Shown here in pieces: positions 1 through 64,000 of a DNA stretch of 64,000 nucleotides. This stretch comes from Actinomycetospora sp. NBRC 106375. Lineage in GTDB: Bacteria > Actinomycetota > Actinomycetes > Mycobacteriales > Pseudonocardiaceae. Below the pieces are notes generated by a model. That model saw nothing but the letters and a program-made list of their open reading frames with translations. It did no database searches and was not told the origin of the DNA. How positions within the stretch are numbered: the first letter of the stretch is position 1; every line of letters starts with the position of its first letter. A program made the translations under genes and the position numbers. Location of the stretch: the NCBI RefSeq assembly GCF_030269665.1, contig NZ_BSTS01000020.1, positions 1 to 64,000 of the forward strand, given 5' to 3'.

Positions 1-75
1 GTCGTGCTCCAGCCCTTCCAGCCGGGCACGCCAGAACTCGCGCACTTGCCCCCGCAACGCCCGCGCACGACCCAT
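1..75 (-). CDS. N-terminus of an unidentified protein (partial, runs off the window)
   Basis: Reading leftwards from an ATG at 75 there is an open frame of 25 codons that leaves the window without a stop. It begins MGRARALRGQVREFW and is rich in arginine. A purine stretch (AGGGGTGAG on the coding strand) stands a few bases before the ATG and could be a ribosome binding site. I do not recognise the family from so short a piece. It lies downstream of leuS on the same strand, about 105 bp away, so it may be read with leuS or from its own promoter. Confidence 0.4.
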   Translation of the reverse strand, partial: MGRARALRGQVREFWRARLEGLEHD

Positions 76-180
76 CACACTCACCCCTAGCTCAGACGAG
101 GTGTTGCGACAGCCCCTTGAATCCGCCGCCCGTCGAGGTGGACGACGTGCTCCTGATCTCCGGGAGCGGTCGCCGACGGG

Positions 181-3141
181 TCAGCGGACGATGTTGACCA
201 GGCGCCCCGGGACGACGATGACCTTGCGCGGCTCGGCGCCGGCGAGGAGCTCGACGACCTTCGGGTCACCGAGGGCGGCACCCCGGACGTCGTCCTCGCC
301 CGCGGCGGCGGGCACCGTGATCCGCGAGCGGACCTTCCCGTTGACCTGGATCGGGTACTCGACGGAGTCCTCGACCAGCAGGGACGGGTCGGGCTCGGGG
401 AACGGCTCGTAGGCCAGCGTGTCCGGGTGGCCCAGGCGTGACCACAGCTCCTCGGCCACGTGCGGGCACAGCGGCGAGAGCAGGAGCACGAGCGGCTCCA
501 CCACCGCGCGCGGCGTGCCGCCGGCCGGGTAGGTCTTGGTCAGGTGGTTGGCCAGCTCGATGAGCTTCGCGACCGCGGTGTTGTAGTGCATCGCGGGCAG
601 GTCGGAGCGCACGCCGTCGATCGACCGGTGCAGCGCGACGAGGGTGTCGCGGTCGGGCTCGGCGTCCGAGACCCGCAGCTCGCCGGTCTCCTCGTCGATC
701 ACCAGGCGCCACACGCGCTGCAGGAAGCGGTGCGAGCCGACGACGTCACGGGTCGACCAGGGGCGCGACGCCTCCATCGGCCCGGTCGACATCTCGTAGA
801 GCCGGAACGTGTCCGCGCCGTAGGCCTCGCACATCTCGTCGGGCGTCACCACGTTGCGCAGCGACTTGCCCATCTTCCCGTACTCCTGGCGCACGGGCTC
901 GCCGTTCCACGTGAATCCGGTGGCCGAAGCGGCGTCCTCGACGACCTCCTCGGCGGGCACGTAGACCCCGCGGGCGTCGGTGTAGGCCCAGGCCTGGACG
1001 TAGCCCTGGTTGAACAGCCGGCGGAACGGCTCCGAGGACGTGACGTAGCCGAGGTCGAAGAGCACCTTGTGCCAGAACCGCGAGTACAGCAGGTGCAGCA
1101 CCGCGTGCTCGACGCCGCCGACGTAGAGGTCGACCCCGCCCGGATCCCCCGGAGCGCGCGGGCCCAGCCAGTAGCGCTCGACGTCGGGGTCGACGAAGCG
1201 CTCGCTGTTGTGCGGGTCGAGGTAGCGCAGGTAGTACCAGCACGACCCCGCCCACTGCGGCATCGTGTTGGTCTCCCGCACGTACTCCGCGAAGCCGCGC
1301 TCCGGGTCGGAGGGCAGGTCCTCGGCGAAGGCCACCCAGTCGGTCGCGCGCGCCAGCGGCGACTCCGGCGAGGAGTCGCGGTCGTCCGGGGCGAACGACT
1401 TCGGCGCGTAGTCCTCGACGTCGGGCAGCAGCACCGGGAGGTCGCCGTCGGGCAGCGCGCGCGGGATCGACGGCCCGCCGTCGGTCTCGCCGTCGGCCGC
1501 GTAGGCGACGGGGAACGGCTCGCCCCAGTAGCGCTGCCGGGAGAACAGCCAGTCCCGCAGCTTGTACTGGACCACCGGCTCGCCGGTGCCCTTCCCGGCC
1601 AGCCACGCGACGATCGCCGTCTTGGCGGCGTCGACCTCGAGCCCGTCGAGGCTGATCTCGTCGTTCGCCGAGTTGATCGCCGGTCCGGCGCCGACGTAGG
1701 CCTGGCCCCCGGAGCCCTCGAAGCCCTCCGGCGGCGCGACGGTGCGGCGGATCGGCAGCCCGAACACCGTCGCGAAGTCCCAGTCGCGCTGGTCCTGGCC
1801 GGGCACGGCCATGATCGCGCCGGTGCCGTAGCCCATGAGGACGTAGTCGGCGACGAACACCGGCAGCGGCTCGCCGTTGACCGGGTTCGTCGCCCAGGCG
1901 CCGGTGAAGACGCCGGTCTTGTCCCGGGCCTCCTGACGCTCGAGCTCGGAGCGCTGCGCGACCGCGCGGCGGTAGGCCGCCACGGCCTCGGTCGGCGACG
2001 CCGCGCCGCCGGTCCAGCGCCCGTCGAGCTCCTCACCGGTCAGCGGCGAGGGCCAGGCGTCGGCGGTCAGCGCGTCGACCAGCGGGTGCTCGGGGGCGAG
2101 CACCAGGTACGTGGCGCCGAACAGGGTGTCCGGGCGGGTGGTGAAGACCTCGATCGGCGGCGTCGATGGTCCGGCTCCGCTGCGCTGCGCGTCCTGGCCG
2201 CTGACGGCGAACCGCACCTGCGCGCCCTGCGAGCGCCCGATCCAGTTGCGCTGCATCGTCTTGACCGAGTCCGGCCAGTCGACGCCGTCGAGGTCGTCGG
2301 CCAGACGGTCGGCGTAGGCGGTGATCCGCATCATCCACTGGCGCAGGTTGCGCCGGAACACCGGGAAGTTGCCGCGCTCGGAGCGCCCGTCGGCGGTGAC
2401 CTCCTCGTTCGACAGCACCGTGCCCAGCGCGGGACACCAGTTGACGGGGGCGTCGGCGAGGTAGGCCAGCCGGTGGTCGTCGAGGACGCGGTCCTGCTCC
2501 GGGCGGGACAGCGCGCTCCAGTCGCGGCCGTCGGGCAGGCCGCGGATGCCCTTCTCGAGCTCGTCCTCCAGCTCCGTGATCGGCCGTGCCCGCCCGATCT
2601 CGGTGTCGTACCAGGAGCCGTGGATCCGCAGGAAGATCCACTGCGTCCAGCGGTAGAAGTCGACGTCGGTGGTCGAGACCGAGCGGTGCTGGTCGTGCGC
2701 GAGGCCGAGCTGGCGGATCTGGGCGCGGTAGCGCGCGATGTTGGCCTCGGTCGTGGTGCGCGGGTGCGTGCCCGTCTGCACCGCGTACTGCTCGGCGGGC
2801 AGGCCGAAGGCGTCGAAGCCCATCGTGTGCAGCACGGTCCGCCCGGACATGCGCAGGAAGCGACCCAGGACGTCGGTGCCGATGAACCCCAGCGGGTGCC
2901 CGACGTGCAGCCCGGCGCCGGACGGATAGGGGAACATGTCCATCAGGTAGAACTTCTCGCCCGCCGGCGCCGGGTGGTCCGGGCCCGGGTTGGTGACGGC
3001 GAACGTGTCGGCCGACTCCCAGTGGTCCTGCCAGCGCCGCTCGATGTCGTTCGCGAGCGCGGCGGTGTAGCGGTACGGCGGGACGCCGCTCGCCCCGCCG
3101 GGACTGTCGGCGCGGCTCGCCACCTCGGGCTCGGCGGTCAC
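181..3141 (-). CDS. leuS: Leucyl-tRNA synthetase
   Basis: Class I aminoacyl-tRNA synthetase that charges tRNA-Leu in the cytoplasm; 986 residues. The ATP-binding HIGH signature appears as HVGH at residues 79-82 and the second signature as KMGKS near residue 756, a normal variant of KMSKS. The editing (CP1) domain begins near residue 300 and contains the block [16 protein letters not shown]. Just before that block is a segment around residues 312-328 ([12 protein letters not shown]) that looks like a foreign in-frame insert and is shared at DNA level with the DUF427 gene nearby. The GTG start at 3141 is supported by a strong AGGAGGAAGCC ribosome binding site. No hairpin terminator is obvious after the stop. 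Confidence 0.97.
2163..2199. repeat. In-frame mini-insert, copy A1 (inside leuS)
   Basis: The plus-strand core GATGGTCCGGCTCCGCTGCG, continuing to about 2197, matches the segment at 3904-3939 in the DUF427 gene at about 27 of 31 aligned bases, although the two proteins are unrelated. In leuS it encodes the QRSGAGPS-type loop at the start of the editing domain. It lies in a region where LeuRS loops vary in length, so the enzyme probably tolerates it. Confidence 0.55.
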
Positions 3142-3248
3142 GGCTTCCTCCTGGGTATCGACCGGGGGTCCTCACCGCGGGGAGCCCGCGGCCGGGTCCG
3201 GCGCCGCACGAAGGGGCACCGTGGATCCCGCGAGGACGGCGTCGAGCC

Positions 3249-3260
3249 TACTCTGGGGGT
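3249..3260 (+). promoter_or_regulatory. -10 element for a leaderless transcript of the SdpI-like gene
   Basis: TACTCT at 3249-3254 lies six bases before the GTG at 3261. There is no ribosome binding site. This spacing is what a leaderless actinobacterial mRNA shows, so transcription probably starts at the GTG itself. Confidence 0.55.
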
Positions 3261-3728
3261 GTGATCGTCCCGGCCCTGGTCCTGGCGGCGGCCGCCCTGC
3301 TCGTGGGCGGCGCCGGTGTCCTCGCGCTGTTCCACCGGCTCCCTCGCAACCGCGTGCTCGGCGTGCGCACGGTGTGGACCATGGGCACGGTCGACGCCTT
3401 CCGCCGCGCCAACCGCGCCGCGGCCCCGGCGTTCGTCGCCGCGGGCGTCGCGGGCATCGCCGGCGCCGTCGCCGCGGTCCTGGCCGCGACCACCGGCGCG
3501 GGCATCACGATGCTGGTGCTCGGCGCGGTCGCGCTGATCGGTCTCCTGGGCGCCGGGGGCGTCATCGGGTCGCGCTTCGCGGCCGCCGAGGAGGCCGAGG
3601 ACGCGGCTCTGGCCGATCTCCCGTCGTGCACCGCGGGAGCCGTCGAGGAGGAGCCTGCCTGCGACACGGCCCCCGGCGCGTGCGGCGGCACGTGTGCGCT
3701 CTGCCCGCGGGCGCAGGCCGGCGCCTAG
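3261..3728 (+). CDS. SdpI-like small membrane protein with a cysteine-rich tail
   Basis: 155 residues. There are three or so hydrophobic helices: residues 1-25, about 52-78 and about 82-105. Between the first two is a block reading NRVLGVRT followed by DAFRRANRAAAP, which matches the N-x3-G-x-RT motif of the SdpI family. SdpI of Bacillus is an immunity protein and signal receptor for a killing peptide; the role of actinobacterial versions is not established. The last 35 residues are soluble and unusual, with five cysteines, the last three in the pattern CxxxCxxC. The gene faces away from leuS and ends directly against the stop of the DUF427 gene. Confidence 0.7.
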   Translation: MIVPALVLAAAALLVGGAGVLALFHRLPRNRVLGVRTVWTMGTVDAFRRANRAAAPAFVAAGVAGIAGAVAAVLAATTGAGITMLVLGAVALIGLLGAGGVIGSRFAAAEEAEDAALADLPSCTAGAVEEEPACDTAPGACGGTCALCPRAQAGA

Positions 3729-4253
3729 TCACCAGCCCCAGGTGCCCGGGGCGCCCTTGAACGGGCCGACCACGTCGTGGGTGATCCACCCGCCGTAGAA
3801 CCCGCCGGGCTGGGGCTCGACGCGCTCGCCGTCGAGGGTGATCTCGTCGAACGGGGCGGGGTAGAGCGCGACGCGGTCGGCGAGCTCGGGGTACACGGCT
3901 CCTTCCGACGGTCCAGCTCCGCTGCGCTTCGTGTCCTCCCGCGGGTACCACCACCCGACGTCGGTCAGTGGCGTCGCGCCGTTGACGACGATGTCGACGT
4001 AGCGCGCCGTTCCCTTCCACTCGCACATCGTCCGGCGCTCGGCGGGACGCAGGACGCCCTCGGTGAACGCGGTGCGCGGCAGGTACCAGGTCGGCGGGTG
4101 GCTGGTCTCCAGCACGCGCACGAGGTCGTCGGAGTCGGCGACGACGGTGCCGGCGTACGTCACGACCGCGCGGCGGCGGACGGCCTCCGCCCGTGGCGGG
4201 CGCGGGTAGTCCCACACCGATTCCTGCCCGGGGCCCGGTTCGACGCGTCGCAC
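3729..4253 (-). CDS. DUF427 domain-containing protein
   Basis: 174 residues matching the DUF427 family over most of its length. It has the HPPTWYLP block, then CEWKGTARYVDI, a WWYP strand, VALYPAPFD and the terminal PGGFYGGW. The function of the family is unknown; it is a small beta-rich fold. Residues near 126-138 (EDTKRSGAGPSEG) break the normal link between WWYP and the ALYP strand and match a DNA segment in leuS. The GTG start at 4253 fits a TAGCGT hexamer (4266-4261 on this strand) seven bases upstream, which suggests a leaderless mRNA. It converges on the SdpI-like gene with no spacer. Confidence 0.88.
   Translation of the reverse strand: MRRVEPGPGQESVWDYPRPPRAEAVRRRAVVTYAGTVVADSDDLVRVLETSHPPTWYLPRTAFTEGVLRPAERRTMCEWKGTARYVDIVVNGATPLTDVGWWYPREDTKRSGAGPSEGAVYPELADRVALYPAPFDEITLDGERVEPQPGGFYGGWITHDVVGPFKGAPGTWGW
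3904..3940. repeat. In-frame mini-insert, copy A2 (inside the DUF427 gene)
   Basis: This is the partner of the leuS segment at 2163-2199. The shared core is GGTCC(A/G)GCTCCGCTGCGCT, flanked by GTCCT. It encodes TKRSGAGPS in the minus-strand protein and keeps the frame open. Confidence 0.55.
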
Positions 4254-4315
4254 GGCGATGACGCTAGGCCCGGACGGGCGCGTCGGCGCGTCCGGGCGCG
4301 GCGGAGCGCCGGGAA

Positions 4316-4365
4316 TGAACGGCGCTCTCGTTGCCTCGGAAGCAGCGAGAGCGCCGTTCGTTCGT
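4316..4365. terminator. Long perfect hairpin between the GH114 gene and the DUF427 gene
   Basis: The left arm GAACGGCGCTCTCG pairs perfectly with CGAGAGCGCCGTTC. The stem extends inward through TTGC/GCAG with a single G-T pair and closes on a short CTCGGA loop. No T-run follows on either strand. It lies just after the stop of the GH114 gene and upstream of the DUF427 promoter, so it may stop the exopolysaccharide operon. Its arm and loop design recurs twice in the oriC spacer. Confidence 0.7.
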
Positions 4366-4389
4366 CACTCACGGCCCCGGAGTCACGGC

Positions 4390-5181
4390 TCACGGCGCCT
4401 GGGCGGGACAGGTCTCCACGGGGGCGTCGAGGACGATGTTCTTGCGGATCGAGCGGAACCCCGGCGGCGGGGGGCAGAACGACGCCAGCGGGAGGTCGTA
4501 CTCCACGTGGTAGACGGGCTTGCCCGCCGCGACGAACGGGGCGAGCGCGTCGCACTCGCGGTACTGGGCGCACTGCTCGTTGACGGCGAAGTCGAAGTCG
4601 CCGACGAGGTCGTCGACCTGGTCGAGGTCGTTCTTGAGCCCGACGGCCAGGCCGCGCTCGTGGGCGAGGCGGGCGAGCATCAGGTTGAACGCCAGCTGGT
4701 CGCCCTCGCCGAGCGGGAAGCCCGTGGGGTGGGTGTAGCCGTCGACGTTGTCGGGCTCGACGGCGTCGAAGCCCTTCTGCTTGCAGAGGTCGAAGCGGGC
4801 CGCGAGCCACGGCTCGAGGACGTCGGTGCGCCGGACGTCGAGCCAGTACTCGTCGGGCCAGTCCTCGAGCTCCTGGCCGCGCACCTCCGCGGGGAGCGCC
4901 CCGGCGTCCGGCCGCCAGTCCTCGACCGCACCCGCGTTGACGTAGCAGACGACCTGGCGCCCGTCGGCGTGCAGCGCCGCCACGGTCTGCGCCGAGGTGC
5001 CGAAGAGGTCGACGTCGTAGGTGGCCGCGTCCACCGACGTGTCGACGGGACCTTGGAGCTGGTACTGCCACGTGCTGCCCGCCGGCGCCCGCACCGCGCC
5101 GCCGGCCCCGGCCGGCGACCCGCACGCGAGCGCCATCATCAGCCCGCCGCACACGACGGCCACGAGCCCGGCGCGCGTCAC
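4390..5181 (-). CDS. GH114 endo-alpha-1,4-galactosaminidase (Ega3-like), probable lipoprotein
   Basis: 263 residues. A signal sequence (residues 1-20) ends in LACGS, a lipobox-like site, so the enzyme is probably secreted and lipid-anchored. The GH114 core includes YDVDLF, VVCYVNAGAVEDWRPD, then FDAVEPDNVDGYTHPTGF and VGLKNDLDQVDDL, and ends with FAVNEQCAQYREC. The aspartate of EPDNVDGY and the glutamate of NEQC are the expected catalytic acids. Known family members cut alpha-1,4-linked galactosamine polymers, including galactosaminogalactan and Pel. The GTG start overlaps the stop of the spherulin-4 gene (GTGA). It is the last gene of the five-gene operon. Confidence 0.87.
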   Translation of the reverse strand: MTRAGLVAVVCGGLMMALACGSPAGAGGAVRAPAGSTWQYQLQGPVDTSVDAATYDVDLFGTSAQTVAALHADGRQVVCYVNAGAVEDWRPDAGALPAEVRGQELEDWPDEYWLDVRRTDVLEPWLAARFDLCKQKGFDAVEPDNVDGYTHPTGFPLGEGDQLAFNLMLARLAHERGLAVGLKNDLDQVDDLVGDFDFAVNEQCAQYRECDALAPFVAAGKPVYHVEYDLPLASFCPPPPGFRSIRKNIVLDAPVETCPAQAP

Positions 5182-5804
5182 GGGCCCACCCAGGTCGCCA
5201 GCGCGCCCCACGGGTTGGGCAGGGCCGCAGCCGTGGCGTAGGCGTGCGTCGCGCCCAGGGCGGTCGCGCGGTGCAGGGTCCGCTCCTCCTCGCCGTCCGG
5301 CACCCCGTGGACGAGGTGCCAGGTGGCGGCGGGTCCGGGCGGGTCCGGGGTGTCGAGCGCGGCGTGCGCCGACCACGGGCCCTCGAAGGTCACGACGACC
5401 GACGCCAGCCGCAGGTAGCCGGGGTCGGGGCGCACGCCCGGGTTGAGGATCAGCGGTCCGTCGACGGCCGCCGCGAGGCGCGCGTAGTGGCCCAGGTGCT
5501 CGGCCGACGACGTGACCTGGTCGGCGAAGACCGCCTCGACGCCGTGCAGCCGGCGGTACGCCGCGACGTCGGCGAGCACCTCGGAGAGCGGGCGGCGGGC
5601 GTAGTCGGTGTCGACGTAGCCCGCGACGAGGCCGGGCAGGTCGCGGACCGCGCTCCGGTAGGCGGCGTCGCCGCTGCCGGGCCCGGAGTCGGGGTTGACC
5701 ACCACGACACCGAGCCGGTCGCCGAGGGCCCGGAGGCGCTCCCAGTCGGCGGCCTCGCGCCGCGGGTGGAAGTAGGCGGGCACGGCCAAGCTCATGACGC
5801 TCAT
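5178..5804 (-). CDS. Spherulin-4 family glycoside hydrolase (GH135, Sph3-like)
   Basis: 208 residues with the family pattern: VPAYFHP at the first strand, VVVNPDSGPG near residue 38, GYVDTDYARRP near residue 65 and VEAVFADQVTSS near residue 94. Fungal Sph3 cleaves galactosaminogalactan and is needed to make it. No signal peptide is visible, so it would act in the cytoplasm unless exported by another route. The usual acidic pair after the VF strand reads D-Q instead of D-E, which could reduce or change activity. The start at 5804 overlaps the stop of the membrane-protein gene (ATGA); an in-frame ATG at 5795 is an alternative. Confidence 0.85.
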   Translation of the reverse strand: MSVMSLAVPAYFHPRREAADWERLRALGDRLGVVVVNPDSGPGSGDAAYRSAVRDLPGLVAGYVDTDYARRPLSEVLADVAAYRRLHGVEAVFADQVTSSAEHLGHYARLAAAVDGPLILNPGVRPDPGYLRLASVVVTFEGPWSAHAALDTPDPPGPAATWHLVHGVPDGEEERTLHRATALGATHAYATAAALPNPWGALATWVGP

Positions 5805-7243
5805 CGGTGCCGCACCGGGATCCCCGCGGAGCGCCGCACGAGGACGGCGAGGACGACGAGCAGCACGGCGCCGGTCCCGAGGTGCCAGAGGATGGCCGCG
5901 GTCCCGGAGGTCGGCACGGCCTGGCCGCGCACGATGAACGCCGCGAGCCCGGCCACCGCCGCGGACAGCAGGGCGAGGACACGGTCGCCGCGGCCGAGTG
6001 CGGTGGCCACGGCCGCGGCGAAGAGCGCGGTGCCGAGCACGACGTAGTCGGCCCCGAGCAGCACCAGGCGAACGTCCCACCCGGGCATCGCGACCGCCAC
6101 CGCCGCGCCGTAGAGCAAGGTCGTGCCCGCGAGCGCCACGACGTAGAGCAGGTGCGCGCGCAGCGCCGCGTGCCGCGCCCCGCGGGCGAACCGCGGTACC
6201 GAACCGGTGGCGGCGAGCAGCGCCCCGGTCCGCTCCCGGTAGCGGACGAGGAGCAACTCCGCGATGCCCGTGGTCAGCACCAGCGGCAGGGCGAGCGACG
6301 TGAGCGAGAGCGGCATCGGGTCGAACCCGGGGTCGAGCAGCTGCTCGAGGGCCGGGAACAGCACGAGCACGGCGACGAAGAGCCCGAACCCGACCTGCGC
6401 GGTGGCGTGCGTCCACGCCGACCGGGGCAGCGCGGAGACCGGTCGGCGCCCGCCGCGGGTCGCGACGAGGGCGAGGACGGTCGCGAGCACCACCGACGCG
6501 GCCGGCCAGAGGAGGTCGCGGGCCGGGACGCCGCTCGTGGGGTTGGCGAGCGCGCTGGCCGGTCCCTCGTGCGGGAGGAGCAGGCCGAGCACGGCGCCGA
6601 CCACGGCCGGGAGCAGCGCCGCGAGCAGCCAGGCCTCCCGCCCGCACAGCAGCAGGGCCGCCGCCGCGAACAGGTAGGCCGCCTGGCCGGTGAGCAGCAC
6701 GACGGTGACGAGGTCGACCGACATCGTCGCCGTGAGCACCAGCGCGGCGAACACCGCCGCGACCGCCAGCACCAGCGCGACCCCGGTCCCGACGAGCAGG
6801 GCGCGCCGCAGGAAGCGCCGGGCGGCGGGCCGGTCGAGGTTGCCGAGGTACGACCAGGCCACGCTCGCCACGCCGTACGCCGCCGCCCAGGCCAGCACCA
6901 GCCCGCTGAGCATGAGCGTGGCCGACACGGGGTCCTCGCTCGGCAGCAGCGCGAGCGCGACCACGGCGGGCACGGCGTAGAGCACCCCGCGCGCCGGGAG
7001 CCAACGGGGGTCACCGGCGGTGGACCACGTCCGGTGCGAGGGCGCGACGGCGGGCTCCGAGCGCGGGCGGCGCCGGTCGGCGACGAGCCACCCGGCGAGC
7101 TCGAAGACGTCGGCCGCGCCGTAGCGCTGCGACGCGACGCGGTCGTCGACCCCGGCACCCTCGATCACGACAGCGGCCTCGGACCGGGTCGTCGACGAGC
7201 CCGCGGCGTGCGCCACCGCGGAGTCGACACGCTTCACGCCCAT
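5801..7243 (-). CDS. Polytopic membrane protein of the exopolysaccharide operon (PelG-like position)
   Basis: 480 residues. After a soluble N-terminus of about 95 residues there are roughly eleven to twelve hydrophobic segments, from RGVLYAVPAVVALALLP to the C-terminal AVLLVVLAVLVRRS. I see no catalytic motif. Its place directly after a PelF-type glycosyltransferase, with ATGA overlaps on both sides, suggests that it is the export channel or membrane partner of that enzyme, as PelG is for PelF or as the membrane half of fungal Gtb3 is for its glycosyltransferase half. That role is inference from position; sequence similarity to PelG is not evident by eye. Confidence 0.65.
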   Translation of the reverse strand: MGVKRVDSAVAHAAGSSTTRSEAAVVIEGAGVDDRVASQRYGAADVFELAGWLVADRRRPRSEPAVAPSHRTWSTAGDPRWLPARGVLYAVPAVVALALLPSEDPVSATLMLSGLVLAWAAAYGVASVAWSYLGNLDRPAARRFLRRALLVGTGVALVLAVAAVFAALVLTATMSVDLVTVVLLTGQAAYLFAAAALLLCGREAWLLAALLPAVVGAVLGLLLPHEGPASALANPTSGVPARDLLWPAASVVLATVLALVATRGGRRPVSALPRSAWTHATAQVGFGLFVAVLVLFPALEQLLDPGFDPMPLSLTSLALPLVLTTGIAELLLVRYRERTGALLAATGSVPRFARGARHAALRAHLLYVVALAGTTLLYGAAVAVAMPGWDVRLVLLGADYVVLGTALFAAAVATALGRGDRVLALLSAAVAGLAAFIVRGQAVPTSGTAAILWHLGTGAVLLVVLAVLVRRSAGIPVRHR

Positions 7244-8715
7244 CCCGGGCCCACCTCCTCGACCGGGCGCGCCACCGCGTCGCGGTGCGGCTCGAGGCCG
7301 TGCGGGGCCGGGTCCTCTTCCGGCGCGGCGTGGTGGGCGTAGATCGCCCGGAGGTCGGTGAGGAAGCGGTCGAGCGTGAACCGCCGCCGTGCGTGGTCCT
7401 GGCCGGCGCCGGCGAGCGCCCGGCGCAGCGAGGCGTGCGTGAGCAGCTCGACGCAGGCGTCCGCGAAGGCCTCCACGTGGCCCGCGGGCACCACGATCCC
7501 GCCGGGGCCGACGGCCTCGGCGACGCCGCCGACGTCGGTGGCGACGACCGGCCGCCCGCACATCCCGGCCTCGATGACGGTCAGCGGCAGGCCCTCGGAG
7601 ACGCTCGAGAGCACTACGACGTGGCCGGCCTCGAACGCCCGGCGCACCGGGCTGACCGGCCCCTCGAACACCACGGCGTCGTCGAGACCGAGCTCGGCCA
7701 CCAGCGCGTCGCACGAGGCCCGGTAGCCCTCGTTGCCCGCCGGCACGCCCCCGAAGAGGCGCAGCCGGGCGGCCGGCACCGCGAGACGGACCCTGGCGAA
7801 CGCCGCGAGCAGCGTGTGGAGGTCCTTGAGCGGGTCGATGCGCCCGGCGTAGACGAGGGTCGGGGCCTCCGGCTCGGTCGCGAGCGGCGCGAGCCCGGCC
7901 GGGTCGACGCCGTTGGGCAGCAGCCGCACCGCGTCGGGGCGGGCACCGCCCTGCAGCGCCCAGCGCGCGTTGAAGCCGCTCACGGGCAGGACCGCGTCGG
8001 CCCGCCGGTAGCCGAGGCCGGTGAGGGCGGCGTAGAACCCACCGACGGCGGCACGCTCGGGGCGCCCGGCGCCGGACCGCCGGGTCGCCATCAGCCGTTC
8101 CCGCAGGTAGACCCCGTGCTCGGAGAGCAGCACGGGGGTCCCGTGCTCCCACGCGGCGCACAGCCCGAGCAGCATCGCGGGCCCGTTGACGGTGCAGTGC
8201 ACGAGGTCGGCCCGGGGCGCGGGGAGCTGCAGCGGCCGCAGGAAGTGCTCGACGAGGTCGGTCACGGCCAGCGCGTCGGCGAGGGTCGGGGTGAGCTCCG
8301 GCAGCGCCGAGGTCACCTCGACGACGAGATCGACGGCCTCCTGGCTGCGCAGCGCCTCGGTGAGGTCGACCGTGCGGGCCATGTCGCGCAGCGTCCGCAC
8401 GGCGTGCTCGAAGTCCCGGGGGGCCGCGGCGCCGCCGAGCAGCATCGCGTCGAGCAGGTCGGTGTAGGTCCGGAGGAACCGGCGCCCGGGCCTGCGGGGC
8501 CGGCGGGGACGGGCCGGCTCGGCCCACAGCCCGATCCGGCGCACCGCGGCCACGTTGGGGGGCACCGGGTAGGTCGCCGTCTCCCGCCCCGATCCCGACA
8601 GGGCCACGACCTCGAAGTCGATCTCCGGGAGGCTCCGCACCAGCTGGTCGCACCAGTCGCTCACCCCACCCGCGTGGATCGGGTACGTCCCCTCCGTCAC
8701 CAGCGCGACCTTCAC
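7234..8715 (-). CDS. pelF: PelF-type GT4 glycosyltransferase
   Basis: 493 residues, cytoplasmic. The N-terminus carries the PelF hallmark GTYPIHAGGVSDW (residues 9-21). The middle has SEHGVYLRERL, also typical of PelF. The C-terminal GT-B half has VYAGRIDPLKD, an E-x7-E-type stretch at SEGLPLTVIEAG and the GRPVVATDVGG nucleotide-sugar block. PelF polymerises a galactosamine-rich polysaccharide from UDP-N-acetylhexosamine. The GTG start at 8715 overlaps the stop of the deacetylase gene (GTGA), and its own stop overlaps the start of the membrane protein. A chance RRSGAG stretch near residue 212 is not one of the mini-inserts. Confidence 0.9.
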   Translation of the reverse strand: MKVALVTEGTYPIHAGGVSDWCDQLVRSLPEIDFEVVALSGSGRETATYPVPPNVAAVRRIGLWAEPARPRRPRRPGRRFLRTYTDLLDAMLLGGAAAPRDFEHAVRTLRDMARTVDLTEALRSQEAVDLVVEVTSALPELTPTLADALAVTDLVEHFLRPLQLPAPRADLVHCTVNGPAMLLGLCAAWEHGTPVLLSEHGVYLRERLMATRRSGAGRPERAAVGGFYAALTGLGYRRADAVLPVSGFNARWALQGGARPDAVRLLPNGVDPAGLAPLATEPEAPTLVYAGRIDPLKDLHTLLAAFARVRLAVPAARLRLFGGVPAGNEGYRASCDALVAELGLDDAVVFEGPVSPVRRAFEAGHVVVLSSVSEGLPLTVIEAGMCGRPVVATDVGGVAEAVGPGGIVVPAGHVEAFADACVELLTHASLRRALAGAGQDHARRRFTLDRFLTDLRAIYAHHAAPEEDPAPHGLEPHRDAVARPVEEVGPGWA

Positions 8716-10667
8716 GGGGCCACTCCTCCGATCCGTTGCTCCCCGGCGACCGGGATCCAGCCCGAGCGCGTGGTGCCGTAGGGCTCGCCGAACGCCCCGT
8801 CGAGCGACGGCGGGACCGTCACGGGCACGTCCACGGGGTGATCGGCCGCCACCGTCACCACGCCGTCCTGCACCCAGGCCCGCGTGCTCCCCGCGGCGGC
8901 GGCCCAGGCGGCCTGGCGGGCGAGGACCTCCGCCGACTGCGTCATCGTCGGCACCAGCAGCGGGCGCGCCTCGGTGTAGAGCGCCCGGTAGGAGCCGAGG
9001 ACCTGCTCGAGCACCGGGTAGAGGGTCCGGTCCTCGGTGAGCTGCGGCTGGTGCACGTAGTGGGGCCGCGGGTCGTCGGCGAGCACGTGCCCGAGCGCCT
9101 TCGTCGCCTCCATCGGCACGATCTGCGCCAGGAACCCCGCCCGCGGGTCGCCGGCCGGCACGGGCGGCACGCAGCCGCCGTCGGTCTCGCAGGTGCCGTC
9201 GCCGCCGTCGGCTCGGGAGGTGTGCGACCAGTTGTACTGGTCGACGGTCTCGGCGAACGTGGCCGTGTCGAAGTCGAGGTCGATCGGGTGGCGCGGCACG
9301 GTCCGCGCCCCGCCGATCGGGCGCTGGCCCGCCTCCTTCGACGCGTCCGCCGCGACGCTGCGGATCCCCTCGTCGTCGAGCGCGCCGGCCAGCCCGGGGT
9401 TGTCGTCGGGCATCTCCTCGTCGCCGCGCAGACCGCTGTGCTCGCCGGTGACCAGCTCGGAGGGGTCGATCGGGAGGCCGACCTCGCGGGCGAACCCGAT
9501 GTTGCGCGCCACCTCGTCGTCGATCACCCGCTCGGGCACGTACCGCGTCCAGCCCAGGATCGGCACGGTGGCGCAGCGCCAGGGCAGGGCCTCGTAGTCG
9601 CGGACGCAGCCGAGGTACTGGTGCGACCAGGTGTGGTTGATCCAGCCGAAGGCGTCCCGCCGCGCGAGCAGCGCCGCGAGCAGGGGGTCGTCCGCTCCCG
9701 GCGCCGCGAGCCGCGACCCCGCGCCGTTGAAGGCCAGATCGAGGCGGAAGTCGTGGTCGCGGGACCAGCCCGCCGCCGCGTCGACGTCGGCCGGGGTCAT
9801 GCGGATGGTGGGCGCGGGCGGCACGGTCGGCGGGCAGTCCGCCCCGTAGGCGCAGTGCGCCCCCGCGACCCAGCGGGCGTCCGGGAGGAGCACGTCGTCG
9901 ATGTGCACGGCGAACCAGGCGCGCCGCATCCCGAGGTGCACCCCGCGCGTCAGCCACTCGACGAGACCGGGCGCGAGCGCGGCGAAGGGCTGGGAGCCCG
10001 GGGCGTAGGAGAAGGAGAGGCCGAGCTCCTCCCGGCCCCCGGTGCGCAGCACGCCCATGAGCGGCCCGCGCCGTGCGCCGTCGGGCGAGCTCCCCGTCAG
10101 CAGCGGGGTGTAGCCGGCCAGCGGGGTCCCGATCTCGACCCAGGTGTCCCCGCCGATCGGCACGTCCCCGCGCATGTCGCCGAAGCCGTCGGCCCGGGCC
10201 GCGTCGGTGAGCCGGGCGATCCCGCTGTCGAGCCGGCCCGACCAGCCCGCGCTCGGGCTCGGCTCGGCGAGCCCGGTCTGCGCGGTCGCGCGCACCGTGG
10301 CGTTCAGCTGGCGGAGCCGGAACTCGCGCTCGACGTCGTGGAGCACCGCGAGCTCGGCGGGGGCCAGCTCGACCGGCGAGTCGCCGGGCAGCACGACGGC
10401 CTGGTAGCGGGCGTGCGGGACCGCGTCCGGGACGGTCAGCGCGGCGCGGTCGACGGGCCGGCGGGCGGGGTCGGACAGGTCGACGACATCGGTCGGCACC
10501 CCGCTCTCGGTGAGGGCCTCGAGCACGGCGTCGACCTCGGGGCTGCCGTTCTGCACGACGAGCACCCGGAGGTCGACGCGCGGCCCCGCGGCGGAGGCGG
10601 GGGTGGCGACCAGGACCGTCGCGGCAAGCGCCGTGAGCAGGGGCAGCAGGACACGACGAACGCCCAC
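8712..10667 (-). CDS. Secreted polysaccharide deacetylase, Agd3/CE18-like
   Basis: 651 residues with a signal peptide (VRRVLLPLLTALAATVLVATPASAAG). The N-terminal 200 residues form a domain rich in beta strands, as in the carbohydrate-binding part of Agd3. The catalytic part shows AVHIDDVLLPD, with a paired aspartate, and INHTWSHQYLGC, the H-T-W-S-H metal site of NodB-like deacetylases, followed by GEHSGLRGDEEMPDDNPGL. Fungal Agd3 removes acetyl groups from galactosaminogalactan. The GTG at 10667 is preferred over an upstream start at 10775 because GGGGGGTGAC stands just before it and it opens the signal peptide. First gene of the operon. The CE18 label is my reading of the pattern and needs a profile search. 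Confidence 0.75.
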   Translation of the reverse strand: MGVRRVLLPLLTALAATVLVATPASAAGPRVDLRVLVVQNGSPEVDAVLEALTESGVPTDVVDLSDPARRPVDRAALTVPDAVPHARYQAVVLPGDSPVELAPAELAVLHDVEREFRLRQLNATVRATAQTGLAEPSPSAGWSGRLDSGIARLTDAARADGFGDMRGDVPIGGDTWVEIGTPLAGYTPLLTGSSPDGARRGPLMGVLRTGGREELGLSFSYAPGSQPFAALAPGLVEWLTRGVHLGMRRAWFAVHIDDVLLPDARWVAGAHCAYGADCPPTVPPAPTIRMTPADVDAAAGWSRDHDFRLDLAFNGAGSRLAAPGADDPLLAALLARRDAFGWINHTWSHQYLGCVRDYEALPWRCATVPILGWTRYVPERVIDDEVARNIGFAREVGLPIDPSELVTGEHSGLRGDEEMPDDNPGLAGALDDEGIRSVAADASKEAGQRPIGGARTVPRHPIDLDFDTATFAETVDQYNWSHTSRADGGDGTCETDGGCVPPVPAGDPRAGFLAQIVPMEATKALGHVLADDPRPHYVHQPQLTEDRTLYPVLEQVLGSYRALYTEARPLLVPTMTQSAEVLARQAAWAAAAGSTRAWVQDGVVTVAADHPVDVPVTVPPSLDGAFGEPYGTTRSGWIPVAGEQRIGGVAP

Positions 10668-10780
10668 GTCACCCCCCGGTCCACCGCTCGATGCCGGATC
10701 ATCCTGTGGCCGGCCGTGGGCGGCGCCCAAGCGATCTGCCCGGGTCGGGGGACACCGGTCACTCGATGGCGTCACGGTCC

Positions 10781-10811
10781 GTCAGGGAGGAGCGCCCCTC
10801 CTGCCCCTGAC
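10781..10811 (-). terminator. Imperfect hairpin downstream of yqgE
   Basis: GTCAGGGAGGAG pairs imperfectly with CTCCTGCCCCTGAC around a short CGCC loop. It lies 20 bp after the yqgE stop and more than 100 bp before the exopolysaccharide operon, so it may end the yqgE transcript. No T-run follows. Confidence 0.5.
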
Positions 10812-10829
10812 GCCACAGGGGTGAACGGA

Positions 10830-11477
10830 TCAGTTGCGGCGGGGCTCGCTCACGTGGGTGGCCAGGAGGGCCAGCGGCACGCCCTGGCGTCGGAGGACCC
10901 CGCCCCACAGGTCGTAGCCGGGCGGGGCGAGGACGTCGTCGGGCAGGGCCGGGACGACGTACCAGTCACCGCGGCCGATCTCGCCGTCGAGCTGGCCGCG
11001 GTCCCACCCCGAGTAGCCGGCGAACACCCGCAGGCCGCGGACGCGCGGGGCGAGGTCGTCGGGGTCGCCGTCGAGGTCGACGAGCGCGACCGGGCCCCGG
11101 ACGCCGACGACGCCGCCCGTGCTGGCCGGGTCCTCGCCCGTGCGCAGGGCGGCGAGGCACAGCGCGGTGCGCTGCTCGACCGGACCGCCGACGAAGACCG
11201 CGTGCGGGGTGGTGGTGTGGGGGCCCCACGTCGGCAGCACGTCGGCCACCGAGACCTCGCTGGGCCGGTTGAGCACGACGCCGAGGGTGCCGGCCGGGCG
11301 GTGGTCGATGACGAACACGACCGACCGCGAGAAGTTGGGGTCGGTGAGGGTCGGGGCGGCCACGAGAAGCGTCCCGGCCTCGACCTCGGCCTCCTGATGT
11401 TCACCCACACCACTGGCCACGAGCCCCATCGTCGCACCGCCGCGCGCCGGGGCGGCAGGCACGGTGGAGGTGGTCAC
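10830..11477 (-). CDS. YqgE/AlgH family protein
   Basis: 215 residues. The family blocks are all present: GTLLVAAPTLTDPNFSRSVV, then GTLGVVLNRPSE, FVGGPVE, LRVFAGYSGWDRGQLDGEI and GDWYVV. YqgE/AlgH proteins are small cytoplasmic proteins of unresolved role, first linked to alginate regulation in Pseudomonas. The N-terminus is about 30 residues longer than in most members, so the true start could be the internal ATG at residue 17. It is divergent from the MFS gene. Confidence 0.9.
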   Translation of the reverse strand: MTTSTVPAAPARGGATMGLVASGVGEHQEAEVEAGTLLVAAPTLTDPNFSRSVVFVIDHRPAGTLGVVLNRPSEVSVADVLPTWGPHTTTPHAVFVGGPVEQRTALCLAALRTGEDPASTGGVVGVRGPVALVDLDGDPDDLAPRVRGLRVFAGYSGWDRGQLDGEIGRGDWYVVPALPDDVLAPPGYDLWGGVLRRQGVPLALLATHVSEPRRN

Positions 11478-11543
11478 TCTCCCGCCCGCCGAGCGGTGAC
11501 CGAGCGGTGACCGAGCGCCGGACCGGCGGGCGGACCGGACGCG

Positions 11544-11557
11544 TAGCGTGGGCCCCC
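11544..11557 (+). promoter_or_regulatory. -10 element for a leaderless MFS transcript
   Basis: TAGCGT at 11544-11549 is followed by eight bases and then the GTG at 11558. There is no ribosome binding site in between. This hexamer and spacing recur at several other genes in the window and decide the start chosen for the MFS protein. Confidence 0.55.
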
Positions 11558-13021
11558 GTGCCCGTCGCGCCCGGTTCGACCGCTGCTGCGGCCCCGACCG
11601 CGCTGCCGGCGAGGGGCCCGGTCGCCCGCCTGCGCGAGCTGCTCACCCGTCCCGGCTTCGGGAAGCTGCTGACGGTCCGGCTGGCCGCCCAGTGGGGCGA
11701 CGGCGTGTTCCAGGCCGCGCTCGGCGGGCTGGTGCTCTTCAGCCCCGAGCGCGAGGCCGACCCCGTCATGGTGGCCGTGGGCCTCGCGACGGTCCTGCTC
11801 CCGTACTCGATCGTCGGGCCGTTCGCCGGCGCGCTGCTCGACCGGTGGGACCGGCGGCGCGTGATGCTGGTCGCGGGCGCGCTGCGGGGGGTGCTGACGC
11901 TCGCGACCGCCGCCGTGGTGCTGGCCGGCGTCACCGGTCCGCTGCTCTACCTCGGGGCGCTGGCCACGATCGGCGTCAGCCGGTTCATCCAGGCCGGGCT
12001 CTCGGCGGCGCTGCCCCACGTGGTGGCCGAGGAGCACCTCGTCGGGGCGAACTCGCTGGTCACGACCTCGGGAGCCGTGGCCGCCGCCATCGGTGCCGGC
12101 TGCGCCATCGGGCTGCGCGGCGTCATCGGCCCCTACGACGTGGACGCGGCGTGGACCACGAGCGCCGCCGCCATCGGGTCGCTGCTCATCGTCGTGGTCG
12201 CCGCCCGCATCACGCCGGGATCGCTCGGACCCGACGAGCGCCGCGAGGCCGCGCAGGCGCTGCGGGCCGTCGCGTCCGGCCTCGTCGACGGGTTCCGGGC
12301 GGCCCGCGCGGCACCCGGGGTGCTGGGGGCGTTCGGCGCGGTCGCCGCGCACCGGCTCGCGTTCGGCATCACGACGCTGGTGATGCTGCTGCTCATGCGC
12401 AACTCGCTCACCGACGTCGGGCCGTTCAAGGCCGGGATCGCGGGGCTGGGGGAGGTCGTGGCGACGGTCGCGGCCGGTCTCGGCGTCGCGGCGGTGGTGA
12501 CGCCGTGGCTCACCGGGCGGGTCGGGCGCTCCGGCACCGTGCGGATCATGCTCGTGCTCGCCGCGGTCGCCCTGCTCGGTCTCGGGCTGCCGATGACGCT
12601 GCCGACCATCCTCGCGGGGTCGTTCGTGCTCGGGCTCGTCGGCCAGGCGATCAAGCTGTGCTCCGACGCGGCGGTGCAGAGCGAGGTCGGCGACGCGGCG
12701 CGCGGCCGGGTGTTCTCGCTCTCGGACACCACGTTCAACGTCACCTACGTGGTCGCGGTGGCCGGCGCGGCCCTCGTGGCGCCCACCAGCGGGCGCTCGC
12801 CCCTGCTGCTCGTGCTCGCGGCCGGCATCTACCTGCTCGGGCTCGTGATCTACGAGGCCGCGCTGCGCGTCGGCGACCGGCACGCGCCTCAGGGCGGCAC
12901 CCAGCCCGGCGCGCCCTCGGCGACCGCCGTGTCCACCGCGCCGTCGCCGTCGGTGTCGACGAGCAGCACGTCCCAGCGGGCCGACGGCGAGCCCGGCGCC
13001 TCCGGACCGGCCGACAGGTAG
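11558..13021 (+). CDS. Major facilitator superfamily transporter
   Basis: 487 residues with about twelve membrane helices starting at residue 40. The loop between helices 2 and 3 has the MFS signature-like GALLDRWDRRRVML. The substrate cannot be told from sequence; members next to yqgE are often annotated as drug or metabolite exporters. The start at 11558 follows a TAGCGT hexamer and is preferred over the in-frame GTG at 11507. After the last helix (near residue 440) about 45 low-complexity residues follow that overlap, on the opposite strand, the end of the DxDxDG-repeat gene. The tail may exist only because the natural stop has been lost. Confidence 0.88.
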   Translation: MPVAPGSTAAAAPTALPARGPVARLRELLTRPGFGKLLTVRLAAQWGDGVFQAALGGLVLFSPEREADPVMVAVGLATVLLPYSIVGPFAGALLDRWDRRRVMLVAGALRGVLTLATAAVVLAGVTGPLLYLGALATIGVSRFIQAGLSAALPHVVAEEHLVGANSLVTTSGAVAAAIGAGCAIGLRGVIGPYDVDAAWTTSAAAIGSLLIVVVAARITPGSLGPDERREAAQALRAVASGLVDGFRAARAAPGVLGAFGAVAAHRLAFGITTLVMLLLMRNSLTDVGPFKAGIAGLGEVVATVAAGLGVAAVVTPWLTGRVGRSGTVRIMLVLAAVALLGLGLPMTLPTILAGSFVLGLVGQAIKLCSDAAVQSEVGDAARGRVFSLSDTTFNVTYVVAVAGAALVAPTSGRSPLLLVLAAGIYLLGLVIYEAALRVGDRHAPQGGTQPGAPSATAVSTAPSPSVSTSSTSQRADGEPGASGPADR

Positions 13022-13515
13022 GCCAGCTCCGCGCGGCCGTCGTGGTCGGCGTCGACGAGCAGCTGCTCGGCCCGGCCGTCGCCGTCGAGGTCGCACACCA
13101 CCTCGGAGCCCGGCTCGTGGTCGGCGTCCACGGCCGCGCCGTCGAGCACCCCGTCGCCGTCGGTGTCGAGCGTCGCGTCGGCCCGCGCCGAGCGCCCGCG
13201 CACGTCGGACCAGCTCAGCGCCGCGCCCACCTCGGCCCCGCCGTCCAGCGGCACCCGTGTGCCCCACAGCCCGCGCCCGCCCGGGTCGGTGTAGGCGTGG
13301 TCGCCCCGGCCGTCGTCGTCGAGGTCGAGCACCGAGTGGTCGGCGACCCCGTCGGCGTCGGCGTCCCACAGGGCGTCGTCGGCGCGCCCGTCGCCGTCGA
13401 AGTCGAGCGCCACCGCGTCCCGGGAACCCGGCGGGCCGAGGTCGAGGTCGGCGGCGGAGACGTGGCGGTGCACCGGGCCCTCCCCGGTGCCGAACACATA
13501 GCTGATCGATCCCAC
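12889..13515 (-). CDS. DxDxDG-repeat protein, probable calcium binder (unknown function)
   Basis: 208 residues. At least seven short repeats of the type DFDGDGRAD, DADADGVAD, DLDDDGRGD, DTDGDGVLD, DLDGDGRAE, DADHDGRAE and DTDGDGAVD are spread along the chain. These have the spacing of calcium-binding loops such as those of dockerins or thrombospondin type 3 repeats. No signal peptide is visible. I do not recognise a named family. The last 44 codons overlap the end of the convergent MFS gene by 133 bp. It lies just downstream of pcnA on the same strand. Confidence 0.75.
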   Translation of the reverse strand: MGSISYVFGTGEGPVHRHVSAADLDLGPPGSRDAVALDFDGDGRADDALWDADADGVADHSVLDLDDDGRGDHAYTDPGGRGLWGTRVPLDGGAEVGAALSWSDVRGRSARADATLDTDGDGVLDGAAVDADHEPGSEVVCDLDGDGRAEQLLVDADHDGRAELAYLSAGPEAPGSPSARWDVLLVDTDGDGAVDTAVAEGAPGWVPP

Positions 13516-13534
13516 ACCCGGTTCGACGCGGGCG

Positions 13535-15049
13535 TCAGTCCAGCGGTTCCCCCGAGATCCCCTCCGCCTCGGCCCACCGCAGCAGCTCCGCGCGCGCCTC
13601 GTCGTGGTCGAGCGGCCCGCGCTCCAGCCGGACGTCCTTGAGGTGGCGCCACGCCCTCCCGACGAGCGGGCCCGGCGGGATCCCCAGCAGCTCCATGATG
13701 GCGTTGCCGTCGAGATCCGGGCGGACGCGCGCGAGGTCCTCCTCCTGCGCGATCCGCGCGATCCGCTCCTCGAGGTCGTCGTAGGAGCGCTGCAGCGCCG
13801 CGGCCCGGCGCTTGTTACGGGTGGTCGAGTCGGAGCGCACGAGCTTGTGGAGGCGGTCGAGCAGCGGCCCGGCGTCGGTCACGTAGCGGCGGACCGCGGA
13901 GTCGGTCCACTCGCCCTTGCCGTAGCCGTGGAAGCGCAGGTGCAGGAACACCAGCTGCGCGACGTCCTCGACGACCTGCTTCGGGTAGCGCAGCTCCCGC
14001 AACCGCTTGCGCGTCATCTTGGCGCCCACGACCTCGTGGTGGTGGAAGCTCACGCGCCGCCCCGGCTCGACCTTGCGGGTCGCCGGCTTGCCGATGTCGT
14101 GCAGCAGGGCAGCCAGGCGCAGGACGAGGTCGGGCCCGTCCGTCTCGCGGCCGATCGCCTGCTCCATGACCGTCAGGGAGTGCTCGTAGACGTCCTTGTG
14201 CTGGGCGTGCTCGTCGATCTCCAGGCGCATGGCCGGCACCTCGGGCAGCACGACGTCGGCGAGCCCGGTGTCGACCATGAGCTCGATACCGCGCCGGGGG
14301 TGCTCGCCGAGCAGCAGCTTCGACAGCTCGGCCTGCACCCGCTCGGCCGTGATCCGTCCCAGCTGCGGGGCCATCTCGGTCATCGCCTCGCGCACGCGGG
14401 GCGTGACCTCGAACCCCAGCTGCGCGACGAACCGGGCCGCCCGCAGCAGGCGCAACGGGTCGTCGGCGAAGGAGGTCCGTGGGTCGGCCGGGGTGTCCAG
14501 CACGCCGCGGGCCAGCGCCGCCAGCCCGCCGTAGGGGTCGACGAACGTGCGGTCGGGCAGCGAGAGCGCCATGGCGTTGGCCGTGAAGTCACGCCGGACG
14601 AGGTCGCCCTCGATGGTGTCGCCGAACGCCACGACGGGGTTGCGCGTCACGCCGTCGTAGGCGTCGGCGCGGAACGTCGTGATCTCGCAGGTCACGCCCC
14701 GGCGGGCGGCGCCGACCGTCCCGAACGCGATGCCGGTGTCCCACACGGCCTCGGCCCACCCGGAGACCAGCCGCTGGATCGCGTCGGGGCGCGCGTCGGT
14801 GGTGAAGTCGAGGTCGCCCTCGACGGGTCGAGCTCCCCTATCGGCGTGCTCCCCTGACTGCTCCGTCTCCCGGGACCCCCGTCCGAGCAGCGCGTCGCGG
14901 ACGCTGCCGCCGACGAGGTAGAGCCGGTGCCCGGCGTCCGCGAACCGCTCCGCGAGCTCGTCGGCCACGGGGGAGAAGCGCAGCATGTCGACCACCGCCG
15001 CGTGATCGGCGCCGGTGGAGGCGGTGGGGGCCTGGGCGGGGACGGGCAC
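13535..15049 (-). CDS. pcnA: CCA tRNA nucleotidyltransferase
   Basis: 504 residues. The enzyme adds or repairs the CCA end of tRNAs; relevant here because the nearby tRNA-Ala has no encoded CCA. The head domain shows [13 protein letters not shown] (44-56) and the catalytic DLD (79-81) within [12 protein letters not shown]. It then has [11 protein letters not shown] and the RLLRAARF stretch, followed by an HD domain with LLHDIGKP near residue 316. Between GGSVRD and DLD the normal short loop is extended by about 20 residues ([17 protein letters not shown]), which looks like an in-frame insert. The GTG start at 15049 lies eight bases after TACTCT, a leaderless arrangement. It is divergent from the NUDIX gene. 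Confidence 0.96.
14822..14878. repeat. In-frame mini-insert, copy B1 (inside pcnA)
   Basis: The plus strand reads CGGGTCGAGCTCC, then about 25 variable bases, then GCTCCGTCTCC. The two ends match the reverse of the segment at 47232-47264 in the DUF3566 gene, where they are nearly adjacent. In pcnA the stretch encodes [12 protein letters not shown], inserted next to the catalytic DLD motif. The frame is preserved. Confidence 0.5.
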
Positions 15050-15172
15050 GGCAGGACAGAGTACCGCGACCGGGTCGCGCGACCCCGACACCGGAGGTCC
15101 GCGGATCCGACACCCGCGCGTCGACCCGCCGACAGATCCCCGCCACCGAGGGGGCGCCGTACGATCGCGAGC
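15050..15172. promoter_or_regulatory. Divergent promoter region pcnA / NUDIX
   Basis: The 123 bp between the two GTG starts hold a TACTCT hexamer facing pcnA (15063-15058, eight bases from its start) and a TACGAT hexamer facing the NUDIX gene (15160-15165, seven bases from its start). Neither side has a ribosome binding site, so both genes are likely read as leaderless mRNAs. Confidence 0.55.
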
Positions 15173-15658
15173 GTGTCCACCCCGTCCCGCCGGTCCGGCG
15201 ACCGGCGCCGGCGGGGCTCCCGACGGCGGATGCGCACGGTCGACGAGACCTCGGCGGGAGGCCTCGTCGTCGACGCCACCGGCGCCAGCGCGGCCCTGAT
15301 CGGCCGGCTCGACCGCCGCGGCCGCCTGCTGTGGTCGCTGCCCAAGGGTCACCTCGAGGAGGGCGAGACCGCCGAGCAGGCCGCCGTGCGCGAGGTCGAG
15401 GAGGAGACCGGCATCATCGCGTCCGTGCGGGCGTTCCTCGGCAGCATCGACTACTGGTTCGTGGCCGAGGACCGCCGTATCCACAAGACGGTGCACCACT
15501 ACCTGCTGCGGGCCCACGGCGGCGAGCTCTCCGACGCCGACGTCGAGGTCACCGAGGTGGCGTGGGTGCCGCTCGCGGAGCTGGACCGGAGGCTGGCCTA
15601 CGCCGACGAGCGCCGCCTCGTGCGGCGCGCCGCCCAGATCCTGGAGGAGTCGGCGTGA
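15173..15658 (+). CDS. NUDIX hydrolase (MutT4 position)
   Basis: 161 residues. The NUDIX box is complete: [14 protein letters not shown] followed by REVEEETGI (about residues 60-82), which binds Mg and cleaves nucleoside diphosphate compounds. Gene position beside pcnA and a DUF6049 gene equals that of mutT4 in Mycobacterium. The N-terminal 20 residues are arginine-rich, as in the mycobacterial protein. The exact substrate is unknown. Its stop overlaps the start of the next gene (GTGA), so the two are translationally coupled. Confidence 0.93.
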
Positions 15659-17931
15659 GCCGCCGCCCGCCGCGGGCGTACGCGGCGGGGCTGCTCCTCC
15701 TCGTCGGCCTGCTCGTCGCCCTCGTCGCCGCGCCGTCCGCGGCGGCCGCGCCGGAGGCGCCCGAGGACGACGCCGCCGTCTCCCTCGTGCTCGACGGCAT
15801 GACCCCGCGCGTGGTCACCGCGGACGGGCCCGGGGAGCTGGTGGTCACCGGCCACGTCGCCAACCGGTCGGCGGTGCCCGTTCGCGACCTCGCCGTGCGC
15901 CTCGCGAAGGGCTCGGCGGTCACCGGGTCCCGGGGCGCGGTCGACGCCCTCGACGGCGACGGGGCCACCCAGGCGGTCCGGGCCCGCGTCGACGCGCCGT
16001 CGACCGTCGAGCCCGGGCAGGACGCGCCGTTCACGCTGCGGGTCCCGCTCGCCGGCACGGACGCGCTCGCCGCCCGGACCGGCGTCCTCCCGCTGCGGGT
16101 CGAGGCCACCGGCAGCCTCGGCGGTGCCGGCACGAGCCGCCTCGGCGCGGTGCCGGTGCTGCTGCCCGTCGTCGGCGTGCCCGGCGGGCGGCCGGCCACC
16201 CCGCCCCCCGCGGACCGCGCCGCGAGCATCTCCGTGCTCTACCCCCTCGCCGACCGGCCGCGCCGCCTGCCGGTGGTCCCCGGGGCCCCCACCCTGCTCG
16301 CCGACGACGACCTGGCGACGTCCTTCGCTCCGGGCGGGCGTCTCGCGGGCCTGGTCGACGCACTGGGGCGGGCCGCCCCCGCCGGGTCCGCCGCCGCCCG
16401 CTCGGTGTGCCTGGCCGTCGACGCCGACCTGCTCGAGACCGCGCAGGCCATGGCCGGCGGGTACCAGGTGCGCACACCGGACGGCGGTGCGCGGCCCGGA
16501 GCGGGGGCGGCCGCCGCCGGTCAGTGGCTCGACGCCGTCCGTGCGCAGGCCCGGGGGCGGTGCGTGACCGCCCTGCCCTACGCGGACACCGACCTCGTCG
16601 CGACAGCCCGGGGCAACCTCACCGACCTCACCACCGCCGCCGTGGCGACGGGCACGCGGCGCGTCGCGGAGCTGCTCGGCGTGACCCCGGTGCCGGACAC
16701 GGTCTGGCCCGCCGGCGGGCTCGTCGACGAGCGCAGCCTCGCCGACCTCACGGCGGGCGGCACGCGGAACCTCCTGCTCGACCCCGACGTGCTCGACGGC
16801 GACCCGCCCGCCGGCGCCCTCGCCCGCCTGCCCGGTCCGGCCGGTGCCGCGCCCACCGCGGTGACGCTCGACCCCGTGGCCGCGGCCGCGCTCGCCCCGC
16901 GCACCGACGAGGCGGTCGCGAGCCCCGCGGGGACCCCCGGCGCGCTCGCCGCCCAGGACGCCGTCGGCGCGCTCGCCCTGCGCGCGCTGCAGGGCCCGGG
17001 CACCGGGAGCCCGCCGGTGGACGTCGTCGCCCCGCCGATCGACTGGGCGGCGAACGGCGCCGAGGCGGGAGCCCTGCTGGGTGCGGTGGACGAGCTCACC
17101 CGTCTGGGCCTCGCCCGGCCCGTCGACCTGGGCGGCCTGCTCTCGCCCGTCGGCGCCGGGACGCCCCTGCCCACGGCGTCGTTGTCCGCGCGTTCGGGGC
17201 TCTCCGAGGCGGACGGTCTGCAGCAGTCGGCCGTCGCCCGGGCCGGACAGGTCCGGGACCGCCAGCGCGAACTGCTCGCCGCCACCGAACGCGACGGCGT
17301 CGGCGCGCCCTCGCCGTCGGACTTCGTCGAGCCCCTGACCGACGACGTGCTGCGCAGCCTGTCCGCGGCGTGGCGCGGCGACCCGGCCGCGCAGGACGCC
17401 GCCGTCGGCGCGGTCGAGCGTCAGAACGACGAGCTCCGCTCGCTCGTGCGCGTCGTGCAGCCGTCCGGGTCCTACTCGCTCGGCAGCAACGACGCCCCCC
17501 TGCTGCTCACCGTCGAGAACCGCCTGCCCGTGGCGGTGCGGGTCGACGTGGTGCTGGAACCCACGAACGGGTTGCGGACCACACCCGTGCCCCAGCTCAC
17601 GGTGCCCGCGTTCGGCAGTCGCCAGGTGCAGGTCGAGGTCGAGGTCACCCGCGCCGGGCAGTTCGCCGTGGACGCCCGGGCCCGGACACCGGGGGGTGAA
17701 CCTCTCGGGCCGACGGCTCGTCTGCTGCTGCGATCGACCGCCTACGGCACGATCACGGTGTGGTTGACCGCGTCCGCAGCCCTCGTGCTGGTGATCCTGG
17801 CGAGCGTACGGATCGCTCGCCGGGTCCGGGCGGCCCGACGCGACCGGAGGTCCCGCCGCAGCCGGCATCGCGGGGACCCCACCACGACGGATCCGCAGGA
17901 TCTCCCGACCCGCGAGCTGCAGAAACGGTGA
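15655..17931 (+). CDS. DUF6049 family secreted membrane-anchored protein
   Basis: 758 residues. An N-terminal signal peptide ([25 protein letters not shown]) is followed by a large extracellular part. Near the C-terminus a membrane helix ([19 protein letters not shown]) is followed by a basic cytosolic tail rich in arginine. This topology and place, between NUDIX and murJ, match the Rv3909-type protein of mycobacteria. The role is not known; linkage to murJ suggests a part in cell-wall assembly. Overlapping GTGA junctions link it to both neighbours. Confidence 0.85.
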
Positions 17932-20498
17932 GCGCCGCCGAGCCCGACCGCCGGCGCGACGACGCGCAGGCGGACGACGTCGGCCCGGACGCACCCCAGC
18001 GCCCCGGGCGGGCGCCGAACGCCGCCGTGCACCCCGGCCAACACCAGCAGCCGGGCCAGCAGCCGGGCCCGCCGTCTCCTCCGGACGCGCCCGAGGTCGT
18101 GCCCCCGCCGCCCCCGCCCGGAGCCCGCGGCGGGGCACCGCCGGGGTCGCCCGGCGGTCCCGGCGGTCCCGGCGGTCCCGGCGGTCCGCCGCAGGGCCCG
18201 GCCCCGGGTGGCCCGGGCCGACCGCCGATGCCCCCGCCGGGACCGGTCGGCCGCGCCGGGCCCGGCGACCGGGCGCCGCGGGTGCCACCGCCGTCCCCCG
18301 CGGGTCCTCCTCCGGGCCCGCCTCCGCACCCGCCCGCTCCCGGACCGGCCCACGGGCCGCCTCTCGCCGGGCCACCGCCCGCCGGACCACCTCCGGTCGG
18401 GCCCCGGAACGGTGCACCGCACGACCCGCCCGTGTCGGAGGCCGGCGGGCCGGGCGGTGGCGCCCCGCCGGGAAACCGCCCGTCCGGTCGCCCGCCGGGA
18501 CCTCCCGGGCCGCCCCGCGGATCCGGGGCACCGCCCGTCCACGGCGGTCCCGCGCCCCACGGTCCGGGGGTCCCGCCCCGGCCCCCGGGCGGGCCACCCG
18601 GGGCCGGTCCCGCCGAGCCGTCGACCACCGGGCTCACCGCGCCGACCGCCGCGATCGACGCCCTCGAGGCCGAGGGCGCCCTCGCCGAGGCCGACCCGGA
18701 GCGGACCGAGACGCTGGCGGCCGCGGCCCGGCCGCCCCGCGAGGAGCGGACCGTCCGGGTGGGTACCCCGGCACCGCTGGCGTCCTGGAGCTACGGCGGC
18801 GCGGCCGACGAGACCGTGCTGCTCCCGCGCCTACCGCTCGAGCAGGAGGCCCCGGCCGTCCCGGCGCCGCGCGCACCGGTGGACGAGCCCGGCCGCGACG
18901 ACAAGGCGCTGGTCAAGGCCTCGGGCGGCATGGCCGTCGCGACCCTCGTCAGCCGGCTCACGGGCTTCCTGCGCACGCTGGGCCTGACCGCGATCGTCGG
19001 GCTGAACCTCGTCGGCAGCTCGTTCAACGTCGCGAACACCCTGCCGAACATCATCTTCGAGCTCCTGCTCGGCGGGGTGCTGACCAGCGTCGTCATCCCC
19101 GTCCTCGTCCGCGCCGCCAAGGAGGACGGGGACGACGGGGACGCCTTCGCCCAGAAGCTCCTGTCCGGGGCGACGGTCGGCCTGCTCGTCGCCACGACGC
19201 TGGCGGTGGTCGCGGCCCCGCTGCTCATCCGGCCGTACCTGGCCGCCGACGTCAACGTCGACCTCGCCGTCGACTTCGCCTACCTGCTCCTGCCGCAGAT
19301 CTTCTTCTACGGCATGGGCGCCCTGTTCGGGGCGATCCTCAACTCGCGGGCGAACTTCGGCCCCGCGGCCTGGGCGCCGGTGCTCAACAACGTCGTGGCG
19401 CTCATCGCGCTGGGCCTCTACGCGATGCTGCCCTCGCCGCCCGAGGGCATCTCCACCGCACAACTGCTCGTGCTCGGCATCGGGAGCACCCTCGGCATCG
19501 TCGTCCAGGCCGGGGTGATGCTCCCGGCCATGCGCCGGGTCGGCTTCCACTGGAAGTGGCGCTTCGGATGGGACACCCGGCTCTCGGCATTCGGCGGGCT
19601 GGCGGCGTGGGTCGTCGGCTACGTGCTGGTCAGCCAGGTCGGCCTCGCGGCGATCACCCGGGTCGCGTCCGGCTCCGACGAGGGCGGGCCCGCGATCTAC
19701 AGCTACGCCTGGCTGCTCATCCAGGTGCCCTACGGCGTGCTGGGCGTGTCCCTGCTGACCGCGCTCATGCCCCGGATGAGCGCCGCCGCCGCCAACGGCC
19801 GCACCGACCAGGTGGTGTCCGACCTCTCGCTGGGCACGCGCCTGTCGACGGTGACGCTGCTGCCGATGAGCGCGCTCCTCACGGTGTTCGGCTCCCAGCT
19901 CGGCGTCGCGCTGTTCAGCGTCGGGCGTTCGGGGCCCGAGGGCGCGGCGTCCCTCGGCGGCGCGATGGCCGCGTCGGCCTTCGGTCTCCTGCCCATGGCC
20001 GTCGTCATGCTGCAGATGCGCGTCTTCTACGCGATGAACGACGCCCGCACACCGACCCTGATCATGGTCGTCATCACCGCGATCAAGGTGCCGATGGCCT
20101 ACCTCTGCCCGGTCCTCCTCGCGCCGGAGCAGGTCGTGCTCGGCCTGGCCGCCGTCAACGCCTTCGGGTTCGTCATCGGGCTGGTGGTCGGCAACATCTG
20201 GCTGCGGGTGCGCCTCGGACACCTCGACACGCGGCGCGTCCTGCGGACCTTCGTCCTGACGCTGCTCGCCTCGCTCGTCGCGGTGCTCGTCGCGGTGCTC
20301 GTCGTCACGCTGCTCGAGCGGGTCCTGGGGGGCGGGGTGGCGCTCGTCCTCCGGTCCTGGCTGGTGCTCGTCGTCGGATCGGTGGCGTTCCTCGTCGTCG
20401 TCGCCGTGGCCATGCGCCTCCTGCGGGTGCCCGAGCTCGATCCCGTCGTGTCCCGGTTGCGCCGTCTGGTCGGTCGGGGGCGCGCCCCGACGGCCTAG
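17928..20498 (+). CDS. murJ: Lipid II flippase MurJ with a long Pro/Gly-rich N-terminal extension
   Basis: 856 residues. Residues 1-325 form a low-complexity cytosolic extension of Pro, Gly and Ala. From residue 326 (ALVKASGGMAVATLVSRLTG) the MVF-family core begins, with about fourteen helices; FNVANTLPNIIFELL and ANFGPAAWAPVLNN are family blocks. MurJ moves lipid II across the membrane for peptidoglycan synthesis. In M. tuberculosis the core is fused to a pseudokinase domain; here that domain is encoded by the next gene. The start overlaps the DUF6049 stop (GTGA). Confidence 0.95.
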   Translation: MSAAEPDRRRDDAQADDVGPDAPQRPGRAPNAAVHPGQHQQPGQQPGPPSPPDAPEVVPPPPPPGARGGAPPGSPGGPGGPGGPGGPPQGPAPGGPGRPPMPPPGPVGRAGPGDRAPRVPPPSPAGPPPGPPPHPPAPGPAHGPPLAGPPPAGPPPVGPRNGAPHDPPVSEAGGPGGGAPPGNRPSGRPPGPPGPPRGSGAPPVHGGPAPHGPGVPPRPPGGPPGAGPAEPSTTGLTAPTAAIDALEAEGALAEADPERTETLAAAARPPREERTVRVGTPAPLASWSYGGAADETVLLPRLPLEQEAPAVPAPRAPVDEPGRDDKALVKASGGMAVATLVSRLTGFLRTLGLTAIVGLNLVGSSFNVANTLPNIIFELLLGGVLTSVVIPVLVRAAKEDGDDGDAFAQKLLSGATVGLLVATTLAVVAAPLLIRPYLAADVNVDLAVDFAYLLLPQIFFYGMGALFGAILNSRANFGPAAWAPVLNNVVALIALGLYAMLPSPPEGISTAQLLVLGIGSTLGIVVQAGVMLPAMRRVGFHWKWRFGWDTRLSAFGGLAAWVVGYVLVSQVGLAAITRVASGSDEGGPAIYSYAWLLIQVPYGVLGVSLLTALMPRMSAAAANGRTDQVVSDLSLGTRLSTVTLLPMSALLTVFGSQLGVALFSVGRSGPEGAASLGGAMAASAFGLLPMAVVMLQMRVFYAMNDARTPTLIMVVITAIKVPMAYLCPVLLAPEQVVLGLAAVNAFGFVIGLVVGNIWLRVRLGHLDTRRVLRTFVLTLLASLVAVLVAVLVVTLLERVLGGGVALVLRSWLVLVVGSVAFLVVVAVAMRLLRVPELDPVVSRLRRLVGRGRAPTA

Positions 20499-20607
20499 AA
20501 CGAGTGGCTCACGGGCCCATCGAGCAACCGACGGCACCGGTACGGCGTCCCCCGAGGCGGCACTGGAGTCCCGTAGGCTCGGCCGGATTCGTGGGGGAGG
20601 TGAGGAC

Positions 20608-22635
20608 GTGGCGGGCGAACCGTCTCCGGAGAGCACGACCACCGGACCTGCCCCCGCGGAGCCCGCGGTGACGGAGGGCCGGACGGAGCACGAGGAGCAT
20701 CCGGACGGCGCAGACTCCTCCGGCGTCGAGGCCACGACCCGGGTCGCCGCGCAGGAGGGCCCCGAGGAGCCGGCCCCCAACGGTGCGCCCACCCGCCGCG
20801 GTGTCGGCATCGACGGGCCCACCACGCACGTCCCCCGTGCCGCCGAGGCGGGCGGCGCGGTGTCCGGCGGCACGAACGGGTCCGGTGGTCCGGCCACCGG
20901 CACGGTGCCCCCGGGCCCGCCACCCGGAGGTGGCGGCGCCGGCCGCGGCCCCCGCGGACCGGCCGCCCAGGGCCCCGGTCCCGCCGGCCCTCCCGGCCCG
21001 CCCTCCGCACCCTTCCCGGCCGCCGGCCCCCGGCGCCCCGGGCGCGGTCCCGTCCGCACCGGGCCCGGCTCCGGCCCGATCCCGGCGCCGAACGCGCTCA
21101 TGCCGGGCACGGTGCTCGCGGACCGGTACCGGCTGGTGGCCGAGGTCGGTCGCGACCGCAGCGCCGACGCCGCGCTGTGGAAGGCGCGCGACATCATGCT
21201 CGAGCGCGACGTCGCGGTGACGCTGCTGGTCGGCTCGTGGCAGGGCGACGCCCGGGCCTCCGCCGCCCTGTCGCGCGCCACGCGGTCGGCACACTTCGAG
21301 CACCCGCACGCCGCGCGCATCCTCGACGTCGTGCGGCCGGGGGGCACGCCGCTGCCGACCGGCGTGCTGGGCGCCGCCGTCGCCGAGTGGACCCCGGGAC
21401 GCGACCTCGCCGAGCTGGTCGCCGACGGGCCCCTGCGCCCCAGCGCCGCCCTGCGGGTGATCGAGCCCCTCGCCGACGCCGTGGCCGCGGCGCACCGCTC
21501 GGGGCTCGTGCTCGGCCTCGACCACCCCCAGCGCGTGCGCGTCAGCGCCCGCGCCGCCACCCGCCTGGCGTTCCCGATGCCACGCGGCGACGCGACGAAC
21601 GCCGACGACGTGCACGGCCTCGGCGCGCTGCTCTACCTCCTGCTCACGGCCCGCTGGCCCGGGTCCGAGGGCGTCCCGACGCCCGCCGGCCTGCGGCCCG
21701 CGCCGCACGCCCCGGGCGGCGGGCCGGTGCCGGCCCGCCAGCTGCGCCCGGACCTGCCGGTCGAGCTCGGCGCGCTCGTCGACCGCACGCTGGACTCCGA
21801 CGGCGGCATCCGCACCGCGGCCGCCGTGCACCGCCTCGTCGTCCAGATGCGCGAGGGCCTCGAGGACGACGGTGTGCTGCTGCCGGTCCTCGAGGACGGG
21901 CAGACGATCGACGCCGACGACCCCACCGAGGTCTGGCACGACGACGCCGTGCCCGACCCGAGCCCGGACCCGGAGCGTCGCCGCAAGCTGCGCATCGGCG
22001 TGACGGCGCTGGTCATCGCCACCCTGGCGATCCTGGGCTTCGTCACCTACCAGGTCGTGTCGGTCGTCGCCGGCGGCGGCTCGTCGGCGCCGCCGGTGGT
22101 CGTCATCCCGGACACCGCGGCCCCGAGCGCCGCGCCGGCGCCCCCGGCCGGGCCCTCCCCGGCGCCCGCCTCGCCGTCGCCGGCCCCGTCCGGACCGGTG
22201 CAGCTCTCGAGCGTGGCCGTGTACAGCCCCGCCGGCAGCCCCGACAACCCCACGCGCATCAACCGGGCCGCGGACAACGACCCGTCGACCACCTGGTCCA
22301 CCTCGGACTACCGCCAGCAGCTCCCCGCCCTCAAGCCGGGCATCGGGATGATGACGACGTTCACAGCCCCGGCCCAGGTCGCGGCGGTGACGGTCCGCTC
22401 GCCCAGCCCGGGCACCCGCATCGAGGTCCGGGCCGCCGCCCGCCCCGACGTGCCGGTGGCCCAGACCCAGCTCCTGGGAGCCGGCACGGTCGACGAGGAC
22501 ACGCTGACGATCCCCCTCCAGGCGGCGCCGCCGACCGGCAACCTGCTCATCTGGATCACCCAGCTCGGCCAGGACGACGACGACAAGTACGTCAGCGAGC
22601 TGGCCGAGGTCACGATCCAGCGCGCCGGGCCCTGA
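20608..22635 (+). CDS. Transmembrane pseudokinase with extracellular discoidin-like domain (MurJ partner)
   Basis: 675 residues. Residues 1-165 are Pro/Gly-rich linker. Residues 170-420 follow the serine/threonine kinase fold, starting at LADRYRLVAEVG, but the ATP lysine of VAIK is replaced (VAVTLL), there is no HRD aspartate (region reads HRSGLVLGLDHP) and no DFG. It is therefore a pseudokinase. One membrane helix (about 463-487) is followed by an extracellular domain of about 140 residues resembling F5/8 type C (NRAADNDPSTTWST). In M. tuberculosis the same pseudokinase is the C-terminal part of MviN and recruits FhaA when phosphorylated by PknB. The GTG start has a GGGGGAGGTGAGGAC site before it. 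Confidence 0.88.
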   Translation: MAGEPSPESTTTGPAPAEPAVTEGRTEHEEHPDGADSSGVEATTRVAAQEGPEEPAPNGAPTRRGVGIDGPTTHVPRAAEAGGAVSGGTNGSGGPATGTVPPGPPPGGGGAGRGPRGPAAQGPGPAGPPGPPSAPFPAAGPRRPGRGPVRTGPGSGPIPAPNALMPGTVLADRYRLVAEVGRDRSADAALWKARDIMLERDVAVTLLVGSWQGDARASAALSRATRSAHFEHPHAARILDVVRPGGTPLPTGVLGAAVAEWTPGRDLAELVADGPLRPSAALRVIEPLADAVAAAHRSGLVLGLDHPQRVRVSARAATRLAFPMPRGDATNADDVHGLGALLYLLLTARWPGSEGVPTPAGLRPAPHAPGGGPVPARQLRPDLPVELGALVDRTLDSDGGIRTAAAVHRLVVQMREGLEDDGVLLPVLEDGQTIDADDPTEVWHDDAVPDPSPDPERRRKLRIGVTALVIATLAILGFVTYQVVSVVAGGGSSAPPVVVIPDTAAPSAAPAPPAGPSPAPASPSPAPSGPVQLSSVAVYSPAGSPDNPTRINRAADNDPSTTWSTSDYRQQLPALKPGIGMMTTFTAPAQVAAVTVRSPSPGTRIEVRAAARPDVPVAQTQLLGAGTVDEDTLTIPLQAAPPTGNLLIWITQLGQDDDDKYVSELAEVTIQRAGP

Positions 22636-22685
22636 CCGGGCCCACGAGCTTCTCCGAACGACCCCGGCGGGTGCTCCCCGGCGGC

Positions 22686-22699
22686 TAGCGTCCCGGCTC
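22686..22699 (+). promoter_or_regulatory. -10 element for a leaderless sigM transcript
   Basis: TAGCGT at 22686-22691 stands eight bases before the GTG at 22700, with no ribosome binding site. A SigM-type -35/-10 pair is not clearly visible, so autoregulation cannot be claimed from sequence. Confidence 0.5.
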
Positions 22700-23365
22700 G
22701 TGCCCGGCCCACCGCCCGACCCGCGCAGCGATCGCGAGCTGCTCGCCGCGCACGTCGCCGGGCGGGACGGGGCGTTCGACGAGCTCGTGCGGCGCTACGC
22801 CGAGCGGCTCTGGCTCCTGGCGTTCCGCACGCTCGACCACCGCGAGGACGCCAGCGACGCGGTCCAGGACACCTTCGTCTCCGCGCTGCGCGGGGCGGCC
22901 CGCTACCGCGGGGAGTCGGAGGTCTCGACGTGGCTGCACCGGATCGTCGTCAACGCCTGCCTCGACCGGATCCGCCGGCGCCGCACGCGCACCACCGAGC
23001 CCCTCGCCGGGCATGACCTGCCCACCCCCCGCGACGGGATCGACGACCACCTGACCCGCCTCACCGTCGCCGAGGCCCTCGCGACCCTGCCGGACGGGCA
23101 GCGGCTCGCCGTCGTGATGGTCGACGTCCACGGCTTCTCCGTCGCCGAGACCGCCGAGATCCTGGGCGTGCGGGAGGGCACCATCAAGAGCCGGTGCAAC
23201 CGGGCACGCGGCCGTCTCACCGGGCTGCTCGGCCACCTGCAGCCGCCGCAGCGGGTCCGCGATCCGGTGGCGGCCCGGGGGAACGACGGGGCGGCCGGCG
23301 ACGTCCAACCCATGAGTGCCGGCGACGAGGCGCGGGGCACCGAGCGGACGGGAGGTGGGTCGTGA
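22700..23365 (+). CDS. sigM: ECF RNA polymerase sigma factor SigM
   Basis: 221 residues. Region 2 shows AFDELVRRYAERLWLLAFRTL and EDASDAVQDTFVSAL; region 4 shows LATLPDGQRLAVVMVDVHGFS with the helix-turn-helix ETAEILGVREGTIKSR. It directs RNA polymerase to stress promoters. Place and order (murJ, pseudokinase, sigM, membrane anti-sigma, trxB, trxA) are those of mycobacterial sigM, which is linked to envelope and redox stress. The C-terminal 35 residues after region 4 are extra and low in complexity. Its stop overlaps the anti-sigma start (GTGA). Confidence 0.93.
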   Translation: MPGPPPDPRSDRELLAAHVAGRDGAFDELVRRYAERLWLLAFRTLDHREDASDAVQDTFVSALRGAARYRGESEVSTWLHRIVVNACLDRIRRRRTRTTEPLAGHDLPTPRDGIDDHLTRLTVAEALATLPDGQRLAVVMVDVHGFSVAETAEILGVREGTIKSRCNRARGRLTGLLGHLQPPQRVRDPVAARGNDGAAGDVQPMSAGDEARGTERTGGGS

Positions 23366-24084
23366 GCGACGACGATCGCGTGGCCGATCTCCCGGACCCG
23401 ACCGATCCCGCCGTGGCCGCGGCCCTCGAGCGCACGCGGGCGGACCTCGCCGCGCACGGCGCGCGGACGCCGGCGATGCCCTCCGAGCTCCTCGCGGACA
23501 TCGACCGCGCGCTGGCCCGGGAGCGCGACGCCGGGCCGTCCGACACCGGGCCGTCCGACACCGGGCCGTCCGACACCGGGCCGTCCGACACCGGGGAGTC
23601 GCAGGTCCCGGCGGGCGGTGCCCGCCGACGCCGCCCCTCGGCCAGGTGGCTAGTCGCCGCCGCGGCGGCCGTCGTCGTCGCGGTCGCCGCCGTCGTGGCG
23701 GTGTCGGCCACCGCGGGCTCCGGCATCGGCCCCGCGCCCGCACCGCCGACCGCGGCCCCGGGACCCGCGCCGACGGCCCCGGGAGGCACGGACGTCCCGG
23801 TCCTCGCCGGCGGCGACGGCCCCGCCGCCCTGCGCGCCGGGCTGGGACGCAGCGACTACGGGCCGCTCGCCGACACCGACCGGCTCGCCGGGTGTCTCGC
23901 CGCGCACGGGGTGCCCGCCGGAGTCCGGCCGGTGGGGGCCCGCGAGGTGGCGGTGGACGGGCGCCCGGGCGTGCTGCTGGTGCTGCCCACCGGGGTGGCC
24001 GCGCGGTTCCGCCTGCTCGTGGTCGAGCCGGGGTGCGCCGCCGGCACGCCGCTCACCGTGTCCGACACGACGGTCGGCCGGTGA
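23362..24084 (+). CDS. Membrane-anchored anti-sigma factor (SigM regulator)
   Basis: 240 residues. A cytosolic N-terminal part of about 90 residues ([21 protein letters not shown]) is followed by one membrane helix ([22 protein letters not shown]) and an extracellular part of about 115 residues with two cysteines. This is the layout of the SigM anti-sigma factor. It should hold SigM at the membrane and release it on stress. The cytosolic part contains four tandem GPSDT units just before the helix. It is coupled to sigM by an overlapping GTGA. Confidence 0.85.
23532..23595 (+). repeat. Four tandem 15-bp repeats in the anti-sigma gene
   Basis: The unit GGGCCGTCCGACACC is repeated four times without change and encodes GPSDT each time. 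As the unit is a multiple of three, slippage would add or remove five residues without breaking the frame. It lies in the cytosolic linker next to the membrane helix. Confidence 0.9.
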
Positions 24085-24133
24085 GCGGTGCCGCACAGGG
24101 AATCCTCGGGTGGTCTGCGACGTTGATGCCCAC

Positions 24134-25234
24134 GTGAGCGACCAGACCATCCACGACGTGATCATCGTGGGCTCGGGCCCGGCCGGCTACACGGCCGCCG
24201 TGTACGCCGCGCGCGCCCAGCTCGACGTGCTGGTCTTCGAGGGCAGCCAGTTCGGCGGCGCCCTGATGACCACCACCGGCGTCGAGAACTACCCGGGCTT
24301 CGCGGACGAGATCCAGGGCCCGGAGCTCATGGACCGCATGCGCCGCCAGGCCGAGCGCTTCGGCACGGACCTGCGCCCCGAGGACGTCGACGCGATCGAC
24401 CTCACGGGCTCCGGCGACGGCGTCAAGGCCGTGCGGGTCGACGGCACCTGGCATCGGGCCCGCGCGATCATCCTCGCGATGGGTGCCCAGGCCCGGTACC
24501 TCGGCGTGCCCGGCGAGGAGAAGCTGCTCGGCCGGGGCGTCAGTGCCTGCGCCACCTGTGACGGCTTCTTCTTCCGCGAGCACGACATCGTCGTGGTCGG
24601 CGGCGGCGACTCCGCGATGGAGGAGGCCACCTTCCTCACCCGCTTCGCCCGGTCGGTGACGATCCTGCACCGGCGCAGCGAGTTCCGGGCCTCCGCGATC
24701 ATGCTGGAGCGCGCCAAGCAGGACCCGAAGATCACGATCCGCACGGACACGGTGGTCGAGGAGGTCCTCGGGGAGAACACCGTCGAGGGCGTCCGGGTCC
24801 GCAACGTGGTCACGGGCGAGGAGGAGACGTTGGCCGTCACCGGCTTCTTCGTCGCCGTGGGCCACGACCCGCGCTCGGGTCTCGTGCGCGACGCCGTCGA
24901 CACCGACGACGAGGGCTACGTCCGCGTGGCGCTGCCCGGCACCGGCACCAACCTGCCCGGCGTGTTCGCCTGCGGTGACCTCGTGGACCACACGTACCGC
25001 CAGGCCATCACGGCCGCCGGCAGCGGGTGCCAGGCGGCCATCGACGCCGAGCGCTGGCTCGCCGAGCAGGCGGACGCGGGCACCGAGACCGCGCCGCCAC
25101 CCACCCCGGGGGTGGACGGTGGCGCCACGAACGGCCTCGCTTCCGTGGGACCCGCCACGAGCGGTGGTTCGGTGGGTTCCGTCGACGAGGGGTCGCCCGA
25201 GCCCGCCGGCGACGCCGTCCCCGCCCCGTCCTGA
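24134..25234 (+). CDS. trxB: Thioredoxin-disulfide reductase
   Basis: 366 residues. It uses NADPH and FAD to reduce thioredoxin. Visible motifs are the FAD site [13 protein letters not shown] near residue 9, the redox-active CATC at about 138-141 ([10 protein letters not shown]), the NADPH site [12 protein letters not shown] and the final [15 protein letters not shown]. Past the normal end (about residue 315) there are about 50 extra residues rich in Gly, Pro and Ser. The GTG start at 24134 ([13 protein letters not shown]) fits the family; an upstream in-frame start at 24110 is possible. It is followed by trxA after 44 bp. Confidence 0.96.
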
Positions 25235-25278
25235 TCGCCCGCCATCAACCTCCCGACCCCACTCCTGAGAGGAACGCC

Positions 25279-25605
25279 ATGAGCGCGCCCGTGAACGTCA
25301 CCGATGCCACCTTCGCCGACGAGGTCCTGGGCAGCGACAAGCCCGTCGTCGTCGACTTCTGGGCGACCTGGTGCGGCCCCTGCAAGATGGTCGCCCCGGT
25401 GCTCGAGGAGATCGCCGCCGAGCACGGCGACAAGCTGACCGTGGCCAAGCTCGACATCGACCAGAACCCCGCCACCGCGCGCGACTACCAGGTCATGTCG
25501 ATCCCGACGCTGCTGGTCTTCCAGGGCGGCAAGCCGGTCAAGCAGATCGTCGGCGCCAAGCCGAAGTCGGTCCTGCTCGACGACCTCTCCGACGTCATCT
25601 CCTGA
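25279..25605 (+). CDS. trxA: Thioredoxin
   Basis: 108 residues, the normal length. The active site is WCGPC ([14 protein letters not shown]) and the cis-proline follows in [12 protein letters not shown]. It reduces protein disulfides in the cytoplasm and is recycled by the TrxB encoded just before it. The ATG at 25279 has a GAGAGGA ribosome binding site seven bases upstream. Confidence 0.97.
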
Positions 25606-25664
25606 TCACCGTCTGAGCACGGCCGATCGGCCGCGACGGTCCGGATCCGACCGTTCATCGCCCC

Positions 25665-25704
25665 GGCGCCGGGCGTCCGTCATCATCGACGGGCACCCGG
25701 CGCC
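25665..25704 (+). terminator. Rho-independent-type hairpin after trxA
   Basis: A 17-base arm starting GGCGCCGGGCGTCCGTC folds on GACGGGCACCCGGCGCC with an ATCATC loop; the two non-matching positions form G-T type pairs on one strand. It is the strongest hairpin after the sigM-trxA run and likely ends that transcript. There is no T-run, as is common in actinobacteria. Confidence 0.75.
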
Positions 25705-25796
25705 GTGGTGTGTCCGCTCGGCGAGCCCGAACCGTGACCCGCGACGGCGCCCCACTGCACGGCGTGACGCGCCGGACAGGGCACAATGAGGCTCCA

Positions 25797-25877
25797 GTGA
25801 AGCGCGACGAGACCTACGTGCCAGACGTCCCGGACGCGGACGCGGACCATCGGGAGCGAAGTGCATGCAGCTGCTGA
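25797..25877 (+). CDS. Possible leaderless 26-codon upstream ORF overlapping cwlM
   Basis: A GTG at 25797 stands eight or nine bases after a CACAAT hexamer. It opens a frame encoding VKRDETYVPDVPDADADHRE and a few more residues, ending with a stop at 25875-25877. This overlaps the first codons of cwlM in another frame. Such an arrangement could couple or dampen cwlM translation. It may equally be chance within a normal 5' leader. There is no homology evidence. Confidence 0.25.
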   Translation: MKRDETYVPDVPDADADHRERSACSC

Positions 25878-27025
25878 GCCGCGGTGACGCCGGCCCGCCG
25901 GTCGCCGAGGTCCGGGCAGCACTCGAGGAGATGGGGATCCTGGAGCCGACCGGCCCCGGACCCGCCCTCTTCGACGAGCCGCTCGAGCAGGCCGTGCGCA
26001 CCTTCCAGCAGCACCGTGGCCTGATCACCGACGGCATCGTCGGGCCGGCCACCTACCGGGCCCTGCGCGACGCCCGGTGGTCGCTCGGCGACCGCATGCT
26101 CCTGCTCAACACCCAGCAGCCCCTCACCGGTGACGACGTCTTCGCCCTCCAGGAGCGCCTCCTCGAGCTGGGCTACGACTCGGGGCGCGCCGACGGCGTC
26201 TTCGGCCGACAGACCGAGCAGGCGCTGCGCAGCTTCCAGCGCGACTACGGCATGAGCCCGGACGGCATGTGCGGGCCCCGCACCCTGCGCCACCTCGGCT
26301 ACCTGGGCCGCAAGGTCACCGGCGGGCGTCCCGGCCTGCTGCGGGAGCAGGAGCGGCTCCACAAGGCCGGTCCGCGGCTGTCGGGCAAGCGCATCGTCAT
26401 CGACCCCGGCCACGGCGGCGCCGACCGCGGCGCCCTGATCGGCGCCGGGCCGGAGGCGGTCACCGAGGCCGGACTCGTCGGCGACATCGCGCGTCGGCTC
26501 GAGGGCCGGATGGCGGCCGCCGGCATGGAGGCCCTGCTCTCCCACGGCCCGCAGGACTGCCCCACCGACGCCGAGCGCGCCGGTTTCGCCAACTCCGCGG
26601 GCGCCGACGTCGTGCTCTCGCTGCACGTCGACGCCAACACCAGCCCGGCCGCCAACGGCCTGGCCGCGTTCCATTTCGGCACCGGCACGGGCGCCACCTC
26701 CACGGTCGGCGAGGCCCTGGCCGGCTTCATCCACCGGGAGCTCCTGGCCCGCACGCGCATGCTCGACTGCGGCGTCCACCCGCGGCCGTGGGAGCTCCTG
26801 CGCCTGACCCGTATGCCGGCCGTCCGGGTCGAGATCGGTTACCTCACCAACGACCGCGACCGCGCGGCCCTGCTCGACCCGGGCTTCCGCGACGTCGTCG
26901 CCGAGGGGATCCTCGTCGCGGTCAAGCGGCTCTACCTGCTCGGCCAGGACGACAAGCCCACCGGCACGTTCACCTGGGCCGAGGTCCTGCAGCGCGAGGC
27001 CAACCGGCCCGCGGCCGCACGCTGA
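25865..27025 (+). CDS. cwlM: CwlM, peptidoglycan-binding N-acetylmuramoyl-L-alanine amidase-like protein
   Basis: 386 residues. Two peptidoglycan-binding repeats come first (each ending DGIVGPATYRAL or DGMCGPRTLRHL), then an Amidase_3 domain from about residue 175. All four expected zinc ligands are present: His in IDPGHGG, Glu in VTEAGL, His in SLHVDA and Glu in VEIGY. Mycobacterial CwlM, as I recall it, lacks several of these and acts as a phosphorylation-controlled activator of MurA. The C-terminal PTGTFTWAE keeps the threonines phosphorylated there by PknB. No signal peptide is seen, so it is cytoplasmic. The ATG follows GGGAGCGAAGTGC. Confidence 0.93.
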   Translation: MQLLSRGDAGPPVAEVRAALEEMGILEPTGPGPALFDEPLEQAVRTFQQHRGLITDGIVGPATYRALRDARWSLGDRMLLLNTQQPLTGDDVFALQERLLELGYDSGRADGVFGRQTEQALRSFQRDYGMSPDGMCGPRTLRHLGYLGRKVTGGRPGLLREQERLHKAGPRLSGKRIVIDPGHGGADRGALIGAGPEAVTEAGLVGDIARRLEGRMAAAGMEALLSHGPQDCPTDAERAGFANSAGADVVLSLHVDANTSPAANGLAAFHFGTGTGATSTVGEALAGFIHRELLARTRMLDCGVHPRPWELLRLTRMPAVRVEIGYLTNDRDRAALLDPGFRDVVAEGILVAVKRLYLLGQDDKPTGTFTWAEVLQREANRPAAAR

Positions 27026-27060
27026 GCGCTCGACGCGCGGCCGGCCGGCCCTGCACGTCC

Positions 27061-27756
27061 CTAGCGGCAGCTCACGCGCGCCGGCGCCGCGGCGGGGGCC
27101 GTCGAGATCGTCACCGAGCCCAGGAGCTGGGCGATGGCGGCCTCGACGTCCTCCTTCCAGTTGAAGCCGGTGTTCAGCTCGAAGCGCATCCGCGGCCAGT
27201 GCGGGTGCGGCTGGACGGTCTTGAAGCCCACGGCGCGCAGGAACGCGGCGGGCAGGATGCAGGTCGGGGTGCCCGCCTCGGTGCGGCCGTGGGCCTCCGC
27301 GCGGGCGCGCGCGGAGTCGTCGGCGAACGCCTCGACGGCCTTGACCCCGCGCCGCGTGAGGTCACGGACGACGTCCTGCACGAGCAGCCGGCCGATCCCC
27401 TCCCCGGCGAAGTCCGGCAGCACGTGCACGCCGCACAGGAGCACCGCGTCCGGCGAGACCGGAGCCGTCGGGAACGCCGCGGCACGCGGCACCACGGTCG
27501 GCGGGGCGAAGAACGCGAACCCGGCCGGCAGGCCCTCGACGTGGGCGATGCGCCCGCACGAGCCCCACTCGAGCAGGACCCCGGAGACCCAGGCCTCCTT
27601 CTCGAGCTCGACGGTGCCGAACTCCTCGGCCTGGTCGCTCAGGTGCGGGGGGAACTCCCAGTACACACAGCGGCGACACTGCTTGGGCAGCTCCTCGATG
27701 TTGTCGAGGGTGACCCCGACACAGCTCCGCGACACGCGTTCCGCCTTCCCCGACAT
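27061..27756 (-). CDS. GNAT family N-acetyltransferase
   Basis: 231 residues. An N-terminal CRRCVYWE motif with a pair of cysteines is followed by the GNAT core. The acetyl-CoA loop reads LPDFAGEGIGRLLVQDVV. The late block AAFLRAVGFKTVQPHPHWPRMRFEL is typical of the Rv3916c-type protein found next to parB in related genomes. The substrate is not known. It converges on cwlM, from which it is separated by 35 bp. Confidence 0.85.
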   Translation of the reverse strand: MSGKAERVSRSCVGVTLDNIEELPKQCRRCVYWEFPPHLSDQAEEFGTVELEKEAWVSGVLLEWGSCGRIAHVEGLPAGFAFFAPPTVVPRAAAFPTAPVSPDAVLLCGVHVLPDFAGEGIGRLLVQDVVRDLTRRGVKAVEAFADDSARARAEAHGRTEAGTPTCILPAAFLRAVGFKTVQPHPHWPRMRFELNTGFNWKEDVEAAIAQLLGSVTISTAPAAAPARVSCR

Positions 27757-27930
27757 CCGGACGCCGAGAGGATAGTGTCCCGGCCTTTCTCGGCGCCCGG
27801 CCCGGGTCGCCCGAGTGGACGAACGGTCTCCCTCGACCGCCGAATCGACCCTCGATCGTGGTGACCCGAGGTGAGCGTGCTCTCCGTCGATCTCAGGGCG
27901 CCTCCAGATCGACGCTGCGGGCTCCGGAGA

Positions 27931-29049
27931 TCAGTCCCGGGGTGATGGGCCCGAGGACGGGTCCCGTCCCATCAGCTGCGCGATGCGCTCCAGATCGTCG
28001 ACCGAGCCGAACTCGACGACGATCCGGCCCTTGCGCTGACCGAGCTCGACCTTGACGCGGGTGTCGAACTGGTCCGACAGCCGCTCGGCCAGATCCTGGA
28101 GGCCGGGAGCGTGCATCGGCTTGCGCGCCGGTGCCCGCTTCGTCGCGTTCGTGGCGCCGCCGCGCGCGAGGGTCACCGCCTCCTCCGCGGCCCGGACCGA
28201 CAGGCCCTCGGCGACGATGCGGGCCGCGAGCTCCTCCTGGGTGCCGGGATCGTCGAGCCCGAGCAGCGCCCGGGCATGCCCGGCCGAGAGGACGCCGGCC
28301 GCGACCCGGCGCTGCACCGCGACGGGCAGCTTCATCAGCCGGATCGTGTTGGTGATGGCCGGGCGGCTCCGCCCGATCCGGTCCGCGAGCTGCTCGTGCG
28401 TCACGTCGAACTCGGTCAGCAGCTGCTGGTAGGCGGCCGCCTCCTCGAGCGGGTTGAGCTGGACGCGGTGGATGTTCTCGAGCAGCGCGTCGCGCAGCAG
28501 GGCGTCGTCGGTGGTCTGCCGGACGATCGCCGGGATGTGCTCGAGGCCCACCCGCTGCGCCGCGCGCCACCGCCGTTCGCCCATGACGAGCTCGTGGGTC
28601 AGCGGCGGTCCGCCGTCGACACCCGGCTCGGGCCCGGGGAGCTCGCGCACGACGATCGGCTGCAGGAGACCGAACTCCCGCACCGAGTGCTCGAGCTCGC
28701 CCAGCGACTCCTCGTCGAAGACGGTGCGGGGCTGGCGGGGGTTGGGGCGGATCCCGTCGAGCCGCACCTCGCGGTAGACAGCGCCGGCGACCTCGCCCGA
28801 CGGCTCGGGAGCGGTCGTCGCGCCGTTCGTCGTGGCCGCGTGGTCCCCGTGGCCGCCGTGCTCCCCGTGGTTCCCGGCCGGGGCGGCGGTGCTCTCGGTG
28901 CGGCGCGCCCCGAACACGACGTCGGCCGCCTGGTTGCCCAGCCCGTGACGCGACGGCGCTGCTGCCCCGTCGGTCTCCGGAGGTCCCGTGGGGATCAGGG
29001 CGGCGAGCCCGCGCCCCAGCCCGCCCCGCCGTTCGGTCCTCTCCGTCAT
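27931..29049 (-). CDS. parB: Chromosome partitioning protein ParB
   Basis: 372 residues. ParB binds parS, uses CTP to clamp and slide on DNA and marks the origin for ParA. The N-terminal [12 protein letters not shown] peptide is the ParA-contacting end. The CTP site shows GERRWRAAQ and [14 protein letters not shown], and the helix-turn-helix reads [28 protein letters not shown] low-complexity His/Gly-rich linker (about residues 55-80) separates the two. Its ATG overlaps the parA stop (ATGA), so the pair is translated together. Confidence 0.97.
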
Positions 29050-30101
29050 CGTGCTCCCTCGCCCTCGGGCTGGCGCCGCACGATCGTGCGGGCGGCGAAC
29101 TCCCGGGCCGCGTCGAGGTAGCTCATCGCTCCCCGGGAGCCCGGGTCGTAGGTGAGGACGGTCTGGCCGAAGCCGGGCGCCTCCGAGACCTTCACGCTGC
29201 GCGGGATGACGGTCCGCAGGACCACGTCACCGAAGTGGTTGCGGACCTCGGAGGTGACCTGGTCGGCGAGCTTGGTGCGCCCGTCGTACATGGTCAGCAG
29301 GATCGTCGACACGTGGAGCCCGGGGTTGAGGTGCGACTGCACCAGGGCGATGTTGTTGAGCAGCTGGCTCAGCCCCTCCAACGCGTAGTACTCGCACTGG
29401 ATCGGGATGAGCACCTCGGGCGCCGCCACCATCGCGTTGAGCGTGAGCAGACCGAGCGACGGTGGGCAGTCGATGACGACGTAGTCGACGTCGAGCCGGT
29501 CGAGCGCGTCGGTGGTCAGAGCGTTCTTGAGGCGGGACTCGCGGTTGAGCATCGAGACGAGCTCGATCTCGGACCCGGCGAGGTCGATGGTCGCGGGCAC
29601 GCAGAGGAGGTCGTCCGAGCGCTCGCAGACCGCGGCCGCCTGGTCGATCGTCAGCTCGCCGAGGAGCACCTCGTAGATCGAGGGCGTCCCGCTGCGGTGG
29701 TCGACGCCGAGCGCGGTGCTGGCGTTGCCCTGCGGGTCGAGATCGACGACCAGCACCCGGGCGCCGTGCAGCGCCAGGGCCGCGGCGAGGTTGACCGCGC
29801 TCGTCGTCTTGCCGACGCCGCCCTTCTGGTTGGCGACGGTGATGATGCGCCGCTCGGTGGGCCGCGGGAGGCGGTGGTCCTCGGGATGCAGGACCCGCGC
29901 GGCCCGTGCGGCCTCCTCGGCGATCGGCGTCATGCCCTCGTCGCCGTCCGGGTAGAGCACCTCACCGGCACCGAGGACGCCGGCGCCGACACTGGCCGCC
30001 GCGTCACTGACCGCCTCGCGCACCTTCTCGGCGGACGGCCGGTCGGCGGCGGCTGTTCCACGTGGAACAGAGCGGCTAGGCGTCGTCGGTCGATCGGTCA
30101 C
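29046..30101 (-). CDS. parA: Chromosome partitioning ATPase ParA
   Basis: 351 residues from the chosen start. The deviant Walker A box is [15 protein letters not shown] (about residues 91-105), and Walker B reads [11 protein letters not shown]. ParA binds DNA non-specifically and moves the ParB-parS complex. The GTG at 30101 is preferred because AGGAAGG lies eight bases upstream; a longer start at 30164 would overlap rsmG by 89 bp. With the chosen start the overlap with the rsmG end is 26 bp. A perfect parS site lies inside the coding sequence at codons for SVPRGT. Confidence 0.96.
30054..30069. promoter_or_regulatory. parS site 1 (perfect, inside parA)
   Basis: TGTTCCACGTGGAACA is a perfect 16-bp palindrome differing from the general bacterial parS core only by the GTTCC/GGAAC form seen in actinobacteria. 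It is a ParB nucleation site about 7.5 kb from oriC. It is encoded within the first codons of parA, so ParB bound here could also repress parAB. Confidence 0.93.
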
Positions 30102-30873
30102 GGGCACGATCCTTCCTGCCGCGGGCGCGGCGTCCGGAACCGGGGGAGGGGCCGCGTCGCTCACTCCGACTTACCAGCACGACGGACGTCGCCGCGTCTC
30201 CCACGCCGCAACGCACCACCCGGGGTTCGTCCCCGCCCGCCGCGCGAATCTGTTTGAGGTCACGCGCCACCTCGTCGGCGGCGCTCGCGCCCTTCATCGC
30301 CGCCAGCGTCCCACCCGGGCGGACCAGAGGCAGCGTCCATGTGACGAGACGCCCCATCGGGGCCACCGCCCGCGCGGTGACGACGTCGCTCTCCCCGCAC
30401 CGGCGACGCGCCTCCCGCTCCTCGGCCCGTCCCCGCACGACAGCGACGTCGAGATCCAGCTCCGCCACCACCCGCTCCAGCCACGCGACGCGACGGGCCA
30501 TCGGCTCGAGCAGCGTCACCGTGAGATCGGGTCGCGCGAGAGCCAGCGGGATACCGGGCAGGCCCGCACCGGAACCGACGTCGACCACGGTCGCGTCGGC
30601 GGGCAGCACCTCGCCGACCGCCGCGCTGTTGAGGACGTGGCGGTCCCAGAGCCGCGGCAGCTCGCGCGGTCCGATGACTCCTTGCTCGAGCCCCGGCCCG
30701 GCGAGCAGGGCGACGTAGCGCTCGGCGGACGCCAGCCGGGCGCCGAAGACGGCTGCGGCCTCGCTCGGTGTCGGCGGGACGGCGGTCGTCGCGGCGGTCG
30801 CCTCGGCGGTGACCTCGGCGGTGACCTCCGCGCCGCCGGGCCCTTCCACGGGCTCGCCGTGCGTGGTGCTCAT
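30076..30873 (-). CDS. rsmG: 16S rRNA (guanine-527-N7)-methyltransferase RsmG
   Basis: 265 residues. The S-adenosylmethionine site reads VVDVGSGAGLPGIPLA, preceded by LPRLWDRHVLNSAAVG, both RsmG hallmarks. VVTARAVAPMGRLVTW follows. It methylates G527 of 16S rRNA; loss gives low-level streptomycin resistance in many bacteria. The N-terminal 40 residues are extra and low in complexity. The C-terminus adds a basic tail. A parS site lies directly before the start codon. Confidence 0.95.
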   Translation of the reverse strand: MSTTHGEPVEGPGGAEVTAEVTAEATAATTAVPPTPSEAAAVFGARLASAERYVALLAGPGLEQGVIGPRELPRLWDRHVLNSAAVGEVLPADATVVDVGSGAGLPGIPLALARPDLTVTLLEPMARRVAWLERVVAELDLDVAVVRGRAEEREARRRCGESDVVTARAVAPMGRLVTWTLPLVRPGGTLAAMKGASAADEVARDLKQIRAAGGDEPRVVRCGVGDAATSVVLVSRSERRGPSPGSGRRARGRKDRARDRSTDDA

Positions 30874-30878
30874 CGTCG

Positions 30879-30894
30879 TGTTCCACGTGGAACC
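30879..30894. promoter_or_regulatory. parS site 2 (upstream of rsmG)
   Basis: GTTCCACGTGGAAC at 30880-30893 is a perfect 14-bp parS core. It sits six bases upstream of the rsmG ATG, where a ribosome binding site would normally be. ParB binding could affect rsmG-parAB expression. Confidence 0.9.
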
Positions 30895-30949
30895 GGAACG
30901 CCCGGGACCCTCGCGGGGAGCGCCGGGACCGGAGCCGCGGGCACCGTGA

Positions 30950-31522
30950 TCAGCCCGCCGGGTGGACCACGACGCGGCGGCGGGGCTCCTCGCCCTCGCT
31001 CTCGCTCCGCACGCCACCGACCGCCGCCACCGCGTCGTGCACGATCTTGCGCTCGAACGGGGTCATCGGGCGGAGCTTCTGGAGGTGCCCGGTGTCCTTG
31101 GCCTCCTGGGCGGCCTGGCGCCCGAGGTCGGTGAGCTCGGAGCGGCGCTGCGAGCGCCAGCCGGCGACGTCGAGCATCAGCCGGTTGCGCGACCCGGTCG
31201 ACTGCTGCACCGCGAGCCGCGTCAGCTCCTGGAGCGCCTCGAGGACGTCACCGCGGGCGCCGACCAGCTTCTCGAGGTCCTTGCCCCCGTCCACGCTCAC
31301 GACGGCGCGGCCGGCCTCCACGTCGAGGTCGATGTCCCCGTCGAAGTCGAGGATGTCGAGCAACCGCTCCAGGTAGTCGCCCGCGATGTCGCCCTCGCGG
31401 ACGAGCTGGTCCTCGGAGCTGCGCTCCGCGCGCGACGCGTCCTCCGGGGGCGCGCCCGACCCGGACGTCTCCGCCGACTCGACCGTGCCTGCCTCGTCCT
31501 GCGACGCCACCGTCTCCGACAC
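30950..31522 (-). CDS. khpB: KhpB/Jag RNA-binding protein (KH and R3H domains)
   Basis: 190 residues. After an acidic N-terminal tail, a KH domain spans about residues 70-135 (VSVDGGKDLEKLVGARGDVLEALQ is split by the GxxG-like loop) and an R3H domain ends the protein (LRPMTPFERKIVHDAVAA). Jag-type proteins bind RNA and work with KhpA in cell-shape control. It is read after yidC in the conserved order. AGGAG precedes the GTG at 31522. Confidence 0.92.
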   Translation of the reverse strand: MSETVASQDEAGTVESAETSGSGAPPEDASRAERSSEDQLVREGDIAGDYLERLLDILDFDGDIDLDVEAGRAVVSVDGGKDLEKLVGARGDVLEALQELTRLAVQQSTGSRNRLMLDVAGWRSQRRSELTDLGRQAAQEAKDTGHLQKLRPMTPFERKIVHDAVAAVGGVRSESEGEEPRRRVVVHPAG

Positions 31523-31692
31523 GTCGTCTCCTTCCGCCCGGCCCCGTCACGGGGCCTGTCTGGCACGCGCCGCGCCACCGTCGCGGGCGTGCGGGTCCGT
31601 GGTCCCGGTCCGCGCTGCGGGGGATCGCGCGCGGCCACCGGAGGGCCCGCCCCGGCCGGGCGCCCGCAGGGGGCCGCCGGCCGGTCGGCGGG

Positions 31693-32994
31693 CTACTTCT
31701 TCTTCTTGTTCGGCCGCTTGCCCTGACCGGACGACGCCAGCTGACCGCCCTTGCCGCCCGCGCCCTTGCCGGACCCGTTCGACCCGCCGGAGCCGTTGCC
31801 GTTGGCGCCGTTCGCGCCGCCTCCGCCGTTGCCCCGGGCGACCTTGCCGGGCGTGGGGTTGCCCGAGCCCTGGCGGGCGTTGCCCGACCGCGCGGGGCCG
31901 ACCTTGCCCGGGGCCCGGCGCCCGCCGTTGCCGCTGTTGCCGGAGCCGCCCTTCTTCCCGCCGCCCGACTTCGCGCCCTTCCCGGCGCCGCCGGTGGTGC
32001 CGCCCGTGGTCGCGGGCGTCCCGGCCCCGTCCGGCTCCTGCGCCTCGGCGACCTCTGCCACGTCGACCGCGTCCTCGTCCACCGCCACGTCGGCGGCGGC
32101 GCGCTGGGGCTTCTGACCCGGCTGCGGCTTCTGGCCCGTCTGCGGCTTCTGGCCCGGCTTCGGCGCGAGGGCGTCACGCTGCTCGCGGGCCTGCTCGCGC
32201 TTCTCCTCCTCCTCGCGGGCGATCTTGCGGTAGATGAGGAACTGCTGGCCGAGCGTCCAGGTGTTCTGGCTCAGGAAGTAGATGAGGATCGCGATCGGGA
32301 AGAAGGCACCGAAGACCAGCAGGCCGATGGGGAACAGCCACATCGTGATCTTGCCCATGATCGCGGCCTGCGGGTTCGCTGCGGCGGCCGGGCTCTGGTG
32401 CTGCTGGGAGACGCGCGCGGTGAAGTGGGTCGCGATGGCCGCCAGGATCATCAGCGGCAGCGCCACGGGCACGACGTGGGCCTGGAAGTCGCCGAAGTTG
32501 AACGAGATGTGGCCCAGCTGCTGCATGCCGCCGGCGATCGCCTCGTTCAGCTTCACGCCGAAGATGTCGGCGTTGTTGAACGACTCGATGTCGGCCCGGT
32601 CGAAGACGTAGTTGTAGGGGAAGTTCGGCTGGAAACCCTTGAGCACGTGGAACAGGCCGATGAAGACCGGCAGCTGCACCAGCAGCGGGAGGCAGCCGCC
32701 GAGGGGGTTGACCCCGTGCTCCTTCTGGAGCTTCTGCATCTCCTCGGCGAGCTTCTGCCGGTCGTTCTTGTACTTCTCCTGCAGCTTCTTGATCTGCGGC
32801 TGGAACTCCTGCATCTTGCGCATCGAGCGCACCTGGCTGATGAACGGCTTGATCAGCAGGGAGCGCAGCGTGAAGACGAGGAAGATGACCGAGAGCGCCC
32901 AGCCGAAGCCGTTGGCGGGCCCGAGGACGAAGCCGAACACCTCGTGCCAGAACCACATGATGGCCGACACGGGGTAGTAGATGAAGTTCAGCAC
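31693..32994 (-). CDS. yidC: Membrane protein insertase YidC
   Basis: 433 residues. The first helix ([19 protein letters not shown]) is followed by a coiled amphipathic hairpin ([19 protein letters not shown]) and the [20 protein letters not shown] block, the hallmark of the YidC/Oxa1 core. Five core helices are visible. The tail after residue 285 is long, basic and glycine-rich, with a run of three QKPQ repeats, and ends in KKKK; it may contact ribosomes. The GTG at 32994 has GAGGAG upstream and overlaps the yidD end by 7 bp. Confidence 0.96.
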
Positions 32995-33431
32995 GTCTCT
33001 CGCTCCTCGGTGTGGGGGCCGTCGGCCCCCGGGTCGGCGGTGCGGCGGGGCCACCCGCACCACGTCCGGTCGCCGCGCGGCGGGACCGGGTCCAGGCCTC
33101 CAGGGTGCCAGGGAGCGCACTTGGCCACCCTGACCAGGGTCAGCCCCGTGCCGATCACGACACCGTGCACGCGCAGCGACCCGATCGCGTAGGCGCTGCA
33201 GCTGGGGTAGAAGCGGCACGAGGGACCGAACAGCGGGGAGATCCAGCGCTGGTAGAACCGCAGCACGGCGACGAGCGCGCGGACCGCGGGGGAGCGCCGC
33301 TCACCGTCGGGTGCGCCCGCAGGCGTGGGTCCGGGCGCCGGGGGCTCGGATGCCGGCGGCCCGGGTGCCGGCGGCCCGGCCGTCGCGGACGGATCGCCCG
33401 ACGCGGCGTGCACCGGTGCTCGGTCCTCCAC
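32988..33431 (-). CDS. yidD: Membrane protein insertion efficiency factor YidD
   Basis: 147 residues. The family core is complete: [31 protein letters not shown], with its two cysteine pairs, then HPGGLDPVP. It assists YidC-dependent insertion. The N-terminal 45 residues are low-complexity Pro/Ala sequence. The GTG at 33431 is chosen because GAGGAGGA lies nine bases upstream. In related genomes yidD follows rnpA directly, but here a methyltransferase gene on the other strand lies between them. Confidence 0.93.
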
Positions 33432-33593
33432 CGATGCCGTCCTCCTCGTCGGGGCCCGGGCGGCGCGCACCCCGCCCGCCGTCGGTGCCGTGGGCCCCGG
33501 TCGTCGGTTCCATGGTGCCCGTCGTCGCGCCCGGAAGCGACCGCCCACGGGGTCGGGCCGGGCGGCCGACGGCGGGGTGGGACGATCAGTGCC

Positions 33594-34361
33594 GTGTCGA
33601 TCGACGGACACCCCGGCGGCCGGGGAGTCGGCGGGACCCGCCGATCGCAGGCCGTGCACCGCGTCCTCGCCGCCGCCGCCCGCCGGGGCACGGTGGTCGA
33701 GAAGGAGATCCTCGGTCTGCCGGATCTCGTCGGACCGGGCGACGTCTGCCTCGACGTCGGCGCCGAGTTCGGCCTCTACACCCACGTGCTCGCCGACCTC
33801 GTCGGGGCGAGCGGGGCGGTGCACAGTTTCGAGCCCCAGCGCGGGGCGCACCGGGCGCTGACCCTCGGGGTGCGGGCGGCCGGGCTGGACCACGTCCACC
33901 CGCACCGGCTCGCTCTCGGCGCGGCGCCGGGACGCCAGGAGCTCTCGGTGCCCCGACGGCGCGGCCTGCCGGTGCACGGTCGGGCGTACCTCACCGCCGG
34001 CGCGCGGGACGCCGGGCCCAACCGGGAGTTCGCCGGCCACCGGCTGGAGTCGGTCGCCGTGGACACGCTCGACGCCGTCGTCGCCGACCTGGGGCTCGCG
34101 CGGGTCGCGCTCGTGAAGGCGGACGTCGAGGGTGCGGAGGGCGCCCTGGTCGACGGGGCCGCCGCGACGCTCGCGACTCACCGGCCCCACCTCCTGCTGG
34201 AGATCGAGGACCGGCACACCAGCAAGTACGGGCTCGCGGCCGCCGACCTCTTCGACCGGCTCACCGGCGCGCTGGGGTACCGCGCGCACACGTGGTCGGC
34301 CGGCTGGCGGCCGGTGGCGGGGATCGTCGACACCGAGCGGAACTACCTGTTCAGTCCGTGA
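33594..34361 (+). CDS. FkbM family methyltransferase
   Basis: 255 residues. The S-adenosylmethionine site is [22 protein letters not shown], followed by [14 protein letters not shown]; the C-terminal half has [19 protein letters not shown] and LLLEIEDRH, both typical of the FkbM family. These enzymes O-methylate sugars, lipids or natural products; the substrate here is unknown. The gene is on the plus strand, opposite to its neighbours, and lies between yidD and rnpA, an order I know as uninterrupted elsewhere. Its last 11 bp overlap the rnpA end. GACGAT stands seven bases before the GTG, so the mRNA may be leaderless. Confidence 0.9.
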
Positions 34362-34704
34362 GCCGCAGGCGCGCGAGCGCCGCGTCGAGGTCGTCGCCGA
34401 GCTGTGCCGAGGTCGCGTCCGCCGCGGGCGGCTGAGCCCGCACCACCAGGTCGGTGCCCGCGGGCAGCGCCTCGAGACGCGGGCGCAGCAGGTGGCGCAG
34501 CCGCCGGCTCACCCGGTGCCGGGTCACGGCCGGTCCGACGCCGCGGCCGACCACCAGGCCCGCGCGGGCGGGACGGACCGGACGGTCGGTGGCCGGGGTC
34601 GCGACCGCGTGCACCACTAGGTGACGACGCCCCGCACGCCGACCGCCGCGCAGCACGCGGCGGAAGTCCTGGGGCCGGGTGATCCGGAGTTCGCGGGGGA
34701 GCAC
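34351..34704 (-). CDS. rnpA: Ribonuclease P protein component
   Basis: 117 residues from the chosen start. RnpA binds the RNase P RNA and helps process tRNA 5' ends. The start [20 protein letters not shown] matches the usual N-terminus, and the RNR-type motif reads [19 protein letters not shown] longer frame from 34740 exists; neither start has a clear ribosome binding site. It follows rpmH after a hairpin. Confidence 0.93.
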
Positions 34705-34743
34705 GGTGGCGTGCGCCGGGCGCGGCGACCCTGCGGACACGAC

Positions 34744-34777
34744 GACGGGACCGCGTCCACGAAGGAGCGGTCCCGTC
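34744..34777 (-). terminator. Hairpin between rpmH and rnpA (likely attenuator)
   Basis: GACGGGACCGC and GCGGTCCCGTC form a perfect 11-bp stem around a 12-base loop. It sits 40 bp after rpmH and before rnpA. Partial termination here would give the higher level of L34 than of RnpA needed by the cell. Confidence 0.65.
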
Positions 34778-34815
34778 GGGAGAGCCGTGTCGCGCGGGAC
34801 GGACCCGCGGGCCGA

Positions 34816-34959
34816 CTAGGCGCTGATCTGCTCGCGGCCCTTGCGGCGGCGCGAGGCCAGCACCGCGCGGCCGGCGCGCGTCCGCATGCGCAGCCGGAAG
34901 CCGTGGGTCTTCGACCGCCGACGGTTGTTCGGCTGGAACGTGCGCTTGCCCTTGGCCAC
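34816..34959 (-). CDS. rpmH: Ribosomal protein L34
   Basis: 47 residues, the normal length. It reads [20 protein letters not shown], continues with [20 protein letters not shown] and ends GREQISA. It is a small basic protein of the large ribosomal subunit. The GTG at 34959 is the start. It is the first gene of the minus-strand rpmH-rnpA run and is divergent from dnaA. Confidence 0.97.
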
Positions 34960-35379
34960 TTTCGATGTCTCCTGCTCCGAGCGCGCAGTTGCGCGTGGGT
35001 GCCGACAGCCCCGTCCGGGCGCCGGATCCGGTCACGACCAGGGTAGCCGGTGCTCCCCCGCGGGGTCGCACCCCGGTCGCGTAGCACCACTCGATCGTCC
35101 GCCACCGCCGTCCGGGGGGAGGTTGTGGCCCGTGCTGGAGGCTTGTTAGCGTCCGTGCTCCCGTCGAGGACAGAGGACACGGGATCCCGGTCTCCCGGGC
35201 CGTGCCCGCCGAGCGGGACCGAGGCCGGGCGTCAGGGGGAGGACGCCCTCGTACCCGCGCGTCACCGTCCGCGCGATGTCGTGCACAGTTGTGGACAGAG
35301 CTGTGGACGCGCGCGTCCACGCGACGGTGCCGAGCGGCACGCACGGGCGGCCGCCGCAGGGGACGGAGGGGGGTACCGG
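34960..35379. promoter_or_regulatory. rpmH/dnaA divergent regulatory region with DnaA-box-like 9-mers
   Basis: 420 bp without a gene. A candidate dnaA promoter has TTGTGG at 35123-35128, an 18-base spacer and TAGCGT at 35147-35152. TGTGGACAG at 35290-35298 is close to the DnaA box (TGTGGACAA), and TGTGGACGC at 35302-35310 is a weaker match, so DnaA may regulate its own gene. TACCCT on the minus strand near 35046-35041 is a possible -10 element for rpmH. Confidence 0.6.
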
Positions 35380-37080
35380 ATGTCGGACCAGCTCTTCGAC
35401 CTCGACGAGACCTGGGGCCAGGTGGTCGCCGAGCTCACCGCGGGCTCGGCCGACGGCGCCTCGCTCTCCCCGCAGCAGCGGGCCTGGGTGCGCGTCACCC
35501 GGCCGCTCGGGCTCCTCGACGACACCGCCCTGCTCGCGGCGCCCAGCGAGTTCGCCAAGGAGGCCATCGAGCGGGCCCTGCGCGACCCGATCGTCGCCGC
35601 CCTCTCCCGCCACATCGGCCGTCCGGTCTCCCTGGCCGTCCGCGTCGACCACAGCGCCCGCCCCGCGCCGGAGGCCGGTCCGAGCACCGCCCCGCTGCCG
35701 CGCGCGACGCTGCCCGCCGAGGAGGGCGAGCACACCAACGGCGACGCCCGGGCCGACGGGCACCACGCGCACACGGGCCCCGACACCGGCTATCTCGCCG
35801 CCACGTCCTCGGCGGCGTCGCCGACGTCCTCGTACCGGGCCGAGGCGATCGCCGCGGCCGCCGGTGTCGGGCGGGTGACGCACAACCCCGATCCCGCGCA
35901 CCCCGAGGAACAGGTCGACGAGGTCGGCGACGGCCTCGCAGCGGTGCACGAGATCTGGGCACCCCGCGGCGGCCTCGGCGGGCCCGAGCCCGCCGGCGAG
36001 CTGCGCGACACCGGTCCGGACCCGGCCCGCGGCGCCCCGCGCTCGCAGACCCGGCTCAACGAGAAGTACACGTTCGACACGTTCGTCATCGGGGCCTCGA
36101 ACCGCTTCGCCCACGCCGCCGCGGTCGCGGTGTCCGAGGCGCCGGCCCGCGCGTACAACCCGCTGTTCGTCTGGGGCGACTCCGGGCTCGGCAAGACCCA
36201 CCTGCTCCACGCGGTCGGGCACTACGCCCAGCGCCTCTTCTCCGGGATGCGCGTGCGCTACGTGTCCACGGAGGAGTTCACCAACGACTTCATCAACTCG
36301 CTGCGCGACGACCGGAAGATCGCCTTCCAGCGCCGCTACCGCGACGTCGACGTGCTGCTGGTGGACGACATCCAGTTCCTGGAGGGCAAGGAAGGCACCC
36401 AGGAGGAGTTCTTCCACACCTTCAACACGCTGCACAACGCGAACAAGCAGATCGTCGTGTCGTCGGACCGGCCGCCCAAGCGCCTCGAGACGCTCGAGGA
36501 CCGGCTGCGCACCCGGTTCGAGTGGGGCCTGATCACCGACATCCAGCCCCCCGAGCTCGAGACCCGCATCGCGATCCTGCGCAAGAAGGCCGCCGGCGAG
36601 CGGATGGCCGCGCCGCCCGAGGTCCTCGAGTTCATCGCCGACCGCATCGAGCGCAACATCCGCGAGCTCGAGGGCGCCCTGATCCGCGTCACCGCCTTCG
36701 CGTCGCTCAACCGGCAGCCGATCGACCTGCAGCTCGCCGAGATCGTCCTGCGCGACCTCATCCCCGACTCCCGCCAGTCGGAGATCACCGCGCCGACGAT
36801 CATGGCGGTGACCGCCGAGTTCTACTCGGTGTCCATCGACGACCTCTGCGGCCCCGGCAAGACGAAGGCCCTCGCCCTGGCCCGCCAGATCGCGATGTAC
36901 CTCTGCCGCGAGCTCACCGACCTCTCCCTGCCCCGCATCGGGCAGACGTTCGGCAACCGCGACCACACCACGGTCATGCACGCGGACAAGAAGATCCGCA
37001 AGGAGATGGCCGAACGGCGCCGGACCTACGAGCAGGTCCAGGAGCTCACCGCGCGCATCAAGCAGCGCGCCCGCGGCTGA
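35380..37080 (+). CDS. dnaA: Chromosomal replication initiator protein DnaA
   Basis: 566 residues. Domain I covers about residues 1-90, and domain II is a long low-complexity linker (about 95-225). Domain III is the AAA+ core, with Walker [10 protein letters not shown] near residue 267 and Walker [10 protein letters not shown] near 325. Domain IV binds DnaA boxes and shows [15 protein letters not shown] near 527. The ATG at 35380 has GGACGGAGGGGGG upstream. DnaA melts oriC, which follows directly. Confidence 0.98.
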
Positions 37081-37130
37081 CGGCCCCCTCCACCCCGCGC
37101 GCCCGCCCTCGCCCGGGGCGCGCCAGGTGG

Positions 37131-37188
37131 ATGTAGCGAACGCGCTGTTCGCTGCTTCTATGCGCGCGAAGTCCCCGTTCGCGACGAC
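37131..37188. repeat. Imperfect long hairpin after dnaA
   Basis: AGCGAAC, loop GCGCT and GTTCGCT form a perfect 7-bp hairpin at 37135-37153. A larger imperfect fold pairs GCGAACG at the left with CGTTCGC near 37182. The TGC-loop-GC centre resembles the hairpins at 4316 and 37262. It may end dnaA transcription. Confidence 0.5.
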
Positions 37189-37261
37189 CGCGCCCACCGC
37201 GACGCACACCGCGACGCACACCGCGACGCCCGGTGCGGCGCACGCGGCCCCGCACGAGGAC

Positions 37262-37306
37262 CGAGGGCGTCCCTGGCTGCGTGGGAGGCAGCGAGGGACG
37301 CCCTCG
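37262..37306. repeat. Long hairpin in oriC, same design as at 4316
   Basis: GAGGGCGTCCCT and AGGGACGCCCTC form the outer stem, GGCTGC and GCAGCG the inner stem, with loop GTGGGAG. There is one internal mismatch. The arm sequence differs from the 4316 copy but the TGC-loop-GCAGCGA centre is the same, which suggests a family of hairpin elements. Confidence 0.6.
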
Positions 37307-37974
37307 CTCCGCTCACCCGCGCCGTCCCGCAACGTCGCCGTGCGCCGGTTCCCGAGATCGCGGGTGCCCGCACCGACGACCGGTGCTCCGGACACAGATT
37401 GATCACGCTGTGTCGAGATCCAGTGCCTCGTCGAGCGACCGAGCGTGACCACTGGAGCACCGCCTCGACGACGAGATGCCGGCGCCCGTCGGTGAACACC
37501 GAGCCCGGTAGCACACCGCAGTCGTTCGACTCCCGATCGACCCACAGCTGGGGACAACTCTGTGGACATACGCCGGGCGACGGTGGAAATGCACGGGACG
37601 ACAAGGGAGAACACTCCGCCGTCCACCGGACACGCCGCGCTGTCCCCGGATCCGGGCACCGGCCGGGCCGAGGTGTCCACACGGGATCCGGCCGCCCCAC
37701 CAGCGCGGACGGGCTCGATCCACACCACGCACAGGACCTACTGGTACTGCTGTCTTTCTCTCTTCTAGAGAACTCCTGAAGAACAGGTGATGTGGAAGGG
37801 TCGACGAGGTGGCCGGACGGCCCCCGACCGCGTACCCGATCGGCTCGAATCGAGATCGGGCCCGGAGTGTCGGACCCCTCCGGCAGGCTCTACCGTGATG
37901 GACCCGCACCGGGGTCCGTCCCCGCCCGCGGAGCACGAGTCCGCAGGGACCGGTCAGCAGGGGGAGGACCCGCG

Positions 37975-39219
37975 ATGAAGTTCCGCGTCGAACGAGACGC
38001 GCTCGCCGACGCCGTGGCCTTCGTCGCCCGCAGCCTCCCGAGCCGCGCTCCCGTGCCGGTGCTCGGCGGCGTGCTGCTCGACACCGAGGGCGACGGCACG
38101 CTCACGGTGTCCGGGTTCGACTACGAGGTTTCCGCGCGCGTCGAGGTGCCGGCCATGGTCGGCGACGCCGGCCGAGCGCTGGTCTCCGGCCGCCTGCTCG
38201 CCGACATCACGCGGGCGCTCCCGCCGCACCCGGTGGACGTCACGGTCGACGGCCCGCGCGCCACGATCGCCTGCGGCAACGCCCGGTTCAGCCTCCCGAC
38301 CATGTCGGCCGAGGACTACCCGCAGCTGCCCGACATGCCTCCGGTGGCCGGTGCGCTCGCCCCCGAGGTGTTCGCCCAGGCCGTCTCGCAGGTCGCGGTG
38401 GCCGCCGGTCGTGACGACACGCTGCCGATGCTGACCGGCATCCGCATCGAGATCGACGGCTCGACCCTGACGCTCGCCGCCACCGACCGGTTCCGGCTCG
38501 CGGTCCGCGAGTTCTCGTGGGAGCCGGGCGAGAGCGCCGGCGGCGGCGAGAACGGCGAGGTCGCGCTGCTCGCCCCGGCGAAGACGCTCTCCGAGGCGGC
38601 CAAGACGCTCACGTCCTCCGGCTCGCGCATCGAGCTCGCGCTGGCCCGCGGCGACGGCCTGCTCGGCCTCGCGGGCGGCGGCCGCCGCTCGACGACGCGC
38701 CTGCTCGACGCGGAGTTCCCGCGCTACCGCCAGCTGCTGCCCAAGGAGCACACGTCGGCGGCGGTCCTCGAGATCGCCCCGCTGGTCGAGGCCATCAAGC
38801 GCGTCTCCCTGGTCGCCGAGCGCGGCACGCAGGTGCGTCTCGAGTTCGGCGACGACACGCTGCGGCTCACCGCCGGCGGCGACGACGAGGGCAGCGCCGA
38901 GGAGGAGCTCTCCTGCCGGTTCGTCGGCGAGCCGCTGACGATCGCGTTCAACCCCGGCTACCTGCTCGACGGCCTCGGAGCCCTGGGTGCCGACCACGCG
39001 CACCTGTCGTTCACCACGCCCAGCCGGCCGGCCCTGCTGCGCCCGGCCGCCCCGTCCGGGGAGTCCGCGGACGGCGACGGCGGGGGATCCGACGCCGACG
39101 AGCCCGCCGGCGGCGGCGCCACGGCCGTCGAGCCCGGCCCGGGTGACAACGCCGATGATCTCCCCGATCCTCGTCCCGGGTATCTGTACCTCCTGATGCC
39201 GGTCCGACTCCCGGGCTGA
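37975..39219 (+). CDS. dnaN: DNA polymerase III beta sliding clamp
   Basis: 414 residues. The N-terminus [21 protein letters not shown] and blocks such as [30 protein letters not shown] are typical of the clamp. It rings DNA and tethers the polymerase. The last strand [11 protein letters not shown] is preceded by about 45 extra residues rich in Gly, Asp and Ala (about 358-402), which most clamps lack. The ATG at 37975 has GGGGGAGGA upstream; an in-frame extension to 37792 is not supported. Confidence 0.97.
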
Positions 39220-39303
39220 GCCCGGTCCGGTCGTCCGGCACGCGACACGAGCGCCCCGACACGAGGGCGAGGCGCTGCAGGCCCTGACGAGAGGAACGCG
39301 GAC

Positions 39304-40215
<912 letters not shown>

Positions 40216-40255
40216 GGGCCCCCTGACGGGCGAGCGCGGCGACGGGGAGGAGCGG

Positions 40256-41434
40256 ATGTACGTCCGGGCGCTGTCGGTCACCGACTTCCGGTCCTGGGAG
40301 CAGGCCGACCTCACGTTCGCGCCCGGCGTCTCGGTGCTCGTCGGGGCCAACGGCCAGGGCAAGACCAACCTCGTCGAGGCCGTCGGCTACCTCGCGTCGC
40401 TGTCGTCCCACCGGGTCGCCAACGACGCGCCGCTCATCCGCCGCGGCGCGTCCTCGGCGACGGTGCGCGCGGTCGCGGTCAACGAGGGCCGCGAGCTCAC
40501 CGTGCAGGTCGAGATCGCGAGCGGGAAGGCCAACCGCGCCCGGGTCAACCGGGCGCCGGTGCGCAGTCCCCGCGAGGTGCTGGGCATCGTGCGCACGGTG
40601 GTGTTCGCCCCCGAGGATCTCGCGCTGGTCCGCGGCGACCCCGCGGAGCGCCGTCGCCTGCTCGACGACCTCCTGGTGGCCCGGGCGCCGCGCTGGGCGG
40701 GGGTGCGCGCGGACTACGACAAGGTGCTGCGCCAGCGCTCGGCGCTGCTCAAGACCGCGAAGAACGCCCGCGGCGACACGAGCACCCTTGACGTGTGGGA
40801 CGCCCACCTCGCGCGGGCCGGCGGCGTGCTCGTCGCGGGCCGCCTCGAGCTCGCCGCGGCCCTGGCCCCGCACGTGCGCGACGCGTACGCCGAGGTCGCC
40901 CCGGAGTCCGAGCCCGTGGGTGCGCGCTACCGGTCGAAGGTGGAGGCCGTGGACGCGCTCGGCGCGCCGGAGACCGAGCTGCCGCCGCCCGAGGCGGTCG
41001 AGGAGATGCTGCTGGACGAGATGCGCCGGCGGCGCCCCCAGGAGATCGAACGGGGGGTGTGCCTCGTCGGCCCCCACCGCGACGACCTCGAGCTCACCCT
41101 CGGGGACGGGCCGGCCAAGGGCTACGCGAGCCACGGCGAGTCGTGGTCCCTCGCGCTGGCGCTGCGCCTCGGCGGGTTCGAGCTGCTGCGCGGCGAAGGG
41201 TCCGAGCCGGTCCTGGTGCTCGACGACGTGTTCGCCGAGCTCGACGTCCGCCGCCGGCGCGCGTTGGCGCGCACCGCCGTGCGTGCCGAGCAGGTGCTGG
41301 TCACCGCCGCCGTGGACGACGATGTCCCGGACGACCTGCAGGGAGCACGATACGTGGTCGAATCGGGCACGGTGCGTGAGATGGCCGCGGCGTTACGGTC
41401 GACAGGGGGTGGATCTGGTGAGCCGGACGCGTGA
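40256..41434 (+). CDS. recF: DNA replication and repair protein RecF
   Basis: 392 residues. Walker A is [10 protein letters not shown] at 30-39, the signature region includes [12 protein letters not shown], and Walker B is [12 protein letters not shown]. RecF loads RecA at gaps with RecO and RecR. The ATG at 40256 has GGGGAGGAG upstream. The gene end overlaps the DUF721 start by about 17 bp. Confidence 0.97.
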
Positions 41435-42161
41435 TGTTGCGGGGGGTTCTGGGGACAGACCTGTGGATGCTGTGGACAACTCGGCCGACAGATCCGCTGG
41501 CGGCGATCGTCCGTCCCCGGATCCGGGCCCCGAGCAGGGACGCGGCGCGGGCGGCCCTGTCCACACCCCCGATCGGGAGGATTCGGGCACCGCCGAAGCG
41601 GGGTCACCCGGTGTGTCCGAGCCGCCGCGACGGGGCGCCGACCTCGCCCGCGACGCCCTCGCCGCGGCCCGCGACGCGACCGCCGCGCGGCGTGCCGCGG
41701 CCGGTGGCGGGAAGGGCGCCGCGGGCGTCCGGAAGCCCCGGCGGCGCACCGCTGGTGGGCTGGGCCGGGGGCGCCGCCGGGGCTGGTCGGGCGCCGGTGC
41801 CGACGACCGCGATCCCCAGACCCTCGGGCGGCTCGCGTCGCGGCTGTCCGGGGAGCGGGGCTGGGCGCCGCGCCTCGCCGACGGCGCCGTCTTCGGGCGG
41901 TGGGCCGAGCTCGTCGGGTCCGAGGTCGCCGAGCACGCGCGGCCCGAGTCGCTGCGCGACGGCGTGCTCACCGTGCAGGCCGACTCGACCGCCTGGGCCA
42001 CCCAGCTGCGCCTGCTCCAGCGCCAGCTCCTGGCACGCATCGCCTCCGGGCTGGGCGACGGCGTGGTGACGTCCATGCGCATCCACGGGCCGGCCGCGCC
42101 GAGCTGGCGGCGCGGCCCCCGGCACGTCTCCGGCCGTGGACCGCGGGACACGTACGGGTGA
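41418..42161 (+). CDS. DUF721/DciA-like protein
   Basis: 247 residues. The N-terminal 130 residues are low in complexity and basic. The conserved C-terminal part reads [31 protein letters not shown], then [33 protein letters not shown]721 proteins include DciA, which loads the replicative helicase DnaB in most bacteria, and this fits its place beside recF. The start at 41418 follows AGGGGGTGG; another in-frame GTG lies at 41409. DnaA-box-like motifs lie in its first 150 bp. Confidence 0.88.
41450..41566. promoter_or_regulatory. DnaA-box-like cluster inside the DUF721 gene
   Basis: TGTGGACAA at 41471-41479 is a perfect reverse DnaA box. TGGGGACAG at 41450, TGTGGATGC at 41462 and CTGTCCACA at 41558-41566 are near matches. 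Four such motifs within 117 bp of a GC-rich coding region are unlikely by chance. Confidence 0.65.
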
Positions 42162-42327
42162 GCACCGACTCGCCCGGGGACGTCAGCGACGCTCTCAGGG
42201 CGCGCGGAGACGGTCACGAGAGTCGTCGGGGGGCCCTCGCGGGCGGTCGGACCCTCCCGACGTCGATTTCGCGGCGCTGTGACGCGCTGAGCCGCGTGCC
42301 CGGCCCGTTCTGCGACAGGTGACCCGG

Positions 42328-44424
<2,097 letters not shown>

Positions 44425-44449
44425 TCGAGGTCGAGGGACGGAGGTGCGC

Positions 44450-44463
44450 GTTTCCCGTGGAAC
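44450..44463. promoter_or_regulatory. Degenerate parS-like site between gyrB and gyrA
   Basis: GTTTCCCGTGGAAC differs from the parS core at the central position (CCCGTG for CACGTG) and has one non-palindromic base. It lies about 7 kb on the other side of oriC from the two good parS sites. Binding by ParB is uncertain. Confidence 0.35.
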
Positions 44464-44569
44464 ACCGAGGAACACGGCCTCCGTCCCGCACCCGGACCGG
44501 TGCGCTGACCGGCGTGGACACGCCGCGACGGGCCGTCCGGGGGAGCCGGGAGAGCACCCCCGGCCCCGA

Positions 44570-44575
44570 TAGGAT
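44570..44575 (+). promoter_or_regulatory. -10 element of the gyrA promoter
   Basis: TAGGAT at 44570-44575 lies 48 bases before the gyrA start in a spacer of about 200 bp after gyrB. No clear -35 is seen. gyrA may therefore have its own promoter besides reading from gyrB. Confidence 0.45.
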
Positions 44576-44623
44576 CGACGGCGTCCGGCGCCCCGCGAGG
44601 AGCGCCAGGAGGGTGAGAACCGC

Positions 44624-47140
<2,517 letters not shown>

Positions 47141-47189
47141 CCGGCCCTGACCGGTCCGTCCCCCGTCACCGACCGACGAGACGAGTTCC

Positions 47190-48326
47190 GTGAGCACACC
47201 GAGCAAGCCCGACGAGCCGAGCTCCGCGACGTCGCAGGAGACGAAGCGCGGAGCTCGACCCGAGGAGTCGGAGAGGTCGGGCCCCGGCGGGACGCGGACG
47301 AGCACGGAGGAACCCGCTGACGCCGCGGCCTCGGCCGAGGCGACGGAGGGCGCCGACGCGACGAGCTCGACCACGAAGGTGCCCGCCGTCGAGGACACCG
47401 CCGAGGGCGGCCGAACGGCGGAGACGTCGTCGGCCGGCTCGACGGGTGCCGCCAACGGCAACGGCCACGGTGACGCCGAGTCCGGCTCGGGCAGCGGCCC
47501 GGTCGGTCCGCCGCCGCCGTGGCAGCGCGGCGGTACGGCCGTCGGCCCGCCGTCCGGTCCCCTGCCCGCGGGTGGTCGACCGGCCGGTCCGCCGACCCCC
47601 GCGGGCGGCCAGCCGCGTCCCGGTCCGGGCGGGCCGGGTGGTCCCGGTGGTCCCGGTGGTCCCGGTGGGGCACACCCGCCGTCGGGCCCGTTCCCGCGGC
47701 CCGGGGGCCCGGGCCCCCAGGGCGGCCCGAACGTCGGCCCGCCGTCGGGCGGTATCCCCGTCGCGGCGCGGACGGCGCCGTCGGGTGGCACCGCGCGTCC
47801 CGGCGGCACCGGCGAGGCCGGCCCGGGACCGGGTGCCTCGGGCATCGATGCCCCGACCAACCAGCTCTCGCCCGAGCAGCTCGGCCTGCGCCACCGCGAG
47901 GCCGAGGACCGGCGCGAGCCCGACGACGTCGCCGAGCTCGCGGCGGCCCGGCCGCGCAGCGGGAAGGCGCCTCGGCGGGCCAGCCTGCAGGTGCGGCGCT
48001 TCGACCCGTGGTCGGTGCTGAAGCTCGCGCTCGTGCTGGGTGTGGCGCTCTTCTTCGTGTGGATGTTCGCCGTCGGCGTGCTCTACGCGGTCCTCGACGG
48101 CATGGGTGTCTGGGCGCAGCTCAACGGCACCTACCAGGACCTCACGTCCGACGCCGGGGGCGGCGGCGAGCTCATCACCGCCGGCGGCGTCTTCGGCGTG
48201 GCGGCCGTGATCGGCGTCGTCAACATCATCTTGTTCACCGCGCTCGCGAGCGTGTCGGCGTTCATCTACAACATCTCCGCCGACGTCGCAGGCGGTATCG
48301 AGGTGACGTTGAGCGAGCGCGAGTAG
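47190..48326 (+). CDS. DUF3566 transmembrane protein with a Gly/Pro-rich N-terminus
   Basis: 378 residues. About 265 N-terminal residues are disordered, with Gly-Pro repeats (PGGPGGPGG). The DUF3566 core begins at RRASLQVRRFDPWSVLKLALV and has two membrane helices (LALVLGVALFFVWMFAVGVLY and TAGGVFGVAAVIGVVNIILF). The family follows gyrA in actinobacteria and its role is unknown. The N-terminal ETKRGARPEESERSGPG contains one of the suspected in-frame inserts. The GTG at 47190 is 49 bp after gyrA. Confidence 0.88.
   Translation: MSTPSKPDEPSSATSQETKRGARPEESERSGPGGTRTSTEEPADAAASAEATEGADATSSTTKVPAVEDTAEGGRTAETSSAGSTGAANGNGHGDAESGSGSGPVGPPPPWQRGGTAVGPPSGPLPAGGRPAGPPTPAGGQPRPGPGGPGGPGGPGGPGGAHPPSGPFPRPGGPGPQGGPNVGPPSGGIPVAARTAPSGGTARPGGTGEAGPGPGASGIDAPTNQLSPEQLGLRHREAEDRREPDDVAELAAARPRSGKAPRRASLQVRRFDPWSVLKLALVLGVALFFVWMFAVGVLYAVLDGMGVWAQLNGTYQDLTSDAGGGGELITAGGVFGVAAVIGVVNIILFTALASVSAFIYNISADVAGGIEVTLSERE
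47232..47266. repeat. In-frame mini-insert, copy B2 (inside the DUF3566 gene)
   Basis: GGAGACGAAGCGCGGAGCTC followed by GACCCGAGG shares GGAGCTCGACCCG with pcnA copy B1 and GGA(G/C)ACGAAGCGC with copy A2. It links the two insert types. It lies in a disordered region, where an insert would be harmless. Confidence 0.4.
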
Positions 48327-48385
48327 GGGAGCCGGGTGCGAGTCGCGGGGTGACCGTCGGGTACCGTGGCGCCCGCACCTCGCTG

Positions 48386-48462
48386 GGGCCCATAGCTCAG
48401 TTGGTTAGAGCGCGTCGCTGATAACGACGAGGTCGCTGGTTCAAATCCAGCTGGGCCCACCA
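48386..48462 (+). tRNA. tRNA-Ile (GAT anticodon)
   Basis: Cloverleaf with acceptor GGGCCCA/TGGGCCC, D-loop AGCTCAGTTGGTTAGAGC, anticodon stem CGTCG/CGACG, loop CTGATAA with anticodon GAT at 48420-48422 and T-arm CTGGTTCAAATCCAG. The 3' CCA is encoded. A TACCGT hexamer at 48362-48367 may be its -10 element. Its place after gyrA and the DUF3566 gene is conserved. Confidence 0.97.
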
Positions 48463-48486
48463 CTACGGTGCACCCCACCGACACGA

Positions 48487-48517
48487 ACGGCCCCGGAGCA
48501 TCGCGCTCCGGGGCCGT
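48487..48517. terminator. Bidirectional hairpin between tRNA-Ile and lsr2
   Basis: ACGGCCCCGGAGC and GCTCCGGGGCCGT form a perfect 13-bp stem with loop ATCGC. It is 25 bp after the tRNA and 19 bp after the lsr2 stop on the other strand, so it can end both transcripts. Confidence 0.8.
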
Positions 48518-48535
48518 CGTCGTGCGTGGGCCGGG

Positions 48536-48940
48536 TCAGCCCGAGAACGTCGCGGCGTGCTCGGAGCCCTTGCGCTGGGCCTCCCACGCCTCCACGACGT
48601 TGTTGGGCACGCGGCCGCGGTCGGACACCTCGAACCCCTGGGCCTTGGCCCACTCGCGGATCTGCTTCGAGGTCTCGCGGTCGTAGCCGCCGGGCGAGGT
48701 GGCCCTCGGGGTGCCCGTGCCGGCGCCGGAGCGGCGACGGCCGCCCGAGGAGCGCCGACCGCCGGTGCGGCGGGCCGCGGCCACGTACTCGGCCAGCGCG
48801 TCGCGCAGCTTCGCGCTGTTCTTGTCGTCGAGGTCGATCTCGTAGGTCACGCCGTCGAGTGCGAACTCGACAGTGGTGATGTCCTCGGCCTCCTCCCCGG
48901 TCAGGTCGTCGACCAGGGTGACGATGGTCTTCTGGGCCAT
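48536..48940 (-). CDS. lsr2: Lsr2 family nucleoid-associated protein
   Basis: 134 residues, slightly longer than mycobacterial Lsr2. The N-terminal dimer domain is MAQKTIVTLVDDLTG through YEIDLDDKNSAKLRDAL. After a basic linker, the DNA-binding end reads TSKQIREWAKAQGFEVSDRGR with the RGR motif (108-110), which inserts into the minor groove of AT-rich DNA. It silences AT-rich and foreign genes. GAGGAG precedes the ATG. Confidence 0.95.
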   Translation of the reverse strand: MAQKTIVTLVDDLTGEEAEDITTVEFALDGVTYEIDLDDKNSAKLRDALAEYVAAARRTGGRRSSGGRRRSGAGTGTPRATSPGGYDRETSKQIREWAKAQGFEVSDRGRVPNNVVEAWEAQRKGSEHAATFSG

Positions 48941-49295
48941 GGCGGGCGTGACTCCTCACTACATCATCGAACCGATGAGGTGCCGTCTATTCGTTGCAAC
49001 GCGAGATTAGCAAAGAAATGACGGGGTGTTCGCACCGGACCCGTTTCGTGCTGTGAGCGTCACGCTGCCGAGGACGAATACGCCACCAGGCCCTCGCGCC
49101 GGCCGCCGAACACGCCACCTTTGCAGAACGCACTGAGCCGTTCGGCGTCGACGAGCTGACAGCGCTTTCACCCGTCGAGGTCATCGGAACGACATGCGCC
49201 GTCGCCCCGCGCCCCGGAAACGGCGAATGGGATCGCGTGGTCGGTCGGCGCGGGTGAGTTCCCGCACGTGCGCCGTGCGGCTCATGCTCGCCGTC
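48941..49295. promoter_or_regulatory. lsr2 upstream region (355 bp, no gene)
   Basis: The part next to lsr2 is notably less GC-rich than its surroundings (around 48985-49025). On the minus strand TTGCTA, an 18-base spacer and TAGACG form a candidate lsr2 promoter. Lsr2 proteins often bind their own AT-richer upstream region, so autoregulation is possible. I see no gene or RNA in the rest. Confidence 0.5.
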
Positions 49296-50141
49296 TCAGC
49301 GCGAGTCCTGCGGGCCGGATTCCGGGCGGAGCTGGACGAACGCCCGGGTGGTCGCGGTCAGGGCCTGCTCGGTGGGGAGTCGTTCCATGCTGCTGGCGCC
49401 GTAGAAGCCGTGGCACGTCCGCGTCCTGGACAGCACGAACGCCGCGTCGTCGGGCGACGAGACCGGGCCGCCGTGGACGAGGACGAGGACGTCGTCACGC
49501 ACCTCGAGCGCCGCGGCCGCCCACTCGTCCACGAGATCGACGCAGTCCGCCAGCGATTTCGCGGTCTGGGCGCCGATCGATCCGCCGGTCGTGAGTCCCA
49601 TGTGGCACACCACGATGTCGGCACCGGCCTCGGTCATCGCGCGGGCGTCGTCGGCGGAGAACACGTACGGCGTCGTGAGCAGATCCTCGCCGTGGGCCGC
49701 GGCGATGAGTTCGACCTCACGATCGAAGCCCATCCCGGTCTCCTCGAGATTCACCCGAAAGGTGCCGTCGATGAGGCCGACGGTCGGAAAGTTCTGCACC
49801 CCGGCGAACCCGAGATCTCGGAGCTCGCGGAGGAACCGGGGACGGAGCAGGAAGGGATCGGTGCCGTTCACGCCGGCGAGCACCGGGGTGTGTCGGACGA
49901 CGGGGATGACCTCGCGTGCCATCTCGACGACGATGTCGTTGGCGTTGCCGTACGCGAGCAGCCCCGCGAGGGATCCGCGTCCCGCCATGCGGTATCGCCC
50001 GGAATTGTAGATGACGATGAGGTCGATCCCGCCCTCCTCCTCGCAGCGGGCGGACAGGCCGGTACCGGCGCCGCCGCCGACGATCGGCTCGCCCCGGTCG
50101 ACCTTGGCGCGCAGGCGCTCGAGGATCTCGGCACGGGTCAC
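49296..50141 (-). CDS. TIM-barrel signal transduction / phosphoenolpyruvate hydrolase-like protein
   Basis: 281 residues. The family blocks are [32 protein letters not shown] (in two parts), then [25 protein letters not shown] and [17 protein letters not shown], with a late [11 protein letters not shown]. The fold is a TIM barrel related to phosphoenolpyruvate-mutase-type enzymes; the reaction is not established. It overlaps the preceding gene by a GTGA, and the two proteins are found fused in plant Tm-1. Confidence 0.88.
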
Positions 50142-51331
50142 GGGCGTCCTCCGGTGATCTCCCCGAGCGCGGCGACGAGGGCGGCCGCGAACTCGGGGTC
50201 GTTGACGTGGTGCGGGCTCTCGACGATCCGGTGGGTGTCGTCGGCGCGGAACCTCTCGCGCAGCGTGTCGACGAGCGCGGCGTCGGCGTCGGGGTCGGCG
50301 AAGGGCATGCCGGGCGCGTCCAGGGCCGAGACGCCGCCCATCGGCAGGACCAGGCGCACCGGGCCCGGGCAGGCGTTGAGGCGGTCGGCGAGGAACCCCG
50401 CCGCGGCCCGGCACTCGTCGGGGGTGGTGCGCATCAGCGTCACCTGCGCGTTGTGCTCGTAGAGGGTCCGCCCGCGGAACTGCTCGGGGACGGTGTCCGG
50501 CGCCCCGAAGTTGACCATGTCGAGCGCGCCCACCGACCCGACCCACGGCACGCCCGTGCGCGCGACGGCCCCGAGGCGGTCCTCGGTGGCCGCCATGACC
50601 CCGCCCACGACCATGTCGGCGATCTCGGTGGTGCTCACGTCGACGACGGCCTGGATCAGCCCGTCGTCGACGAGCTTCTCCATCGCCCGCCCGCCGGTAC
50701 CGGTCGCGTGGAAGACGAGGCAGTCCCACTGCTCGGCGACGGCCTCGGTGACGGCCGTGACGCACGGCGTCGTGACGCCGAACATCGTCAGGCCCAGCGC
50801 CGGCTTGTCCTGCGCGGCGGGCGGCTCCGTCGCGATCATCCCGCCGAGCGCGTGCGCGGCGTTGCCGAGCACCCGGCGGCTGATTCGGTTGAGGCCGGCG
50901 ACGTCGGTGACCGAGTACATGAGCGTCAGGTCGACCGACCCCACGTACGGGGCGACGTTGCCGGACGCGACCGTCGAGACGACGACCTTCGGCAGCCCGA
51001 CCGGCAGGCGCTGCAGGGCCGGTGTCACGAGCGCCGTGCCGCCGGAGCCGCCGAGCGCGATCACACCCGCGACGTCGTCCCGCGCCGGGAGCCACCCTTC
51101 GAGCGCCGCGCTCATCGCCGAGACCGAGCTGCCGCGGTCGCCCGTGAACGCCTCGGCGCCGGCCACCTCGCGCGGCCCGACGTCGGCGGTGCTCGCGTCG
51201 GGGTCGTTGGTGCCGACGTCGACCGTCGTCACCGCGTGACCCGCGTCCCGCAGGAGGTCAGCGACGTAGCGCAGCTCCTCCCCTTTCGTGTCGAACGTGC
51301 CCACCACGTAGGCACGGCCGGTCGAGCCCAT
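50138..51331 (-). CDS. Tm-1-like ATP-binding domain protein (UPF0261)
   Basis: 397 residues. It starts [19 protein letters not shown] and has [46 protein letters not shown] and [16 protein letters not shown], all UPF0261 hallmarks. The tomato relative Tm-1 binds tobamovirus replication proteins and ATP; the bacterial role is unknown. The ATG at 51331 has CAGGAG upstream. It is the first gene of a two-gene operon with the TIM-barrel protein. Confidence 0.9.
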
Positions 51332-51443
51332 CGCCGCTCCTGTCCTCGACGCCGTCGTCCGGGTGAGTCCTACCGCCCCCGCCCCGCCCGGCGCGAGGCC
51401 CTCCGACGATCACGGGCTCCGCGCGTGTCAGCGAAGTGCCGTC

Positions 51444-51462
51444 ACGGACGCTGAGCGTCCGT
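51444..51462. promoter_or_regulatory. Perfect inverted repeat upstream of the Tm-1-like operon
   Basis: ACGGACGC, three bases (TGA), GCGTCCGT. It lies in the 230 bp between the divergent Tm-1-like gene and the DLW-39 gene and could be an operator or a small hairpin. No regulator is encoded beside it. Confidence 0.35.
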
Positions 51463-51561
51463 ATCCGTACTTCGATCACCGGAGGTCCGGCGGTGTGAGG
51501 GGCCGGGGCGGCCGCGAGTGCTGCGGTACCGTGGACTGGGTCGTCGTGGGAAAGGGGTGCG

Positions 51562-51675
51562 GTGAAGGCACTCGTGACGCTCGCCGTGGCCGCCGGGGCC
51601 GTGCTGGTGCTGCGGCGCCAGCGCGAACAGCGACCCACCAGGAACGTCTGGCACGAGGCGACCACCTCGTCCTGA
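51562..51675 (+). CDS. DLW-39 family small protein
   Basis: 37 residues: an N-terminal hydrophobic stretch (VKALVTLAVAAGAVLVLRR) and a charged end with NVWHEATTSS, which fits the DLW-x-EAT ending of the DLW-39 family of actinobacterial microproteins. It is probably membrane-associated. AAAGGGG lies before the GTG. As in related genomes it sits directly before tRNA-Ala. Its function is unknown. Confidence 0.75.
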   Translation: MKALVTLAVAAGAVLVLRRQREQRPTRNVWHEATTSS

Positions 51676-51680
51676 CGCCA

Positions 51681-51753
51681 GGGGACGTAGCTCAATTGGC
51701 AGAGCACCGCCTTTGCAAGGCGGGGGTTGAGGGTTCGATTCCCTTCGTCTCCA
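51681..51753 (+). tRNA. tRNA-Ala (TGC anticodon)
   Basis: Acceptor GGGGACG/CGTCTCC, D-arm AGCTCAATTGGCAGAGC, anticodon stem CCGCC/GGCGG with anticodon TGC at 51714-51716, T-arm AGGGTTCGATTCCCT. CCA is not encoded, so PcnA must add it. The accessory catabolic region starts 150 bp later, making this a possible integration site, although no repeat of its 3' end was found. Confidence 0.97.
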
Positions 51754-51904
51754 CCTATCGTGACCTGCAATGACGGCTGTCTTTCGTGATCTTCCGTGTC
51801 CGGACGTGACGCGAAATCGAGGCGGTGGTCGTCGTCGACTCCAGCCTCATCCATCGACGGGCGGTCACATGACCGTCAGGGGGTGATGGTGCAAGCAGGT
51901 CAGT

Positions 51905-52804
51905 TCACCGGGACTTCAGGCCTCCGAGGAACTCACGGAGCGCCTGCCCGATCTGGTCGGGGGAATCCTCCTGCAGGAAGTGGATGCCGGGGACCTCGAC
52001 CTCGTGCTGGTTGGACCACGTGCGGCAGTGGTCGACCTCGACGCCGGGCTCGTGGAGGATGTTCCCGGGGTTGGCGCGCACGAACAGCTTCGGGATCGGC
52101 GAGCTCTTCATGAAGGCGGCGTAGTCGGTGACGATGTCGACCATGTCGGCTGGCCGGGTCTCGCCCTCGACAGGGATCTCCCGGGCCCACAGCAGGGTGG
52201 GGATGCGGCTCTCCCGGGTCGGGTACGGGGCCCGGTAGACCTCCATCTCCTCGGTGGTCATCGTGCGCAGGACCGTCCCGGGGATGACGTCCTCGACGAA
52301 GATGTTGTCGCCCAGCGCCATGTCCTCGCCCCGGGCGGTCCGCAGCGCGCGGAACATCGCTTCCCCGTCCCCGAAGCCTTCCCACGGTCGCGGCTGGACC
52401 AGGGCTTCCATGTACGTGATCGAGGCGATCTGGTCGGGGAAGCGCTTCGCCCGGTGGAATCCGAGGCCCGAGCCCCAATCGTGGACGACGAGGTGGACGT
52501 TCGTGGTGGCGCCGACGGCGTCGAACCACTCGTCGAGCCAGCGCACGTGGTCGACGAAGCGGTAGTTGTACTCGGGCGCCTTGGCCGAGTCGCCGTGCCC
52601 GATCAGGTCCGGCGCCAGGCAACGTCCCAGGTCCGCGACGTGCGGGATGACGTTGCGCCACAGGTACGCCGACGTCGGGTTGCCGTGCAGGAAGACGATC
52701 GGGTCGCCGGTACCGGTGTCGACGTAGGACATCTCGAGCCCGTCGACCGCGACGCGCCGGCGGGGGTGGGAATCGGTGGCTGAAGGTGTCGATGCCGTGG
52801 TCAC
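51905..52804 (-). CDS. dhaA: Haloalkane dehalogenase (HLD-II type)
   Basis: 299 residues, alpha/beta hydrolase fold. The full catalytic set of the HLD-II subfamily is visible: HGNPTS (halide-binding Asn), VHDWGSG (nucleophile Asp followed by the halide-binding Trp), the Glu of YMEALVQP as the catalytic acid, and the His of [14 protein letters not shown]. It converts halogenated alkanes to alcohols and halide in the cytoplasm. The GTG at 52804 follows AGGAGA. It is the last gene of the six-gene operon, 32 bp after a CocE-like gene. Confidence 0.93.
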
Positions 52805-52836
52805 GGTCTGTCTCCTGTGATGGTCGGGGTGCTCGG

Positions 52837-54672
52837 TCACGCCTCGTCGGCGGGCAGGATCGGCAGCAGGAGCCGCGACGAGGAATGGACGGTGTTGCGG
52901 CTGGACTCCGCGATCGGGCTGTGCACGAAGCCGAGCACCGTGGGGCCGTCGGGACCGTCGTCGTGGCTGGCCAGCACGAGCTGCAGCCGGTGCCCGGGCT
53001 CGATGCGGCGGGCGTTGGGCACGACCGGGATCCGGTAGCGGACGACCCGGCCGACCGGCACCGCGGCGGGCTCGCGGCACGGGATCACCGGGCTGCCGGG
53101 CCGGCTCGCCACTTCGTCGACGCTGCGCAGCGTGGCGCGCAGCCAGCCCGCGGTGATCGGCGTGGCGGTGGCGTCGGGGGCGAGGTCGTAGAGCACGGCG
53201 ATCCACGCGGTGTCCAGGGCGGTGATCTCGGCGTCGAGGTCGAGCTCGATGTCGCCGACGACGTCCATCGGCTCGGCCGCCGCCTCGGTCTGCCACGACA
53301 GGCGGTCGGGCAGCACGGGCGCGCCGGCGTTGCGGGGACGGCCGACCTCCGGCGCGATGAACAGGTAGCTGCGGGATCCGGCGTCGCCCTCGTCGGGGGA
53401 GAGGATGCCATCGGCGCGGAGCGCGTAGGGCACGAGCGTGGTCTGTTCCGGGGGCCACTGCTCGGCGGTGCGCCACTGGTCGGTGCCGGGGATGACGTAG
53501 CGGATCGGGGGCCCGTCGTCGATCCCGGTCTCGCGGCCCTTGAGCCACTGGTCGAACCAGGCGAGCGCCTCGACGTGCATGCTCTCCCACGGCCAGGCCA
53601 GGGCATCCTCGGCCGGGAGGGCCATCCGGACGTGCGGGTTGTGGGCGAGGGCTCGCCAGACCGGGAAGGTGCTGGGCAGGTGCATCGGCGCGTTGTCCCA
53701 CTCGCACCCCAGGTAGACCGGGATGTCGATGTCGGCCAGCGCCGGGCGCACGGAGCGGGTGTCCCACCAGGCGTCGTGGGTGGGGTGCTCGATCGCGCCC
53801 TCCTGCCACAGGCGCCCGAAGGGTTCCTCGGCGTAGTGGGTGCGGTTCAGTGACCCGAGGACCTTGGCGGCGGTGTCGCCGGTGACGTGCGCCATCTGCC
53901 GGTGCACAGGCGGGGTGTTGAGCAACCGACGCGCGAAGCCGACGCCGTGGCCGCGCCAGAAGTCGTCCGGCACGGCGGCCATCGCCCCGACCGCGGACAT
54001 CCACGAGGCGAAGAACCCGGAGCTGAGCACGCCGCGGTGCCAGACCGCGTCGTAGAGGTCGTCCAGCGTCGCGTAAGGGAAGATCGCCTTGAGGTGCGGC
54101 GCCCGGAGGGCCGCCGCAGCGAGCTGGGCCATCGCGAAGTAGCTGATGCCGACCCCGCCGACGGCGCCGTCGCACCACGGCTGGTCGGCGATCCACTCCA
54201 CGACGTCGTAGACGTCCTCGTGTTCCTGGCCGTCGTAGAGCCCGAAGGTGTCCTCCGAGCCTGCCGTGCCCCGGGCGTTGACGATCACGTGGGCGTAGCC
54301 GCGGGGGACGAAGAAGTCGCTGGCGCCCGCCTCGATGAACCCCAACGGCGCGCCCAGGTCCTGGACCTGCCGCGGATAGGCGGTGAACGAGAACAGCGCC
54401 GGCGCGGCGATACCGTCGGTGTCATCGCGGACCGATCCGTCCACGCTCTGCGTCGTGGCGGGCTCGCCGCCACTGGGCAGGAACACGTCGGCTCGCAGCC
54501 GGGTGCCGTCCCGGACCGGGATCGTGATCGAGTTCGTCCGCGAGATCGCGTACCGGGGCTCGCTCAGGTCGCGGTACGTGCGGCCGGAGGTCTGCAGCCC
54601 GTTGAGCTGCCGCTCACCGGGCCCGGTCCCGGCCGAGGCGACGGTGCGCGCCGGGCTCGTCTGGTCGGTCAT
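52837..54672 (-). CDS. CocE/NonD family hydrolase, copy 1
   Basis: 611 residues. The alpha/beta hydrolase domain has the nucleophile serine in [11 protein letters not shown] and the conserved [18 protein letters not shown]-type strand. A C-terminal jelly-roll domain ([16 protein letters not shown] onward) is typical of X-Pro dipeptidyl-peptidase C-terminal folds. Relatives cleave cocaine, glutaryl-7-ACA or other esters and amides. No signal peptide is seen. It is a close paralogue of the next gene upstream, with the shared stretch [19 protein letters not shown]. Confidence 0.9.
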
Positions 54673-54697
54673 GATGATCCCTGCCTCTCGAGCTGGT

Positions 54698-56401
54698 TCA
54701 CGGGGCGACGGGCAGCAGCAGCCGCGAGGTCGCGTGCACGGTGTTGGTGGCGGTGGAAGCGACCGGGGTGTGGGTGAAACCGAGCATCGGGCGGCTGCCC
54801 GGCACGGTGTCGTCGCTGGTCACGGTGAGCCGGATGCGGTGGCCGGCGGCGAAGCGGCGGGCGGCCGGCACGAGCGGGATGCGGTACTCGACCAGCTCGC
54901 CGATCGGGATCGGGACCGCGCGGCGCACGGGCAGGATCGGGCGCCCGGGGACGCTCTTCTGCTCGTCGACCTCGCGCAGCGCGGCCCGCAACCAGCCCTG
55001 GGTGATGGGGGTGGCGGTGCCGTCGACGGCGAGGTCCTCGAGCAGCACGATCCATCCGGTGTCCTCGGCGGTGCTCGTCGCGGTGAGGGCCAGCTCGCCG
55101 TGGCCGAGCACGTCGAGGTCCTCCGACAGCGGGGCCGTGGTCCAGGCCACGCGCCCGTACGCGCTGTCGTAGCTGCGTTCGCCGGCCGCGTCGGCGCCGG
55201 GGTCCGGAGCGAGTCGCCCGTCGGCCTGCAGGGCCAGCTCGATGAGGTCGGCCGTCGGCGGCCACTCCTCGGCGGTGCGCCACCCGTCGGCACCGGGCAG
55301 CACGTAGCGGATCCGCGGACCCTCCAGGATCCCGGTGTCGCGGCCCTTGAGCCACTGGTCGAACCACGCCAGGGCCTCGACGTGCATGCTCTCCCACGGC
55401 CATGGCAGGCCGTGGTCACCGAGCAGGGCCAGTCGCACGTTCGGCTTGTCGGCCAGTTGCTCCCAGGCGGCGAGCGTCCCCGGCAGGTGCATCGGCACGT
55501 TGGTCCACTCGGTGCCCAGGTAGACCGGGATGTCGATGGCGGCGAGGCGGCTGACGAGCTCGCGGTCGTCCCACCACGCGTCCCGGACCGGGTGCTCGTG
55601 GCCGCAGGCGCGGAGCAGGTCGTCCCAGGGGTGCTCGGCGTGGGGGAGGTGCTGGACCTTCTCGAGCCCGGCCAGGGCGGCCTCGCCGTTGAAGGTCGCG
55701 AACCGGCGGTGCACGCGCGGGAGCGCGAGGACGCGGCGGGCCAGGCTCACCAGCGGGCTGCGGAAGGCTCGGTTGCGGGGGGCCACCAGCGCCAGGGCGG
55801 ACAACCACGAGTCCATGAACCCGGAGCTGTAGAGCCCGTTGTGGTTGGCGAACTCGAAGCCCGAGATCGTGGCGTGGAAGGGGAAGATCGCCGCGAGGTG
55901 CGGGGGGCGTTCGACCGCGGCCGCGAGCATCGCCATCGCGTAGTAGCTGATGCCGATCATGCCGACCTGCCCGTCGCACCAGGGCTGCTCGGCGACCCAC
56001 TCGACGATGTCGTGGAGGTCGAGGCGTTCCTGGGAGTCGAAGAAGGTCCAGGTGCCCTCCGAGCCGCACATCCCGCGCAGGTTCACGATCACGTGCGCGT
56101 AGCCGCGGGGCACCCAGAAGTCGCTGATGCCGGCCTCGATGATCCCCGTCGGGGCACCCAGGTCCTGGATCTGACGCGGGTAGGGCGCCGCGGCGACGAG
56201 CGCGGGGACCTGACGGTCGGTGTCCGGGCGGTAGACGTCGGCGAGCAGTACCGTGCCGTCCCGTGTCGGGATCCGGACGTCGTTCTCGCGCCGCACACCG
56301 AACTCGGCAGCCGAGAGGTTGCGGTAGTCGCGCCCGGTGGTCTGGGGACCGTTGAGCGGGCGCTGTCCCGGCTCGACGCCGGCGACGTGGGTGGTGGACA
56401 T
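54698..56401 (-). CDS. CocE/NonD family hydrolase, copy 2
   Basis: 567 residues with the same two-domain plan as copy 1. The nucleophile serine is in GMIGISYYAMAML; the jelly-roll part begins near LDVLGHGELALTAT. The N-terminus repeats the LNG-QT-GR-YR-LS pattern of copy 1, which shows that the two arose by tandem duplication rather than chance. It is 25 bp upstream of copy 1. The substrate is unknown. The ATG at 56401 has GAGGTC upstream. Confidence 0.9.
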   Translation of the reverse strand: MSTTHVAGVEPGQRPLNGPQTTGRDYRNLSAAEFGVRRENDVRIPTRDGTVLLADVYRPDTDRQVPALVAAAPYPRQIQDLGAPTGIIEAGISDFWVPRGYAHVIVNLRGMCGSEGTWTFFDSQERLDLHDIVEWVAEQPWCDGQVGMIGISYYAMAMLAAAVERPPHLAAIFPFHATISGFEFANHNGLYSSGFMDSWLSALALVAPRNRAFRSPLVSLARRVLALPRVHRRFATFNGEAALAGLEKVQHLPHAEHPWDDLLRACGHEHPVRDAWWDDRELVSRLAAIDIPVYLGTEWTNVPMHLPGTLAAWEQLADKPNVRLALLGDHGLPWPWESMHVEALAWFDQWLKGRDTGILEGPRIRYVLPGADGWRTAEEWPPTADLIELALQADGRLAPDPGADAAGERSYDSAYGRVAWTTAPLSEDLDVLGHGELALTATSTAEDTGWIVLLEDLAVDGTATPITQGWLRAALREVDEQKSVPGRPILPVRRAVPIPIGELVEYRIPLVPAARRFAAGHRIRLTVTSDDTVPGSRPMLGFTHTPVASTATNTVHATSRLLLPVAP

Positions 56402-56463
56402 GGCGACCTCGTTCACGAAGCTCGAAGGGTTGACGGGAGGGCTGGTCCCGGCGGCCGGGGCGA

Positions 56464-56784
56464 TCAGAAGTCGGGCTCGTCGGCGGGCGCGGCCGAGAGG
56501 TCGAACAGTCGCTGGAGGTGCAGCCACCGGGTGAGGCGGATCATCGGGCGCACGAGGAGCTCGACGCTGCCCAGGACGAACAGCCAGGTGCCGGCCCACG
56601 TCGTCTGCGGGGTGAAGAACAGGACGCTGCCGACCAGGAACCAGACGGCGATCAAGATGTCGTTGACGATGCTGAGGAGCTCGTAGCGCTCGCGGATCGT
56701 CCGCTCCCGCGGGCTGATCGCGAGCAGCAGCGGGGTCCTCTGGTGCTTCTCGTGCCGGCGGGCCCGGCGAGCGCCGTCGTTCAC
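56464..56784 (-). CDS. YrhK-like small membrane protein
   Basis: 106 residues. Two membrane helices (VNDILIAVWFLVGSVLFF and WAGTWLFVLGSVELLVRPM) fit the YrhK domain. The start at 56784 overlaps the stop of the alpha/beta hydrolase gene (GTGA). It likely sits in the cytoplasmic membrane; the role is unknown. It is separated by 62 bp from the CocE copy 2 gene. Confidence 0.75.
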   Translation of the reverse strand: MNDGARRARRHEKHQRTPLLLAISPRERTIRERYELLSIVNDILIAVWFLVGSVLFFTPQTTWAGTWLFVLGSVELLVRPMIRLTRWLHLQRLFDLSAAPADEPDF

Positions 56785-57710
56785 GCGGCCCCGCTCTCGA
56801 TCGGGACCTCGCGGCGGAGGAACTCCAGCTGGTCGTGCAGGACGACCTCGCGCTCGCCGTCGAGGTAGATCGCGAAGTGCCCGAAGGGGTACTCGTGGAG
56901 TCGCGTCCGGGTGCCGGCGGCGGCATACCGCCGCGTCCGGGCGGTGGGCGCGACCGAGTCTTCGCTGCACAGGCAGAGCAGCACCGGACACCGCACCTCG
57001 CGGAGTCGCCGACCCGGCCGGTACCGCGGGAGCTGGAAGGCGAACCGCGCGGCGACCTCGTTGCGGAACGTGGTCCCCGGGGTCAGCAGTGCGGCGTAGC
57101 CGGGGAGCGCGTCGGGCGCCGTCAGGAGCGCGGCGCTGCGGCGACGACCGACGAGGCCGACGGTGACCGGCGCCCGTCCCCGGGCCGCGCCGACGACGTC
57201 GCGGACAGCGCGGGCAGCGACCCGCATCGAGGCGACGGGGTCGTGGCGCAGTATCGAGGCGATGCCGTCGGTGAACGGGCACTGGGCGACGACGGCGGCG
57301 ACGTTCCCGTCGCGGGCGGCGGCGGTGAGGGCGTGTCCGCCACCGAAGGAGCTGCCCCAGAGCACGACGCGCTCCGGATCGCACGAGGGGTGCGAGCGGG
57401 CATAAGCGATCGCCGACGACCAGTCGGTGAGCTCCTGCTCGATGTCGAGGAGTTGCCGCGGCTGGCCTCCGGAGTCGCCGAAGTGGCGGTAGTCGAAGAC
57501 GACGCAGGCGTAGCCGTCGGCGCGGAAGTCCTCGGCGAAGGCGTCGAGGCTCATGTCGCGGGTGGCGCCGAGGCCGTGGCCGAGGACGACGACCGGCCGC
57601 CGCGCGTCGGGTCGGGCTGTCGCGGCCGGATCGGGGAGGTAGAGCCACGCCGCACAGGAGGCGTCGCCAGAGGGGAAGGAGACCTCGATACGCCGACAGC
57701 CCCCGGTCAC
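56781..57710 (-). CDS. Alpha/beta hydrolase
   Basis: 309 residues. The nucleophile serine is in LWGSSFGGGHAL, the acid is probably the Asp of CSEDSVAPT and the histidine is in FGHFAIYLDGE. The N-terminal VVVLGHGLGATRDMSLDAFAE is the oxyanion strand. It resembles acetyl-xylan-esterase and dienelactone-hydrolase-type proteins, but I cannot assign a substrate. The GTG start overlaps the HdeD-like gene stop. Confidence 0.85.
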   Translation of the reverse strand: MTGGCRRIEVSFPSGDASCAAWLYLPDPAATARPDARRPVVVLGHGLGATRDMSLDAFAEDFRADGYACVVFDYRHFGDSGGQPRQLLDIEQELTDWSSAIAYARSHPSCDPERVVLWGSSFGGGHALTAAARDGNVAAVVAQCPFTDGIASILRHDPVASMRVAARAVRDVVGAARGRAPVTVGLVGRRRSAALLTAPDALPGYAALLTPGTTFRNEVAARFAFQLPRYRPGRRLREVRCPVLLCLCSEDSVAPTARTRRYAAAGTRTRLHEYPFGHFAIYLDGEREVVLHDQLEFLRREVPIESGAA

Positions 57711-58255
57711 GAGGTGCTCCCGGCGGCCACGGCGGAGTGCGACCCGCCGGCCCTGACGACCCGGGTCAGGACCGTGATCCCGTAGACCGTGCTGAACAGG
57801 CCGAACGTGACGCCGAGGGAGAGGGGATCGATGCTCGGGAGCAGCGCGAGAGCGAGGCCGAGGGCGACCGACACGAGTCCGCCCGCCACCCAGATCGCGC
57901 GGCGGCCCGGCGTCAACCCGTGCCGTGTGGCCAGGACGATCTCGCCGATGCCGGCGGCGAGCGCCCAGAACGCGACGACCCAGCTCAGCAGCACCGCCGT
58001 GGCACCGGGCCAGAGCAGGGCAGCGAGACCGGCCAGAGCGGAGAGGGCGGCCAGCGCGAGGTGGCCGAGTGTGGGTCCGATGCCCTCCACCTGGACGGCC
58101 GTCACCAGGTCGGACCCGGCCGCCACGAACGCGGAGACGACGAACAGGAGGACGACGACGCCGAGGGTGATGCTCGGCCAGCCGATGGCGAGCACCCCGA
58201 GCACCACGGCCAGGACCCCGCGCACGATCAGGACCCGTCTCAGGTTCCTCGGCAT
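57707..58255 (-). CDS. HdeD family (DUF308) membrane protein
   Basis: 182 residues with six hydrophobic helices in three pairs, the HdeD/DUF308 pattern, beginning VLIVRGVLAVVLGVLAIGWPSI. HdeD is linked to acid resistance in enteric bacteria; the role here is unknown. The ATG at 58255 has GGAGAAGGAC upstream and is preferred over a start at 58363. It is the first gene of the six-gene operon. Confidence 0.87.
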   Translation of the reverse strand: MPRNLRRVLIVRGVLAVVLGVLAIGWPSITLGVVVLLFVVSAFVAAGSDLVTAVQVEGIGPTLGHLALAALSALAGLAALLWPGATAVLLSWVVAFWALAAGIGEIVLATRHGLTPGRRAIWVAGGLVSVALGLALALLPSIDPLSLGVTFGLFSTVYGITVLTRVVRAGGSHSAVAAGSTS

Positions 58256-58304
58256 GTCCTTCTCCTCGCAGCTGGAGTCATCACCTCCGAAAGCTGCCGG
58301 CGGC

Positions 58305-58333
58305 GACTCCACCCGCTCTCCGGTCCGACTCCA
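58305..58333 (-). promoter_or_regulatory. Triple 11-bp direct repeat upstream of the catabolic operon
   Basis: On the minus strand CTGGAGTCGGA, CCGGAGAGCGG and GTGGAGTCGCC follow one another in register. The first and third share TGGAGTC and the middle is degenerate. SARP regulators bind heptamer direct repeats 11 bp apart, usually 8 bp before the -10 hexamer; here CAGCTT lies about 8 bp after the third TGGAGTC. The divergent gene encodes a SARP-type regulator. Confidence 0.65.
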
Positions 58334-58406
58334 GTCCGGCCCGGGTGCGGCGCCCGCGCCCACTCCGGGGCCTCACGATCCCTTCTCCGCGATTCGTTGT
58401 GACGGC

Positions 58407-58418
58407 TAACCTCCACTG
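58407..58418 (+). promoter_or_regulatory. -10 element for a leaderless regulator transcript
   Basis: TAACCT at 58407-58412 is six bases before the ATG of the regulator. No ribosome binding site is present. Confidence 0.55.
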
Positions 58419-61328
58419 ATGCGGGTGCGGGACCTCGGCGCCATCGCCGTGGCCGTCGATGCCGACGAGCGCCCGGTCGCCGGGCTGCGAGCGACCGCGA
58501 TGCTCGCGCTCCTGACGATCAACGTGAACCGTCGTGTCTCGGTCGACGCCTTGATGGACGCGGCCTGGGGTGAGCGCCTCACTCCTGGGGCCGCCTCGAG
58601 CCTGGACTCGCACATCTGGCGTCTGCGACAGCTCCTCGAGCCGGGTCGCAGCCCACGGCAGCCGCCGACGGTGCTGGTCAATGACGCCGGGGGCTACCGC
58701 CTCGTGGCCGGGGCCCACGGCGTGGACTCGCTGCTGTTCTCCGAGCTCGCCGGCGAGGTCCGGGACCTGATCGCCGCCGGGCACGCGGGCGCGGCCGTGG
58801 TTCGTGCCGACAAGGCGCTGGGATTGTGGCGTGGTCGCCCGTACGGCCCGCTCGCCGAGCGCCCGTGGGCGCAACCGGCCGTCGCCCGCCTCGACGAGCT
58901 GCACGGACAGGTGGAGGCCCGGCGGATCGAGGCGCTCGTCGAGGCCGGGGCACTCGACCAGGCACTCTCCGACGTGGAGCCGCTGATCGCCGCGATGCCG
59001 TTCCGCGAGCCGCTGCGGGCGCAGCAGATGCTGGCGCTCCATCGCAGCGGTCGTGGCGAACAGGCGCTGCAGAGCTACCGGGACGCTCATCGCCTGTTCA
59101 TGCAGGAGGTCGGCACCGAGCCCGGCGCGGAGCTCCGGACCCTGCACCGCCGCATCCTCGACGACGACGCCGGGCTGGCCGCGCCGGCTCCGGCCCGCCG
59201 AACACCGGCCGCCGGGCGTAGGCCCGAGGTGCACCTGCCGGCCGCTCTGACGCCGCTGATCGGCCGCGAGGACGTGCTGCCCGCGCTCGCGCAGCTCGTG
59301 CGGGAACGCCGGCTGGTGACGGTCGCCGGAGCCGCCGGGTGCGGCAAGACGCGGCTGGCGATCGAGGTCGCCCGCCTCGCCGCCCCGACATTCGGTGACG
59401 GCGTGTGGTTCGTCGACCTCGCGTCGGTGTCGGACGACGACCTCGTCGTCGAGACCGTCGTCTCGACGGTGGGTTTCGCGGCCACGGCGGGGTCGACGCC
59501 GCTCGAGGACCTCGGGGACTACCTGCGCGCCCGCCGGGTCCTCCTCGTCCTCGACAACTGCGAGCACCTCCTGCCCGCGGTCGCCCGGATCGTGGACGCA
59601 GCGCTCGCCGACAGCGTCGACCCGAGCGCCCGGCCGGTGTGCGGGATCCTCGCCACCAGTCGCGAGCCGATCGACGTCGCCGGCGAGACCATCTGGACCC
59701 TCGATCCCCTCCGGCTGCCACCCGACGACGCCGGTACCGACCGCGCCGCGGCCCCCGCCGTCGCCCTGTTCCTGCAGCGGCTGGCCGCGGCGGCGCCGAC
59801 GCTCGCGGTCGACGACCAGGTCCTCGACCGCGCCGTGGACATCTGTGCGGCCCTCGACGGGCTTCCCCTGCCGATCGAGCTCGCCGCCGCCCGCGTCCGC
59901 AGCCACACCCTCGACGACATCGCGGCGCAGGTCTCGGCCGACCCCGGTCGGCTGGGCCGGCTGGGGCGCGTCGGTGACGACCACCGCCGCACGGTGCAGT
60001 CCGCGATCGAGTGGAGCCACCGGATGCTGACGGTGCCCGAACAGGTCGCCCACCGGCGGATCGCGGTCCTGCCGGGGCCGTTCACCAGCTCGATGGCGGC
60101 CGCGGTGCTCGGCGAGGTGGTGGACGGGCCGGCGGGGGCGGACGACCTCCTCGCCCAGCTGGTGCACCGCTCGATGCTGAGCGCGCAGAGCGCGCGACGC
60201 AGCCACGGGTCGACGACGTTCCGCCAGCTCGCGACCGTCCGCGCGCACGCACACCGTGCGCTGGTCGACGCGGGCGAAGAAGCCGAGATCATCGACCGCC
60301 GCGACGCGTGGACCGCGGCGCTGGCCGCGGCGCGGCCCCGCCTGGGACATCCCGACGAGATCGAGTGGTTCCACGCGCTCGACGACGGCTACGCCACGGT
60401 CCGGGCCACCCTGTCCCGGCACCTCATCGACGAGCCCGACGTCCGGGGCGCCCACATCGCGGTTCGCCTCGGGACCTACTGGTACTACCGCGCACGGGTG
60501 CTCGAGGGCACCCGCTGGCTCCAGCTCGCCTACGACGTCGTCCACGGCGGCGCCCCCGACGGCCCCGAGGGCGGTCGGCCCGTCGACTCCGTGTCGGTCC
60601 GGCTGGCGCTCGGCGCGGCGCTGGCCCTGCGGGCACGGATCGACCTCGCTCGACCGCACGTCGAGCGCGCCCTCGACGACCTGCCCGCGGCGGCGCCGGA
60701 GGACCTCGTCGAGATCGGCGAGGGATTGGTCCGTCTCATCTCCTCGGCCTTCGTGCCGGCGGCCTGGATGCCGGCCGCGGTCGAGCTGATCGCGGTGGTG
60801 CACGAGCGGCTCCGCCAGGTCGTCGACGACACCGGCGATCCGGAGCTCGAGCTCGTTGCTGCCGCCGTCGGCTGTTCGGCGGCCTTCGCCGCCGGCCGCT
60901 GGCAGGAGGCGGTCCGCGACTCGGAACGCGTCCACGAGCGCGCGAGCGTCGCCGGGAACGTCATGGCGACCTGGGTGTCCGCGGCACCGCCCATGCTCGT
61001 GGCGATGCTGACGGCGGACCCGGACAAGGGCATCCCGTGGTTCCGACGACTGGTCCACGGCTACGCGCGGCTGGGCACCGGGGGCGTGGGGAGTCCTCTC
61101 GAGGTCCGCGCCAACTTCGCCGCCCAGGCCGGGGATTACCGACGGGCCGCGACGATCTACGCCGCGGCCCGCGCCGAGAACCGCCGCGCGGCGCTGACCT
61201 GGCCGCGATGGGAGCTCACCCACTCGCTCGAGGAGATCACCCGAGAGCGGCTCTCCCGCGCCGAGTACGAGCAGGCCTGGCAGGACGGCGAGCGCCTGTC
61301 GGTCGCGGAGGTGCTGGAGGCCGAGTAG
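58419..61328 (+). CDS. SARP/AfsR-type transcriptional regulator (DNA-binding, BTAD, NTPase, TPR-like)
   Basis: 969 residues. Residues 1-95 form a winged-helix DNA-binding domain (RRVSVDALMDAAWGERL then HIWRLRQLLEPG). The BTAD domain follows to about residue 250 (LARARDELHGQ-type helices, MLALHRSGRGEQALQSYR). An NTPase domain has Walker A GAAGCGKTRLA near 305, Walker B RVLLVLDNCEH and LATSREPI. The remainder is helical and repeat-like. It should activate transcription in response to a nucleotide-dependent signal. The flanking genes and direct TGGAGTC repeats on both sides point to local control of the catabolic genes. Confidence 0.9.
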   Translation: MRVRDLGAIAVAVDADERPVAGLRATAMLALLTINVNRRVSVDALMDAAWGERLTPGAASSLDSHIWRLRQLLEPGRSPRQPPTVLVNDAGGYRLVAGAHGVDSLLFSELAGEVRDLIAAGHAGAAVVRADKALGLWRGRPYGPLAERPWAQPAVARLDELHGQVEARRIEALVEAGALDQALSDVEPLIAAMPFREPLRAQQMLALHRSGRGEQALQSYRDAHRLFMQEVGTEPGAELRTLHRRILDDDAGLAAPAPARRTPAAGRRPEVHLPAALTPLIGREDVLPALAQLVRERRLVTVAGAAGCGKTRLAIEVARLAAPTFGDGVWFVDLASVSDDDLVVETVVSTVGFAATAGSTPLEDLGDYLRARRVLLVLDNCEHLLPAVARIVDAALADSVDPSARPVCGILATSREPIDVAGETIWTLDPLRLPPDDAGTDRAAAPAVALFLQRLAAAAPTLAVDDQVLDRAVDICAALDGLPLPIELAAARVRSHTLDDIAAQVSADPGRLGRLGRVGDDHRRTVQSAIEWSHRMLTVPEQVAHRRIAVLPGPFTSSMAAAVLGEVVDGPAGADDLLAQLVHRSMLSAQSARRSHGSTTFRQLATVRAHAHRALVDAGEEAEIIDRRDAWTAALAAARPRLGHPDEIEWFHALDDGYATVRATLSRHLIDEPDVRGAHIAVRLGTYWYYRARVLEGTRWLQLAYDVVHGGAPDGPEGGRPVDSVSVRLALGAALALRARIDLARPHVERALDDLPAAAPEDLVEIGEGLVRLISSAFVPAAWMPAAVELIAVVHERLRQVVDDTGDPELELVAAAVGCSAAFAAGRWQEAVRDSERVHERASVAGNVMATWVSAAPPMLVAMLTADPDKGIPWFRRLVHGYARLGTGGVGSPLEVRANFAAQAGDYRRAATIYAAARAENRRAALTWPRWELTHSLEEITRERLSRAEYEQAWQDGERLSVAEVLEAE

Positions 61329-61332
61329 CCAC

Positions 61333-61350
61333 TGGAGTCGGACTGGAGTC
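61333..61350 (+). promoter_or_regulatory. 11-bp direct repeat upstream of the crotonase gene
   Basis: TGGAGTC at 61333-61339 and again at 61344-61350, exactly 11 bp apart, in the context ACTGGAGTCGGA. It begins five bases after the regulator stop and 71 bp before the crotonase start. The same heptamer marks the divergent operon promoter, so one regulator may serve both. Confidence 0.65.
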
Positions 61351-61420
61351 AGACGCGCGACCGTGCCCCGGTGCCGGGCCGCTCGGCCCGGATGACCGAC
61401 GGAGCCGAGGAGTCGCGCCG

Positions 61421-62425
61421 ATGCGCACAGCCGATCTGGATCTCGCGACGTTGCGGTGCGAGCAGGACGGCCGCGTCCTGACCGTGCGCGTCGTGTCCCC
61501 GCCGTTCAACTACATGACCGCGGCGATGCAGGACGATCTCGTCCGGCTCGTCGCGGCTGTGGACGCTGACGACGGCGTCGGCGCCGTGATCCTCACGGGC
61601 GGCGTGCCCGGTCGCTACATCACCCACTTCGACATCGCCGACCTCCTGCACAGCGCCGAGACCCTCCCGCCGACGCTCCCACGGGCGCCGGTGTCCCTGG
61701 CGGTCCGGGTGATCAAGACGATCTCGGCGGTGGGTGGCGGGCCGGCGCGACGGCTGCTGGATCGGACGCCCCTGGCCTCGCTGGGGCTGCTGGCCCGCTT
61801 CCACGCCGCATGCGAGGCGATCCTGCGCTCGCCCGCGGTGTGGATCGCGGCGGTCGACGGGCCGTGCGGCGGCGGCGGGCTGGAGGTGTCGACGTTCTTC
61901 GACGTACGCCTGGCGTCGGCGGACGCCCACTTCATGCTCCCGGAGCTGACGATCGGGCTGACCACGACCTTCGGCGGCCAGCAGCTGGCGAAGGTGATCG
62001 GACCGGTGCGCGCCCTGGAGCTCATGCTCGAGGCACGGGCGATCACGGCGGCCGAGGCGTCCGAGGTGGGCCTGGTGAACTCCGTCGTGGACGGCGACGT
62101 GCTCGCGGCCGCCCAGGAGCTCGCCGCCCGGTACGCCCGACGACCCCGATCGGTCGTCGCTGCGCAGAAGGCCGTCTTCCACGACGACGTCCCGCTGTCG
62201 GAGAGCCTGACCCGGGAGGCCGTCGACCAGATGATCGGCCTCTCCACCCGGGTCACGCGCGCGGCGCTCCGCTGCTGGCTACGGCGCCAGGACCCGTCCG
62301 GTGACTCCACGTTCCTCACCGATCTCGAGCCGTGGCGTGACGGGACGGCGCTCGACATGAACGCCGGGGCGGGTCAGCGCCGCGACGAGGAGGCGGTCGG
62401 TTCGACGGCGGGGCGCACCTCGTAG
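61421..62425 (+). CDS. Enoyl-CoA hydratase/isomerase (crotonase) family protein
   Basis: 334 residues. The oxyanion-hole strands are GGVPGRYITHFDI and IAAVDGPCGGGGLEVSTFFDVRLAS. The next block is FMLPELTIGLTTTFGGQQLAKVIG with the catalytic-type Glu. It may act in beta-oxidation or on a ring-cleavage CoA thioester, but the substrate is unknown. It is longer than average, with a C-terminal tail that overlaps the flavin monooxygenase end by 52 bp. GAGCCGAGGAG lies before the ATG. Confidence 0.88.
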   Translation: MRTADLDLATLRCEQDGRVLTVRVVSPPFNYMTAAMQDDLVRLVAAVDADDGVGAVILTGGVPGRYITHFDIADLLHSAETLPPTLPRAPVSLAVRVIKTISAVGGGPARRLLDRTPLASLGLLARFHAACEAILRSPAVWIAAVDGPCGGGGLEVSTFFDVRLASADAHFMLPELTIGLTTTFGGQQLAKVIGPVRALELMLEARAITAAEASEVGLVNSVVDGDVLAAAQELAARYARRPRSVVAAQKAVFHDDVPLSESLTREAVDQMIGLSTRVTRAALRCWLRRQDPSGDSTFLTDLEPWRDGTALDMNAGAGQRRDEEAVGSTAGRTS

Positions 62426-63879
62426 TTGCCGGCGTCGAAGAAGCGGGTGCGTTTGCGGTAGTCGGTGGTGAAGCCGGGCCAGTTGCTGGTGTTCTTGCCG
62501 TTCGCGGACCGGTACCAGCTGGTGCAGCCGGACTCCCACACCGTGCCGGACAGCAGCCGCTGGATCTCCTCGTTGTACCGGGCCTGCACCTCGGGTCGGA
62601 CGTTCGCCCAGCCGTGGCCGTGCACGCCGAGGTGCCGGATCGCGCTGAGCACGTAGTCCGTCTGGCTCTCGAGCATGTAGATGATCGAGTTGTGCCCGAG
62701 GTTCGTGTTCGGGCCGTAGAGGATGAACATGTTCGGGAAGCCGGTGACGGTCATCCCCAGGTAGGCCTCGGGCCCGTCGCGCCACGCGTCGCGGCGGAGG
62801 TTCACGCCGTCGAGGCCGGTGATCGCCATCGGGGCGAGGAGGTCGCTCGCCGCGAAGCCGGTGCCGAAGATGATCACATCGACCTTCCGCTCGCTGCCGT
62901 CGGCGCCGACCACGGCGTGCGGCCGGACCTCGGCCAGCCCCGTGGACAGCACCTCGACGTTCGGGCGCGTGATCGCGGGATACCAGTCGTTGGAGATCAG
63001 GACGCGCTTGCAGCCGAGCGGGTAGGTCGGGGTCAGGCGGCGCCGCAGCTGCGGGTCGGGAACGTGCTTGCGCAGGTGGCGTCGGAAGAGGCCTCTGATC
63101 AACCGCAGGCCGCGACCCTTGGTCATCGGGATGACCCGCGCCTCGTAGTACAGGTACTTGCGGGTACGACTGGTCGCCAGGGTCGCCGGGAAGTTCCGGT
63201 AGACGTACTTCTCCAGAGGTGAGTAGGGGCGATCGGGCTTCGGCAGCACGTAGGGCGCCGAGCGCTGGAACAGGGAGAGCCGGTCGACCTCGCCGACGAT
63301 CTGCGGGACGAACTGGATCGCGCTGGCGCCGCTGCCGATGACGGCGATCCGCTTCCTCGTGAGGTCGACGTCGTGATCCCAGCGCGCGGAATGGAACGCC
63401 GTGCCCTCGAAGCTGTCCAGGCCGGGCACGCTCGGTTCGGCGGGCAGGCTCAGCTGCCCCGTGGCCGGCACGAGGAAGCGGCTCTCGACCTCGGTGCCGT
63501 CGGCCACGGTGACCCGCCACCGCCCGCGGTGCTCGTCGAAGGACGCGGCGGTGACCTCGCTGTCGTAGCGCACGTGGTCGAGCACCCCGTACTTGCGCGC
63601 GCACGTCTCGATGTAGCTGCGGATCTCGCCGGCCTGGCCGAAGGCGCGTGACCAGTCGTGGCTCGGTTCGAAGGAGTAGCTGTAGAGGTGCGACGGGACG
63701 TCGCAGGCGGCGCCGGGGTAGACGTTGTCGCGCCAGACGCCGCCCACCGCCGATGCCTTCTCCAGGACGACGAACGGGATGCCGGCCCGGCTGAGCTTGA
63801 TGCCCAGACACACGCCGGCGAAGCCCGCGCCGATGATCGCCACCGTCGGTTCGACGACGGTGCTGTCGGTGTCGCTCAC
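62374..63879 (-). CDS. Flavin-containing (Baeyer-Villiger-type) monooxygenase
   Basis: 501 residues. FAD is bound at GAGFAGVCLGIKL near residue 17 and NADPH at GSGASAIQFVP. Between them lies FEGTAFHSARW, which fits the Baeyer-Villiger fingerprint FxGxxxHxxxW exactly. These enzymes insert oxygen next to a ketone, giving an ester or lactone that a hydrolase can then open. The GTG start at 63879 follows AGAGGAAC. It converges on the crotonase gene. Confidence 0.9.
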   Translation of the reverse strand: MSDTDSTVVEPTVAIIGAGFAGVCLGIKLSRAGIPFVVLEKASAVGGVWRDNVYPGAACDVPSHLYSYSFEPSHDWSRAFGQAGEIRSYIETCARKYGVLDHVRYDSEVTAASFDEHRGRWRVTVADGTEVESRFLVPATGQLSLPAEPSVPGLDSFEGTAFHSARWDHDVDLTRKRIAVIGSGASAIQFVPQIVGEVDRLSLFQRSAPYVLPKPDRPYSPLEKYVYRNFPATLATSRTRKYLYYEARVIPMTKGRGLRLIRGLFRRHLRKHVPDPQLRRRLTPTYPLGCKRVLISNDWYPAITRPNVEVLSTGLAEVRPHAVVGADGSERKVDVIIFGTGFAASDLLAPMAITGLDGVNLRRDAWRDGPEAYLGMTVTGFPNMFILYGPNTNLGHNSIIYMLESQTDYVLSAIRHLGVHGHGWANVRPEVQARYNEEIQRLLSGTVWESGCTSWYRSANGKNTSNWPGFTTDYRKRTRFFDAGNYEVRPAVEPTASSSRR

Positions 63880-63917
63880 AACCGCTGTTCCTCTCGAGTA
63901 GCCGGGACGCGTCCCCC

Positions 63918-64000
63918 CTAGTGCTCGCTGACGTGGTCGAGCGCCTCGTCGACCGCCCGGCTGATCGGGCCGTGCCAGGTCGGCCCGTGGCCGGGGACCA
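63918..64000 (-). CDS. C-terminus of an MBL-fold metallo-hydrolase (partial)
   Basis: The last 26 codons before a TAG at 63918-63920 read VPGHGPTWHGPISRAVDEAL and DHVSEH; the rest lies beyond the window. VPGHGPTW followed by a helix is the typical end of metallo-beta-lactamase-fold hydrolases. The identity rests on this short piece only. It lies 38 bp upstream of the monooxygenase, on the same strand, so it may belong to the same transcript. Confidence 0.55.
   Translation of the reverse strand, partial: VPGHGPTWHGPISRAVDEALDHVSEH

Follow-up and report, generated by a model that had tools for sequence, protein, structure and literature searches.

A putative five-gene exopolysaccharide operon of the galactosaminogalactan/Pel type in Actinomycetospora

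Bacterial agd3 operons encoding a CE18 deacetylase, a cytoplasmic glycosyltransferase, a multi-pass membrane protein, a GH114 protein and, in some Actinobacteria, a Spherulin-4 protein have been described (Bamford et al., 2020, Nat Commun; PMC7229062), and the same roles for these gene families are given there and in PMC11356417. The main text of PMC7229062 makes no mention of Pseudonocardia, Actinomycetospora, Amycolatopsis, a dehydratase or a genomic island. The fungal galactosaminogalactan (GAG) cluster comprises uge3, gtb3, sph3, ega3 and agd3; Sph3, which carries an N-terminal membrane segment, is needed for GAG synthesis in Aspergillus fumigatus, and its digestion of biofilms has been reported (PMC11356417). 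The Gram-positive Pel operon pelDEADAFG also encodes a PelF-type GT4, a multi-pass membrane protein and a deacetylase (Whitfield et al., 2020; PMC7112168), and Agd3, Sph3 and spherulin are not mentioned in the main text of that report. Literature searches on spherulin-4/GH135 and on Actinomycetospora exopolysaccharide returned nothing relevant to bacterial operons among the matches listed, and no literature combining PelF, GH114 and actinobacteria was found; searches centred on GH114, on Agd3 operons and on Pel together with GAG all ranked PMC7229062 highest.

The operon considered here lies in a 64-kb stretch of DNA (the window) from a soil actinobacterium of the genus Actinomycetospora and is a further well-supported example of the known bacterial kind, with some unexpected details. 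A first-pass annotation had presented it as a bacterial counterpart of the fungal cluster, a novelty that is forestalled by the agd3 operons published in 2020 (PMC7229062). It shares with the fungal cluster the deacetylase, both hydrolase families and the glycosyltransferase, but contains no epimerase gene and encodes the GT4 and the membrane protein separately. It differs from the Pel operon in its CE18-like deacetylase, in the added GH114 and Spherulin-4 genes, and in that PelG was not found in the window genome. The five genes are on the minus strand, from 10661 to 4390 (coordinates within the window), with consecutive overlaps of 4, 10, 4 and 4 bases. The operon genes and an adjoining repeat are as follows:

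8712..10661, minus strand: CE18-like deacetylase, 649 aa (alternative GTG starts at 10667 and 10775)
7234..8715, minus strand: PelF-type GT4, 493 aa (NF038011 and DUF3492 matches)
5801..7243, minus strand: polytopic membrane protein, 480 aa (12 long predicted helices)
5178..5804, minus strand: Spherulin-4/GH135-like protein, 208 aa (PF12138 and Sph3 5c5g matches)
4390..5181, minus strand: GH114, 263 aa, predicted lipoprotein (PF03537 and Ega3 6oj1 matches)
4313..4363, strand not assigned: inverted repeat with 25-nt arms, between the GH114 gene and a DUF427 gene

The compact, overlapping arrangement noted in the first-pass annotation is confirmed by these overlaps of 4–10 bases. GC3 is 0.97–0.98 in all five genes, which is coding-like even within a block of 76.6% GC. 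Chance open reading frames of GC-rich DNA are ruled out for the five genes by GC3, family matches and recurrence in relatives. The proposed proximity to the replication origin also holds, since the window contains dnaN, gyrB, gyrA, a gene for a ParA-like ATPase and, at the expected place of recF, one for a RecF/RecN/SMC-type protein.

The five family assignments of that annotation stand on family or profile matches and, for the membrane protein, on its 12 predicted helices. The GT4 matched NCBIfam PelF (NF038011) at 165.8 bits, above the cut-off of 100, and Pfam DUF3492 at 173.7 bits, and is predicted to be the cytoplasmic polymerase. The Spherulin-4 protein matched PF12138 (95.5 bits, cut-off 30.2) and Sph3 (5c5g, E 7.7e-7). 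The GH114 protein, the only one found in its genome, matched PF03537 (277.2 bits, cut-off 27) and is very close to fungal Ega3 (6oj1, E 5.9e-54), with the catalytic Asp and Glu, located at D189/E247 in Ega3 (PMC12054363), both conserved; its leader contains a lipobox-like motif, and the protein is predicted to be a strikingly Ega3-like lipoprotein of the endo-alpha-1,4-galactosaminidase type.

The deacetylase, in contrast to the GT4, Spherulin-4 and GH114 proteins, gave no significant Pfam or NCBIfam match when searched alone (best E 0.21, to an unrelated family), including none to Pfam Agd3_CE or CBM87, and its comparison with Agd3 (6nwz) gave an E of 0.098, but a link to Agd3 emerged from profiles of its family. 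Profile A1 matched 6nwz at E 2.1e-8, and profile A4, containing 12 relatives, at E 1.3e-33 over two stretches, 28–269 and 337–650, that cover most of the length; of its 12 members, 6 match Agd3_CE itself and 5 match CBM87. All six Agd3 active-site residues are kept: D255, D256, H343, H347, R457 and H537 of the window protein align with D377, D378, H510, H514, R613 and H668, and in the 12-member alignment five of the six are invariant and R457 is nearly so. Judged by eye, the N-terminus resembles a signal peptide ending in AxA, and a CBM87-like region occupies the N-terminal part. By sequence, the protein can be classed as CE18-like over the CBM87 and CE domains, with the six predicted catalytic residues retained. 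An AlphaFold2 model from five sequences reached a pLDDT of 36.7 and was set aside.

The same set of genes was found again in related Actinobacteria. Among 42 loci read, 33, including that of the window, have a full-length CE18 gene, and nine weaker ones stand outside the operon tallies; L075 and L004 itself (copies of L004 and L003, respectively), L076 (of L005) and L106 (of L003) were dropped as copies, and a full-length CE18 match in G836 and fragments in G698 and G804 are left out of the locus tallies. A GT4 gene adjoins the CE18 gene in 30 of the 33 loci; genes for the membrane protein and for Spherulin-4 are present in 28 each, and a GH114 gene in 21. A GH114 match is missing from five untruncated operons (L069, L070, L072, L073 and L086), and two full-length CE18 genes are solitary (L087 and L091). 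Spherulin4 is rare in the phylum (7 of 296 genomes), and six of these seven genomes, that of the window included, have a CE18 match. Two of 18 Actinomycetospora genomes have the operon, located between yqgE and the DUF427 gene, and the yqgE-DUF427-leuS site is operon-free in all 15 of the other genomes read (15 of 16 were covered, G160 being left out), a pattern that points to transfer of all its genes together. These 15 empty sites do not favour an operon ancestral to the genus, which would have had to be lost from most members and is the less likely alternative.

The Spherulin-4 protein departs from its fungal relative. The Sph3 residues used for comparison are the catalytic D166 and E222, together with E167, in a numbering matched to the 5c5g chain by offset. 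The equivalents of D166 and E222 are kept in the window protein and in 28 of 28 operonic homologues (L099 and L104, with Spherulin-4 outside the operon order, are excluded), and the E167 position is Q in the window protein and Q, R or C in all 28; a DQ pair is also present in L104, so operonic copies are not alone in having this motif. The catalytic residues of Sph3 have been printed as Asp196/Glu222 (PMC12054363). In all 28 operonic proteins, a start codon lies between 12 residues before and 2 after the first profile-matched residue, a position beside the barrel that would leave no room for a signal peptide; longer in-frame starts, which may be used instead, are present in some genes, e.g., at -20 in L090. 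Leaders were called from hydropathy over 150 residues upstream rather than by a dedicated signal predictor, with L001 and L002 left out of the Spherulin-4 scan because of a spurious upstream match. In the GH114 control, 21 of 22 proteins had a hydrophobic leader; the same hydropathy was reached by 7 of 30 Spherulin-4 proteins, by eye inside the first strands of the barrel itself. The N-terminal membrane segment of fungal Sph3 (PMC11356417) is absent from the window protein, and the operonic proteins do not appear to share its membrane-anchored extracellular location. The proposed correspondence with Sph3 is therefore upheld as to family and D166/E222 but not in full: with no visible export signal, the protein is no straightforward Sph3 counterpart, and the missing room for a signal peptide together with Q/R/C at E167 suggests a cytosolic role unlike that of the fungal enzyme. 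The passages of PMC7229062 on Spherulin-4 and signals are silent on a missing leader or altered motif.

The five genes probably form a mobile operon for a GAG/Pel-type exopolysaccharide. On the cytoplasmic side, the PelF-type GT4 would polymerise UDP-GalNAc, perhaps together with Gal or a further sugar. No sugar-nucleotide gene occurs among the five, bearing out the reported absence of an epimerase, and UDP-sugars could be supplied by GalE, for which the genome has two genes above the cut-off, both outside the operon. The 12-helix protein is predicted to be the membrane partner of the GT4, exporting the chain, from which the secreted CE18-like deacetylase would strip N-acetyl groups to yield a cationic polymer, and at the cell surface the lipid-anchored GH114 may then trim this deacetylated product. 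Because the Spherulin-4 protein has no visible export signal, it is most likely cytoplasmic beside the synthase, where it would clear or size nascent acetylated chains.

Both secreted enzymes could also act on a foreign polymer, and biofilm digestion has been reported for Sph3 (PMC11356417), so that GH114 and CE18 might instead attack the GAG or Pel of competing fungi or bacteria, while the GT4 and the membrane protein would have some unrelated task. This degradative or defensive role is very improbable given that the latter two accompany the deacetylase in 28 of the 33 loci, as a purely degradative set needs neither. The membrane protein bears on another possibility, namely that this is a genuine Pel operon whose PelG, PelD and PelE have diverged strongly. 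The protein gave no significant Pfam, NCBIfam or PDB sequence match (the PDB returned a designed protein, E 3.3), and its AlphaFold2 model from five sequences is of moderate confidence (pLDDT 72.9). In Foldseek, ranks 1–27 were all MATE/MurJ/WzxE proteins (probability 0.95–1.00, query TM 0.39–0.51), with a best E of 1.6e-3 and no match at 0.001 or below. This MOP-like modelled fold and the above-cut-off PelF match fit a Pel operon, and a true PelG gene directly precedes the CE18 gene in two genomes of the phylum, G206 and G177; in G206 a same-family GT4 gene precedes it, so PelG occupies the place of the membrane protein, an arrangement that also counts for the GAG/Pel-type reading favoured above. 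However, PelG (PF16933) was not found in the membrane protein of the window or in its genome (97% complete), and hhalign of the membrane-protein family against two PelG proteins gave a probability of 2.5% (reversed control 0.1%), a weak comparison with a shallow PelG side and an uneven other side. No PelA-type family match was obtained for the five proteins; PelD (PF16963) had no match in the genome, a weak test in that the controls had none either, and no pelE gene is apparent among the five. The membrane protein thus looks MATE/MOP-like in its modelled fold, its sequence does not identify it as a PelG, and a divergent Pel operon is improbable.

The chemistry of the product is less constrained. 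In 18 of 30 operons, a cassette of predicted 4,6-dehydratase, sugar-1-phosphate nucleotidyltransferase and second SDR genes lies between the membrane protein and Spherulin-4 genes; the LegB-like dehydratase scored 443–456 bits against TIGR04180 (cut-off 475) in three proteins. The sugar of the operon family therefore need not be galactosamine alone, and plain poly-GalNAc may not be the product across the family. The window operon could accordingly make a related cationic polymer of another chemistry, e.g., with a 6-deoxy amino sugar, if the cassette was lost or is supplied elsewhere in the strain. This is unlikely, as the cassette is missing from both the window operon and that of A. succinea, and three Pseudonocardia operons (L002, L003 and L005) have a GalE-like gene beside them instead (170 and 166.6 bits in two proteins, galE cut-off 262.3). 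The predicted galactosamine polymer accordingly remains plausible for the window strain, although weakened by the cassettes of its relatives.

A broader scheme can be offered tentatively, all its parts together being rather doubtful. The Sph3 homologues of actinobacterial GAG-type operons would be cytosolic and partner the PelF-type synthase, acting through their altered active site on the growing chain ahead of its export; the membrane-anchored extracellular hydrolase of fungi would descend from such a cytosolic protein; and the operon family would comprise a GalNAc branch (the window and Pseudonocardia) and one in which the 4,6-dehydratase cassette gives a deoxy-sugar version of the polymer. 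If Spherulin-4 is truly cytosolic, the clearing of exported polymer by Sph3 is not necessarily the original role. The window operon is one more complete and compact case among the bacterial operons from which the fungal GAG cluster has been proposed to derive, and its five genes provide a small setting for testing the role of Sph3.

A promoter and terminator scan of the operon region found no promoter-like site and one terminator-like match. Among six spacers compared, that of L001 had no visible repeat resembling the one at 4313..4363, and the operon-free yqgE-DUF427 spacer of the sister genome L127 has a hairpin closely like it.

The operon occupies positions 10661 to 4390 on the minus strand, and its five genes (CE18-like deacetylase, PelF-type GT4 glycosyltransferase, membrane protein, Spherulin-4/GH135-like protein and GH114) overlap successively, head to tail, by 4, 10, 4 and 4 bases. 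Its placement near the replication origin in the first-pass annotation is supported by dnaN, a RecF/RecN/SMC-type protein, gyrB, gyrA and a ParA-like ATPase within the window. GC3 is 0.97–0.98 for each of the five genes, and the GC content of the block is 76.6% vs. 73.5% and 76.1% in its flanks; therefore, there is no compositional sign of foreign origin. The closest named locus is that of A. succinea (deacetylase 91% identical), and the host, judged from sequence, is Actinomycetospora or a very near relative.

According to passages of PMC7229062, Agd3 homologues occur in 45 bacterial species, and agd3 genes lie in or near operons in 30 of the 35 bacterial species of its tree; none of these operons lacks a cytoplasmic glycosyltransferase or a multi-spanning membrane protein, GH114 recurs with high consistency, and some Actinobacteria have Spherulin-4 as well. 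Transfer from bacteria to fungi is supported there, and the idea also appears in passages of PMC4817252. Because agd3 operons with these components are described in PMC7229062, the central idea of a bacterial operon resembling the fungal galactosaminogalactan (GAG) cluster, put forward at first pass, had already been published; the operon is real, and its standing as a further example of those already described is well supported. Its main interest lies in the details of Spherulin-4 and the sugar cassette. A leaderless, motif-altered Spherulin-4, a dehydratase cassette and an empty site were not found in the main-text passages of PMC7229062, and none of these surfaced in wider literature searches, which covered subscription journals poorly.

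The Agd3/CE18-like, PelF-type and GH114 assignments were upheld by profile searches. The deacetylase is too distant from Agd3 to be matched in a Pfam search, and as a single sequence it reached only E 0.098 against Agd3; searched together with relatives, it reached E 2.1e-8 (8 sequences) and 1.3e-33 (12 sequences), with the CBM87 and CE regions covered, so that these profiles firmly indicate a relationship. Residues D255, D256, H343, H347, R457 and H537 align with D377, D378, H510, H514, R613 and H668, the catalytic residues of Agd3 given in passages of PMC7229062. The GT4 scores above the NCBIfam PelF cut-off. The GH114, the only one detected in its genome, matches Ega3 at E 5.9e-54, keeps the catalytic Asp and Glu, and begins with a lipoprotein-like leader.

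The membrane protein had no significant sequence match in Pfam, NCBIfam or PDB. Its AlphaFold2 model (5 sequences, pLDDT 72.9) contains 12 long helices, and MATE, MurJ and WzxE chains filled ranks 1–27 in Foldseek (best E 1.6e-3, none ≤0.001), which suggests a MOP-type exporter. PelG is usually placed in the MOP exporter class. No PelG match was found in the membrane protein or its own genome, and a shallow profile comparison was likewise negative. In one surveyed genome (G206), a true PelG (470.9 bits) lies between a same-family GT4 and a deacetylase passing Pfam Agd3_CE (86.3 bits), a gene position that supports the membrane protein being a possible analogue of PelG; in another (G177), PelG is immediately ahead of a CE18 match. 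At the G206 locus (L099, 4471–9264), the PelF-like-family GT4, PelG and deacetylase are contiguous, and a Spherulin-4 with a leader and DE motif is on the opposite strand; this arrangement is intermediate between Pel and GAG-type operons.

In a single-protein search, the deacetylase was detected in 2 of the 150 order-level genomes and in 2 of the 18 from the genus, the window's own genome included in both. Profile A1, built from deacetylase relatives, matched 45 of 390 genomes of the family (22 below E 1e-200) and 13 of 396 of the phylum (7 below 1e-200), the remaining matches being weaker or partial. The survey of related genomes proposed at first pass showed that the gene set recurs: among 42 loci read, 33 have a full-length deacetylase, which is adjoined by GT4 in 30, the membrane protein in 28, Spherulin-4 in 28 and GH114 in 21. 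In L087 and L091 the deacetylase stands without an operon, and L085, L093 and L095 extend past their contig ends. Within the operons, the membrane protein is missing from L074 (an unmatched 458-aa frame at that position) and L085, and GH114 from L067, L085, L094 and L095, which are cut off, and from L069, L070, L072, L073 and L086, which are not. Spherulin-4 was found in 7 of 296 phylum genomes, six of which also have a CE18 match (the exception being G189).

Several loci depart from this layout. In L088 (G839, 4330–11008), an otherwise normal operon is preceded by three tandem CE18-type genes, the middle one shorter. In a diverged branch (L097, L103, L104 and L105), a tandem pair of CE18-like genes precedes those for GT4, the membrane protein, a nucleotidyltransferase and an SDR, and no Spherulin-4 is part of the operon. 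In L101 (G451, 7984–9939), stops break the deacetylase, probably in decay, into several pieces, and two adjacent GT4-type frames and a membrane gene appear open. The Pseudonocardia GT4 carries a long, proline-rich, repetitive C-terminal tail (L002, 8669–9161; L003, 11371–11815), absent from the window GT4.

All 15 sister genomes read have yqgE, the DUF427 gene and leuS in the same order (leuS is cut in L132), and none of the five operon proteins was matched at this site. The two operon carriers have the operon at a common site, thereby pointing to a single gain in the genus; widespread loss is possible. One feature lies beside the operon:

4313–4363: inverted repeat (hairpin), closely like that in the operon-free spacer of sister locus L127

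The other five spacers compared contain shorter repeats only. Since the hairpin resembles that of L127 alone and is absent from the A. succinea spacer, an insertion point between the yqgE stop and the hairpin is only suggested.

The Spherulin-4 protein matches PF12138 and, at E 7.7e-7, Sph3. In all 28 operonic copies, a start codon falls between 12 residues before and 2 after the first profile-matched residue, whereas a membrane segment lies close to the N-terminus of fungal Sph3 (a passage of PMC11356417) and the control GH114 has a leader in 21 of 22 cases (a lipobox-like motif in 17); because of this difference, operonic Spherulin-4 is best read as cytosolic. In some copies a longer in-frame start may be the real one; the hydropathy then attained is moderate, at most 2.17 (L090). 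The hydropathy of the GH114 leaders is reached by 7 of 30 Spherulin-4 proteins, but, judged by eye, inside the first strands of the barrel itself. Where Sph3 has DE, the operonic copies have DQ (18), DR (9) or DC (1); this D and a later E are retained in 28 of 28. Relatives beside CE18 on the opposite strand in G177 and G206 have a leader and keep the DE pair; in the L104 protein, likewise encoded out of operon order, a possible leader is combined with DQ.

None of the five operon genes is a sugar-nucleotide gene, and the genome has two galE genes above cut-off, at C3 and C15. A cassette found between the membrane gene and Spherulin-4 in 18 of 30 operons comprises a LegB-like 4,6-dehydratase (443–456 bits in three tested, cut-off 475), a sugar-1-phosphate nucleotidyltransferase and a second SDR; L094 has two of these cassette genes and L095 one before the contig end, and they are absent from six operons, including that of the window. 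We infer that more than one polymer is produced across the operon family, and that the galactosamine prediction made at first pass holds best for the window's branch. A Pseudonocardia GalE-like gene (170 and 166.6 bits in two tested, under the 262.3 cut-off) is directly upstream of the operon in L002 and L003 and divergent in L005. Ahead of it, L002 (1744–4092) and L003 (4323–6698) share two conserved frames, one of about 620 aa and the other a 165-aa lipoprotein-like frame.
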